Positions 1 through 45,436 of a stretch of 45,436 bases of DNA are shown here, piece after piece. The notes beneath the pieces are model-generated. The model saw nothing but the letters and a program-made list of their open reading frames with translations, did not search any database and was not told where the DNA came from. Position 1 is the stretch's first letter. The number at the start of each line of letters is the position of its first letter. A program made the translations under genes and the position numbers. The stretch is from Chitinophagaceae bacterium. GTDB lineage: Bacteria; Bacteroidota; Bacteroidia; Chitinophagales; Chitinophagaceae. The stretch lies in assembly GCA_947456825.1 (NCBI GenBank), contig CANGTM010000008.1:1-45436 (forward strand), read 5' to 3'.

Positions 1-309
1 CCTAGAAAACAAGGTGGTCGTAGCGATCGGACCATTGCTGCCTGATAGCGCCATGGGAAGATCACCGGAGTGTAACATCGTTGGAATAGGATGCAGCTTA
101 ACCAGCTCATGGGTACTTCCATAGTGATCGGAGTGACCATGTGTATGCATAATGAGTGAGAGATCGGACAACTGTAGTCCCTGCCGACCGAGGGCTTTTA
201 TGATCTTCCTCCCTTCGCCAGGACTACCCGTATCAATCAAGATATTCACCGCTCCTTTGATCAAATAGGCATTGGAGATAGACAGTGGGATGCGATGTAC
301 TCGGTTCAT
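1..309 (-). CDS. MBL-fold metallo-hydrolase, N-terminal part (runs off left edge)
   Basis: The 103 codons visible here start with ATG and stay open to the window edge. The translation begins MNRVHRIPLSISNAYLIKG and carries the metallo-beta-lactamase zinc motif HTHGHSDH at residues 55-62, preceded by the conserved LIDTG strand at 24-28. In this superfamily the motif binds two metal ions and supports hydrolysis of thioesters, lactones or phosphoesters. The substrate cannot be read from this fragment. The ATG overlaps the TGA of the upstream YjbR-type gene (ATGA), so the two are probably translationally coupled. The C-terminal part, including the remaining metal ligands, lies outside the window. 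Confidence 0.85.
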   Translation of the reverse strand, partial: MNRVHRIPLSISNAYLIKGAVNILIDTGSPGEGRKIIKALGRQGLQLSDLSLIMHTHGHSDHYGSTHELVKLHPIPTMLHSGDLPMALSGSNGPIATTTLFSR

Positions 310-668
310 TTTCTAGTCTTAAATTTTGACTTTGGTTTGGACTTTTTGGAAGCGGCCCATATCAACTCGTAAGAATGATCGATCAATTGCCGAACCAGCA
401 CTCCGGGTACCGAGCCATCGAGAAGTACGGTATTCCAATACTTTTTATTCATATGATAGCCAGGCAGTATACCTGTATATTCTTCTCTCAACTGCACTGC
501 TCGGTCGGGATCGCATTTGGCATTAAATCGCAATGGGTCGGTGTCCAATGGGATCAACAAGAACATTTTACCATTTGACTTCAGCACTAGAACATCTGGG
601 CCAAACGGAAGCGACTCCTCAACATCAGGCTTTGCCAGCGCGTAATCGAGCAGTTGCGACAATGTCAT
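306..668 (-). CDS. MmcQ/YjbR family protein
   Basis: This 120-residue protein has the features of the YjbR/MmcQ family (CyaY-like fold): an N-terminal helix, the segment KMFLLIPLDTD near 34-44, and the conserved PGYHMNKKYWNTV block at 69-81. The usual family length is about 115-120 residues, so it is complete. It ends in a lysine-rich tail (residues 108-120), consistent with the suggested nucleic-acid binding of the family. The biological role of the family is not established. It is the first gene of a two-gene minus-strand unit with the MBL-fold hydrolase, overlapping it by four bases. Confidence 0.85.
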   Translation of the reverse strand: MTLSQLLDYALAKPDVEESLPFGPDVLVLKSNGKMFLLIPLDTDPLRFNAKCDPDRAVQLREEYTGILPGYHMNKKYWNTVLLDGSVPGVLVRQLIDHSYELIWAASKKSKPKSKFKTRK

Positions 669-1016
669 AGGTTGAAATTAAATAATTTTTCAAACTGCTT
701 AATATATCTGCCTTGTCGAGATTAGTACTTTAAAAAGGACCCATTTGCCGCAAATGCGGCACTTCTTTGTAGGAAAGATTTTTTCATCAATGTGTTCGGG
801 AAAATACAGAACCGCGCGAATCATTTTGGATTCTTATCAGGCAATTTGTTTTTTACCTGCTGCTAAAGCCGGGCAAGCCGAACAAGGCTGGATGGTGTTC
901 GCTACGCTCACACATCACAATAAGCTGGTCTTACCCAAAGCCTTTCCCACGCCTTCGGCGTGGGCGGTCGTTTTCCCTTGTTCGCTTTTGAAAGCAAGCT
1001 TTGCACGCATCCAACT
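669..1016. other. Intergenic region with several short inverted repeats, no convincing gene
   Basis: Open frames here are long only because they read through the antisense of the tRNA. The stretch contains several short perfect inverted repeats: GCCGCA-AA-TGCGGC at 747-760, CCCACGCC-TTC-GGCGTGGG at 946-964, and AAAGC-AA-GCTTT near 991-1002. None is followed by a clean T-run on either strand, so they are not obvious terminators. They could be remnants of a small intergenic repeat family or protein-binding palindromes. Confidence 0.4.
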
Positions 1017-1047
1017 AAAAAAGCCCTCAACACTTCGTGTTGGGGGC
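1017..1047 (-). terminator. Rho-independent terminator after tRNA-Leu
   Basis: An inverted repeat pairs 1023-1033 with 1037-1047 around a three-base loop, with one mismatch or wobble in the stem. On the minus strand it is followed by six T residues (1017-1022). It lies five bases beyond the tRNA 3' end, so it fits as the tRNA terminator. Confidence 0.85.
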
Positions 1048-1051
1048 TTTG

Positions 1052-1133
1052 TGCCCAGGACTGGATTCGAACCAGCACACCTCGCGGCGCCGCCACCTGA
1101 AGACGGTGCGTCTACCAATTTCGCCACCTGGGC
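1052..1133 (-). tRNA. tRNA-Leu (anticodon CAG)
   Basis: The minus strand folds as a class II tRNA of 82 nt. The 7-bp acceptor stem is GCCCAGG/CCTGGGC with discriminator A. The D-arm contains TTGGTAGA. The anticodon stem CCGTC/GGCGG encloses loop TTCAGGT, giving anticodon CAG. A 12-nt variable arm follows, then a T-arm with TTCGAAT. The bases after the discriminator read CAA, so CCA is not encoded and must be added by the nucleotidyltransferase, which is itself encoded at 3927-5378. Confidence 0.95.
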
Positions 1134-1189
1134 GGGGCGGCAAAGCTAAGAAAAAAGGGGGTATGGGTGCAATACTTTTTTACTGCATT

Positions 1190-2272
1190 TTATACGGTCA
1201 GCAGGCTGCATCCTCTGAGCTCGGCCTGGTCTAGCCGCCCTCTTACCTCAAAAGTTCCATTGGCAAAAACACGCCCATGGTCTTCCGTAGCTATAAAGCA
1301 GCATGAATCGATATTGGCCAGGTCGATAATGTTGAGTGCACCTGTTCCTTCGTTATGTATCGCAAGGGGGTCATTTTCTTCTCGCACGATCACTCGCATC
1401 CAGGGGGGAGATTCAAATAATCCGGCTGCCTTGGACCATCCCTGCGATAGTAATTCGGTCATGCCATATTCCGATCCTATCGTCGATAAACCAAAGGCTT
1501 TTTTTAGTATTTCATGCAATTCTTCGCGTGTTAGTTCGGGGCCGCGGCCTTTCATGCCACCGGTCTCAATTAGCTTGGTGCTGTTCAGCGCTAGAGGAAA
1601 CGCATGAGCCAGGTCTAGCAGCGCAAAGCTTACGCCTAGTAGCAGGGTCGGTTGTTTTTGTTCCTCTAGTTGTAACAGGGTGCTATGTAGTTTTTGCAGA
1701 TCGTGTAAATAAAAACCGCTATGTGGATGTTTGCTTTCCTCGATCAGATGCTTGGTCATGTAGACCAGCGAAGAACTATTTCTTTCCAAGTAGGAGGGGA
1801 GTAACGCTAAAATACACCAGTCGGTGGGCGAGCCAAACTGCCGGACAAAGCCTCGCCTAAAGCTTTTTATATAGAGCAAAGCATCCGCCACCTGGTGAAC
1901 GGAGGGTATGCTTCCGGTGGTACCACTGCTTTCGAAAAGAAGTGGCGTCTGCGCTAAGCCATCTGCGCTTGATTCGTGGGTTAGCGGGGCAATGGCGCCG
2001 TGCACTTGCAACTCCGAGGTGGGGTTAACTGCATGAACCGGTGTGGCAACGACCTGTGCTGTCTTAAAAAAGCCGATCGGTAAAAAGGGGATCTTATCGA
2101 GGGTACTTACACTGGCGGGGTCTACCCCCAGGGCTTCCACAAAGGCACGATAGATGGGGTTTTGGTGATATTGATACCAGAATGCGTCTAGTGCCAGCTG
2201 CTCAAAATGCTCCGGGGTTTGTTCAAATATCTTAACATTCCATTGCGCCCTTATCTCGGTTAGTCGTTGCAA
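1190..2272 (-). CDS. LuxE/PaaK-like acyl-protein synthetase (ANL superfamily)
   Basis: This 360-residue protein has the ANL adenylation P-loop SSGTTGSIPS (115-124), an ETGGMKGRG block (236-244) and SEYGMTEL (267-274), which corresponds to the adenine-binding motif. Length and motifs match the LuxE acyl-protein synthetase branch, which activates carboxylic or fatty acids with ATP. In Bacteroidota such genes occur without luciferase genes and none is seen here, so the substrate is unknown and bioluminescence is not implied. The start is TTG at 2272; no in-frame ATG lies near it. A divergent lipoprotein gene starts 24 bp away, so their promoters must overlap. The tRNA-Leu gene lies downstream on the same strand. 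Confidence 0.8.
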   Translation of the reverse strand: MQRLTEIRAQWNVKIFEQTPEHFEQLALDAFWYQYHQNPIYRAFVEALGVDPASVSTLDKIPFLPIGFFKTAQVVATPVHAVNPTSELQVHGAIAPLTHESSADGLAQTPLLFESSGTTGSIPSVHQVADALLYIKSFRRGFVRQFGSPTDWCILALLPSYLERNSSSLVYMTKHLIEESKHPHSGFYLHDLQKLHSTLLQLEEQKQPTLLLGVSFALLDLAHAFPLALNSTKLIETGGMKGRGPELTREELHEILKKAFGLSTIGSEYGMTELLSQGWSKAAGLFESPPWMRVIVREENDPLAIHNEGTGALNIIDLANIDSCCFIATEDHGRVFANGTFEVRGRLDQAELRGCSLLTV

Positions 2273-2296
2273 ATGCTGTATTTTTGAGTGTATCGT

Positions 2297-2752
2297 ATGA
2301 GAAGCAATTACTTTTTTCTGGTGTTGGCAATGTCGCTGGCGATTGCCTGCAACAAAGATAAGTTTACCAGCGAACCACAGGTGCAGGTCAATTCGATTCA
2401 GCCCTCGGTGGTGCTAAGTGGTAATGTTATCAAATTGTTGGCCAGCTATACCGATCAAGAGGGAGACCTCGACTCTATTTACATTGTCTACAAATGGTTT
2501 AACGCCATCGGAAGCACACGCACAGATACGTTACAGCGCTATCCCATTTCCAGACTGGGGTTACCCGGTTCTTTACGGAAGGCCGATATTCAATTGGAGT
2601 TCGAGTACAATACCTATAATCAACCCGATCTGGTAACATTGCCCGGTGTGCTACGCGATACTACGGCCAGCTTTGGGTTGGTACTGATAGATAAGACACG
2701 CAAGCGAAGCAACTACAGCGAATCGGCCCGTATTCGCCTTCGACGTCCCTGA
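2297..2752 (+). CDS. Predicted lipoprotein of unknown function
   Basis: The ATG at 2297 gives a 151-residue protein with a lipoprotein signal peptide: positive N-terminus, hydrophobic core and lipobox LAIAC with Cys18. A GTG nine bases upstream would only add three residues. The mature part begins with charged residues and contains YTDQEGDLDSIYI, an acidic turn like those in beta-sandwich surface lipoproteins of Bacteroidota. I do not recognise a named family. It is probably anchored in the outer membrane. It precedes the M42 peptidase by 25 bp and may be cotranscribed with it. Confidence 0.75.
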   Translation: MRSNYFFLVLAMSLAIACNKDKFTSEPQVQVNSIQPSVVLSGNVIKLLASYTDQEGDLDSIYIVYKWFNAIGSTRTDTLQRYPISRLGLPGSLRKADIQLEFEYNTYNQPDLVTLPGVLRDTTASFGLVLIDKTRKRSNYSESARIRLRRP

Positions 2753-2777
2753 TTTTTGACTGCTAATAATTTTACCT

Positions 2778-3893
2778 ATGGCCAAGAGTACCGCAAAGAC
2801 CGCTGCCCGATCTATTTTAACCAGCGATTCTTTTCACTTCTTTAGAAACTATATCAATAACGCCTCACCCGTCGGTTTCGAGACTTGGGGGCAAAAGCTG
2901 TGGCTGGAGTACCTCAAGCCCTATGTGGATACCCATTTCGTGGATCCGTACGGAACGGCAGTGGGAGTGATCAATCCTACGCATCCTTTTAAGGTGGTCA
3001 TAGAGGCTCATGCCGATGAGATCAGTTGGTTTGTCAATTACATTACGGCCGACGGCTTACTCTATCTAAAAAGAAACGGAGGGGTCGATCATCAAACGGC
3101 CCCTGCATCGCGGGTCATCATTCATGGAAAAAAAGGACCTGTAAAAGCGGTATTCGGATGGCCTGCCATTCATACTCGTCTGGGTGCGCCCGAGCAAAAA
3201 GAACCCACCCCTCGCACCGATAACTTATGGCTCGATTGCGGCGCCCGCTCCAAGAAAGAGGTTCAGCAACTGGGTATTCATATTGGAGCGGTGGTTACCT
3301 ATCAGGATGGCTTCGACGAGTTGGCCAATGGCAATTATATCGGTCGCGCTTTCGATAATCGTATTGGCGGCTTCATGATCGCCGAGGTGGCCAGACTTCT
3401 CAAGCAGAACAAAAAGAAACTACCCTACGGTCTCTATGTGGTCAATGCCGTTCAAGAAGAGATCGGGTTGCGAGGGGCAGAGATGATCGCCCGGCGCATC
3501 AAGCCTAATATCGCAGTAGTGACCGACGTAACGCACGATACGACCACGCCGCTTATCAATAAGAATATTGAGGGGGATGTGGCAACAGGCAAAGGACCAT
3601 CGCTTTCGTATGCCCCGGCGGTGCATAATAAACTGCTGGCATTGGTAGAGAAGGTGGCCGAACAAAAGAAGATCCCTGTGCAATGGAGAGCTCTTAGTCG
3701 CAGCACCGGAACCGATACCGATTCCTTTGCTTACTCCAACGATGGTTGTCCATCGGTTCTCATCTCGATTCCGCTTCGCTATATGCACACTACGGTAGAG
3801 ATGTTGCACCGTGATGATATTGAAAATACCATCCGTCTTATGTACGAGACGCTGCTGCAATTAAGTCCTAAGACCAATCTTAGCTATCTCTGA
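2778..3893 (+). CDS. M42 family metallo-aminopeptidase
   Basis: This 371-residue protein matches the M42 (glutamyl aminopeptidase, FrvX/cellulase M) family. The expected dinuclear metal ligands and catalytic residues are visible: H78 and D80 in EAHADE, D193 in AFDNRIGG, the catalytic pair E227-E228 in VQEEIG, D250 in VTDVTHD and H337 in RYMHTTVE. Family members are cytosolic, often dodecameric aminopeptidases that trim short peptides. There is no signal peptide, and the length is normal for the family. The gene follows a lipoprotein gene by 25 bp and ends 33 bp before the CCA-adding enzyme. Confidence 0.95.
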   Translation: MAKSTAKTAARSILTSDSFHFFRNYINNASPVGFETWGQKLWLEYLKPYVDTHFVDPYGTAVGVINPTHPFKVVIEAHADEISWFVNYITADGLLYLKRNGGVDHQTAPASRVIIHGKKGPVKAVFGWPAIHTRLGAPEQKEPTPRTDNLWLDCGARSKKEVQQLGIHIGAVVTYQDGFDELANGNYIGRAFDNRIGGFMIAEVARLLKQNKKKLPYGLYVVNAVQEEIGLRGAEMIARRIKPNIAVVTDVTHDTTTPLINKNIEGDVATGKGPSLSYAPAVHNKLLALVEKVAEQKKIPVQWRALSRSTGTDTDSFAYSNDGCPSVLISIPLRYMHTTVEMLHRDDIENTIRLMYETLLQLSPKTNLSYL

Positions 3894-3913
3894 CCTACTT
3901 GCGGGCTATACAG

Positions 3914-3921
3914 TAACTTTG
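3914..3921 (+). promoter_or_regulatory. TAnnTTTG -7 element upstream of cca
   Basis: TAACTTTG matches the Bacteroidota sigma-ABfr -7 consensus TAnnTTTG and ends five bases before the GTG start of cca. I see no good TTTG -33 box at the usual spacing, so the call rests on the -7 box and its position. Confidence 0.5.
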
Positions 3922-3926
3922 CCCCG

Positions 3927-5378
3927 GTGGATATCAATTGTACACAACAAGAACTGGCCTTGCTGCAAGAAGTGGCCAACGCCGCTGGAGCACTCGATCG
4001 CGAGACCTATCTGGTCGGTGGATTTGTGCGCGATAAGTTATTGGGTCGCCCCACTACCGATATCGATTTTGTTTGTGTGGGTGATGCACTTGAACTGGCG
4101 GCTGCCGTAGCTGCACGTTTTAGACCTGCTCCTCATGTAGATTATTTTAAGACGTTTGGAACGGCTCATTTGTTGCTACGTTCGGGTGTGTCCGATCTGC
4201 CTCCCTATGATCTGGAGTTTGTAGGTGCCCGCAAGGAGAGTTATCAACCTACTTCTCGCAAGCCTAGCGTAGAACCCGGTACGCTCAGTGACGATCAGTT
4301 ACGACGCGATTTTACCATAAATGCACTAGCCGTCAGTTTACAAAAGGAGAACTTCGGCAAGCTGATAGATCCTTTCGGCGGTATTGGCGATCTCGATAAA
4401 GGCATCATACGTACACCGCTTTCTCCCGATACCACATTCAGCGATGATCCGCTACGGATGATGCGCGCTATTCGCTTTGCCACCCAACTTGGGTTTAGTA
4501 TCGAGCCCGGTACTTGGCAGGGGATCGTAGACAATGCGGCGCGCATTCGTATCATATCGCAAGAACGCATTACCGAAGAGCTCAATAAGATCATTGATGC
4601 TAAGACACCTTCAGTGGGTTTTGATCTTCTCTATAAGAGCGGGCTGCTGCAGTTGATCTTTCCTCAATTGGTGGCCCTGGTCGGTGCTGAGTACAAAGAC
4701 GGGCAGGGGCACAAGGATAATTTTTACCATACGCTGCAGGTGCTCGACAATGTGGCCAATGGTAGCAACGATCGTTGGCTGCGCTGGGCGGCCTTGTTGC
4801 ACGATATTGCCAAGCCGGCTACCAAGCGATTCGAAGAGGGGCACGGCTGGACCTTCCATGGACACGAAGTAGTAGGGGGGCGCATGGTGCCCAAGATCTT
4901 TACGGCACTAAAGCTTCCGTTGAACGAAAAAATGAAATTCGTGCGAAAGTTGGTCGAATTGCATTTGCGTCCTATCAGCCTTACCAAAGAGAATATCACC
5001 GATTCGGCGGTAAGAAGATTGCTGTTTGATGCCGGAGACGACTTTGAGTCGTTGATGATGCTGTGCGAGGCTGATATCACATCCAAGAACAAGCAGAAGG
5101 TAAAACGTTTTCTGGATAATTTTTGCTGGGTACGCCAGCGCTGCCGCGAAGTCGAAGAAAAGGATCATGTTCGCAATTGGCAGCCTCCGATAACAGGGGA
5201 GTTGATCATGGAGGTCTTTGGATTGTCTCCCTCCAAACCGGTCGGTATCATCAAAGATGCCATCAAGGATGCCATGCTCGACGGGGAGATCCCAAATTCG
5301 TACGAAGCGGCGTATGAGTTTATGATCAAAAAAGCAGCCGAGCTCGGTTTACGGCCACTGCAAGGCACCAGCCACTGA
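3927..5378 (+). CDS. cca: CCA tRNA nucleotidyltransferase with HD domain
   Basis: The protein is 483 residues long. Its N-terminal polymerase-beta-like nucleotidyltransferase domain has GGFVRD (31-36) followed by the catalytic aspartates in TDIDF (D45, D47). The central poly(A) polymerase-type RNA-binding part includes DQLRRDFTINALA and DPLRMMRAIRFA. A C-terminal HD domain has LLHDIAKP (H292-D293). The enzyme adds or repairs the 3' CCA end of tRNAs using CTP and ATP. The only tRNA gene in the window lacks an encoded CCA. The GTG start is chosen because a TAACTTTG box sits directly in front and no suitable ATG exists before the catalytic motif. Confidence 0.93.
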   Translation: MDINCTQQELALLQEVANAAGALDRETYLVGGFVRDKLLGRPTTDIDFVCVGDALELAAAVAARFRPAPHVDYFKTFGTAHLLLRSGVSDLPPYDLEFVGARKESYQPTSRKPSVEPGTLSDDQLRRDFTINALAVSLQKENFGKLIDPFGGIGDLDKGIIRTPLSPDTTFSDDPLRMMRAIRFATQLGFSIEPGTWQGIVDNAARIRIISQERITEELNKIIDAKTPSVGFDLLYKSGLLQLIFPQLVALVGAEYKDGQGHKDNFYHTLQVLDNVANGSNDRWLRWAALLHDIAKPATKRFEEGHGWTFHGHEVVGGRMVPKIFTALKLPLNEKMKFVRKLVELHLRPISLTKENITDSAVRRLLFDAGDDFESLMMLCEADITSKNKQKVKRFLDNFCWVRQRCREVEEKDHVRNWQPPITGELIMEVFGLSPSKPVGIIKDAIKDAMLDGEIPNSYEAAYEFMIKKAAELGLRPLQGTSH

Positions 5379-5403
5379 GCCATGCTTTCTATTGATATTA
5401 TTG

Positions 5404-5411
5404 TAGCTTTG
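5404..5411 (+). promoter_or_regulatory. TAnnTTTG -7 element upstream of the pRiA4b-like gene
   Basis: TAGCTTTG matches the Bacteroidota -7 consensus and ends six bases before the ATG at 5418. It suggests an independent, possibly leaderless transcript rather than only read-through from cca. Confidence 0.5.
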
Positions 5412-5417
5412 TAAGCT

Positions 5418-5978
5418 ATGCCGATACTAAAATTCAGGGCTTACTTCGAAGAGGACGAAACGGTGTACCGCGATGTGGCCATCCGACCCTCGCAGCATTT
5501 TAAGCAGTTGCACGATACGATCCTGAAGGCCTATGAATTCGATAGCAAGCACCAGGCCACGTTCTTTCGTAGTAACGACAAGTGGCAACGTGGTCGTGAG
5601 ATCAGCTTGGCAGTCTATGAAAAGGCGTATCAGGCACCTCCTTTATTGATGGATGAGACCACGATCGGTTCTGAGATCAAGGGGCCCAACCAGCGATTTA
5701 TTTATGTTTACGACTTTGAAAAGAACTGGAATTTTTTGCTGGAGTTGATCCAGGTGATCAAAGAAGAAGATCCTTCGCTCTCTTATCCGGTCATTACTCG
5801 TACAGAGGGGTTGGCGCCCAGTCAATATGGTACGAAGGCGCTGTTGGGCGAAAAATTCGCCGATATAGAAGAAAAGTATGATCTCTCCGGGAGTGAAGAG
5901 GGTTTTGGAGAAAAGGACGAAGAAGGGGAGGATATTGGTTTTGACGAGACTGCCACAGCGGAGGATGAGCCGGAATAA
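5418..5978 (+). CDS. Plasmid pRiA4b ORF-3-like family protein
   Basis: This 186-residue protein resembles the pRiA4b ORF-3 family (IS1096 TnpR-like). Typical features are the opening ILKFRAYFEEDETVYRDV, the segment FKQLHDTILKAYEF near 29-42, and the YVYDFEKNWNFLLEL block near 96-110. The family occurs on plasmids, in transposons and on chromosomes, and its function is unknown. Here nothing around it suggests mobility. The last 35 or so residues are very acidic (runs of E and D), a tail seen in Bacteroidota versions. It lies between cca and miaA, nine bases before the first possible miaA start. Confidence 0.8.
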   Translation: MPILKFRAYFEEDETVYRDVAIRPSQHFKQLHDTILKAYEFDSKHQATFFRSNDKWQRGREISLAVYEKAYQAPPLLMDETTIGSEIKGPNQRFIYVYDFEKNWNFLLELIQVIKEEDPSLSYPVITRTEGLAPSQYGTKALLGEKFADIEEKYDLSGSEEGFGEKDEEGEDIGFDETATAEDEPE

Positions 5979-5987
5979 AAGGTCCTG

Positions 5988-6926
5988 GTGGCATATAAAG
6001 ATCAAAACAGGCGAAGCATAAGAGCCCACGTGAATCAACAGCCCCATAGAATTATTGCTATTGCAGGCCCGACCGCCGTGGGAAAAACCAGCCTGGCCAT
6101 TGCGGTGGCCTCTCATTTGCAAGTACCCATTCTTTCTTTTGATAGCCGGCAATGTTATAGCGAACTCTCTATAGGTGTGGCCAGGCCATCTGCGGATCAA
6201 CTGGAGCAGGTGCCTCATTATTTTATCGCCGATCATAGTATTGCGTCATCGGTCAGTGCCGCCTATTACGAACAGTACGCTACCCAAAAAGTGGCTGAAT
6301 TAACCGCCAGGTACGGACAGGTGGTGATGGTGGGCGGAACTGGTCTTTACTGGAAGGCATTTTGGGAGGGGTTAGACGCGATTCCCGACATAGACCCCTC
6401 CATTCGTAGTGGTATCATTGTCCACTATGAGCAAGAAGGCATGGCGTGGTTGCATGCCACGCTGGCCAGCGAGGATCCGCATTATGCCGCCGCCGGCGAA
6501 ATGCACAATCCCCAGCGGATGATGCGGGCGCTCGAGGTGATGCGTTTTACGCAAAAGAGTATTTTGTCTTTTCAACAGGGCCAGGTTAAGCAGCAGCCTT
6601 ACGAATTATTGGCCATCGGCCTGCAGTTGCCCCGCCCCGAACTAAACCAGCGAATTGAGCAGCGGGTAGATAAGATGATGGAAGAGGGGTTGCTCAATGA
6701 GGTGGAGTTGCTAATAAATAAAAAAGATTTAAACGCATTAAATACAGTTGGTTATAAAGAGTTATTTCAATATTTACAAAAAGAGATTTCTCTTCAAGAG
6801 GCCATCGCGCTCATCAAACAAAATACCCGCCAATATGCCAAACGTCAGATGACCTGGTTTACAAAAGATCCTCTATTTCGGTGGTTTTCGCCCGATCAGG
6901 GAAAGGAGGTGATTAGGTTACTTTAA
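5988..6926 (+). CDS. miaA: tRNA dimethylallyltransferase
   Basis: The product prenylates A37 of tRNAs reading UNN codons, using dimethylallyl diphosphate. It has the P-loop GPTAVGKT (27-34), the DSRQ motif (52-55) that contacts A37, and the GGTGLYWKAFWEGL segment. Total length from the first GTG is 312 residues, normal for MiaA. Two starts are possible: GTG at 5988, or GTG at 6030, which would leave seven residues before the first strand and fits most homologues better. There is no ATG option. Its TAA stop overlaps the stop of convergent pdxJ within TTAA. Confidence 0.95.
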   Translation: MAYKDQNRRSIRAHVNQQPHRIIAIAGPTAVGKTSLAIAVASHLQVPILSFDSRQCYSELSIGVARPSADQLEQVPHYFIADHSIASSVSAAYYEQYATQKVAELTARYGQVVMVGGTGLYWKAFWEGLDAIPDIDPSIRSGIIVHYEQEGMAWLHATLASEDPHYAAAGEMHNPQRMMRALEVMRFTQKSILSFQQGQVKQQPYELLAIGLQLPRPELNQRIEQRVDKMMEEGLLNEVELLINKKDLNALNTVGYKELFQYLQKEISLQEAIALIKQNTRQYAKRQMTWFTKDPLFRWFSPDQGKEVIRLL

Positions 6927-7648
6927 ACAACAAGCAGCTGCCTTTTGTAGAGCTGAATGGTGTTGGATAAGCCGAGGTATAGGGCATCGCAAATCAGGGC
7001 ATGGCCAATGCTCACCTCTTGCAGCCAGGGTATGGACTTACAAAAAAAGTGCAGGTTGTGAAGGTCCAGATCGTGACCGGCGTTTACGCCCAGCGAACAA
7101 TCACGAGCCATTGCCGCTGCCGCGATATAGGCTTCGATGGCTTCACCCCCTTTGTTCAAACTGTACTGTTTGGCATAGTGCTCGGTGTACAACTCAACGC
7201 GGTCGGTGCCGGTGTTGGCTGCGGCCTTTATCAATTCGGGCACAGGATCTACAAAGATGCTTACTCGTATACCGGCCGATCTAAAGATGGCGATGGTTTC
7301 CGTAAGATAATCTCGATGCTTAATAGTATCCCATCCATGATCGCTGGTTAGTTGTCCCTGTTCGTCGGGTACAAGGGTTACCTGGTCGGGGCGGGTGGCT
7401 AGTACCAAGTCCATGAATTTTTGCTCGCGGCAATTTCCCTCTATATTTAGTTCGGTGCTGATGATCTTCTTGATCTCGGTCACATCGCTGTAACGAATAT
7501 GTCTTTCGTCGGGTCGGGGGTGCACGGTAATACCATCGGCACCCATTTGCTGTACATCGATGGCTACCTGCAGCACATTAGGATTGTTGCCACCCCTCGC
7601 ATTGCGCAGCGTGGCGAATTTGTTGATGTTTACCGAGAGCTTGGTCAT
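6923..7648 (-). CDS. pdxJ: Pyridoxine 5'-phosphate synthase
   Basis: PdxJ condenses 1-deoxyxylulose 5-phosphate with 3-amino-2-oxopropyl phosphate to give pyridoxine 5'-phosphate, the last ring-forming step of DXP-dependent vitamin B6 synthesis. The 241-residue protein is of normal length and shows LSVNINKFATLRNARGG at the N-terminus, GITVHPRPDERHI, the IEGNCREQKF strand with its catalytic glutamate, and VNAGHDLDLHNL with the catalytic histidine. PLP-dependent gcvP is also in this window, but that is not specific linkage. It is monocistronic or the end of a short unit and meets miaA tail to tail. Confidence 0.95.
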   Translation of the reverse strand: MTKLSVNINKFATLRNARGGNNPNVLQVAIDVQQMGADGITVHPRPDERHIRYSDVTEIKKIISTELNIEGNCREQKFMDLVLATRPDQVTLVPDEQGQLTSDHGWDTIKHRDYLTETIAIFRSAGIRVSIFVDPVPELIKAAANTGTDRVELYTEHYAKQYSLNKGGEAIEAYIAAAAMARDCSLGVNAGHDLDLHNLHFFCKSIPWLQEVSIGHALICDALYLGLSNTIQLYKRQLLVV

Positions 7649-7698
7649 AGAAAAATTAAATCAGCATAATGGCAATGTAGCGGGGCAAAGATACGCTC

Positions 7699-8487
7699 CT
7701 AGCATTCTTTCCAGGTATGATCGGCCAATAACTGTACGGCGGCCACGAATCGTTTGAATGGCAGTGAAGCGCCCCATTCTTTGGGAGCTACCAACGAAAG
7801 TAGGTGCTGGCCATCTTTTTTTTCGTAGAGGTAGTAGTGTTGTCCGATGTTGGGTGTAAACGATAGTTTAGCCTCATAGATCTTGAGAGAGAGATCTTTT
7901 CGTTGTTGAATCTCTTGGGCCTGTAAGGCGAGCAGTTCTATTTGTTTACGGATCTGGTCGAGCTGCATGTTGGTCTGCTCCTCCATAGCTACCAGCGCCT
8001 TGTGTTTGATGACCCCTTCTTCGGTGGGTTTGATCACGGCACCCGATACGGAGGCTGCATAGGGGAGCACGCTCATTTGTTTATGATAGAACTCCACATC
8101 ACGATAATCCTTGCCATTTTCATCGAGACCCTCTTGGGTAATTCGTAAATAGCCGTTGGGCATTATCTCGTGAACAATGCGGTGGAGCTGCTCATTTTTT
8201 TTGTAAAAGCATATTTCGAAGGTGATCCCGTCGATCACCTCGGCCCTGGCCCCATCAGCCTCTCCTTCTTCGTTATAAGCCTGCAGCTGCCCATCGGCCA
8301 ATAAGGTATAGCCGGCAGAAAAGGCTTGGTTCTCGATACTCACCCAATTTTGAAAAATACGCAGCTCTTTTTTGTTTTCGGAGGCCTCAACACGATAAAT
8401 ACCGCTTTTGGGGCGTTGTTTTTTCTCGTACGTTCCCTTTTCAGGAAACAGTTGCCACGATGCCAGAAAGTTATAGGCTTGAACCAT
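7699..8487 (-). CDS. DUF2452 domain protein
   Basis: This 262-residue protein has an N-terminal region (1-130) that reads like a small beta-barrel domain with many aromatic strands. Its C-terminal part (about 167-262) matches what I know of DUF2452: a helical DQIRKQIELLALQAQEIQ segment, IYEAKLSF, the YYLYEKKDGQ strand, VAPKEWG, and RFVAAVQLLADHTW. The function of the domain is unknown. There is no signal peptide, so it is probably cytoplasmic. A TATTTTTG box at 8502-8509 on the minus strand is a plausible -7 element, with a divergent M48 protease gene beyond it. Confidence 0.75.
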   Translation of the reverse strand: MVQAYNFLASWQLFPEKGTYEKKQRPKSGIYRVEASENKKELRIFQNWVSIENQAFSAGYTLLADGQLQAYNEEGEADGARAEVIDGITFEICFYKKNEQLHRIVHEIMPNGYLRITQEGLDENGKDYRDVEFYHKQMSVLPYAASVSGAVIKPTEEGVIKHKALVAMEEQTNMQLDQIRKQIELLALQAQEIQQRKDLSLKIYEAKLSFTPNIGQHYYLYEKKDGQHLLSLVAPKEWGASLPFKRFVAAVQLLADHTWKEC

Positions 8488-8556
8488 ACGTTAAACTATT
8501 ACAAAAATAGCTTCGAAAAGTTGCCTCTCTGTCTATCTTTAGGTCTCTATAACTGC

Positions 8557-9342
8557 ATGAAGAAGCTATTTGCACTATACCGGAATGCCTTATTGGTTTT
8601 TGCATTGATCGGCGGTTTGTTGCTGGGCTATTTCTTCGTACTTCCCTTTACGGCCGAACAAGTGGCATCGGTAATACCTCGCAGCAGCGAAGTGATGTTG
8701 GGCAACGCGGTCTATGCCGCCTTACAAGAAGAGGACGATAGTAGCGGCAGCGAGCTGCTGAATGCCTTTTTTGACTCCTTGCACATTGTAACACCTTATT
8801 CGATCAGAATAACACTTGTCGACGATAAAACGGTCAATGCTTTTGCGCTTCCTGGCGGGCAGATCGTTGTCTACAGCGGACTGCTAAAGAAAATGAAAAG
8901 CTATCCCGAGTTGGCCGCTTTACTGAGTCATGAGTTTGTTCACGTAGAGAATAGGCATGCCACCCGTTCGATTTGCCGGAGTCTGGGTTCGCAGTTCTTT
9001 GTGGGATTATTATTTGGTAACATGGGATCGCTGGTATCGGTGGCGGCCGGTCATGCCAACGAGATACGCTCCCTGAGCTATTCTCGAGAGTTAGAGAAAG
9101 AGGCCGATATGAGCGGATTGCAGCTATTGCTAGACCGTCGTATCGATGCCAGGGGCTTTGCCGATCTCTTCGGGCACCTTAAAGAGGAAGAGTCCGGCCG
9201 GGTGATCCCCGAGATCATCAGTAGCCATCCCGATACCGATGTACGAGCCGCTTATATCAAAAAAGCGGCCGCCGGTCAACAACCTGTCTCTCATCCAGCG
9301 CTTCATCATATTTTTGATAAACTAAAAAAATCGTACCCATGA
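8557..9342 (+). CDS. M48 family metalloprotease (membrane anchored)
   Basis: The ATG at 8557 yields 261 residues with one N-terminal hydrophobic segment (about 9-31), then an M48-type zinc protease domain. The zinc motif HEFVH is at 125-129 and the third ligand motif ExxxD at 180-184. The strand NAFALPGGQIVVYSGLL before the motif is typical for the family. There is no lipobox cysteine, so it is probably anchored by the helix with the protease in the periplasm, where M48 (BepA/LoiP-like) enzymes act on envelope proteins. Upstream frame extension to 8326 would overlap the divergent gene and is not needed. It overlaps the YbjQ gene by four bases (ATGA). Confidence 0.9.
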   Translation: MKKLFALYRNALLVFALIGGLLLGYFFVLPFTAEQVASVIPRSSEVMLGNAVYAALQEEDDSSGSELLNAFFDSLHIVTPYSIRITLVDDKTVNAFALPGGQIVVYSGLLKKMKSYPELAALLSHEFVHVENRHATRSICRSLGSQFFVGLLFGNMGSLVSVAAGHANEIRSLSYSRELEKEADMSGLQLLLDRRIDARGFADLFGHLKEEESGRVIPEIISSHPDTDVRAAYIKKAAAGQQPVSHPALHHIFDKLKKSYP

Positions 9343-9656
9343 TCGTTACAACCACCAATGCCATCGAAGGAAGACCCGTACAGGAATACCTGGGTCTGGT
9401 CAATGCCCAATGTATTATTGGCGCCAACATGTTCAAGGATATTTTTGCCGGACTGCGCGATCTGGTCGGTGGTCGCAGCAAAACCTACGAGGGAGTCATT
9501 GAAGAGGCCAAGAACGATGCGCTTCGCGAATTGCAAGACAGGGCTCGTGCATTGGGGGCCGATGCCATCATCGGGGTCGATCTCGATTTTGAGACCGTTG
9601 GTGCCAGCGGCAGCATGCTGATGGTGATTGCCACGGGAACCGCCGTGAGACTATAA
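9339..9656 (+). CDS. YbjQ family (heavy-metal-binding-type) protein
   Basis: This 105-residue protein matches YbjQ/UPF0145: opening IVTTTNAIEG, YLGLVNAQCIIGANMFKDI, then the helix with ARALGADAIIGVDLDFE and a final strand. Family members form pentameric beta-rich assemblies; a heavy-metal-binding role has been proposed from fold similarity but is not proven. The ATG overlaps the TGA of the M48 protease gene, so the two are coupled. A secreted protein gene follows 14 bp downstream, forming a likely three-gene unit. Confidence 0.88.
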   Translation: MIVTTTNAIEGRPVQEYLGLVNAQCIIGANMFKDIFAGLRDLVGGRSKTYEGVIEEAKNDALRELQDRARALGADAIIGVDLDFETVGASGSMLMVIATGTAVRL

Positions 9657-9670
9657 CACGCTAAAGTAAT

Positions 9671-10174
9671 ATGCGACCTTCATTTTTATTGGTAGTAGGG
9701 TTACTGCAGGTATCCTCCCTGCTTTTTTCGCAGGAGTGTCAGCTCATAAAGGAGACCGATCCCTATACCCGGCAAACCCGGTTATCTACCGGATTTATTG
9801 AATTGACCGGCGGTTCGCTGGTTGCCGATGCCGATAGCAAGGAGATCGATATTATGATCACGTTCAAGACCGATCGTTGCTTTGACGATGACTGTACTGC
9901 CCTGGTCTATTTTGAGGGCGGAAAGCAAAAGCTTAGTCTGCGCAACGGTGGTACGATGAATTGTGAAGGGTTGTTTCATTTTATATTTCGCAATGGTCCT
10001 ACCGTCAATTACCAGTTAAAGAAAATGGCAACAATGGCCATTACCCATATGGTCTTTACGGATCGAAATGGAAAGACCATCCCCGTCACGTTAAGTGCGC
10101 TGCAGCAAGAGAAGCTTCGTACGGCCCTTCGCTGTTTTACCGATGAAGCGCCTAAGCTTTTGCAGCAGCAGTGA
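9671..10174 (+). CDS. Secreted protein of unknown function
   Basis: This 167-residue protein starts with a clear signal peptide (residues 1 to about 20, ending FSQ), without a lipobox. The mature domain has four cysteines (CQL, CFDDDC, MNCEG) and a fifth near the C-terminus, with alternating strands, suggesting a small disulfide-containing beta domain in the periplasm. I recognise no family. It follows the YbjQ gene by 14 bp and is probably in the same transcript. Confidence 0.7.
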   Translation: MRPSFLLVVGLLQVSSLLFSQECQLIKETDPYTRQTRLSTGFIELTGGSLVADADSKEIDIMITFKTDRCFDDDCTALVYFEGGKQKLSLRNGGTMNCEGLFHFIFRNGPTVNYQLKKMATMAITHMVFTDRNGKTIPVTLSALQQEKLRTALRCFTDEAPKLLQQQ

Positions 10175-10248
10175 CCCGATCTGAATACAAAATGGCAAGT
10201 TGTTGGATCAACGCTATGCGCCTGCAGGTGGCCAGTAACAAGTAACAT

Positions 10249-10277
10249 AAAAAAGCCCCTCCGGTCGGAGGGGCTTT
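10249..10277 (-). terminator. Rho-independent terminator of ahcY (bidirectional stem)
   Basis: A GC-rich stem AAAGCCCCTCCG/CGGAGGGGCTTT spans 10252-10277. On the minus strand it ends in six T residues, placing it 22 bp after the ahcY stop. On the plus strand it has only three T residues, so it may also stop the plus-strand unit ending at 10174, but less efficiently. Confidence 0.9.
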
Positions 10278-10299
10278 GCTAATTGGTTTTGGTTGTTTA

Positions 10300-11625
10300 T
10301 TAGTAGCGGTAATGCTCGGGTTTAAAGGGCCCTTCTTTACTAATGCCCAGATATTCGGACTGAGGAGCCGTCAATTCATCGAGTTCAACACCGATCTTGG
10401 CCAGGTGAAGTCGGGCTACTTTCTCATCGAGGTGCTTAGGCAACACATACACATTGTTGTCGTAGTTCTTATGATTATTCCATAACTCGATCTGTGCCAG
10501 GGTCTGGTTCGTAAAGGAGTTACTCATTACAAAAGAGGGGTGGCCGGTGGCACAACCCAGGTTGACCAGACGACCCTCTGCCAGAATGATGATATCCTTT
10601 CCATCTACATTGTAAATGTCCACTTGGGGTTTGATGGTGTCTTTGGTATGACCATAGTTGGTATTGAGCCAGGCAATATCGATCTCGATATCGAAATGCC
10701 CGATGTTACAAACAATGGCTTTGTCTTTCATCAATTTAAAATGCGCGCCGGTGATCAGATCGCGGCAACCCGAAGCGGTTACAACGATGTCAGCTTCTTT
10801 TACCGCATCTATCATCTTCTTTACTTCGAATCCGTCCATGGCGGCTTGCAACGCACATATGGGATCGATCTCCGTTACGATCACGCGGCAACCGGCGCCG
10901 GCCAGCGAAGCGGCAGAGCCCTTACCCACATCACCATATCCACCTACCACGGCGATCTTTCCGGCCAGCATGACGTCGGTAGCACGGCGAATGGCATCGA
11001 CCAACGATTCTTTACAGCCGTATTTATTATCGAATTTAGATTTGGTTACCGAATCGTTGACGTTAATGGCTGGCATAGGAAGCGTTCCTTTCGCTACGCG
11101 CTCGTACAAGCGATGTACGCCCGTGGTGGTCTCCTCGGAAATTCCTTTTACATGCTGGGCCAGCTCAGGAAACTTATCGAGTACCATATTGGTCAGGTCT
11201 CCTCCGTCATCGAGGATCATGTTGAGTGGCTTTTCTTTGCTGCCAAAGAACAAAGTCTGCTCTATACACCAGTCGGCCTCTTCTATGGTTTGACCTTTCC
11301 AGGCAAACACACCAATACCGGCAGCGGCAATGGCAGCAGCGGCATGGTCTTGGGTAGAGAAGATGTTGCAAGAGCTCCATTTTACTTCGGCGCCCAGTGC
11401 TACGAGTGTTTCGATCAGCACGGCGGTTTGAATGGTCATGTGCAGACAGCCGGCCACGCGTGCGCCTTTTAGCGGTTGTGACGCTCCGTATTCGGCACGA
11501 AGGGCCATTAGACCTGGCATCTCTGCTTCGGCCAAACGTATTTCTTTACGACCCCATTCGGCCAACGAGATATCGGCTACTTTGTAGGGTAAACTAAAAT
11601 CAATGGATTGAGTTAGGGTAGACAT
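10300..11625 (-). CDS. ahcY: Adenosylhomocysteinase
   Basis: AhcY hydrolyses S-adenosylhomocysteine to adenosine and homocysteine, removing the by-product of methyltransferases. The 441-residue protein shows [31 protein letters not shown], the substrate region with FDNKYG (198-203), the NAD-binding GGYGDVGKG (228-236) and the C-terminal KPEHYRY signature. It is a complete, standard cytosolic NAD-dependent enzyme and is apparently monocistronic, with its own promoter and strong terminator. Confidence 0.98.
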
Positions 11626-11650
11626 GGTACTTTTTTAAAGTGATTGGCCG

Positions 11651-11682
11651 CAAAGCTATATCATATTTGATTAATAAACCAA
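11651..11682 (-). promoter_or_regulatory. Bacteroidota promoter of ahcY
   Basis: On the minus strand TTG (11680-11682) is followed after 21 bp by TAGCTTTG (11651-11658). This fits the TTTG-N19-21-TAnnTTTG pattern. The leader to the ATG is about 20 nt, too short for an SAH riboswitch. Confidence 0.65.
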
Positions 11683-11693
11683 TTGTGAGGTCA

Positions 11694-12197
11694 TTATAAA
11701 AGTTCTATGGCCATTATATAATCATTCATATAGTATCCATTGCCTACCGCAATATCGGCCTCCTCTTTTATTTCATAGCCCATGGACTCATAGAAGTAGC
11801 GGGCTTTGTTCTGTCTGTTTACTTGTAATTCAATCGATTGTCCCTTTTCTTCTTTGATCTGTGCATGTATATGCGATAAAAAGAAGCGACCCGCGCCTTT
11901 ACCCTGTATAGCAGGCAATAAGTAAAGTTTATGGAGCTTATAATGATGCTCTCGCACTTCTTGATAAGAAGCATATCCTACGGGCTTATCCTTATGGTGT
12001 AACAGTAAAAATCGACAACCTTCTTCTATTTGTTTTTGTAAAGAGGCCGGGCTGTACATCCATTCCATCATGTAGTCTAGCTGTCCCTTATCGAGTAGGT
12101 GACCATAGGTGGCTGGCCAAATCTCGGCACATAAGGTGCGGATCAGTTCAATGTCATGCAGACCGGCCTCCCTTACGCTATAAGGGGAGGGTATCAT
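11694..12197 (-). CDS. GNAT family N-acetyltransferase
   Basis: This 167-residue protein has the GNAT layout: YSVREAGLHDIELIRTLC at the N-terminus, the beta-4 strand KLHKLYLLPAIQ followed by the acetyl-CoA pyrophosphate loop QGKGAG (98-103), and NKARYFYESMGYE near 130-142, the usual NxxAxxFYxxxGF motif. The acceptor is unknown. Its ATG overlaps the stop of the PBP1a gene (TGATG), so it is the third gene of the unit PorW-like, PBP1a, GNAT. Acetylation of a cell-wall or small-molecule substrate is possible but unproven. Confidence 0.9.
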   Translation of the reverse strand: MIPSPYSVREAGLHDIELIRTLCAEIWPATYGHLLDKGQLDYMMEWMYSPASLQKQIEEGCRFLLLHHKDKPVGYASYQEVREHHYKLHKLYLLPAIQGKGAGRFFLSHIHAQIKEEKGQSIELQVNRQNKARYFYESMGYEIKEEADIAVGNGYYMNDYIMAIELL

Positions 12198-14605
12198 CAG
12201 TTATTATTTCGAATTCGATTAAAGAGACCTTTTTTCTTGGCGGGTTCCTCTTTGGGTGCACCAATCGGAGTGCCTTTAGGAGTAGTGGCCGGACTGCTTT
12301 TAGTAATGGTATCTTTTCTAGGCGGAGCGACCGGTTTTTTATCTTCTTCCGTAAGTGGGGTAGACTCCGGGCCAATGTACTCGGAGGGCTGCAAATTATA
12401 ATCTTCCTCGCTGCCTACTCCCATATCTTGTCCTTGTGCACCCGGACTATTCTCCTCAGCATTGAGCAAGATGTCGGCACTGTTAATGTACTGACCCATT
12501 TCGGCGGGTACTACAAATCGGGCTTCTTTATCAATACCCGACTTGGCATCGGATAAGACTTTGCCAAGAAAGAACTCACATATAGGCCGTGCCATACGGG
12601 ATCCTTCTCCTTCGTTGCGAATGAACTGGTCATCGAAACCTACCCAAGAGCCCACCAGCATTTGAGGGGTAAAGCCAATGAACCAAGCATCCGCATTTTC
12701 ATTGGTGGTTCCGGTCTTTCCGCCCATTTCGGCGGCTCCCACGCGCCCACGCATGCCCGCGGCAGTACCAATATCAACGGCTCCCTGCATCATACGGGCC
12801 ATAGTGTAGGCAGTGGCTTCACTGATTACCTCTTTTCGGTTGACACTAAAGTCGAATCGCTTAATTACATTTCCATTACGGTCCTCGATCCGGCTAATGG
12901 CAAAAGGTTTCGTTGAAAATCCTCTTCCGGCAAATATGGTATAACCCCAAAGCATTTCGTACAGCGACAGATCGCAGGTGCCCAGTGCCACGGAGGGGTA
13001 GGGGTCAATGGGGGTTGGGATATTCAATCGGGCCATGAACTCTGAGAATTGTTGCGGGCCTACTTGTTTCATGATGTAGGCGGTTGCACAATTCTTTGAA
13101 AATGCCAAGGCCGATAACATCGATCCGGCTCCGCCCTTGCATTCTTTGCTGGCAGGCACCCATCCGCTGCCGGGAAAATACTGCGCTTCGTTAGGTAGTG
13201 GGGTCTCCGGAGTAAAGCCTCTCTCCTCCACCGCCTGCGTATATAGTAATGGTTTAATGGTGGAGCCTACTTGTCGTTTTGTTTTGATGTTGACGTGGTC
13301 ATACTTGAAGGTCTTAAAATTAATACCCCCCACCCAGGCCCTGATCTCTCCGGTCACGGGATCCATGGCCATAAAGGAAGCTTGCTCCATCTGGCGGTGA
13401 TATTTGATGGAGTCGAGCGGTGTCATCACCGTATCCTTCTCTCTTTTCGCATTCCAGGCAAAGATGCGCATGGTTGTTTTTTCGTTGAAACTGGCTCTTA
13501 TCTCCTCTTCGCTAAGGCCTTCTTCTTCGAGGTTACGCCAACGATCGGAATCCTTCATGGCTCTTTCGAGGATACTTTCTTTGCCTTGCCAGATCTTGCC
13601 ACTTTTGACCGAGGCGCGATTATTTACATTTTTTTGCAGCATGGCCATATGTTGGGCCATGGCCTCCTCGGCATACTGTTGCATTTGCACATTGATGGTG
13701 GTGTAGATCTTGAGACCATCATTGTAAATACTGTAGGGTTCCCCATCAGGACGTGTCAGGTCTTTGAGAGCCTCTTTGATCTCCTCTTTTAAGATCTCCC
13801 TGAAATAAGGCGCATACCCCGTGTTCTCATCCATCTTTCTATAGTTGAGCTGTATGGGCTGCGCTTTCAAGGCAAGCGCCTCTTCGGTACTGATCTTGTT
13901 GTTTACCTCCATTTGTCCGATGACCACATTACGACGATCAAGGGCAGCCTTTGGGTTGCGCACCGGGTTATACAGGGTGTTGCCTTTTAGCATGCCGACG
14001 AGTAAGGCGGCTTCTTCTATTTGAAGTCGATCGGGTTCTTTTTGAAAAAAGGTTCTGCTGGCGTTGCGAATACCATAAATGTTGTTTCCAAAGGGAACCA
14101 CATTCAAGTAAAGGGTAATGATCTCTTCTTTGGTAAAATTTCGTTCGAGCTTGACAGCGATGATCCATTCTTTGAGTTTCTCCACCACCCGCCAGGCTTT
14201 GTTGCGACTTCCCTGCGCCAGCAGTGCTTTGGCTAGTTGTTGTGTGATGGTGCTTCCGCCACCTTCCGATCCGAGGGTAACTACGGCTCGCAGGGTAGAT
14301 TTAAAATCGATTCCGCTGTGATTGTAAAACCGCTCATCCTCTGTCGCGATCAGCGCATCTATGGCATAGCGCGACAGGTCGCGGTATTTTACATTACTAC
14401 GATTGCCCCTTTCAGTATAGTATTTACCCATTAGGGTTCCATCCTGTGCATAAACTTCGGATGCTTGAAGAATGGAGGGATTTTCGAGTTCTTGCAGCGA
14501 AGGCATCTTACCAAAAAGGCCAAAGTTGGCCAGTAAGATCAGTAAAAAGAGTGCGATCATTCCTCCGGCAAACAACCGCCAAAAAGCTCGAACAGAGGGT
14601 TTCAT
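12197..14605 (-). CDS. mrcA: Class A penicillin-binding protein 1a (transglycosylase/transpeptidase)
   Basis: The 802-residue protein has a short cytoplasmic stretch, a membrane anchor (about 9-30) and a GT51 glycosyltransferase domain with the catalytic EDERFYNH (89-96) and GGGSTITQQLAK. The penicillin-binding domain follows, with SxxK as STIK (448-451), SKN (503-505) and KTGT (630-633). All catalytic motifs are intact, so it should polymerise and cross-link peptidoglycan in the periplasm. A tail from about 720 is rich in Pro, Glu, Ser and Lys and is probably disordered. It lies 9 bp after the PorW/SprE-like gene and overlaps the GNAT gene by one base. Confidence 0.97.
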   Translation of the reverse strand: MKPSVRAFWRLFAGGMIALFLLILLANFGLFGKMPSLQELENPSILQASEVYAQDGTLMGKYYTERGNRSNVKYRDLSRYAIDALIATEDERFYNHSGIDFKSTLRAVVTLGSEGGGSTITQQLAKALLAQGSRNKAWRVVEKLKEWIIAVKLERNFTKEEIITLYLNVVPFGNNIYGIRNASRTFFQKEPDRLQIEEAALLVGMLKGNTLYNPVRNPKAALDRRNVVIGQMEVNNKISTEEALALKAQPIQLNYRKMDENTGYAPYFREILKEEIKEALKDLTRPDGEPYSIYNDGLKIYTTINVQMQQYAEEAMAQHMAMLQKNVNNRASVKSGKIWQGKESILERAMKDSDRWRNLEEEGLSEEEIRASFNEKTTMRIFAWNAKREKDTVMTPLDSIKYHRQMEQASFMAMDPVTGEIRAWVGGINFKTFKYDHVNIKTKRQVGSTIKPLLYTQAVEERGFTPETPLPNEAQYFPGSGWVPASKECKGGAGSMLSALAFSKNCATAYIMKQVGPQQFSEFMARLNIPTPIDPYPSVALGTCDLSLYEMLWGYTIFAGRGFSTKPFAISRIEDRNGNVIKRFDFSVNRKEVISEATAYTMARMMQGAVDIGTAAGMRGRVGAAEMGGKTGTTNENADAWFIGFTPQMLVGSWVGFDDQFIRNEGEGSRMARPICEFFLGKVLSDAKSGIDKEARFVVPAEMGQYINSADILLNAEENSPGAQGQDMGVGSEEDYNLQPSEYIGPESTPLTEEDKKPVAPPRKDTITKSSPATTPKGTPIGAPKEEPAKKKGLFNRIRNNN

Positions 14606-14614
14606 GCTGCTAAG

Positions 14615-17452
14615 TTAGGGGCTGTTTCTGTTTAGAAAATCTTTATACGACCCTAAATCTTTTTGTTGGTTAAGCCGCTCCAGGTTGTCTACAGATATGA
14701 TCATCCAGAAAAATTGTGAGACCTCCAACCATGGGGCAATGTCGTTTCGTGTCCTTGATTGTGCTCGCTCTTTGTATACGTTGGCCAATGTGGCATCGGT
14801 AAAGGTCGCAACTTGTACGAATCGGGTAGCGTCTGAAAAGGGTAGAATTGTTGTGGCCAGTGAATTAGCCATAAAATTTTCACGATTAAATCGAAGCAGC
14901 GCATTCTTGGTCTCGTTGACAAGTGCCGGATCTACACCCGTAAGCACCAGCACCGCGAGATGAGGGGCTTGGTCGTTCTTTACAAAGGTCGAAGCGCCGG
15001 AAGTAGGCGTTGACGCAGAACTAGATTGGACGGTGGATGCCGTTACAGCGGGTGCTTCTGCGGTCTGGCTGGGTATCGTTAACGAAGCTTCCAGTCCGAT
15101 GCGATTACTCAGCGCTTCTATGAGTGCGAGTGCCTTTATCTTTAACGGATGATTAGGGAATTGCGTGCTTAGCTGGTTCAATAGTTTGACAGCGATGGAA
15201 TCTTCTCGCTGCTGGATGTAGTAGATAGACTCGATATATATAAGTTGCGGTGTCCAATATCCGGCACCGTACACGCTATCAGCTATTTTTTTCTGTGCCA
15301 GGGCCGCAGGGTAATTTCCATCGGTAAATAGCAAGTAGATGCGTTGATAGATGCTATCGGCTGCGTTAGAAAAGGTGTTCGATAGATTATTTTTTCCCAG
15401 CAAGGAGAGTGTCAGCGGGTCCTCGGGAAACTCTCTTTCCAATAATCCTTTTAGTTGATCGGCCCTTTGCAGGTCTCCTTGTTTTTGGTAGCACCTGAAA
15501 AGGTTTATGTAAACCTCTTGTCGGGGGCGAAAGGTCGTATCACTGCTCAACAAGCGTTCCAGTAACGACACCCCGCGTGAACAGTCTTCCATGTCCTGAA
15601 TCAAGATCTTGCCGGCATTATAAAGGGCCGTACTGATCGAATCACGCGACAGCCGCTGCTGTTCTGGTGAGAGGGGGAGCTGATTGTAGATCGATTCAAG
15701 GTCCGTTGGGGTAGCGCCTGATTTTCCGGCTGTAGAAGCAGAGTCAAGTCCGGTTCCTGCAGCAATACTGTTCATCATGGCTTGTAATGCGGCCAGCCGT
15801 CGCCAGTTATCGCTGTTGGGTCTATTACCCCAGCGGTTCTTAAATTCGGTTTGGCCACGGTTGCGACTAGTGGCGTTATAAAAGTACCATTCACCCTTAG
15901 CCTCACCCGGCATGAACAAAGTGTTGGTTGTGATCGGTTGTAACGGATTGCCGCCTCTTGGTCCAAGGGCGGGATCTTCAGCGAGACCTTGTTGTTTTTT
16001 AAATTCCCTGAGTAGTTTTCGGGCCCATTCTTTTCGCTCTTCCTCGGGTAGTCCTGCTATTCGCCAGAGACTATCTTGTCGCTGCAAGACATCGATATGA
16101 GGTATTAGTTTTTGAAGTGCTTTTTTTCGTTGCTCGATCTGTCTGAATTCGACCAAGCTGCTGTCCTTTACCTGTAGGCTGTCATAAAAGCGGGCAGCCT
16201 CTTTGTATTGACCATTTTCATAGGCAATCTCGGCAAGTTGTAAAAATGCCTTGCTGCGTTGCTGCGGACTATTGCTCGAGGCCTCGATGCTGTTCAGTAG
16301 CGATCGAATGGCGCGGGCTGTATTTCCCCCGGTTAGATCCATTTGAGCGGCCATGTAATAGATGATATCCCGGTAGGCCTCGTATTTATCTTGCGAGGCC
16401 ATCTTTAAGAGCTCATTTACATTTTTGTCGACATTGGCCGTTAGGGTTTGTCGGTTATTTCGAATGGCCCCCAGACGAGCATAGATCTCCAGCACCAGGT
16501 CGGTGGTGTGCGGAATTACTTTTTGATAATAGCGATGGGCCTCTTCGCTACGGCCTGCTTTTTCGTAAAGTTGTGCTATCAGGTATTCCCAGCGGGCTCT
16601 CTCTTGTGTGGTAGCGGCCTCGGGGAGTGCTCGTGACAAATGGACCGCTGCGCTGTCCCAGTTCTCCAACTTATAGAACTGGAGTGCGATCACTTCTTCT
16701 AAGGCTGGTTGCAGTCGCTTGGGAAAGACAGAATCTTTTTTTAATACATCGATAAGCGAGGAGGCCTCTGCAAATTCATCTTGGGCAAGGTGGTTGCGAA
16801 TTTGCCAGATAAAGGCATCATTGCGACTGGGTGGGGTACTGAAGAATTGTTTGACCGGATTTTTTTTCTCTTCACTCGCGATGCTGTTAGATTTGTTCCC
16901 ATCGCGTCCGCTGCCAATCACCTTATAATAACCATCCTTTTCGCGCGGGGCGAACGAATAATTGATAAATTGAAACAAGAGATAAGCCGAATCGTATTTC
17001 TGTTGAAAGTAATAAGCGGCTCCCCAGAGCAGGTAAAGATTATCGACCCAATCGTTGCGCAGGTCGTGTAGGGCAATGCCCGAGGAGGCTTTTTGTATTA
17101 CGGAATCCAGTTGCACCGAATCGGCCTGTATCGCGCTTGGTGAGTAATTGTAAAAAGAGATCAGCTTGCTGTAATCTTCCTTGTAAGCGGCCTTGGCCCT
17201 GTCGATTACCTCGTTCAGTTTTCGTGAGGCATTGTAGGTAAAATTGTAGTGGGTGACCGTATTTTGAACAAAGCGGGGAACCGCACGTAGCTTTCCCTCG
17301 GAGGTTTTTTCGGAGCGCAATACGCGCTCCTCATATTCTTTGGGTTTGGGAATGTTGATCTTAAAGCCGGTCTGACCCAATAGGGCAGGGCTTTGAAGTA
17401 ACAGCAGCAGCCAGGCCGACCCAGCGAGTCTCCATCTGGTTAGAGGTTGCAT
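14615..17452 (-). CDS. porW: PorW/SprE-like TPR protein (type IX secretion/gliding)
   Basis: The 945-residue protein has an N-terminal signal peptide and many helical hairpins of TPR type (for example WDSAAVHLSRAL, EEAHRYYQKV, GQYKEAARFYDSL). A conserved block near residue 520 contains GEWYFYN followed by WGNRPNSDNWR, a pattern I associate with PorW/SprE, needed for type IX secretion and gliding in Bacteroidota. Position beside PBP1a and bactofilin fits that family. Unlike the described PorW lipoprotein, the signal ends in LLGQT without a cysteine, so it may be periplasmic and soluble. ATG at 17452 is preferred over the TTG 12 bases upstream. The Ser/Thr/Ala-rich stretch near 830-850 separates the TPR part from a C-terminal domain. 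Confidence 0.8.
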   Translation of the reverse strand: MQPLTRWRLAGSAWLLLLLQSPALLGQTGFKINIPKPKEYEERVLRSEKTSEGKLRAVPRFVQNTVTHYNFTYNASRKLNEVIDRAKAAYKEDYSKLISFYNYSPSAIQADSVQLDSVIQKASSGIALHDLRNDWVDNLYLLWGAAYYFQQKYDSAYLLFQFINYSFAPREKDGYYKVIGSGRDGNKSNSIASEEKKNPVKQFFSTPPSRNDAFIWQIRNHLAQDEFAEASSLIDVLKKDSVFPKRLQPALEEVIALQFYKLENWDSAAVHLSRALPEAATTQERARWEYLIAQLYEKAGRSEEAHRYYQKVIPHTTDLVLEIYARLGAIRNNRQTLTANVDKNVNELLKMASQDKYEAYRDIIYYMAAQMDLTGGNTARAIRSLLNSIEASSNSPQQRSKAFLQLAEIAYENGQYKEAARFYDSLQVKDSSLVEFRQIEQRKKALQKLIPHIDVLQRQDSLWRIAGLPEEERKEWARKLLREFKKQQGLAEDPALGPRGGNPLQPITTNTLFMPGEAKGEWYFYNATSRNRGQTEFKNRWGNRPNSDNWRRLAALQAMMNSIAAGTGLDSASTAGKSGATPTDLESIYNQLPLSPEQQRLSRDSISTALYNAGKILIQDMEDCSRGVSLLERLLSSDTTFRPRQEVYINLFRCYQKQGDLQRADQLKGLLEREFPEDPLTLSLLGKNNLSNTFSNAADSIYQRIYLLFTDGNYPAALAQKKIADSVYGAGYWTPQLIYIESIYYIQQREDSIAVKLLNQLSTQFPNHPLKIKALALIEALSNRIGLEASLTIPSQTAEAPAVTASTVQSSSASTPTSGASTFVKNDQAPHLAVLVLTGVDPALVNETKNALLRFNRENFMANSLATTILPFSDATRFVQVATFTDATLANVYKERAQSRTRNDIAPWLEVSQFFWMIISVDNLERLNQQKDLGSYKDFLNRNSP

Positions 17453-17592
17453 ATTCTCTTGCAATCTAGTTTCTTATTAACTGAAATTCAAATATTTTAG
17501 TATCTGAAATCCTTTATTTTTTGTGGGTATTTTTTCATCGGGGTCCCCACTTTTTTGCTGGCTGGCCCTTACCTTTAGTCGGAACAGTAATT

Positions 17593-17991
17593 ATGGCCAA
17601 ATTAGAACTAAGGTCGGGGTTAAAAAGACTCCAAAATCGTTACCGCTTGGTAGTGATGAATGATGACACCTACGAAGAGGTGGTAACCTTTCGTCTTTCT
17701 CGTCTTAGTGTGTACGTGACCATGAGTATGATCTTTGTGGTATTGGTGGGTCTTACCACTGCGTTGATCATCTTTACACCCCTCAAGTATTATATACCCG
17801 GTGCGGGTACCGATTACCAATCAGTGACAGCCTTAAAGCGATTACAGTACCGCATCGATTCGTTAGAGAAGCAGGACGCAATTCAATACCAATACCTTTT
17901 GGGGATACAGCAAGCGTTGGCCGGCAGAGGTGCATCGGAACTGGATACCACGCTACTGCGCATACCAGAGGCAGAAATTAGTAACGATTAA
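17593..17991 (+). CDS. Single-pass membrane protein with coiled coil, like the N-terminus of bactofilin-linked M23 peptidases
   Basis: The ATG at 17593 gives 132 residues: a basic cytoplasmic segment with NRYRLVVMNDDTYEEV (15-30), FRLSRLSV, one membrane helix (about 38-61), the motif TPLKYYIPG (62-70) and a short periplasmic coiled coil (about 78-108). In many Bacteroidota the gene before bactofilin encodes an M23 endopeptidase whose N-terminus looks just like this. Here the frame stops at 17991 and no M23 domain follows. A TACCTTTA box at 17570-17577 could be its -7 element. Bactofilin starts 16 bp downstream. It may anchor bactofilin to the membrane, but this is inferred. Confidence 0.75.
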   Translation: MAKLELRSGLKRLQNRYRLVVMNDDTYEEVVTFRLSRLSVYVTMSMIFVVLVGLTTALIIFTPLKYYIPGAGTDYQSVTALKRLQYRIDSLEKQDAIQYQYLLGIQQALAGRGASELDTTLLRIPEAEISND

Positions 17992-18007
17992 TTTAATGTA
18001 ACGCTAT

Positions 18008-18442
18008 ATGTTTAACAACAAACCAAAAACAGACATGCAAACCAATGCAACCTTGCCCGCAGGCAATGCCACGCTCATTAGTGCCGGCACAGTGCTTAAG
18101 GGTGATATCTCCAGCAGTGGAGATCTTAGAATCGACGGTACCGTTATTGGAAATGTAAAGACCTCCGCCAAAGTTATCATAGGAAACTCTGGTGTAGTCG
18201 AGGGAGACGTAGCGGGGGGACAAGCTGATATTACCGGTAAGGTCAATGGCAATATCAGAGCCAGCGAGTTGTTACAACTGCGTGGGGAGTGTATGGTCTC
18301 TGGCAACCTCTATGCAGGTAAGCTGCAAGTGGAGCCCACTGCCACCTTCAATGGTCAGTGTCATATGGGAGCCAACATCGTAGAGATGGGCAGTACAGAG
18401 CAAGCTACTACGGCTGCTACCGCTACGTGGGGTTCTGTGTAG
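18008..18442 (+). CDS. Bactofilin (polymer-forming cytoskeletal protein)
   Basis: The 144-residue protein has a short N-terminal tail and the right-handed beta-helix core of bactofilins, about 28-118, with regularly spaced glycines and hydrophobics: GTVLKGDISSSGDLRIDGTV, IIGNSGVVEGDV, GKVNGNIRASELLQL, GECMVSGNLYAGKL. Bactofilins polymerise without nucleotide into membrane-associated filaments that localise cell-wall enzymes. The neighbouring PBP1a and the upstream membrane stub fit a role in local envelope synthesis. Cys residues at about 95 and 117 within the helix are unremarkable. Confidence 0.93.
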   Translation: MFNNKPKTDMQTNATLPAGNATLISAGTVLKGDISSSGDLRIDGTVIGNVKTSAKVIIGNSGVVEGDVAGGQADITGKVNGNIRASELLQLRGECMVSGNLYAGKLQVEPTATFNGQCHMGANIVEMGSTEQATTAATATWGSV

Positions 18443-18457
18443 AAAAATGCTCCTATT

Positions 18458-18682
18458 ATGAGCATTCGCTCTAAGCCCTCTTCGACTCAATCGAAGCGTG
18501 ATGTTTTGCGATATTCCGGTCTTGCCACGCAGTTATTGGTATATTTATCGCTGGCTGTGTTCGGAGGTCTCAAGGCCGATCGCTGGCTGCATTGCTTTCC
18601 ATTGCTGACGGCCTTATTGCCACTGATAGTGCTGGGGGCTGTATTCTATAAATTATTCAAGGAGACAGGCTCTGCCAAATGA
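18458..18682 (+). CDS. AtpZ/AtpI family membrane protein
   Basis: This 74-residue protein has a basic N-terminus and two membrane helices (about 22-38 and 47-66) with the family motif GLKADRWLHCFP between them, which places it in the AtpZ/AtpI-like group usually encoded in front of ATP synthase genes. AtpZ with AtpI has been linked to ion supply or assembly of the synthase ring. Here it follows bactofilin by 15 bp and overlaps the next membrane gene by four bases, but no atpB or atpE follows. Confidence 0.8.
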   Translation: MSIRSKPSSTQSKRDVLRYSGLATQLLVYLSLAVFGGLKADRWLHCFPLLTALLPLIVLGAVFYKLFKETGSAK

Positions 18683-19083
18683 TAGTTATGACCGCAAAGA
18701 AAGCCGAGAAGTATTTTGCCCTAATCTGTTTGGTCGCATCATTGGTTCTGTTGGTGCTCAGTCAGTACAGCCTAGTTGGCGGGTCGGCGCTTAAGGTGAT
18801 GGCTATTTCGAATTTATTACTTTACGGGCTAACCCTTTTCCTATTCAGATATACGCATAAAAGTTTCTCCGATCCTAACCCAAACGTATCGATTCGTGCT
18901 ATCATGAGTGGCATGATGATCAAATTTTTTGTATTGGCAGTAGCGGCGCTGTTTTATATCCTTTACATGCGAAAAGAGGTGAGCGTACCGGTTTTGGCCG
19001 TAACGGCTGTGTTGTATGTGTTATACACGGTGGCAGAGGTAAGGGCTCTGTTGCTCTTGCTTAAGACTGCAGACCATGCCTAG
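18679..19083 (+). CDS. Four-helix membrane protein at the AtpI position
   Basis: This 134-residue protein has four hydrophobic segments (about 12-30, 37-56, 74-96 and 101-128). There is no clear sequence motif, but its place right after AtpZ matches the AtpI-like hypothetical protein that precedes atpB in many Bacteroidota. ATG at 18679 overlaps the TGA of the AtpZ gene; another ATG at 18688 would shorten it by three residues. It overlaps the SprT-like gene by eight bases. Confidence 0.7.
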   Translation: MIVMTAKKAEKYFALICLVASLVLLVLSQYSLVGGSALKVMAISNLLLYGLTLFLFRYTHKSFSDPNPNVSIRAIMSGMMIKFFVLAVAALFYILYMRKEVSVPVLAVTAVLYVLYTVAEVRALLLLLKTADHA

Positions 19084-19717
19084 AAAAGAAGTGCCGGTCG
19101 GATATCTCTCTCGCTATTTACCGGCGGGTGCTGAGCGATTGGTACTACACTATATCGAGTATCATAAAGTACATCTGACCATCACCAGAAAGAGGCAAAC
19201 GTTGCTGGGTGATTATCGTCATCCCGTACCGGGCCAGTCACATCGTATTAGTGTTAATGGAAATTTGAATCCTTATGCTTTTTTGATCACCCTGCTGCAC
19301 GAGTTGGCGCATCTGATCACCTTCGAAAAGTTTGGTTCGCGGGTGGCCGCTCATGGCAGGGAATGGAAGCTGTGTTATGGGCAATTGCTCACCGAACTGC
19401 TAGATGGGGTACAATTGCCGCTAGAATTGCAAACAGAGCTAAGGCGATCTTTAAAGAATCCTGCGGCTAGTAGTTGTGCCGAGGAGTCGCTAATGCGGGT
19501 ACTAAAAAAGTTTGATGCACCTCGGCCAGGAAGTTGTCTGGTCGAACAGTTACAGCAGGGAGATTGCTTCAAGATCGCTGATGGACGAATTTTTATAAAA
19601 GGAGAAAAACTGCGCAAGCGATACAAATGTGTTGATGCCAATAGCGGGGCGACATATCTTTTTTCTCCGATCTACGAGGTGGAACCCTGGGTGGGCGAGC
19701 CTACAAGCAATGGATAA
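19076..19717 (+). CDS. SprT-like zinc metalloprotease-domain protein
   Basis: The 213-residue protein carries a SprT-like domain: the zinc-binding HELAH (75-79) and the third-ligand motif AHGREWK with H93. The N-terminal part has HRISVNGNLNPYAFLITLLHE, as expected for the strand and helix before the motif. The last part (about 140-205) looks like the zinc-ribbon-type region of SprT proteins but has only a few cysteines, so it may not bind a second zinc. SprT proteins resemble the eukaryotic protease Spartan, yet the bacterial role is unclear. It overlaps the preceding membrane gene by eight bases. Confidence 0.85.
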   Translation: MPRKEVPVGYLSRYLPAGAERLVLHYIEYHKVHLTITRKRQTLLGDYRHPVPGQSHRISVNGNLNPYAFLITLLHELAHLITFEKFGSRVAAHGREWKLCYGQLLTELLDGVQLPLELQTELRRSLKNPAASSCAEESLMRVLKKFDAPRPGSCLVEQLQQGDCFKIADGRIFIKGEKLRKRYKCVDANSGATYLFSPIYEVEPWVGEPTSNG

Positions 19718-19805
19718 CCGCCCCGCCCTCAAGCAATAGACGGTTGTACCATCAGCGAAATGTGTATCGTTGAACGACGCGTAGATGAGATCGGTAAGCG
19801 ATCTT

Positions 19806-21017
19806 TTAGGCTACTGCTTTTTTGACCAGGTCGGCCGCTTCACTGAGCAATATGGCCGATTGCACCTTAAGCCCACTCTCATCGATCAGTTTTTTGGCTT
19901 CGGTAGCATTAGTGCCTTGTAGCCGCACGATGATAGGGATATTGATGTTACCCAAATTCTTGTATGCGTCGATAACTCCTTGCGCCACGCGGTCGCAACG
20001 CACGATACCGCCAAAAATATTGATAAGGATGGCTTTTACGGCCGGGTCCTTTAAGATGATCTTGAATCCGGCTTCTACGGTTTGTGCATTAGCTGTTCCT
20101 CCCACATCCAAAAAGTTGGCGGGCTCTCCGCCACTCAACTTGATCATGTCCATGGTGGCCATGGCAAGTCCTGCTCCATTGACCATACAGCCTACATTCC
20201 CATCCAGCTTTACAAAGTTCAAATTGTATTCTCCTGCTTCAACTTCGGTTGGATCCTCTTCGGTCACGTCACGCAAAGCGGCTAGGTCGGGATGGCGGGT
20301 GAGGGCATTGTCATCCAAATTCATTTTGCAGTCCACGGCCAAGATCTTATCATCGGCTGCCTTAAACAGCGGATTGATCTCGAGCATGGAGCAATCCAGC
20401 CCAACATATGCGTTGTAAAGGTTGGTCACGAACTTAACTGCGTTCTTGAACGCATCTCCACTAAGGCCAAGATTAAAAGCGATCTTTCTGGCTTGAAAGC
20501 CTTGCAGCCCTCCTCCGGGATGCACCCACTCCTTGAAGATCTTTTCGGGGGTGTTGTGGGCCACCTCTTCGATATTCATGCCGCCTTCGGTGCTGTACAT
20601 GATCACGTTTTGTCCTTTACTTCTATCAAGAAGTATAGACAGGTAGAACTCTTGTCTTTCAGAGGGACCATCGTAGTACATGTCTTGCGCAACCAATACT
20701 TTGTTTACGATCTTACCGGCAGGTCCGGTTTGCAGGGTTACAAGGGTGCCCCCCAATATCTTCTCTGCAAAGCCGGTTATGTCTGCTTCTGTCTTACCTA
20801 CTTTTACTCCATTGATCCCCGTTTCTTTTACGGTGCCTTTTCCTCTGCCTCCGGCATGGATCTGTGCTTTTACCACCGCAAAAGGGCTGCCGGAGCTGCT
20901 CTTGATCTTTTCATACGCTGCTTTAGCATCGGCCACAGTGGCACAAGCAACGCCCTCTTGAACCGGAACATTATATTTTTTTAATAATTCCTTTGCCTGG
21001 TATTCGTGCAGATTCAT
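19806..21017 (-). CDS. sucC: Succinate--CoA ligase (ADP-forming) subunit beta
   Basis: The product is the ATP-grasp subunit of succinyl-CoA synthetase in the TCA cycle. Starting at the conserved MNLHEYQAKELL the protein is 403 residues, with HAGGRGKG (54-61), the metal and nucleotide site region CSMLEINPL, and the C-terminal CoA-ligase part with NIFGGIVRCD. The open frame extends 52 codons further upstream, but that part would lie under the promoter and the divergent gene. The alpha-subunit gene sucD is not adjacent, which is common in Bacteroidota. Confidence 0.97.
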   Translation of the reverse strand: MNLHEYQAKELLKKYNVPVQEGVACATVADAKAAYEKIKSSSGSPFAVVKAQIHAGGRGKGTVKETGINGVKVGKTEADITGFAEKILGGTLVTLQTGPAGKIVNKVLVAQDMYYDGPSERQEFYLSILLDRSKGQNVIMYSTEGGMNIEEVAHNTPEKIFKEWVHPGGGLQGFQARKIAFNLGLSGDAFKNAVKFVTNLYNAYVGLDCSMLEINPLFKAADDKILAVDCKMNLDDNALTRHPDLAALRDVTEEDPTEVEAGEYNLNFVKLDGNVGCMVNGAGLAMATMDMIKLSGGEPANFLDVGGTANAQTVEAGFKIILKDPAVKAILINIFGGIVRCDRVAQGVIDAYKNLGNINIPIIVRLQGTNATEAKKLIDESGLKVQSAILLSEAADLVKKAVA

Positions 21018-21033
21018 TGGAGAAAAATTTTCG

Positions 21034-21041
21034 CAAAGATA
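21034..21041 (-). promoter_or_regulatory. TAnnTTTG -7 element of sucC
   Basis: On the minus strand TATCTTTG matches the Bacteroidota -7 consensus, 16 bases before the sucC ATG. The -33 region reads TTTC 18 bp upstream, a weak match. Confidence 0.55.
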
Positions 21042-21055
21042 AGGCAAATCGCTCG

Positions 21056-21087
21056 TTGTGAAATTTGATGACAAGGCCCTATTTTCG
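21056..21087 (+). promoter_or_regulatory. Candidate promoter of the 21091 lipoprotein gene
   Basis: TTG at 21056-21058 is followed after 21 bp by TATTTTCG at 21080-21087, a near match to TAnnTTTG, only three bases before the ATG. It overlaps the sucC promoter region on the other strand. Confidence 0.4.
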
Positions 21088-21090
21088 GAT

Positions 21091-21858
21091 ATGATCCGCC
21101 TGCTGCTGTGTTGTTGTTTGCTAGGTCTGGGGGCTTGCCGGCCGACCCGCCTGTTGCCGCTACCCAAGAGCAACCCGTCTGCGGGGGGAGCGGTATTTTA
21201 CCAGCAGGCCTTCGCCATGGGATGGGCAGCGCGCGATTCATTCATATTGCAACAGCTACAAGCGGCAAGCATTCCCTCTTTTCTGCGAAAGTTGGTTCCG
21301 GTGCGTGTTACCATACCCTCCGAGCCTAAGCCAGTAGAAGTTACTTTTTTTGTGTCTCCGGATTACCTCAGTGTTGGTAACGATCAAGACTGGGCCCGCG
21401 TGAGTCTAACGGCAAAAGGGGCGGCTCAGGCGTTGTCGATGCTCGATTGTTTTGCTCCTACTCCGCGGTTGATCGATCTTATTTACCGGCAGGCCAAGGT
21501 AAAGCTGGCCCCTGTACCACTTTTTGCCCATCGAGACAGCACACCAGTAATGTGGCATCACCATTTGATCATAGAGGGGCAGCGAAAGCAACGAAAGGGG
21601 TTGATAGCCGGCATAAAAAAAGATATTGTTTTTGTAAATGCAAAGGGTGATTCTGTGATGGGTAATCGGGTAGGGATCTACGGTTGGCATAAGACGGATG
21701 CAGTACCCATTCAGCCTTTTTATCAAGGACATGTTTGGTGGTATACCGATTATAGTCATGGGTTACGATTGGTTTCGAGGCGGGTAAAAGTAGGTCGTAA
21801 GTGGACCAACGTCGAGGCCTTACTGAGAGATACTATCTTGCGAGCGAGTTTGTTTTAA
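21091..21858 (+). CDS. Conserved lipoprotein of unknown function with a WYTDYSHGLRLV motif
   Basis: Starting at ATG 21091, the 255-residue protein has a lipoprotein signal with lipobox LGAC (Cys16), preceded by a run of three cysteines in the membrane core. The mature protein has an N-terminal FVSPDYLSVG strand, a segment with C120 and PTPRLIDLIY, WHHH (155-158), GWH (198-200) and GHVWWYTDYSHGLRLV (213-228). The clustered His, Asp, Tyr and Trp residues look like a catalytic or ligand site, but I do not know a named family. The GTG at 21058 would add a non-signal extension and is rejected. The putative porin follows 59 bp downstream. Confidence 0.75.
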   Translation: MIRLLLCCCLLGLGACRPTRLLPLPKSNPSAGGAVFYQQAFAMGWAARDSFILQQLQAASIPSFLRKLVPVRVTIPSEPKPVEVTFFVSPDYLSVGNDQDWARVSLTAKGAAQALSMLDCFAPTPRLIDLIYRQAKVKLAPVPLFAHRDSTPVMWHHHLIIEGQRKQRKGLIAGIKKDIVFVNAKGDSVMGNRVGIYGWHKTDAVPIQPFYQGHVWWYTDYSHGLRLVSRRVKVGRKWTNVEALLRDTILRASLF

Positions 21859-21917
21859 CGTTACCTTTCGTTTGTAGCCGTTAAATTTGTGGCACCGCCA
21901 AAACACTGCCTGTCGTT

Positions 21918-23972
21918 TTGTTATTGCTAAGACCATACCTGCTCATCTTGCTTTGCCTGACGGTTTTGCAAGTGAGCGCTCAAGACCCTCGCGCACAACC
22001 GTTGCCTACCCGAGGGGGTATGCCAGTTAATATGGGGGGTATCGGTGGCAAACGTCAGGGTATGGGAAACTTGCTTCGCTCAGAGGGCACCGATAGTTTA
22101 AAGCGTCGTGACAAAAATGAGGATTCCATTACTATTTTTTATCGATTGCTCGACCGATGGGGTCCCTTTATGCTTGACTCCTCCGTTTCTGATTTTACCA
22201 GGCGGTTTCCTATAAAGGCTTCTACCATTCATTTGGGTAATCTGGGCAGCGCCTCCCGCTCCTTCCTGTTTAGTGCACCCGGTCAGATCGGCTTAGACCC
22301 CGGCTTTCATGCGTACGATCTATACAAGTGGAGCGAAGAGGATGTTCGTTTTTTTCAAACGACCCGCCCTTATTCGGAGATCAATTATCAACTCGGCAGC
22401 AGGGTAGAGCAGCTGATCAGTTTGTTGCATACCCAGAATATCAAGCCTAACTGGAATTTTATGTTTCAGTATCGGTTAGTGAATTCTCCGGGTATCTTTC
22501 AGCATCAGCGAAGCAATCATAATAATTATTTGTTCAGCAGCCGCTACCAGTCAAATAATCTTCGCTATCACGTGTGGATGTATGTGTTGGGCAACCGCCT
22601 CCAGTCGGAAGAGAACGGCGGCATCATCGATACCACCAATATTCTTGACGACCCTATCTATAACGATCGATTCAATATTCCGGTATGGTTAGGAGGAACC
22701 TCAACATTCTCGGCTAATTTTTTCAGCAACGCTATCAGCACGGGTAATCGCTACCGACAAACACAGTTTTTGTGGCGCCAGCAATATGATCTTGGGAAGA
22801 GGGACTCCCTGGTCACCGATTCTACGGTAGTGCCGTTATTTTTTCCCCGCTTGCGACTGGAACATCAGCTGCGTTACGACCGTTCCGATTATAATTTCTT
22901 TGACAAGCAGCCCCGTTTCGAATTTTACGAAAGATTTTATCCGGGCCGTCCTGCCCAATTCGATTCGCTGGAGCTGCGGGATAATTGGCGAACCCTGTCG
23001 AATAGCTTTTCGATATATCAATTTCCGGACGCAAAAAATCTTCAGCAATATTTTAAGCTAGGGGCCGAATTGCAAGTGTTGCAAGGACAAACGCGCAATG
23101 GCGAATTTTCGTTCGTCAATACGATCGGCCAGTTCTTATATCGAAATGTAACGCGAAACAAGAAATGGGAGATCGAGTTGGGAGGCCAGGTCTTTTTGGC
23201 CGGGGAGCACAGTGGCGATTACCGAATTCGCATGCAGTTACAGCGGTCCTTAGCCTCAAGGAACGGTACAATACTGGTGGGTGCGCAGCAAATCAACCGC
23301 ACCCCTTCCTTCATTTATGATGCCCGCAGCAGTTTCTTCTTGACCTCGTCGACTTTTTCTTTCAAAAAAGAAAATTACACTCAATTCTTTTCGGTGATCG
23401 ACTGGGGCGCGCTGGGCCTTACCCTTAGAGGGGATTATTTTTTGGTAAACAATTTCAGCTATCTGCTCGATTTTCAGAAGCCTTTTCAAGCCATCTCTTT
23501 GTTCAATGTGTTGCAGCTGCAAGCTCTCAAGACCTTTCGACTTGCCAAGCATTTTCGTTGGCATGCCGAGTTCTATTTTCAGCAGCGTGTAGGTGCGGCT
23601 CCGCTTAACCTGATGCCCTTTTTTACGCGCCACCGATTGGCTTATGAGGGTAACTTGGGGTTTAAGAATTTAAAACTGGCCACCGGCTTGGAGGCTCGTT
23701 ACCGACCCCCTTATAAGGCCGACAGCTATTCGCCGCTGCTGGGTCAGTTCTTTTTTCAAGATCGGGTAGTGATCAGCAATACCTTACCCGATATCTCGGC
23801 CTATGTTAATTTCAGGATCCGGCCATTTACCGCTTTTGTTCGGGCCGAAAACCTTAATACGGCCCGTGACCTGCAAGGATTTGGGTTTACTCGCAATAAC
23901 CTGTTGGCCGAGGGCTATCCCTTGCAAGGGCTCCATTTAAGGGTAGGTATTTTTTGGCAATTTGTTAATTGA
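21918..23972 (+). CDS. Putative porin (PF14121-type outer membrane beta-barrel)
   Basis: This is a 684-residue protein with a signal peptide ending VSA-Q (about residue 21), a Gly/Arg/Pro-rich linker, and then a long series of amphipathic strands with aromatic belts, ending in the beta-barrel signature WQFVN. It resembles the putative porin family of Bacteroidota. Typical segments are the RRFPIKASTIHLGNLGSASR region and the YSEINYQLGSRVEQL strand. No plug or TonB box is visible. The start appears to be TTG at 21918, since the first ATG lies after the signal peptide. A TAAATTTG box at 21882-21889 could be the -7 element. Substrate unknown. Confidence 0.85.
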   Translation: MLLLRPYLLILLCLTVLQVSAQDPRAQPLPTRGGMPVNMGGIGGKRQGMGNLLRSEGTDSLKRRDKNEDSITIFYRLLDRWGPFMLDSSVSDFTRRFPIKASTIHLGNLGSASRSFLFSAPGQIGLDPGFHAYDLYKWSEEDVRFFQTTRPYSEINYQLGSRVEQLISLLHTQNIKPNWNFMFQYRLVNSPGIFQHQRSNHNNYLFSSRYQSNNLRYHVWMYVLGNRLQSEENGGIIDTTNILDDPIYNDRFNIPVWLGGTSTFSANFFSNAISTGNRYRQTQFLWRQQYDLGKRDSLVTDSTVVPLFFPRLRLEHQLRYDRSDYNFFDKQPRFEFYERFYPGRPAQFDSLELRDNWRTLSNSFSIYQFPDAKNLQQYFKLGAELQVLQGQTRNGEFSFVNTIGQFLYRNVTRNKKWEIELGGQVFLAGEHSGDYRIRMQLQRSLASRNGTILVGAQQINRTPSFIYDARSSFFLTSSTFSFKKENYTQFFSVIDWGALGLTLRGDYFLVNNFSYLLDFQKPFQAISLFNVLQLQALKTFRLAKHFRWHAEFYFQQRVGAAPLNLMPFFTRHRLAYEGNLGFKNLKLATGLEARYRPPYKADSYSPLLGQFFFQDRVVISNTLPDISAYVNFRIRPFTAFVRAENLNTARDLQGFGFTRNNLLAEGYPLQGLHLRVGIFWQFVN

Positions 23973-24068
23973 CAAGTTGTTTGCAGATGGTATGGTTGTT
24001 ATCCTTTACACGGCCCCTCTGTGCGCCGCTCTTCGGAAAGGGTATTCCCATGCTTTTTATAAAATGCT

Positions 24069-24076
24069 TATTTTTG
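24069..24076 (+). promoter_or_regulatory. TAnnTTTG -7 element at the head of the metal-handling genes
   Basis: TATTTTTG matches the -7 consensus and ends five bases before the ATG at 24082. It lies inside a longer open frame and supports the shorter start for the next gene. Confidence 0.5.
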
Positions 24077-24081
24077 TACTG

Positions 24082-24474
24082 ATGTCTCGGGCACTTTTAT
24101 CTATATCGATGCTTTGTTTAGTGATCCTGTCAAGCGGGTTGACCCTGAACGTTCATTTTTGTATGAATCAGGTAGAGGATGTCAGCCTTTTTGCCACTGA
24201 TGAACATCAATGCGGCACTTGCGGAATGAAGCAGCAAGAAAGCGGTGGGTGCTGTCATCAAGAAAAGCAGTTGGTTAAACTGATGCAGGACCAATGCCCT
24301 CCGCATTTTATTCAGTATACAATTGCCTCTGCCAGTGTTTTTGCACTGCCTGAGCAGACTATTATAGGGTTGATCAACGAAAAATCGCTTGGTTCGGCCA
24401 CCGATCATTTCTACCATCCACCTGATTTTTCTTCGCCACCGCTTTTTCTACGTAATCGTGTTTTTAGGATCTGA
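24082..24474 (+). CDS. HYC_CC_PP family-like envelope protein
   Basis: ATG at 24082 gives 130 residues with an N-terminal hydrophobic segment (about 5-24) that is a signal peptide or anchor. It is followed by the motif set that names the family: HFC (25-27, for HYC), CGTCGM (44-49), CC (57-58) and CPP (72-74). Such small cysteine-rich envelope proteins occur next to heavy-metal genes in Bacteroidota and are presumed to bind or sense metal. Longer starts at 24064 or 23962 would put the hydrophobic segment far inside and overlap the porin gene. It begins the metal island and is followed by a large hairpin. Confidence 0.75.
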   Translation: MSRALLSISMLCLVILSSGLTLNVHFCMNQVEDVSLFATDEHQCGTCGMKQQESGGCCHQEKQLVKLMQDQCPPHFIQYTIASASVFALPEQTIIGLINEKSLGSATDHFYHPPDFSSPPLFLRNRVFRI

Positions 24475-24545
24475 TAGCTGGTTTACGTGATCGTAAATCG
24501 CGTGCCCTCGTCCTGTAGAAAAATAGTAGTCAAAAGACCAGCTAT
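24474..24545 (+). promoter_or_regulatory. Large inverted repeat between the HYC_CC_PP-like and HMA genes
   Basis: An 11-bp stem pairs 24474-24484 (core TAGCTGGT) with 24535-24545 (core ACCAGCTA), with one G-T wobble and a 50-nt loop. Within the loop side lies a second palindrome, TTTACG-TGAT-CGTAAA (24482-24497), which shares bases with the stem, so the two structures exclude each other. It starts at the last base of the upstream stop codon and ends 48 bases before the HMA gene. There is no T-run directly after the stem. It could be an attenuator, a processing site or a repressor operator. Confidence 0.45.
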
Positions 24546-24593
24546 GCGTACCAATCGTTTTTATATACAAATTCTTAAAAGAAAAAAATCTTT

Positions 24594-25097
24594 ATGAAAA
24601 AGCAATATTTATTCTCTCTTCTCCTCTCAGCTTTGATGAGTGTTTCTTTAGTTATGGCCCAGTCGGTTACCGAGCGTTTTCAGGTATCCGGTAACTGTGG
24701 AATGTGCAAGTCCAAGATCGAAAAGGCTGCCAAGGCTGCCGGTGCTTCTTCTGCGGCTTGGAATGAGGACAGCAAAGAACTCGTCGTAAGTTTCGACAGT
24801 GGCAACAGCAGCGTGGCCCAAATTCAGCAAAAGATCGCCGAAGTAGGGTACGATAACGCGGGTGCCCGCGCTACCGACGCGGCTTACGATAAATTGCATG
24901 GCTGCTGCAAGTACGAGAGGACTGCGGCAGTCGCTAGTCCTGCTTGCTGCAAGGGTGGTGTTTGCTCCAAGTCTAGCGAGAAGAATTGCTGCAAGAACGG
25001 CAAGTGCACGGCTTCCTCAAAAAAGGAGGAGTGCTCTAAAGACGATAAATGCGCCAAGGGATCTGATTGTAAGAAGAGTTGCTGCTCTAAATCCTAA
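24594..25097 (+). CDS. Secreted heavy-metal-associated (HMA) protein with cysteine-rich tail
   Basis: The 167-residue protein has a signal peptide (1 to about 22), then an HMA domain (about 24-92) with metal site GNCGMC (C35, C38) followed by the usual helix KSKIEKAAKAAG and the strand KELVVSFDSG. From 101 to the end there are 13 cysteines in 67 residues, as CC pairs and CxxxxC spacings with many lysines, like a metallothionein. The HMA part is typical of copper or mercury binding proteins. The tail suggests a periplasmic or surface metal buffer. It follows the hairpin at 24474-24545 and lies 8 bp before a second HMA gene. Confidence 0.88.
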   Translation: MKKQYLFSLLLSALMSVSLVMAQSVTERFQVSGNCGMCKSKIEKAAKAAGASSAAWNEDSKELVVSFDSGNSSVAQIQQKIAEVGYDNAGARATDAAYDKLHGCCKYERTAAVASPACCKGGVCSKSSEKNCCKNGKCTASSKKEECSKDDKCAKGSDCKKSCCSKS

Positions 25098-25105
25098 GGC
25101 CACGT

Positions 25106-25627
25106 ATGCTTAAAAAAATTACCATGCTGTTGCTTCTGTTTTGGGGGCAACAGCATGGCTTTGCACAGTTCAGTGAGGCCAAGTTACAGGCCACGGGACT
25201 GACCTGTGCACTGTGCAGCAAAGCCATCCATCAGGAACTCGAAAAATTGCCTTTTGTTCAGAAAGTCAGTGCCCGCATCAAGGAATCGGCCTTTGATATC
25301 ATCGCAAAGCCGGGTGAATCCATTGCTCCCGACCAAATTCGGACTGCCGTTGAGGATGCCGGCTTTTTCGTTGGGGCCCTGTACCTAACTCGAGCCCAAT
25401 CGGCTTCAATCCCCGAAGCTAATGCCCCCTTCAAAGAAGGAAGTAGCTACTTCTGTGTTTTGGGCTCCGGTGGAAAAGGGCCAGGAAGCACCTACCAGGT
25501 ACTCAATGAGCATTTTTTGACCGAGAAGGCCTTTTCAAAGCTCAGTGCCGGCTCGCTGGGCGCCACACTCCGGCAGCAGCCCGTATCGATCGAGGGTACT
25601 CCGGTGTTTTATCTTAAAATGCAATAA
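25106..25627 (+). CDS. Secreted HMA-domain protein
   Basis: The 173-residue protein has a signal peptide (1 to about 20) and an N-terminal HMA domain with GLTCALC (C34, C37), the helix KAIHQELEKLPFVQKV and the final strand up to about residue 93. The C-terminal part (about 95-173) is a separate small domain with one Cys, not recognised. The two metal-site cysteines are intact. The gene sits 8 bp after the Cys-rich HMA gene and 2 bp before the TlpA-like gene, so the four genes are almost certainly one transcript. Confidence 0.88.
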   Translation: MLKKITMLLLLFWGQQHGFAQFSEAKLQATGLTCALCSKAIHQELEKLPFVQKVSARIKESAFDIIAKPGESIAPDQIRTAVEDAGFFVGALYLTRAQSASIPEANAPFKEGSSYFCVLGSGGKGPGSTYQVLNEHFLTEKAFSKLSAGSLGATLRQQPVSIEGTPVFYLKMQ

Positions 25628-25629
25628 GG

Positions 25630-26166
25630 ATGCAACCGATCTTCAAACAACTTCATACACTGCGTGTAACGATGTTGTTTATGTTAGTAGCGTTATTAGC
25701 ACTACCGAATAGTCCAACTTCGACCTTTGCCCAGCCCCAGTTTCAGCAGCCTGCTCCTGCATTGGTATTGCCAGACAGGACCGGCAAGCAGGTCGATCTG
25801 CGCACCTTTAGAAACGGCTATGTCTTGGTAGATTTTTGGGCATCGTGGTGCCCTCCCTGCCGGGTTTTTAATCGGACACTGGTAAAACTATATAAGCGGT
25901 TTCATTCCATGGGTTTTGAAGTATTGAGTGTCTCACTCGATGAGGATAGAAAGGCCTGGCAGCGTGCTATTCGCACCGATGGCATGGTGTGGGCCCAATT
26001 GGTCGACACGATGGCCTGGAATTCAAAAGTGGCTACTGCTTGGGACGTATTGGGCGTGCCCAATAGTTTTCTCATAGATCCCGAGGGAAATATAATAGCC
26101 CGCAACCTGCATGGTGGCGAATTAGAAAAGAAGCTAGAGGTGATCTATAAAAAGCAAAAGCCATGA
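25630..26166 (+). CDS. TlpA/ResA-like thiol-disulfide oxidoreductase
   Basis: The 178-residue protein has an N-terminal signal or anchor (about 11-35) and a thioredoxin fold of the TlpA/ResA type. The active site is WCPPC (73-77), preceded by YVLVDFWAS, with the cis-proline loop GVPNSFLID. Such proteins keep periplasmic cysteines reduced, for example those of cytochrome c or copper-binding proteins. In this operon the likely clients are the cysteine-rich HMA and HYC_CC_PP-like proteins, which is inferred. It overlaps the next gene by four bases (ATGA). A start at ATG 25672 is also possible. Confidence 0.92.
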   Translation: MQPIFKQLHTLRVTMLFMLVALLALPNSPTSTFAQPQFQQPAPALVLPDRTGKQVDLRTFRNGYVLVDFWASWCPPCRVFNRTLVKLYKRFHSMGFEVLSVSLDEDRKAWQRAIRTDGMVWAQLVDTMAWNSKVATAWDVLGVPNSFLIDPEGNIIARNLHGGELEKKLEVIYKKQKP

Positions 26167-27002
26167 AGAAGAAAGTAGGAAGTCTTTTGCTGTTTTTGCA
26201 GCTTGCCTCTTTTGCTGCATTGGCACAAGAGCTCTATGTTTTTACCGAACCGGCCTCTGTAATGCCCGCTCGCTCACTTACCGTTCGCTCCCGAACCCAT
26301 ATGATGGGCGAGAACGTAATGTACGATCGTTTTACCTTCCGCAATGGATTGCAACTGATAGCTGGTTTATCGGGTCGTTGGACCATGAAGGTGGGGGGTA
26401 GTTGGGGTAATATGATGACGTATGCCGTAAAGCCCGAGTCGATCGGATTTTATTCGCGTTATCGGTTGTTATCTACCGATGATGTACATCGTCATTTTCG
26501 ATTGGCGGCCTATGTGGAGGGAGCTTATACGGCTGCTCCCTTTGATCATGATGAAGTATCGCTAATGGGAGACAAGTCTGGAGTAGAGGCGGGTATTATC
26601 GCTACGCGGTTAACGCAGAGGCTGGCCCTTTCGGTTACGGGTTCTCATACACAGGTGCTGCATTACTCCCGCAAAAATGCGGCACTCTTCGATCCGGCCC
26701 GTACGTTTCAGACCATGCAACTCAGTCTCTCCGGAGGGTACTTGGTTTTTCCAAGAGAGTACAAAGATTACCGACAGACCAATTTGAACATCTATACCGA
26801 ATTATTAGGCCAGCGTTCTCTCGACAACAGTAGATATTACGTGGATATGGCCCCGGCCTTACAGTTGATATTCGCTAGTCGCACGAAACTAAACCTCGGT
26901 TATCGTTTTCAGCTGGGCGGAACCATGAACCGCATGGCCCAGCGAAGTTGGCTCTTAAGCCTCGAGAGTACCTGGCTGGGTTTCTTTAAAAAGAGAGCCT
27001 AG
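26163..27002 (+). CDS. Outer-membrane beta-barrel protein of the metal-handling operon
   Basis: The 279-residue protein has a signal peptide (1 to about 21), then repeated amphipathic strands with aromatic ends, such as WTMKVGGSWGNMM, IGFYSRYRLL, HFRLAAYVEGAY, and a last strand WLLSLESTWLGFF. It looks like a small outer-membrane barrel of the kind found at heavy-metal loci in Bacteroidota, not a known transporter family. Histidines and methionines near 46-52 and 109-130 may matter for metal binding but could be chance. Its TAG stop overlaps that of the convergent barrel gene within CTAG. Confidence 0.75.
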   Translation: MKKKVGSLLLFLQLASFAALAQELYVFTEPASVMPARSLTVRSRTHMMGENVMYDRFTFRNGLQLIAGLSGRWTMKVGGSWGNMMTYAVKPESIGFYSRYRLLSTDDVHRHFRLAAYVEGAYTAAPFDHDEVSLMGDKSGVEAGIIATRLTQRLALSVTGSHTQVLHYSRKNAALFDPARTFQTMQLSLSGGYLVFPREYKDYRQTNLNIYTELLGQRSLDNSRYYVDMAPALQLIFASRTKLNLGYRFQLGGTMNRMAQRSWLLSLESTWLGFFKKRA

Positions 27003-27802
27003 CGTTTGGTAAAGGCGGCAACGCGAAAAGAAAGCCCTACTGCAATGTAGTTGTCGATCGCTTGCTCTGAAATACCCACTCCGGCAGAGACGTCTAGTTT
27101 AATATCATCATTCACATAGTAGGCGACACCCCCATCAACGGCATGTGCCGGCTTTTCTCCACGAACGATGCTACCAAAGGCCTCTACATAGCCGTACCAT
27201 CTTTTTCCGATGTTCATGCCGGGCGCGATGGTATAGATCCAGGTGGCCTGGTTGGAGAAGCCGTTCCATTCGGCGCCTAGGTTATAGCCGAGTGCTGTTT
27301 GTTCTCCGAGGGTGTGTTGCATCACAAAACGAAAATTGGGAGACCAACGTGGGGTGCGAAAATTTTTTGATCCCAGCGAAGGTATTCCGGTATGAAAGAT
27401 GAGCGAGGTGGCGGGTATTAATTTGTTCTCTTTACAGAGTGCGATCTTTCCCCCTATTTGTACGGGTAATAATCCGCTGGCATTCTCTGGAAACGAAGGG
27501 CTCATTAGCAAGGGCTTTACCGTGTTGAGTTCGGTAATAACGCGCAATTCGAATTTCTCGTGCAGCCCCGCCTTCCATAGTGCAGTGGGGTGAACGACCA
27601 CTCTCGAACCCAGGTATCTTTCGTTATTAAAGCCGATCTCTCCTTGTATGTAGCCTTTCTTCGTAATGTAAAAGCTTTCTGTTTGATCGGGCCGGTCGGT
27701 TTCCATTCGTCCACTCTGTTGAGCACGGGTCGAAAAACTGATCAGGATCAGGCTTACCAACCAGCCAAAAGATCGTATTTTTAAAATATTATTTTGTAGC
27801 AT
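26999..27802 (-). CDS. Phenol_MetA_deg-type outer-membrane transporter-like protein
   Basis: The 267-residue protein has a signal peptide (about 1-28) and opens with the family pattern METDRPDQTES, followed by the strand GYIQGEIGFNNER and other barrel strands ending in GLSFRVAAF. This matches the transporter-like family once named for MetA-pathway phenol degradation (PF13557 type), which in Bacteroidota is often encoded beside heavy-metal genes. No phenol genes are nearby. It converges on the metal operon with a four-base overlap of stop codons and has its own promoter. Confidence 0.8.
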   Translation of the reverse strand: MLQNNILKIRSFGWLVSLILISFSTRAQQSGRMETDRPDQTESFYITKKGYIQGEIGFNNERYLGSRVVVHPTALWKAGLHEKFELRVITELNTVKPLLMSPSFPENASGLLPVQIGGKIALCKENKLIPATSLIFHTGIPSLGSKNFRTPRWSPNFRFVMQHTLGEQTALGYNLGAEWNGFSNQATWIYTIAPGMNIGKRWYGYVEAFGSIVRGEKPAHAVDGGVAYYVNDDIKLDVSAGVGISEQAIDNYIAVGLSFRVAAFTKR

Positions 27803-27818
27803 GCTAGTTATTCAACAA

Positions 27819-27849
27819 TAAAGATAGTAGTATCTCGTCCTTTGGCAAA
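27819..27849 (-). promoter_or_regulatory. Bacteroidota promoter of the 26999-27802 barrel gene
   Basis: On the minus strand TTTG (27846-27849) is followed after exactly 19 bp by TATCTTTA (27819-27826), one base from the TAnnTTTG consensus. It lies 16 bases before the ATG. This is among the best two-box matches in the window. Confidence 0.65.
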
Positions 27850-27874
27850 TGACAGCATTCATAAATTAAAGATT

Positions 27875-28609
27875 ATGGAGACCAACAGAAGGACCTTTCT
27901 TAAAAGCACGGCTGGCTTACTGGCTCTTTCGGGCTGGACGGCTGCAGCCCGCGATACTTTTTTTTCATTACCTATGGGTGATATCAATTACCTGCAGCAG
28001 CCCTTGCCGTTCGCGTATGCGACCTTGGAGCCTGTCATCGATGCTATGACCATGGAAATACATTACACGAAGCATGCGGCTGGCTATACCAAGAATCTGC
28101 AGGATGCCTGCCTTGCCGAAAAGGTAGATAAAGCCAACACATCGCTAACAGCGTTGCTGGCGCGGATCTCGAACTACTCAGAAAAAATGCGAAATAATGC
28201 AGGCGGCCACTACAACCATGAGTTATTTTGGCAAACGCTGCGGGCGCCGCAAGATGCAGCCAGTAATAAGCCTTCTGGGGTGTTGGCGGCAGCTATCGAC
28301 AAAAAATTTGGTTCCTTTACTGCCTTCAAAGAACAGTTTTCCGAGGTCGCTAAATCTCGCTTCGGCAGTGGCTGGGCTTGGTTGCTGGTGGGGCAAGAGG
28401 GATCATTACAGTTGGGATCCACGCCTAACCAAGATAATCCACTTATGGATACTTCTTCGCTAAAGGGTTTTCCATTGCTGGGGCTAGATGTTTGGGAGCA
28501 CGCCTATTACCTGCGTTATCAGAATCGCCGCGTCGATTACATTTCCTCGTGGTGGCAACTTGTCAATTGGCCCGTGGTGGAGCAGCGCTATTTACAGACA
28601 ATACGCTAA
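27875..28609 (+). CDS. Tat-exported superoxide dismutase (Fe/Mn family)
   Basis: ATG at 27875 gives 244 residues starting METNRRTFLKS, a twin-arginine signal followed by a hydrophobic stretch (12-24). The Fe/Mn SOD domain follows with metal ligands H63, H115 (in GGHYNHELFW), D205 and H209 (in DVWEHAYYLRYQ). The Tat signal suggests export of the folded, metal-loaded enzyme to the periplasm, unusual compared with the common cytosolic form. The segment GSTPNQDNPL favours manganese or cambialistic use, but that cannot be settled by eye. A longer start at 27842 would bury the Tat signal. The gene lies next to the metal island. Confidence 0.92.
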   Translation: METNRRTFLKSTAGLLALSGWTAAARDTFFSLPMGDINYLQQPLPFAYATLEPVIDAMTMEIHYTKHAAGYTKNLQDACLAEKVDKANTSLTALLARISNYSEKMRNNAGGHYNHELFWQTLRAPQDAASNKPSGVLAAAIDKKFGSFTAFKEQFSEVAKSRFGSGWAWLLVGQEGSLQLGSTPNQDNPLMDTSSLKGFPLLGLDVWEHAYYLRYQNRRVDYISSWWQLVNWPVVEQRYLQTIR

Positions 28610-28626
28610 GTAACCCTTACGACTTT

Positions 28627-31485
28627 TCAAGCCTCTTCTGCATAAGATGATACAGGTTCGCAGGTACAGACCAGGTTTCTGTCTCCATGCGTATTGTTGA
28701 CCCTCGATACGGTAGGCCAAAACTTGTTATGCGTTACGTAATAGAGCGGAAAGGCTGCCTCTTGGCGAGTATATGAGTGCGGCCAGTGGTCGGCCATCAC
28801 GGTTTGCTGTGTGTGGGGTGCGTTTTTAAGGGGATTATCCTTCTTGTCGACTTTGCCATTCTCGATAGAGCGAATCTCTTCTCTGATAGAGATCATGGCA
28901 TCGCAAAAACGATCAAGCTCGGCCTTGTCCTCACTTTCAGTAGGCTCGATCATAATGGTACCCGCAACCGGAAAACTCATGGTAGGCGCATGAAAACCAT
29001 AATCCATCAATCGCTTGGCAACATCTTCTGCTTCTATCTCGGCCGACTTTTTAAAAGGGCGCAGATCGACGATGAACTCGTGAGCGCATTGCCCACTTTG
29101 GTTCGTGTATAGAATGTCGTAATGCTGCTCGAGTCGGGCACGCATATAATTTGCATTCAATATCGCATACTCGGTCGCTGCCCGTAAGCCGGTGGGTCCC
29201 AGCATTCGAATGTATGCATAGGAGATCAGCAAAATAGAAGCCGATCCATAGGGTGCTGCCGACACGGCCGATGAACTTCCTTGGTGCGTATGTCCGGGTA
29301 GGTAGGGGGCCAGGTGCGCCTTTACACAAATGGGACCCATGCCAGGGCCGCCACCGCCGTGGGGGATGGCAAATGTCTTATGTAGATTTAGGTGACAGAC
29401 ATCGGCACCGATAAGACCGGGGGCGGTAAGTCCTACCTGTGCGTTCATGTTAGCGCCATCCATGTACACTTGCCCGCCATGCTCATGAATGATGCCGGTA
29501 ATTTCTTTGACGGTCTCTTCGTAAACGCCGTAGGTACTAGGATAGGTGATCATGATGCCGGCCAATTCGGTGCTATATTGAATGGCCTTGGTTTTGAGAT
29601 CATCCATGTCGATATACCCGTTATCGAGTGCCTTTACCACTACTACCTTCATGCCAGCCATTACTGCAGACGCCGGGTTAGTACCATGTGCAGAGATAGG
29701 GATCAGCATTACGTTACGATGTGGCTCTCCATTGGCCTGGTGAAAGGCACGAATGGTGAGAAGACCGGCATATTCTCCCTGAGCTCCGCTATTGGGTTGC
29801 ATGCTACACGCATCAAAGGCAGTGATGTCGCACAGGTAATTGCTGAGTTGATCGATCACATATTGATAACCTCTTGTTTGTTCGGCTGGGGCGAAAGGAT
29901 GAATGCTGCTCCACTCCGGCCAACTAAGGGGCATCATTTCAGTGGCGGCATTGAGTTTCATGGTACAGCTGCCTAGCGAGATCATCGAGGTGTTGAGTGA
30001 TAGATCGCGGTTCTCGAGTTGTTTGATGTACCGCATCATTTGGCTTTCACTGCGGTGGGTATTAAAAACGGGATGTGTCAGATATGCACTGTTCCTGAGC
30101 AGCGAAGCGGGTATAGCCTCACAGCTTTCTTTCTCGTTGAAGGAGGTTTCGCTATCGATGGAGGCTTCAAAGCATGCGGCAATAGCTTGGAGGGTGGCAC
30201 TATCGGTTGTCTCATCGAGGGTAATACCAATGTGCCCGTTTTCAAAGTAACGGAAGTTGAGTTGCTTGGCCTCGGCCTTAGCACGTATCAAGGCTGTTTT
30301 GTCCGTTTCGATCACCAATGTATCAAAATAGTGCGATGCAGTCAGCGTATGGCCACTACGTTTGAGAGCGGTAGCTAGTCTGTGGGTGAAACCAGCTACT
30401 CGCATGGCGATGTGTTTAAGCCCGTCAGGTCCATGATACACGGCATACATGGCAGCCATGTTGGCAAGCAGGGCTTGGGCGGTGCAAATATTCGAAGTGG
30501 CTTTTTCGCGTTTGATATGTTGCTCACGCGTTTGAAGGGCCATTCGCAGCGCTCTTTTTCCTTTTGCATCGATGCTGATACCTATAATACGACCGGGGAT
30601 ACTTCTTTTGAATTCATCTTTGGCTGCAAAAAATGCGGCATGAGGTCCTCCGTATCCCAACGGAATACCAAATCGTTGGCTAGACCCTACGGCCACATCA
30701 GCTCCTAATTCTCCGGGAGGGGTCAACAAGGTCAGGGCCAGCAGATCGGTGGCCATTACTACATAGGCTCCTTGTGCATGAACTTGGTCGATGAAGGCCT
30801 TATAATTTTCGATGCCGCCTTTTTCGTTAGGGTATTGCACGATGGCGCCAAAGTAAGTCTTATCGATTACGGCTTGCTGATAATCACCGATTACAATTTC
30901 GATCTGCACGGGTATAGCACGGGTACGAAGTAAATCGATGGTTTGTGGAAAGCACGCGGCATCTACAAAGAACTTGGGTCTTTCGATATGGTCTTGTCGG
31001 TTCAGGGAGTTAAAGAACATCGTCATAGCCTCTGCTGCGGCCGTAGCCTCATCGAGTAACGAAGCGTTAGCTATGGGTAGCCCAGTCAGGTCGCTCACCA
31101 TGGTTTGGTAGTTAAGCAGGCTCTCCAATCTGCCTTGTGCGATCTCTGCCTGGTAAGGCGTGTATTGCGTGTACCATCCCGGATTTTCGAAAATGGTGCG
31201 TAATATAACAGAGGGAGTGATGGAGGGATAGTATCCTTGACCAATAAAATTCTTCCAGACTTGGTTTTGTTTTCCGACTTCGGCTATATGTTGCAAGTAT
31301 TGGTATTCACTGAGTGGCTGCGGTACGTTGAGCACCCTGTTCATTCGGATACCAGCAGGAACTGTTTTGTCGATCAGCGAAGAAAGTTGTGATTCGCCAA
31401 CGGTCTGCAGCATCTCTTTTTCCTGCGTGGCCGATCCGTTGTGACGAGCACTGAATTCATTGGATTGCAATGCGAGCAAATTCAT
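28627..31485 (-). CDS. gcvP: Glycine dehydrogenase (decarboxylating), P-protein
   Basis: The product decarboxylates glycine with PLP and passes the aminomethyl group to the lipoyl H-protein of the glycine cleavage system. At 952 residues it is the single-chain form. It shows YIPHTP-type features near the start (GQGYYPSITPSVILRTIFENP), the second-half signature SLGSCTMKLNA, and the PLP lysine in LNLHKTFAIPHGGGG, with K703. The other cleavage-system genes (gcvT, gcvH) are not in the window. A TACCTTTG box upstream gives a short leader, so no glycine riboswitch fits. Confidence 0.98.
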   Translation of the reverse strand: MNLLALQSNEFSARHNGSATQEKEMLQTVGESQLSSLIDKTVPAGIRMNRVLNVPQPLSEYQYLQHIAEVGKQNQVWKNFIGQGYYPSITPSVILRTIFENPGWYTQYTPYQAEIAQGRLESLLNYQTMVSDLTGLPIANASLLDEATAAAEAMTMFFNSLNRQDHIERPKFFVDAACFPQTIDLLRTRAIPVQIEIVIGDYQQAVIDKTYFGAIVQYPNEKGGIENYKAFIDQVHAQGAYVVMATDLLALTLLTPPGELGADVAVGSSQRFGIPLGYGGPHAAFFAAKDEFKRSIPGRIIGISIDAKGKRALRMALQTREQHIKREKATSNICTAQALLANMAAMYAVYHGPDGLKHIAMRVAGFTHRLATALKRSGHTLTASHYFDTLVIETDKTALIRAKAEAKQLNFRYFENGHIGITLDETTDSATLQAIAACFEASIDSETSFNEKESCEAIPASLLRNSAYLTHPVFNTHRSESQMMRYIKQLENRDLSLNTSMISLGSCTMKLNAATEMMPLSWPEWSSIHPFAPAEQTRGYQYVIDQLSNYLCDITAFDACSMQPNSGAQGEYAGLLTIRAFHQANGEPHRNVMLIPISAHGTNPASAVMAGMKVVVVKALDNGYIDMDDLKTKAIQYSTELAGIMITYPSTYGVYEETVKEITGIIHEHGGQVYMDGANMNAQVGLTAPGLIGADVCHLNLHKTFAIPHGGGGPGMGPICVKAHLAPYLPGHTHQGSSSAVSAAPYGSASILLISYAYIRMLGPTGLRAATEYAILNANYMRARLEQHYDILYTNQSGQCAHEFIVDLRPFKKSAEIEAEDVAKRLMDYGFHAPTMSFPVAGTIMIEPTESEDKAELDRFCDAMISIREEIRSIENGKVDKKDNPLKNAPHTQQTVMADHWPHSYTRQEAAFPLYYVTHNKFWPTVSRVNNTHGDRNLVCTCEPVSSYAEEA

Positions 31486-31513
31486 AACAATACAAGGTTA
31501 ATAATGTAGGCTG

Positions 31514-31521
31514 CAAAGGTA
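31514..31521 (-). promoter_or_regulatory. TAnnTTTG -7 element of gcvP
   Basis: On the minus strand TACCTTTG lies 28 bases before the gcvP ATG. No TTTG is seen at the -33 position, so only the -7 box supports it. Confidence 0.5.
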
Positions 31522-31558
31522 CGGTCACCTGTGCACATGCGGCATCTTTTGGTGTAAA

Positions 31559-31589
31559 TTGGGGATAAGCCGTTAAGTTCATTTCTTTG
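31559..31589 (+). promoter_or_regulatory. Candidate promoter of the YkgJ-type gene
   Basis: TTG (31559-31561) is followed after 20 bp by TTTCTTTG (31582-31589), which differs from TAnnTTTG only at the second base. The box ends four bases before the ATG. Confidence 0.5.
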
Positions 31590-31593
31590 CAAC

Positions 31594-32088
31594 ATGCCCC
31601 ACCACGATCTTTTACATAATTGGGAAAAAAAGTCGGCCGACCGCCAGAAGCTGTACGGGCAATTTCTACAAAAGGTGCCACTGCAGCAGGTGTTGAAGCA
31701 TCAAGTGGAATTGCACGAGGAAGCCTTTGACAAAATTGATTGTTTGCAGTGCGCCAACTGCTGTAAGGGCTATTCGCCCCGGTTCAAGACACCCGATATC
31801 AAGCGGATCAGTCGTTTGCTGAAGTTGAAAGAGAGTGTATTTATTGAGACCTATTTGAGGGTCGATGAAGAGGGCGACTATGTGACCAAGAGCCTGCCTT
31901 GTCCTTTTTTAGGATCCGATAACCGATGCAGCATCTACGATAGCAGACCCTCTGATTGCAGCCGGTTTCCATACACAGACGAGGATGTTTTGGTAAAAAG
32001 AGCTAAGCTGACCCAAAAGAATAGCAGCTTTTGTCCCATTACGTATTATGTGCTGGAGCGGTTGATGCAAACCATTTCCCCACGGTAA
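31594..32088 (+). CDS. YkgJ family cysteine-cluster protein
   Basis: The 164-residue protein has an N-terminal helical part and the cysteine-cluster domain of the YkgJ/CxxCxxCC family: C50, C53, C56 and C57 (CLQCANCC), then C103 (PCPFL), C112 (RCSIYDSRPSDC) and C122. The spacing and the motif IYDSRPSDCSRFP are standard. The cluster is believed to bind zinc or an iron-sulfur centre. The function is not known. There is no signal peptide. It stands alone between gcvP (divergent) and an MFS gene (convergent). Confidence 0.88.
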   Translation: MPHHDLLHNWEKKSADRQKLYGQFLQKVPLQQVLKHQVELHEEAFDKIDCLQCANCCKGYSPRFKTPDIKRISRLLKLKESVFIETYLRVDEEGDYVTKSLPCPFLGSDNRCSIYDSRPSDCSRFPYTDEDVLVKRAKLTQKNSSFCPITYYVLERLMQTISPR

Positions 32089-32195
32089 CTAGTCGCATTT
32101 GCAAACGCTTGCGCTACCCAAAAAAACGATCGACTGAAGCGCGTTGCAAAAAGGCAAGCACTTTCAAAAGTATACCGTTCAAATGAGCGGTAGTA

Positions 32196-33440
32196 TCAGT
32201 ACTCAAATTTTCGCAGGGTAGGGGCTTTGAACCAGGTGACAGCTGTGATGAGCAGCGTCATGCATCCTCCAAAAATAACAGAGGGAACCAGCCCCATACC
32301 GGCCGCGGCCACTCCACTTTCAAACTGGCCCAACTCATTCGAGGAATTGATGAACATCGAATTGACGGCAGAGACCCTTCCGCGCATATCATCGGGCACA
32401 AAGAGTTGAACCACCGTTCCTCTGATGATAACGCTAACGCCATCGAACAGTCCCGATACCAGTAAGGCAAAGAAACTTAGCCAGAAGTTGGTTGAGAGCG
32501 CGAATACCAAGATGCAAAGCCCAAATCCACCTACGGCAAGCAGTAACTTTTTTCCCTGTTTTTTTTGAAGCGGGTATCGGGTCAGCCAAGCGATGGCTAA
32601 AAAATTGCCGAGGTAGGTAGCGGCCACCAGCCAGCCCAATCCTTGGGGCCCTACGTGCAAGATGTCGTTGGCAAATGCTGGCAGTAGGGCTACCGCCCCG
32701 CCAAACAAGACGGCAAACATATCGAGACTCATGGCTCCGAACAATGCTTTTTGACGCCACACAAAGCGAACTCCTTCCAGTACACCTTCCCAGGTGCGTG
32801 AACCACCCTGCCAGCTGATGGGTTTGGGAGCTATCTGCATAAAAAGGATGATGGCGATGAGGTTTAGCAAGACCACAGGAATAAATGCGATCGTGATATT
32901 GGTATATCCCATCAATAGTCCTGCCAAAGCGGGTCCGGTCACAGCGGCCAGCAGCCAGATCATGCTATTGATAGAAGCAGCCTTGACCAAGGCATCGGCG
33001 GGAACCAACTGTGCCAGAAATGCGTTGAACGCAGCACCGGAATATGCACGTACCGCCCCTGTCGCGGCCATGATCGCATAGATGCTCCACTCAATAATAC
33101 GAGTGCTATATTGTGACTGCATCCAATCAGAAGTTATCGTGGCTAACGCCATCATCAGCAATAAATAGAGCGTCATGCAGATGGCCAGCAGTCGCTGCTT
33201 ATTGCTTTTATCTACGCGTACTCCGGCCGGAAGCGCCAGCGCGATCGCAGGAATTACTTCGGAGAGCCCTAACATTCCCAAGGCCAGTTTGCTGCCCGTC
33301 AGTTCGTATAGTCTCCATCCCAGCAGTACAGGGGTCATTCGCAGTCCGGCAATGAAAAGGATACGCGCCACTATAAAGAGCGTGAATTCTTTATTGATGA
33401 TCTGCTTGAATAAAAACTTCCCGGGGGCAGTGGAGCTCAT
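32196..33440 (-). CDS. MFS transporter (EntS/MFS_3-like)
   Basis: The 414-residue protein has about 12 hydrophobic segments and MFS features: the early motif LLGWRLYELTGSKLALG, the loop with AGVRVDKSNKQRL (motif A-like) and a repeat of this pattern in the second half with VPDDMRGRVSAVNSMF. It resembles the MFS_3 group that includes enterobactin exporters and uncharacterised permeases. Substrate unknown; no siderophore genes are near. It is the last gene of the minus-strand unit folK, deoxynucleoside kinase, MFS, overlapping the kinase gene by four bases. Confidence 0.88.
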   Translation of the reverse strand: MSSTAPGKFLFKQIINKEFTLFIVARILFIAGLRMTPVLLGWRLYELTGSKLALGMLGLSEVIPAIALALPAGVRVDKSNKQRLLAICMTLYLLLMMALATITSDWMQSQYSTRIIEWSIYAIMAATGAVRAYSGAAFNAFLAQLVPADALVKAASINSMIWLLAAVTGPALAGLLMGYTNITIAFIPVVLLNLIAIILFMQIAPKPISWQGGSRTWEGVLEGVRFVWRQKALFGAMSLDMFAVLFGGAVALLPAFANDILHVGPQGLGWLVAATYLGNFLAIAWLTRYPLQKKQGKKLLLAVGGFGLCILVFALSTNFWLSFFALLVSGLFDGVSVIIRGTVVQLFVPDDMRGRVSAVNSMFINSSNELGQFESGVAAAGMGLVPSVIFGGCMTLLITAVTWFKAPTLRKFEY

Positions 33441-34069
33441 GGTAATTGAATATAATGTAATCCGGCGGGATAATCCGTTTCAATGGCCTTGATGATGGTT
33501 TGCAAGTGGTGATCGTTGTGCAAAAAATCCGCCTGGGCAACATCTACCACCAGCGTGCGGGTTGGTTGTTGGCGAATATAGCTGCCGTAGGTCTCTTGTA
33601 GTTGTTCGAGATACTGGTCTGGAATATTTTGTTCGTAAGGGCGGTTACGTTTACGAATGTTTTCTTGCAGCTTAGAAACAGGCGCCTGCAGGTAGATGAG
33701 CAGATCGGGTTGCAGCAGCTGTTGATGAATGATGTCGAAAAGTCGTTGGTAAAGCCGAAACTCATCGTCGGGGAGTGTCACTTTTGCAAAAAGTAGACAT
33801 TTGGTAAAGAGGTAATCCGAAATGGTCAGTTCTTTAAAGAGGTCTTGTTGTTGCAAAAGTTCCTTAAGCTGTTTGAAGCGTTCAGCCATAAAAAAGAGCT
33901 CTACCGGAAAGGCGTACTGCCCCGGGTTTTCGTAGAATTTGGGCAAAAAGGGGTTGTCGGCAAACTCCTCCAAGATCAGCCGGGACCTAAAATGACGGCT
34001 AAGCAGTTGCGCCAGCGTGGTCTTGCCCGCCCCAATATTGCCTTCGATCGTAATAAACTGGTACTGCAT
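33437..34069 (-). CDS. Deoxynucleoside kinase
   Basis: Starting at MQYQFITIEGNIGAGKTT (P-loop GNIGAGKT, 10-17) the protein is 210 residues, as expected for the deoxyadenosine/deoxyguanosine kinase family. It shows EEFADNPFLPKFYENP, the FFMAERFKQL helix, and a LID-type arginine region RKRNRPYEQ. It phosphorylates deoxynucleosides with ATP for salvage. The open frame extends 50 codons upstream without family features. It shares ATGA with the MFS gene. In Bacteroidota it is commonly next to folK, as here. Confidence 0.93.
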   Translation of the reverse strand: MQYQFITIEGNIGAGKTTLAQLLSRHFRSRLILEEFADNPFLPKFYENPGQYAFPVELFFMAERFKQLKELLQQQDLFKELTISDYLFTKCLLFAKVTLPDDEFRLYQRLFDIIHQQLLQPDLLIYLQAPVSKLQENIRKRNRPYEQNIPDQYLEQLQETYGSYIRQQPTRTLVVDVAQADFLHNDHHLQTIIKAIETDYPAGLHYIQLP

Positions 34070-34134
34070 TGCTTGAGCCGCAAGATACTTTAATTCATTG
34101 CCTACTACAGAAGTTGGGAGCGTTTGTGGAAAAG

Positions 34135-34617
34135 TCAACCAAGCCGTTGAACCGGACTTTGGTCCTGACATTGCTGCAAAAGGGTATCGATGGAGCAGCG
34201 TAGGTTTGGATGCCAGCATCCGCCAGCGATCTCGGCCAGAGGGAGTAATGCAAAGCGTCGAAAGGGCAGCTCGGTATGGGGGATCCGTAAAAGATCTTCT
34301 TCTACCACTACTTGGTCGTACAGCAGGATGTCAATGTCAATTACGCGGGGGCCGTATCGTTCGGCACGAACCCTGCCCATTCGTTGTTCAATAGACAGTA
34401 AGGTCGCCATCAACGATTGTGGTGACAGATCGGTAGTAATGCAAAGTGCCTGGTTAAGGAAGGCAGGTTGATCGGTCTTGCCCCAAGGGGCTGTTTCGTA
34501 TAGTGAAGAATGAGAGGTGACGCGGCCTGCTTGCAGACCGATATGAGCAGCGGCTTGCTCTAGTTGTTTCTCTCGATCGCCCAGGTTCGATCCGGTCAGC
34601 AGGTAGGCAGTGATCAT
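34135..34617 (-). CDS. folK: 2-amino-4-hydroxy-6-hydroxymethyldihydropteridine pyrophosphokinase
   Basis: FolK transfers pyrophosphate from ATP to 6-hydroxymethyl-7,8-dihydropterin in folate synthesis. The 160-residue protein shows ITAYLLTGSNLGDRE at the start, SLYETAPWGKTDQPAFLNQ, and the catalytic signature RYGPRVIDIDILLYDQ, with IPHTELPFRRFALLPLAEIA after it. ATG at 34617 is chosen over the TTG three codons upstream because a CATCTTTG box ends six bases before it. The gene heads the unit with the deoxynucleoside kinase 65 bp downstream. Confidence 0.96.
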   Translation of the reverse strand: MITAYLLTGSNLGDREKQLEQAAAHIGLQAGRVTSHSSLYETAPWGKTDQPAFLNQALCITTDLSPQSLMATLLSIEQRMGRVRAERYGPRVIDIDILLYDQVVVEEDLLRIPHTELPFRRFALLPLAEIAGGCWHPNLRCSIDTLLQQCQDQSPVQRLG

Positions 34618-34623
34618 AGCGAT

Positions 34624-34651
34624 CAAAGATGATGAATTTAAAATACATTTG
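34624..34651. promoter_or_regulatory. Overlapping divergent -7 elements of folK and the ABC permease
   Basis: On the plus strand TACATTTG (34644-34651) ends five bases before the permease ATG. On the minus strand CATCTTTG (34624-34631) ends six bases before the folK ATG. Start codons are only 39 bp apart, so both promoters must overlap. Confidence 0.45.
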
Positions 34652-34656
34652 CGGGA

Positions 34657-35775
34657 ATGTCAACACAACCGACGCCTACCTACAGCCAGTTGACCGCGCT
34701 ACTATCCATGACCCGGGCAGGATTCAGGGCCATATTTGCCAATCCTATTGCGATCGTCTTTAGTGTTATTTTCCCTATTGTTTTTGTTTTGATATTCTCT
34801 GCCTTTGGTTCGGGAGGTAGTCCTACGTACAAGATCTCCGTATTGCCCGGGTCCGATACGATCAATACTTTTTACCAGGCCCTTCGGCAGAATCCGGCGG
34901 TAGAGTTGGTCAGCTTTTCAGATACTGTAAAATTGCAGCAAGCGTTAGTAAAGGGAAAGCTTACCGGAACTCTTCTTTTGACCGGTAAGACCGCTACCGA
35001 TACCACGCAAGCCTCGCTTCGTGTTCAATTCTTTTCTACCACGGCCAGTGGTCCCACCATCGGGCCTTTTTTGAATTTACTCGATTATATCCGTCTTCAG
35101 GGGTTGGCGGCCTCACTCCCCGGGGGAGGGGTAAGCATTGATCGTCCTGTCATACGCGAGGTAAGAAAGTATCTTCCTATCGATTTTGTACTACCGGGTC
35201 AGTTGGGTTTTTCGATCTTGTTCTCCACACTTTTTGGAATTGCATTCACTTTTTACGGATTGCGGGAGCAAGGGGTTCTCAAGCGCTTCTTTGCTACGCC
35301 CATACACCGTATCAATATTCTAATAGGAATCGGCATAAGCCGTATTTTCTTTCAGCTGCTTAGTGTGCTTGTGTTGCTGCTATTTGGTCATTGGGTGCTG
35401 GACTTTACACTGCAGAACGGATGGATAAGTATGGTGCAGATCGGCTCGTTTACGGTGCTGATGTTACTGCTTTTGATGGGAGTAGGGCTTATCTTTAGCA
35501 GTATTGCCAAGACCGATGCCACCATTCCTCTTTTGATCAATCTGTTTGCCTTGCCTCAAATGTTACTTTCGGGTACTTTCTTCTCAGTAGAGGTCTTTCC
35601 ACCTTGGCTCCAACGTATTTGCGAAGTATTGCCCCTCAAGCAATTCAATGATGCCGTCAGAAAAATTTCCTTTGAAGGGTTAGGGTGGCTCGATTGCGGA
35701 AAGGAGTTAGGTGTTCTGTTGCTTTGGTTGGTGCTTGTATATGCGCTGCTGTCTAGGCTGCTTCGTTGGGAATAA
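34657..35775 (+). CDS. ABC-2 type transporter permease
   Basis: The 372-residue protein has the ABC-2 layout: one N-terminal membrane helix (about 30-52), a large extracytoplasmic domain (about 55-190), then five hydrophobic segments between about 195 and 370, with the C-terminal motif PLKQFNDAVRKISFEG. It is of the YhhJ/drug-exporter permease kind. No ATP-binding subunit is encoded next to it; only an SRPBCC gene follows. The ATPase must be elsewhere or shared. A TACATTTG box sits five bases before its ATG. Confidence 0.88.
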   Translation: MSTQPTPTYSQLTALLSMTRAGFRAIFANPIAIVFSVIFPIVFVLIFSAFGSGGSPTYKISVLPGSDTINTFYQALRQNPAVELVSFSDTVKLQQALVKGKLTGTLLLTGKTATDTTQASLRVQFFSTTASGPTIGPFLNLLDYIRLQGLAASLPGGGVSIDRPVIREVRKYLPIDFVLPGQLGFSILFSTLFGIAFTFYGLREQGVLKRFFATPIHRINILIGIGISRIFFQLLSVLVLLLFGHWVLDFTLQNGWISMVQIGSFTVLMLLLLMGVGLIFSSIAKTDATIPLLINLFALPQMLLSGTFFSVEVFPPWLQRICEVLPLKQFNDAVRKISFEGLGWLDCGKELGVLLLWLVLVYALLSRLLRWE

Positions 35776-35786
35776 GCTCTTCTATT

Positions 35787-36299
35787 ATGCGTAGTGTATT
35801 ATTTTTTTTGGTGAGTCTGCTGATCTTGTTTCTGTTAATAACATGCATTGGCTTGTTTTTTCCCGCGCGTGTAACCATATCAAGAGCGGTCGATATTTCG
35901 GCGTCTCGTTCGACTGTTTACCCCTTTCTTTCCGATCCGTCTCGTTGGGGACAATGGTTTCCCGGGGCGGCTAACTGGCCGCTGGTCAACATAGGGGATC
36001 GTGCGGCAGGTATCGCAACGCCCAATGGCAATTCACTCTTGATAAAGCCACAAAACGACAGCACAGTTTTGGTACAAGGTCTGCAGGCGGCTTCCATAGA
36101 CGGGGACATGGGTTTCAAGCTGATTGGATCGCAGGCGGACCCTCATGTAACCGTTCAGTGGTACATGAATTTTTATTTCGACTGGTATCCGTGGGAGCGA
36201 TTTTCGAGTCTGCTACTCGAAAAAAAATATGGAGCCTACATGGAACAGGGGTTAAAACAACTAGACGAGCGCATTCAATCGGATGCTCGTAGAAACTGA
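35787..36299 (+). CDS. Membrane-anchored SRPBCC (START-like) family protein
   Basis: ATG at 35787 gives 170 residues with an N-terminal membrane helix (about 3-24) followed by an SRPBCC domain: VTISRAVDISASRSTVYPFLSDPSRWGQW is the classic first strand and helix. The last helix YGAYMEQGLKQLDERI closes the fold. Such domains bind hydrophobic ligands in a cavity; the ligand is unknown. A TTG at 35766 would overlap the permease gene. The C-terminal 25 bp overlap the 3' end of convergent queG. Confidence 0.83.
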   Translation: MRSVLFFLVSLLILFLLITCIGLFFPARVTISRAVDISASRSTVYPFLSDPSRWGQWFPGAANWPLVNIGDRAAGIATPNGNSLLIKPQNDSTVLVQGLQAASIDGDMGFKLIGSQADPHVTVQWYMNFYFDWYPWERFSSLLLEKKYGAYMEQGLKQLDERIQSDARRN

Positions 36300-37210
36300 A
36301 GATTTCGCATGATCCCTTTGTGACCGGGCCGCAGGAGGGCCGAGTCTTTGAACGTTTTTTTAAAGGTCTCTTCGGTCATCGTTATCCACTCTTGGTTGCT
36401 GAGGTTCAGTATTTCCGGAAGTGGCAAAAAGTCTGGTTCGCGGTTGGGGGTGCTAAATCGATTCCATGGGCAAACGGTTTGGCACGTATCACAACCGAAC
36501 ATCCATCCATCCATTTTTCCTTGCGCTTCTGTAGGTAGTAGCTGATCCTTTAGTTCGATGGTGTAATACGATATGCATTGCTGCGCCGCGATCGTCTTGT
36601 CGGGTAAGATGGCATCGGTAGGGCAGGCATCGATGCAACGCGTACAACTACCGCAGTAATCTTTTGCGAATGGATCGTCATAGTCCAATAAAAGATCGGT
36701 GATTAGCGTAGCGATAAAAAAGAAGGAGCCGCTCTTTTTGTTAATTAGATTACCGTTTTTTCCCACCCATCCCAATCCACTGCGCAAGGCCCAGCTTCGT
36801 TCCAGCACCGGAGCCGAATCGACAAAGCCACGTCCGGTGATGGCACCTATCTTTTCTTGCAACTCAGCCAGTAATTGGTGCAGCTTCGACTTGATAACGT
36901 AGTGATAGTCCTTACCCCAGGCGTAGGAAGCGATCTTGGGAGACGCTGGCGATTGTCGTTCGTTGGGAAAGTAATTCATTAGCATCGTGATCACCGATCG
37001 GGCGCCCGGTACCAGGCGGGTTGGATCTACACGCAGGTCAAAATGATTTTCCATGTACTTCATTTTGCCATGCATTCCTTGGTGCAGCCATTTTTCGAGA
37101 CGACGGGCATCCTCATCCAGTGGCATCGCCTTGGCTATGCCGCAGTACGAGAAACCCAGCCGCAGGGCTGTTTCCTTGACCAGCCGTGTATGTTGCGATA
37201 AAGATTGCAC
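36275..37210 (-). CDS. queG: Epoxyqueuosine reductase
   Basis: QueG reduces epoxyqueuosine to queuosine in tRNA wobble position 34, using a cobalamin cofactor and two [4Fe-4S] clusters. The 311-residue protein shows RVDPTRLVPGARSVI, the GRGFVDSAPVLERSWALRSGLGW block, and both ferredoxin-type motifs, CGSCTRCIDACP and CDTCQTVCPWN. The start is GTG at 37210; an ATG is not available near it. It follows the serine-hydrolase-like gene by 12 bp and its 3' end overlaps the SRPBCC gene. Confidence 0.96.
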   Translation of the reverse strand: MQSLSQHTRLVKETALRLGFSYCGIAKAMPLDEDARRLEKWLHQGMHGKMKYMENHFDLRVDPTRLVPGARSVITMLMNYFPNERQSPASPKIASYAWGKDYHYVIKSKLHQLLAELQEKIGAITGRGFVDSAPVLERSWALRSGLGWVGKNGNLINKKSGSFFFIATLITDLLLDYDDPFAKDYCGSCTRCIDACPTDAILPDKTIAAQQCISYYTIELKDQLLPTEAQGKMDGWMFGCDTCQTVCPWNRFSTPNREPDFLPLPEILNLSNQEWITMTEETFKKTFKDSALLRPGHKGIMRNLQFLRASD

Positions 37211-37222
37211 GTTGATGCGCTG

Positions 37223-38308
37223 TTACTGGCAACGGTCGCTCCACTGACGATCGATGAGGGCTTTCATCTCTTGGTGCAGACCGGATTTGTCTTCTTTTAA
37301 TTTATTTTTTGTGATGACCAGGTAAACGTAACCACGGCAGCGGTCTATCATGGACCATCCTCCGTACAGCCCTGGTGCGCATAGCGCCGAGGAGATGCCG
37401 TTCTTTTCTTCCGGTACCCAGGCCCCGTTCGCATAACCGAAGGACTGCCCCTTTAGTGGTGTGTAGGCCACTTTTGAGGCGGGTGCCTGAAGTTGGAGCA
37501 ACGCATTGACGGATGTCTCTGTCAAAAAGGAGGCCTGGTTTACTTTACCTTTTTGGAGCAACATGCGAAGAAATTTTAGATAGTCTTCGGCCGTTGATTG
37601 CGCTCCTGCCGACGGATCGAGGGCAGCTCCGCTCAGGTCCGTGAAACTAGTGCGCCTCATGCCTAGCGGTGTCAGCAGTTTTGATTTGATGAGTATATCG
37701 AATTTCTTTTTGGTGACTACCTCCGCTATACGACCTGCTATATTGATGCCAACAGACGAGCTGTACCAGCATTCTGTTCCCGGCTTGGTGCGGATGGTCA
37801 GTTTAACGAGATCGTTGACCTCTTCTTCGAGCGAAGTATATTTTTTTCGTTGTCCCTGACTAAGCGATCTGTCTTTGGGTTCAATGCCTGTCATTTGACT
37901 CAGGCAATGCCGGATGGTGATGTAGCCTTTAAAATACTTGCCGAACTCGGGTAGGTATTTTTGCACCGGATCGTCAATGCTAAGTTTTCCCTCCTCGGCC
38001 AGTTTAAACAGTAATGCCGCGGTCAACCACTGGCTACTTAAGAAAATAGGGGCCTGCGATTTGGCGGTAAATGTCTTTGACTCCATCACCAGCAGGGTGC
38101 TATCCGTAGAGGCGAGCACGAATACGAAGTCATCCTCTAATTCTTTGGCATTGGCGTTCATCTTGGCTTTAACGGCCGTCCAGTCAGGCTGGGCATGCAG
38201 GCGTAGCGGCGGCTGCAACAATAGCAGAAAAATCAGTCCGCGTATGACGTTCGTGCAGATACGGGAGTAAAAAAATGACAAACTTTCTGTTCGGGAGCTG
38301 GATATCAT
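37223..38308 (-). CDS. Class C beta-lactamase-like protein, catalytic SxxK lost
   Basis: ATG at 38308 gives 361 residues with a signal peptide ending LHAQ (about residue 40). The fold is clearly that of serine hydrolases of the beta-lactamase class C group: LTAALLFKLAEEGKLSIDDPVQKYLPEF and TIRHCLSQMTGIEP are the standard segments. The catalytic tetrad SxxK, which should precede WLTAA, reads LSSQ (90-93), so both the nucleophilic serine and the lysine are replaced. The YxN motif is YSS (182-184). It is probably a non-catalytic binding protein in the periplasm. The upstream frame reaches a TTG at 38368. queG follows 12 bp downstream. Confidence 0.85.
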   Translation of the reverse strand: MISSSRTESLSFFYSRICTNVIRGLIFLLLLQPPLRLHAQPDWTAVKAKMNANAKELEDDFVFVLASTDSTLLVMESKTFTAKSQAPIFLSSQWLTAALLFKLAEEGKLSIDDPVQKYLPEFGKYFKGYITIRHCLSQMTGIEPKDRSLSQGQRKKYTSLEEEVNDLVKLTIRTKPGTECWYSSSVGINIAGRIAEVVTKKKFDILIKSKLLTPLGMRRTSFTDLSGAALDPSAGAQSTAEDYLKFLRMLLQKGKVNQASFLTETSVNALLQLQAPASKVAYTPLKGQSFGYANGAWVPEEKNGISSALCAPGLYGGWSMIDRCRGYVYLVITKNKLKEDKSGLHQEMKALIDRQWSDRCQ

Positions 38309-38390
38309 TTGCTGAATGATTTTTGCGGAGGTTAGGTAGCCGAACGGCCTGTTAACATAAAAGTACAAACTAAAAAACTATCATACTGTC

Positions 38391-41012
38391 ATGAATTTAT
38401 CCAATTACACTATCAAAGCGGCCGAAGTCATACAGCAGGCCCAGCAGTTGGCTTTCAATGCCCGTCACCTCTCCATAGAGACGGAGCATTTGCTAAAGGC
38501 TTTGTTGGATCAGGTGGATTCACCTGTGGAATATCTGCTCAAAAAAAATAATGTTACGGTCAATGTGCTACAGACCAAATTGCAAGAGCTGATGATTGCA
38601 TTGCCTCGCACCGAGGGAGAGCCTGCTCAGCAAATCAGCCGCGAGGGAAATAATGTATTGTTGCGGGCCGGGGCAGTGTTAACGAATTTTCAGGATGAGT
38701 TCATTACGCCCGAGCATCTATTGTTGGCCTTGGTGCAAGGCAACGATTCCACGGCTAAGTTACTTCGTAATGCCGGGCTGACCGAGCAAGGGTTGACTGC
38801 CGCCATCAGGGAGCTGCGCAAAGGGGCAAAAGTTACTTCCTCTACTCAAGAGCAGTCATTTCAGGCGCTCGAGAAATACGCGCGTAATCTGAACGAAGAG
38901 GCCCGCCGCGGAAAGCTCGACCCGGTGATCGGAAGAGACGATGAGATAAGAAGGACCTTGCACATTCTTTCTCGTCGCACAAAGAATAACCCCATTTTAG
39001 TGGGAGAGCCCGGTGTCGGAAAGACCGCTATCGCAGAAGGTATCGCCCATCGAATTGTCAATGGGGACGTTCCCGAGAACCTACGGTCTAAGTTGATCTA
39101 CGCACTTGATATGGGCCAGCTGATCGCCGGGGCCAAGTATAAAGGGGAGTTCGAAGAACGATTGAAGGCAGTAGTAAGGGAGGTGGGGCAATCTGAGGGG
39201 GAGATCATTCTTTTTATCGATGAGATCCATACGCTGGTAGGTGCCGGTGGAGGCGAGGGGGCCATGGATGCCGCCAATATATTAAAACCTGCCCTTGCCC
39301 GTGGGGAGTTGAGGGCTGTGGGTGCCACAACGCTTAACGAATACCAGAAGTATTTTGAAAAAGACAAAGCACTTGAGCGGCGGTTTCAGAAAGTATTGAT
39401 CGAGGAGCCTTCTCCAGAAGATGCTATTTCTATTTTGCGTGGATTGAAGGATCGCTATGAGACACACCATCACGTTCGTATCAAAGATGAAGCGATTATT
39501 GCGGCTGTCGAGTTATCGCACCGCTATATCACCGATCGCTTCTTGCCTGATAAGGCCATTGATTTGATCGATGAAAGTGCTGCCAAGTTACGTCTCGAGA
39601 TGAACTCTATGCCAGAGGAATTGGATACGCTTGAAAGGCAGATCCGACAACTCGAAATAGAGCGAGAGGCTATCAAGCGAGAGAACGACGAGGCAAAATT
39701 AAAAGAGCTGAGTACCGAGCTAGCCAATCTGGCCGTACAGCGCGACACGATCAAGGCCAAATGGACCGAAGAGAAAGAATTGGTCGAGCAATTGCAGTCT
39801 GCCAAGGCAACGGTAGAACAGCTTCGTCAAGCTGCCGAGCGGGCCGAACGGGAGGGCGATTACGGAAAGGTGGCCGAAATTCGGTATGGAAAGATCAAGG
39901 AGCAAGAGAAAATTATTGAAGCGCTTAGCGAACAACTTAGCCAGACGGCCGAAAAGCGGCTGTTGAAAGAAGAGGTGGATGCAGAGGATATTGCAGAGAC
40001 CGTAGCAAAGGCCACCGGCATTCCGGTTAGCCGTATGATGCAGTCCGATAGAGAAAAGCTGCTGCATCTCGAGACGGAGTTACACCAGCGGGTGGTAGGG
40101 CAAGAGGAAGCTATTACCGCTGTGGCCGATGCTATTCGTCGCAGCAGGGCCGGGTTACAAGATCCTAAAAAGCCAATTGGATCGTTTGTGTTCCTGGGTA
40201 CCACCGGTGTTGGAAAAACAGAGTTGGCAAAGGCGCTCGCCGAGTTGTTGTTTGATGACGAGGCGATGCTTACCCGCATTGACATGAGTGAGTATCAGGA
40301 GAAGCATACGGTGAGCCGACTGGTCGGAGCCCCTCCGGGTTATGTAGGATACGAAGAAGGGGGGCAATTGACCGAGGCCGTGCGGCGTAAGCCCTATAGT
40401 GTATTACTACTGGATGAGATAGAAAAAGCGCATCCCGACGTTTGGAATATTTTATTGCAAGTCCTCGATGACGGAAGACTGACCGATAGCAAAGGCCGTG
40501 TAGTTAATTTCAGGAACACGATCATCATAATGACCTCTAATATCGGTAGCCACCTGATCATGGATGCATTTGAATCGGTACGTGAAGAGAGCCAATTCGA
40601 AGAGGCCATGCTCAAGGCAAAAGAAGAGGTGATGTTACTGCTGCGACAGACCATTCGACCCGAGTTGCTAAACCGGATCGACGAGATCATCATGTTCAAT
40701 CCATTGCTTCGCAAAGAGATCATCGGTATCGTGCAGATCCAGCTGGAAGCGCTTAAAAAGATGTTGCACCACGCTGGCATTACCATCGATTTTAGCGACT
40801 ACGCGCTTCGATATCTGGCCGTGCAAGGATTCGATCCGCAGTTTGGGGCCAGACCTTTAAAGCGACTCATTCAAAAGGAGATCACCAACCCGCTTAGCAA
40901 AAAAATGCTGGCCGGCGAAATCGACAAATCGGCCCCCGTGCTGGTAGACGTTTTTGACAACACGGTGGTCTTTCGCAGTGGCGTGACCAAGGTCATAGGC
41001 CTGCTTCCGTAG
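38391..41012 (+). CDS. clpB: ATP-dependent chaperone ClpB
   Basis: This AAA+ disaggregase of 873 residues works with DnaK to rescue aggregated proteins. It has the N-domain repeats (1-145), the first ATPase with Walker A GEPGVGKT (205-212) and [11 protein letters not shown], the middle coiled-coil domain (about 410-530) that distinguishes ClpB from ClpA and ClpC, and the second ATPase with GTTGVGKT (603-610). All motifs are intact. The start [13 protein letters not shown] is standard. I do not see a CIRCE or other heat-shock element in the 80 bp upstream. Confidence 0.98.
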
Positions 41013-41176
41013 TCTGATTAATTTGTGGATGGCTAGGGTGGGGTGGCTTCGGTTTTATTCGCGCAGGGGTTATTACTTAATGTGATGATATTCTTTGCAA
41101 ATCACTGAAAATCAATATTTCTGTTGAAAAATGTTAAATATATTATAAGCGGTGGTTAAACGGGATAAAAACCCCC

Positions 41177-41275
41177 TATCTTTAGCCGCAGCCGGGTTGC
41201 AAAAAAAGATTGGTGCAAGTGCTCAACCCAAAACACTAACAGTTGTTATTATATATGGTCGGTTGTCTAACCGAC
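41177..41275 (+). promoter_or_regulatory. Promoter-like box and structured leader before the DsbA-like gene
   Basis: The 276-bp gap between clpB and the next gene holds no gene. A TATCTTTA box at 41177-41184 is a plausible -7 element and would give a leader of about 100 nt. The leader has GGGTTG (41193-41198) and CAACCC (41224-41229) able to pair across 25 nt, and a perfect stem-loop GTCGGTT-GTCT-AACCGAC at 41258-41275 that ends 13 bases before the ATG, where it could affect ribosome access. Confidence 0.45.
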
Positions 41276-41288
41276 AAAACAAAACAAG

Positions 41289-41918
41289 ATGGCATTCAAA
41301 AAGGACGATGTTGTAATTATAGAGCCCCGCGAGATCTTCGTGGGCAAGAAAGATGCGCCCGTGACGTTAATGGAATTCGGTGAATATGAGAGCGAGGAAT
41401 GTGCCAAGGTCAACGAGGTGGTCAAGCAATTGTTAGAGGAGTTCGAGGGAAAGATAAAATTTCAATTTAGACATTTTCCACTGACCTTAATTCACCAGCG
41501 CAGTCTGAAGGCCAGTGAATCTGCCGTGGCAGCAGCGCAAGAGGGAAAGTTCTGGGAAATGCACAATGTTCTTTTCAGTAACCGTAGAAATCTGGGTACC
41601 ACCAGTCTAAAGTTGCACAGCAAGGAAGCAGGCGTCAAGAATAAAAAATTTCTGGACGATCTGGTCAACGGTGTCTACGGATGGCAAGTGCAAGACGATC
41701 TTAAGGAAGGGATCAACCGAGGAGTAAAAGATCTGCCCGCCTTTTTTATCAATGATGTTCCTTTTTCCGGTAAGCCCACCTTTGCTAATCTGAGCGCAGC
41801 TATTCAATCTGCCCTCAAAAAATCAAAGACCAAGGCCCCGGTAAAAAAGGCTGTCATTCAGCCAACGGCCAAGCGAGCTCCTTCTAAGGCCGTTGTCAAG
41901 CAAAAGCAACGAGCCTGA
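41289..41918 (+). CDS. DsbA-like thioredoxin-fold protein lacking the nucleophilic cysteine, with basic tail
   Basis: The 209-residue protein has the DsbA/DSBA-family fold: strand DAPVTLMEFGEYES, the helix after it, FRHFPLTLIHQRSLKASESAVAA, a cis-proline loop DLPAFFIN (P150) and a closing helix. The redox motif CxxC reads SEEC (35-38), so the first, attacking cysteine is Ser and the protein is unlikely to be an oxidoreductase. There is no signal peptide, so it is probably cytoplasmic. From 177 on is a tail with 10 Lys and 2 Arg in 33 residues plus Ala and Pro, like histone H1-type tails, suggesting nucleic acid or acidic protein binding. Confidence 0.85.
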   Translation: MAFKKDDVVIIEPREIFVGKKDAPVTLMEFGEYESEECAKVNEVVKQLLEEFEGKIKFQFRHFPLTLIHQRSLKASESAVAAAQEGKFWEMHNVLFSNRRNLGTTSLKLHSKEAGVKNKKFLDDLVNGVYGWQVQDDLKEGINRGVKDLPAFFINDVPFSGKPTFANLSAAIQSALKKSKTKAPVKKAVIQPTAKRAPSKAVVKQKQRA

Positions 41919-41950
41919 TCGGCTTTTGATATTTTTTATACTAAGTCATT

Positions 41951-41980
41951 ACCGCCTTTATAAAAAAGGGCGGTTTTTTT
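41951..41980 (+). terminator. Rho-independent terminator of the DsbA-like gene
   Basis: The stem ACCGCC/GGCGGT with further A-T pairs and a one-base bulge spans 41951-41974 and is followed by a run of T residues to 41980. It is placed 32 bp after the stop codon. Confidence 0.85.
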
Positions 41981-41985
41981 ATACT

Positions 41986-42019
41986 AAAAAGCCCCCTTGA
42001 AAATTCAAGAGGGCTTTTT
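41986..42019 (-). terminator. Bidirectional terminator facing the RRM gene
   Basis: The 15-bp stem pairs 41986-42000 with 42005-42019 with one mismatch and a four-base loop. T-runs lie on both strands. It is 18 bp after the stop of the minus-strand RRM gene. Confidence 0.88.
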
Positions 42020-42037
42020 GAATAAAGACAACGCGTG

Positions 42038-42325
42038 TTACCAGCGACTATTGGAATAGTTAGCATTGCGAGCAGGTCTTTCTTCACGGGGTTTGGCAAC
42101 GGCCACGCGAATGGCACGTCCTTCTACCGTGGCACCATCCAATTCGCCAATGGCTTTTTGGGCGGCGGCATCATCAGACATTTCTACAAATCCGAAGCCC
42201 TTGCTGCGGTTCGTGTACTTGTCCATGATGATTTTGGCAGAGCTTACTTCGCCATAATCGGCAAAATAACTTCTGAGATCTTCGTCCGTTACGGCGAACG
42301 GAAGGTTCGAAACATAAATGTTCAT
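42038..42325 (-). CDS. RNA-binding protein with a single RRM domain
   Basis: The 95-residue protein is one RNA recognition motif with RNP2 IYVSNL (3-8) and RNP1 KGFGFVEM (42-49), both with the aromatic residues that stack on RNA bases. A short tail (78-95) is rich in Arg, Asn and Ser. Small RRM proteins of this type occur in cyanobacteria and Bacteroidota and may act as cold-shock-like RNA chaperones. Its leader is about 125 nt from the promoter at 42458-42488, long compared with its neighbours, which suggests post-transcriptional control. Confidence 0.95.
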   Translation of the reverse strand: MNIYVSNLPFAVTDEDLRSYFADYGEVSSAKIIMDKYTNRSKGFGFVEMSDDAAAQKAIGELDGATVEGRAIRVAVAKPREERPARNANYSNSRW

Positions 42326-42457
42326 GCAAAAAAATTAAGCATTAAAAAAACTTGAGAACAACGAAGGGGTAAAGAAGACTAACTAGTGGCGACCAGAGGC
42401 TTTGCAGTAGTACGAATCGTTCAGTTACGGACAGTCAGTTGACTCAAAATAACATGA

Positions 42458-42488
42458 CAAAGGTAAGGGTATTTAGGGTCGCCTCCAA
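42458..42488 (-). promoter_or_regulatory. Bacteroidota promoter of the RRM gene
   Basis: On the minus strand TTG (42486-42488) is followed after 20 bp by TACCTTTG (42458-42465), a perfect -7 match. The resulting leader to the ATG at 42325 is roughly 125 nt. Confidence 0.65.
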
Positions 42489-42491
42489 TTA

Positions 42492-42499
42492 TAATTTTG
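42492..42499 (+). promoter_or_regulatory. TAnnTTTG -7 element of the Mur-ligase-like gene
   Basis: TAATTTTG matches the consensus and ends 12 bases before the ATG at 42512. Its -33 region overlaps the divergent RRM promoter, so the two probably interfere. Confidence 0.5.
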
Positions 42500-42511
42500 T
42501 TTCTTTGTTTT

Positions 42512-43888
42512 ATGATCCGATCGTTGCATGATATCAGAGCACCGTATTTTATCGGTATAGCCGGCACCGGTATGAGTGCACTGGCACAATATTTACAAGA
42601 AACGGGCTTGCAAGTGGCCGGCAGTGATCGTCAATTTGTAAAGGATGCGCCGAATGAGATGCAAGCAAAGTTGAGTCAAGCAGGTATTCGTTGTTATGAA
42701 CAGGACGGCAATTCACTAACCTCCGATTTTGATGTGGTGATCGTTTCTACGGCTATCGAGAATACGGTAGTCGAAGTGCAGCAGGCCCAGCAATTGGGCA
42801 TTCCCATTTTGCATCGTGCAGCGCTGCTGGCGCTGATCGCTGCCAGTAAGAAGACCATCGCGATAGCCGGTACCAGTGGTAAAAGCACGACCAGTGCCAT
42901 GCTTTTCGATATTCTCGATAAGGCCGGATACCAACCTGGTATCATCAGCGGGGCCGGCCTGGTACGAATTATCGAAGAAGGAAAGATCGGTAATGCAGTA
43001 GCCGGAAAAGGGGAGTGGCTCGTAATTGAAGCTGATGAAAGTGATGGCTCTATTGTGCAGTATCATCCGCACACTGGTGTTTTGCTCAACATAGACAAGG
43101 ACCACGATGAGACCGATACGCTCCTCTCGTTATTTACAACGTTCAAAAATAACGCTGAGCATTTTTTGGTCAATCGAACGCACTCGTTGGCGGCGACCCT
43201 CTCCGTTGATGCGAGCAACGATTTTATGGTAGGAAAAGATGGGCAGGTCGGCTATTGTGCCGAAGCATTTAGCCAGGTGGGTATGACCATTTCATTTTCT
43301 GTAAATGGACAACAAGTTCGTCTGCAGCAGCTCGGGCGGCATAACATGGAAAATGCACTTGCTGCCATGGCGATAGCTCATCAGATCGGGGTACCCCTCT
43401 CGGTTGCCGCCATCGCTTTGTCGAACTATAAGGGCATTTACCGGCGGCACCAGGTCTTGGGTCAAAAAAATGGTGTTTGGTTGATCGATGATTATGCGCA
43501 TAACCCGGTCAAGTGTGCGGCTGCCATCAGGGCTTGTCAGCCCGTAGCTTCAAAGGTGATAGCGTGGTTTCAGCCGCATGGATTTAAGCCTACCCGCTTT
43601 TTACGCCACGATTTTGTACAAGAATTCGCAGCGACACTTCGTAGTGGTGACGAGATCTGGATGAGTGAGATCTATTATGCCGGAGGCGCAGCCGTTAAGG
43701 ATATTTCTGCTGCCGATCTAATCGATGATCTTCGGCAACTGGGGGTTACCGCTTTTTTTGTAGCCGATCGAAATGAATTGTTGGCGAATATGCGCACTCA
43801 TCTCTCAGCGGATTGCGTTTTGCTGCTAATGGGCGCACGAGACCCCTCGCTGGAAACCTTTGCCCATTCGATTTGGGAGGCGCTTTGA
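42512..43888 (+). CDS. Mur ligase family protein (MurC/Mpl-like paralogue)
   Basis: ATG at 42512 gives 458 residues in the three-domain Mur ligase layout. The N-terminal Rossmann part has GIAGTGMSALA (15-25). The ATP site is GTSGKST (120-126), then VIEADESDGS (171-180) and NIDKDHDE (193-200), GRHNMENA (275-282), and DDYAHNP (326-332) at the C-terminal domain border. MurC normally has GxHGKTTT and DDYGHHP, so this is a divergent form. It may ligate an amino acid or peptide to UDP-MurNAc, act on another substrate, or recycle cell-wall peptides like Mpl. No other mur genes are in the window. Confidence 0.85.
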   Translation: MIRSLHDIRAPYFIGIAGTGMSALAQYLQETGLQVAGSDRQFVKDAPNEMQAKLSQAGIRCYEQDGNSLTSDFDVVIVSTAIENTVVEVQQAQQLGIPILHRAALLALIAASKKTIAIAGTSGKSTTSAMLFDILDKAGYQPGIISGAGLVRIIEEGKIGNAVAGKGEWLVIEADESDGSIVQYHPHTGVLLNIDKDHDETDTLLSLFTTFKNNAEHFLVNRTHSLAATLSVDASNDFMVGKDGQVGYCAEAFSQVGMTISFSVNGQQVRLQQLGRHNMENALAAMAIAHQIGVPLSVAAIALSNYKGIYRRHQVLGQKNGVWLIDDYAHNPVKCAAAIRACQPVASKVIAWFQPHGFKPTRFLRHDFVQEFAATLRSGDEIWMSEIYYAGGAAVKDISAADLIDDLRQLGVTAFFVADRNELLANMRTHLSADCVLLLMGARDPSLETFAHSIWEAL

Positions 43889-43889
43889 G

Positions 43890-44261
43890 TTAGGCGAACA
43901 ACTTATATCCTGCCCACGTGGCCATCCACCCACCCACTAACGTGATGGTCAGATAGGAGAAGAAAATTAAAAATCGCTCTGCTCTTAACAATAACAGGCT
44001 TTCGTGACTAAAGGCCGAGAGAGTGGTAAAACCTCCGCAGAGGCCCGTAAAAAGAAAAAGTTTGGTTTCTTCCGAGAGCTCGTAATACTTCTCACTGAGG
44101 CCCCAACCTATTCCGATCAGTAGGCAACCCAATACATTGACCAGACAAGTTCCAATCGGAAAGGCATCTGGCTGCATGGGGTTTAACAGTCGTTGCATGG
44201 CATAGCGAAGGCTAGAACCAAGGGCACCTCCCGCTGCGACAAAAAAAAGAAATCGTATCAT
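43890..44261 (-). CDS. crcB: Fluoride channel FluC/CrcB
   Basis: The 123-residue protein has four membrane helices and the FluC motifs GGALGSSLRY (11-20), the conserved Asn in GTCLVNVLG (37-45) and GGFTTLSAFS with the phenylalanine box. FluC works as a dual-topology dimer exporting fluoride. Only one copy is present, as is usual for homodimeric forms. No fluoride riboswitch is seen upstream. Its ATG overlaps the TGA of the lipoprotein gene (ATGA). Its stop lies one base from the Mur-ligase stop. Confidence 0.95.
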   Translation of the reverse strand: MIRFLFFVAAGGALGSSLRYAMQRLLNPMQPDAFPIGTCLVNVLGCLLIGIGWGLSEKYYELSEETKLFLFTGLCGGFTTLSAFSHESLLLLRAERFLIFFSYLTITLVGGWMATWAGYKLFA

Positions 44262-44683
44262 GGCTGATCGTGTTCGTACAGGTACTTGAGGTCTACTAGC
44301 CAGTTAGTATTTTTTTTGGCGATGCGTAAGGTATCGTGATCGTTCTTGTAGGAGTTTGAGTAAATGACCACAGCCACGGAATCATTGATGATCGTGGAGC
44401 TGTGGATCACTATGGTCGATCCTTTGTAGTTGTCTTTTTCGGCTGCCGGCATCTTTTCATAGAATTGCGCGGCAATGTCGAGGTAGCTATTGTTAACGGA
44501 GTCTTGCAACATAAATAGTTTGGCATCCTCGAACTTTCCATCGAGAGCGGACCGTATAAAAAGGCGAGCCGCATCTAACTCGTTCTCGGCCACGAAAATT
44601 TTATCTTGTTTTGGCTGGCATCCTTGCACGAGCAGCAGCATGAAGGCCAGTAGCAGACTCTTATCAAGTACATTAATTCGCAT
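44258..44683 (-). CDS. Predicted lipoprotein (DUF4878/NTF2-like)
   Basis: The 141-residue protein has a lipoprotein signal with Cys22 in VQGC. The mature part reads like the small NTF2-like lipoproteins grouped under DUF4878: ARLFIRSALDGKFEDAKLFM is the first helix pair, followed by strands with TIVIHSSTIINDSVAVVIYS and a final NTNWLVDLKYLY. The role is unknown. It is translationally coupled to the fluoride channel gene downstream, which may only reflect operon packing. Confidence 0.75.
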   Translation of the reverse strand: MRINVLDKSLLLAFMLLLVQGCQPKQDKIFVAENELDAARLFIRSALDGKFEDAKLFMLQDSVNNSYLDIAAQFYEKMPAAEKDNYKGSTIVIHSSTIINDSVAVVIYSNSYKNDHDTLRIAKKNTNWLVDLKYLYEHDQP

Positions 44684-44728
44684 AAGGCAAATTACAAAAA
44701 AATAATGTAGCCGTATGCTGTGGCAGTC

Positions 44729-45436
44729 TTACGGGCGGTGTTGTAGGGGTTGTTCTTTCTCGTGCTCCTGGTTGTAGGCTCGCAAGATCTGCTTGACCAA
44801 TCGGTGGCGTACCACATCTTCTTCGTCAAGTTCAATGTGTCCTATACCATCGATATTCTTTAGGATACGTACCGCTGTTTGAAGTCCGCTGCGTTGGTTG
44901 CGGGGTAAGTCTACTTGGGTCATATCTCCTGTAATGATGGCCTTGGCGTTGGCTCCGATACGGGTCAGGAACATTTTTAATTGCAAGTCGGTCGAGTTTT
45001 GGGCCTCATCCAAAATAATAAAGGCGTTATCCAGCGTTCGTCCCCGCATATAGGCCAGAGGGGCTATTTCGATGGTGCGCGTGGTCATATAGTAACCGAG
45101 TTTATCGGCAGGGATCATATCGTCGAGCGCATCATAAAGCGGACGTAAGTAAGGGTCGATCTTCTCTTTGAGGTCACCGGGTAAAAAACCAAGACTTTCG
45201 CCGGCTTCGACGGCAGGACGTGTCAAGATGATCTTTTTAACCTGTTTATTCTTGAGTGCCCGTACGGCCAGTGCGACAGCCGTATAGGTCTTTCCGGTTC
45301 CCGCCGGTCCTATGGCAAAGACAATGTCGTTGTGTTCAGCTTCTTGCACTAGCTTTTTTTGGTTGGCAGTGCGGGCCCGTACCGATTTTCCGTTGGGGCC
45401 AAAGACCAGTACTTCGGCCGGGTTTTTTTCCTGAAA
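44729..45436 (-). CDS. PhoH family ATPase, C-terminal part (runs off right edge)
   Basis: The frame is open to the window edge, giving 236 residues of the C-terminal part. It shows the Walker A GPAGTGKT (43-50 of the visible part), [18 protein letters not shown], Walker B with IILDEAQN, and [19 protein letters not shown], all standard for PhoH-like ATPases. The family is linked to RNA metabolism and is often named for phosphate starvation. The GTG inside the visible part is not the real start, since family sequence continues upstream of it. The true N-terminus is outside the window. Confidence 0.93.

Follow-up and report, generated by a model that had tools for sequence, protein, structure and literature searches.

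Results

An HMA protein with a cysteine-rich tail

The window analyzed here, a stretch of 45,436 nucleotides that makes up one contig (C8) of a Chitinophagaceae assembly of 1.82 Mb and 113 contigs, encodes an HMA protein ending in a cysteine-rich tail. The tail is homologous across relatives and under purifying selection, and the genes HYC_CC_PP - HMA - HMA2 - TlpA - outer-membrane barrel form a conserved cluster around it (Table 1). We read the protein as an exported soft-metal carrier, most likely of Cu(I), with an attached thiolate buffer, and assign this reading a probability of roughly 55%.

The HMA domain was recognized by PF00403 with an E-value of 1.5e-5 (25.7 bits, gathering score 24.8), and the protein missed the NCBIfam cut-offs for CopZ (28.9 of 91 bits) and MerP (24.4 of 92.55). 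The closest named record belongs to a Chitinophagaceae MAG and shares 93% protein identity. The protein has 15 cysteines (35, 38, 104, 105, 118, 119, 124, 132, 133, 138, 147, 153, 159, 163 and 164). The thirteen from 104 onwards had been listed in the initial annotation of this DNA and every one is present at its assigned position; the base given there for residue 101 (24895) is one late, the codon beginning at 24894. The protein is very probably exported. Apart from the N-terminal segment listed in Table 1, a crude pattern detected an A-x-A-like site in 63 of 102 tail-bearing proteins and a lipobox-like site in two.

Table 1 Features of the HMA gene and its cluster in the window.
Feature	Coordinates	Strand	Basis
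HYC_CC_PP family protein	23962..24474	+	NCBIfam NF047658, E 6.6e-12, over cut-off
HMA protein with Cys-rich tail, 167 aa	24594..25097	+	ORF list, Pfam, Cys positions
Probable cleavable signal peptide, residues 1-23	24594..24662	+	By eye: KKQY, hydrophobic stretch, VMA-Q
HMA domain, residues 34-87, metal-site motif GNCGMC (C35, C38)	24693..24854	+	PF00403
Family motif YDKLHGCCKYER, residues 97-109, with C104 and C105, closing the folded domain	24882..24920	+	Alignment
Cys-rich tail proper, residues 110-167, 11 Cys, predicted disordered	24921..25094	+	
HMA2, probably secreted, site CALC, without Cys tail	25106..25627	+	PF00403, E 9.3e-6
TlpA/ResA-like thioredoxin, WCPPC	25630..26166	+	PF00578, E 2.1e-19; NCBIfam ResA NF002854, E 1.5e-20, below the model's cut-off
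Conserved outer-membrane beta-barrel protein	26163..27002	+	12-strand model

The boundary between domain and tail

Fifty-one selected proteins, of which 39 carry a tail and 12 lack one, were aligned, and C35, C38, Y98, L101, C104, C105 and Y107 are invariant among them. The YxxLxxCCxYxR motif also terminates the tail-less relatives, which end a few residues past the CC; in the more distant relatives L091, L093 and L094 the CC is kept but Y107 is not. AlphaFold2 run on this alignment modelled residues 21-110 with pLDDT blocks of 90-98 and everything beyond them with 44-61. Foldseek placed CopZ (6ff2, TMt 0.89) and MerP (1osd, TMt 0.86) at the head of the PDB matches to the HMA part, all nine matches with E ≤ 0.001 being HMA-type proteins, and the nearest solved relatives and folds are the CopA, CopZ and MerP domains. 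Because Cys104 and Cys105 are invariant with and without a tail and the high pLDDT extends to residue 110, both cysteines lie in the folded module and the tail starts at about residue 110, so that the addition amounts to 11 cysteines in 58 residues. The tail of 13 cysteines originally described behind a complete HMA domain is thereby shortened: the eleven past residue 110 stand, whereas C104 and C105 belong to the HMA family module.

Distribution among relatives

Searches yielded 266 core matches, which came down to 233 unique relatives with the HMA module once duplicates and rows lacking the Y..L motif were discarded. For this set, as for the analyses of composition and spacing, a tail was counted from at least 4 Cys and 8%. 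Such a Cys-rich tail, 36-117 residues long with 4-22 cysteines (median 11), is present in 102 relatives, while 94 stop no more than 25 residues past the motif, 27 have other long ends and 10 lie in between; the contrast between tail-bearing and tail-less proteins leaves out the 27 and the 10 (mostly Cys-containing, under the criterion). For counts of genomes, flanks, cluster and kinship the criterion was at least 3 Cys and 5%.

The tail occurs in at least 107 of 332 distinct genomes searched from the same family, representing 36 genera. Among the 157 family genomes examined, through a hand-compiled table of loci, genomes and genera, the corresponding values are 107 genomes and 36 of 61 genera, which is too high as a frequency because most of these genomes were the highest-ranked in a search with a tail-bearing query. 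The view that the domain is usually the end of a secreted HMA protein thus describes the 94 short relatives but not the window's family, in which the tail is common. Cultured relatives with the cluster include Terrimonas ferruginea DSM 30193 (L041), whose tail has 4 Cys and some of whose proteins are identical to those of a genome of this family (L030), and a Flavihumibacter (L043) with 11 Cys in the tail. All 31 genomes examined from the window's own genus have it; of 42 searched in that genus, four (G002, G020, G031 and G034) gave no match and a few others gave weak ones. Outside the family but within the order, six of ten loci have the motif, and one of these, an HMA protein at L258 (G082, contig C59), carries a different Cys-rich end of its own, perhaps gained independently. 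Trees of the short HMA core, which are weakly supported, require no fewer than 14 changes of tail state. Three MAG records titled Limnohabitans (L060), Sphingomonadales (L032) and Streptomyces griseus (L044) have Bacteroidota-like genes and may be mislabelled bins.

Used alone as a query, the tail matched only itself in its own genome, and in 295 genomes of the class a tail-only query found one and missed the window's own tail, a sensitivity too low for it to bear on how widespread the tail is. At the DNA level, the pattern CCK[DN]GKC was found in six of 395 genomes of the phylum. Four are of the window's family, with the pattern at the HMA tail; the other two were taken as chance matches, since no listed reading frame of at least 40 residues encodes the motif.

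Selection on the tail

Comparison of the window with L002, a relative at 93% identity, revealed 17 synonymous and 5 non-synonymous differences in tail residues 110-167 (pS 0.49, pN 0.036), corresponding to a dN/dS of 0.05 in the one unsaturated pair that includes the window; the HMA part of the same pair gave 0.04. Against a relative at 80% identity, pS for the tail is saturated (0.79; pN 0.13), and the two relatives compared with each other gave a tail dN/dS of 0.07. The 13 cysteines are all kept at both 93% and 80% protein identity, and their better retention relative to other tail residues is only suggestive (Fisher one-sided p 0.41 and 0.033 for the two relatives). Uniqueness and poor conservation between close strains had been named in the initial annotation as refuting its reading; the recurrence in 102 of 233 relatives and 36 genera, together with the dN/dS value, rules out a unique or decaying tail.

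Composition and cysteine spacing

The 102 unique tails consist of 17.0% Cys, 20.5% Lys and 11% Asp, and only 3 aromatic residues occur among the 6554 that follow the first four of each tail. Cysteine spacing was compared with shuffles, each of 36 genera being represented by a single tail (361 Cys in total). Directly adjacent cysteines (CC) were observed 125 times against 58.9 in shuffles (maximum 80), and neighbours five and six residues apart were likewise enriched (68 against 27.5, maximum 47; 41 against 22.2, maximum 39). Neighbours two apart (CxC) occurred once, in the tail of L178, against 48.9 (minimum 32), and those three apart (CxxC) 11 times against 40.2 (minimum 23). In the window the successive spacings are 1, 5, 8, 1, 5, 9, 6, 6, 4 and 1, and CCK[DNGE]GKC is found in 57 of the 102 tails. 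Repeated CCK[DEN]GKC units, whose copy number varies among relatives, differ within 26 proteins by 144 synonymous and 14 non-synonymous changes over 406 codon comparisons; as the search pattern itself fixes most residues, this shows only that the copies are old.

CxC and CxxC spacing is a hallmark of metallothioneins. The description of the tail as metallothionein-like is accordingly apt for its composition, rich in cysteine and poor in aromatics, but not for its spacing. Neither a metallothionein model nor any other Pfam or NCBIfam model exceeded its cut-off on the tail of the window protein or of five tail-bearing relatives, and with CxC and CxxC avoided, metallothionein was rejected as a family name. 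Matches to CopK in the tails of three relatives were weak and under the cut-off (E 0.065 to 2.2) and were disregarded.

A conserved gene cluster

The HMA, HMA2, TlpA and barrel genes are separated by 8, 2 and -4 bases. Upstream, the listed TTG start of the HYC_CC_PP gene overlaps the preceding gene and is probably too early. No Rfam family reached its gathering threshold over 21000-28700. The barrel protein falls into no Pfam or NCBIfam family; its model has a mean pLDDT of 87, and its best PDB matches are the COG4313 channel 4rl8 (TMt 0.58) and FapF 5o68 (TMt 0.62), channels of these two types scoring a TM of about 0.57-0.62. The barrel gene lies beside the HMA cluster in loci from Chitinophagaceae to Flavobacterium.

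Where the flank was long enough, an HYC homologue directly preceded 75 of 76 tail-bearing proteins versus 24 of 79 tail-less ones, and CC is present in every one of the 151 HYC homologues detected. When a downstream HMA2 or barrel gene was taken to mark the cluster, and proteins lacking sufficient flank were left out, 53 of 67 tail-bearing proteins are in the cluster compared to 18 of 79 tail-less ones; the existence of these 18 indicates that the tail is not essential to the cluster. The TlpA-like gene, to which the initial annotation had drawn attention two genes downstream, is part of the conserved arrangement. It occurs alongside 45 of the 53 tail-bearing proteins in the cluster and alongside 8 of the 18 without a tail (Fisher p 0.0014 on raw counts, ignoring kinship). 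A kinship-aware test could use only four pairs, averaging 1.3 where TlpA tracked the tail and 0.1 where it ran counter to it, a number too small to carry the association beyond raw counts.

In relatives the cluster often runs on into a TonB receptor. One receptor beside the cluster (L034:7516-10095) has an N-terminal HMA-like module, confirmed by Pfam HMA, together with YxxLPxCC; similar receptors were identified by label or motif at L024, L027, L099, L101, L102, L109, L110 and L113, and by motif the module is present in 15 of 25 receptors with CCNLSE. That a receptor should bear a metallochaperone domain of its own seems worth noting. A Fe/Mn superoxide dismutase gene adjoins the cluster in several loci of the window's genus (27842-28609 in the window), the Tat-signal match of its product being weak and below cut-off.

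Genomic context and the metal

The window's genome contains three HMA matches, two of them in the cluster, an oxidase subunit II with a CuA-type CxxxCxxxHxxM motif, and two SCO proteins. The CPC motif is absent from its only E1-E2 ATPase match (789 residues read), and four reading frames, including one under the cut-off, gave RND-family matches, from which no substrate can be inferred. With a CuA site but no recognized copper P-type ATPase, the cell would depend on periplasmic copper handling. The textbook copper site is GMTCxxC, from which the GNCGMC of the window differs, so that the metal may instead be Zn, Cd, Hg or Ag. Binding of soft metal by the tail is likely, copper is the probable metal of the carrier, and for a role in supply over one in pure detoxification we put the odds a little better than even. 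Among the copper genes of Bizionia, HMA proteins are listed as copper chaperones in the portion of PMC11213822 used here.

The evidence for copper is indirect and includes the varied surroundings of relatives on plasmids. Two tail-less relatives and two HMA-DUF3347 fusions are located near RND efflux genes, P-type ATPases, SCO, a TonB receptor or a four-helix-bundle copper-binding protein, the set differing from case to case; on a Pontibacter plasmid, a tail-less relative is found amid an RND efflux set, DUF3347, SCO, a four-helix-bundle copper-binding protein and a heavy-metal P-type ATPase. The same HMA module also precedes DUF3347 (L053:4968-5843) and occurs inside a Parabacteroides protein annotated as an RND efflux adaptor (plasmid match H8, NZ_OY725753.1); related modules in this adaptor and in the TonB receptors likewise speak indirectly for copper.

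Discussion

As an exported soft-metal carrier with an attached thiolate buffer, the protein would work in two parts. The folded HMA domain, with its CGMC site and CC motif, would take and pass single metal ions, and the disordered Lys/Asp-rich tail, with CC doublets four to five residues apart, would wrap several further ions in thiolate clusters, one molecule constituting a small exchangeable metal store in the periplasm. Metal might enter through outer-membrane partners, be buffered on the tail and move by way of HMA2 and SCO to the CuA site of cytochrome oxidase. The TlpA of the cluster would perhaps keep the tail thiols reduced or restore them, much as Bradyrhizobium TlpA reduces ScoI and COX II according to the part of PMC6696091 drawn on here. 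A more far-reaching proposal, which we put forward tentatively and hold to be doubtful, is that the tails are metallothioneins of a new class, exported, tethered to a carrier and following a cysteine grammar of their own (CC, C-x4-C and C-x5-C, with almost no CxC or CxxC), and that vicinal cysteines form a Cu(I) hand-off chain from the HYC CC to the CC of the HMA end, the CC repeats of the tail and a CC in the TonB-receptor plug.

The tail could, alternatively, be a detoxification sponge trapping surplus periplasmic Cu, Zn, Cd or Hg, without a function as a supply store, the HMA domain merely loading it or passing metal to an efflux pump. The two plasmid-borne tail-less relatives whose neighbors include RND efflux and heavy-metal P-type ATPase genes are in line with this, as is the presence of MerP among the nearest folds, and where no copper-type P-type ATPase is recognized, as in the window's genome, trapping could replace export. 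We nevertheless regard it as unlikely: tail-bearing copies reside mostly in the HYC-HMA-HMA2-TlpA-barrel cluster, no recognized efflux pump stands beside them in the drawn loci (in which not all unnamed neighbors were identified), and TlpA and TonB-receptor neighbors fit supply or uptake better.

A redox device is a decidedly weaker candidate. Here the CC pairs of the tail would form disulfides, with TlpA or another thioredoxin as partner in electron exchange; alternatively, cross-linking would simply stabilize the tail. TlpA is indeed encoded in the cluster, CC doublets are in excess over all 102 tails (412 seen, 202 expected), and the number of cysteines is even in 63 tails and odd in 39, which could hint at disulfides; however, the window protein has an odd total of 15, vicinal cysteines rarely pair with each other, CxxC as the usual motif of thiol exchange is avoided, and disorder and high lysine content fit metal wrapping. 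That the tail is a functionless, low-complexity extension born of slippage is very improbable, for despite the variable copy number of the repeat unit and the 14 or more state changes on weakly supported short-core trees, the selection test (tail dN/dS 0.05) largely refutes it and the cysteine spacing is far from that of shuffles.

The HMA domain, thiolate metal stores and exported copper stores such as Csp1 are already known. We did not find the HMA-tail fusion, its spread or the spacing rule in the open-licence PMC literature, judged mostly by titles and the beginnings of abstracts; searches there for HYC_CC_PP and for 'periplasmic metallothionein' returned nothing, and matches combining metallothionein and Chitinophagaceae were judged unrelated. 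Bacterial metallothioneins and most copper stores have been described from the cytosol. If the carrier with its buffer is real, it would show how one Gram-negative group, across 36 genera and with a conserved cluster, keeps exchangeable soft metal outside the cytoplasm, and tails with 4 to 22 cysteines would provide a natural panel for how spacing sets the number of metal ions and their release.

Compared with known systems, the window protein shares its fold and a single CxxC site with the HMA metallochaperones CopZ and MerP; CopZ is cytosolic; MerP is periplasmic, as proposed for the window protein. It differs from both in its GNCGMC site, the additional YxxLxxCCxYxR end and the 11-cysteine tail. 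With the metallothioneins SmtA/BmtA and MymT the tail has in common a short Cys-rich stretch with few aromatics, but it is fused to an HMA domain, is probably exported, avoids CxC and CxxC, and matches no model. Metallothioneins are placed in the cytosol in the part of PMC7558416 used here, where Csp1 appears as an exported store holding many Cu(I) ions on cysteine thiolates, an established idea. By analogy, the exported thiolate store proposed for the tail would resemble Csp1, although the latter is a rigid four-helix bundle and the tail is attached to a carrier and predicted to be disordered. Finally, the Bradyrhizobium TlpA-ScoI-COX II system, in the portion of PMC6696091 cited above, offers a precedent for a periplasmic thioredoxin serving a copper chaperone; here the partner would be a tailed HMA protein.
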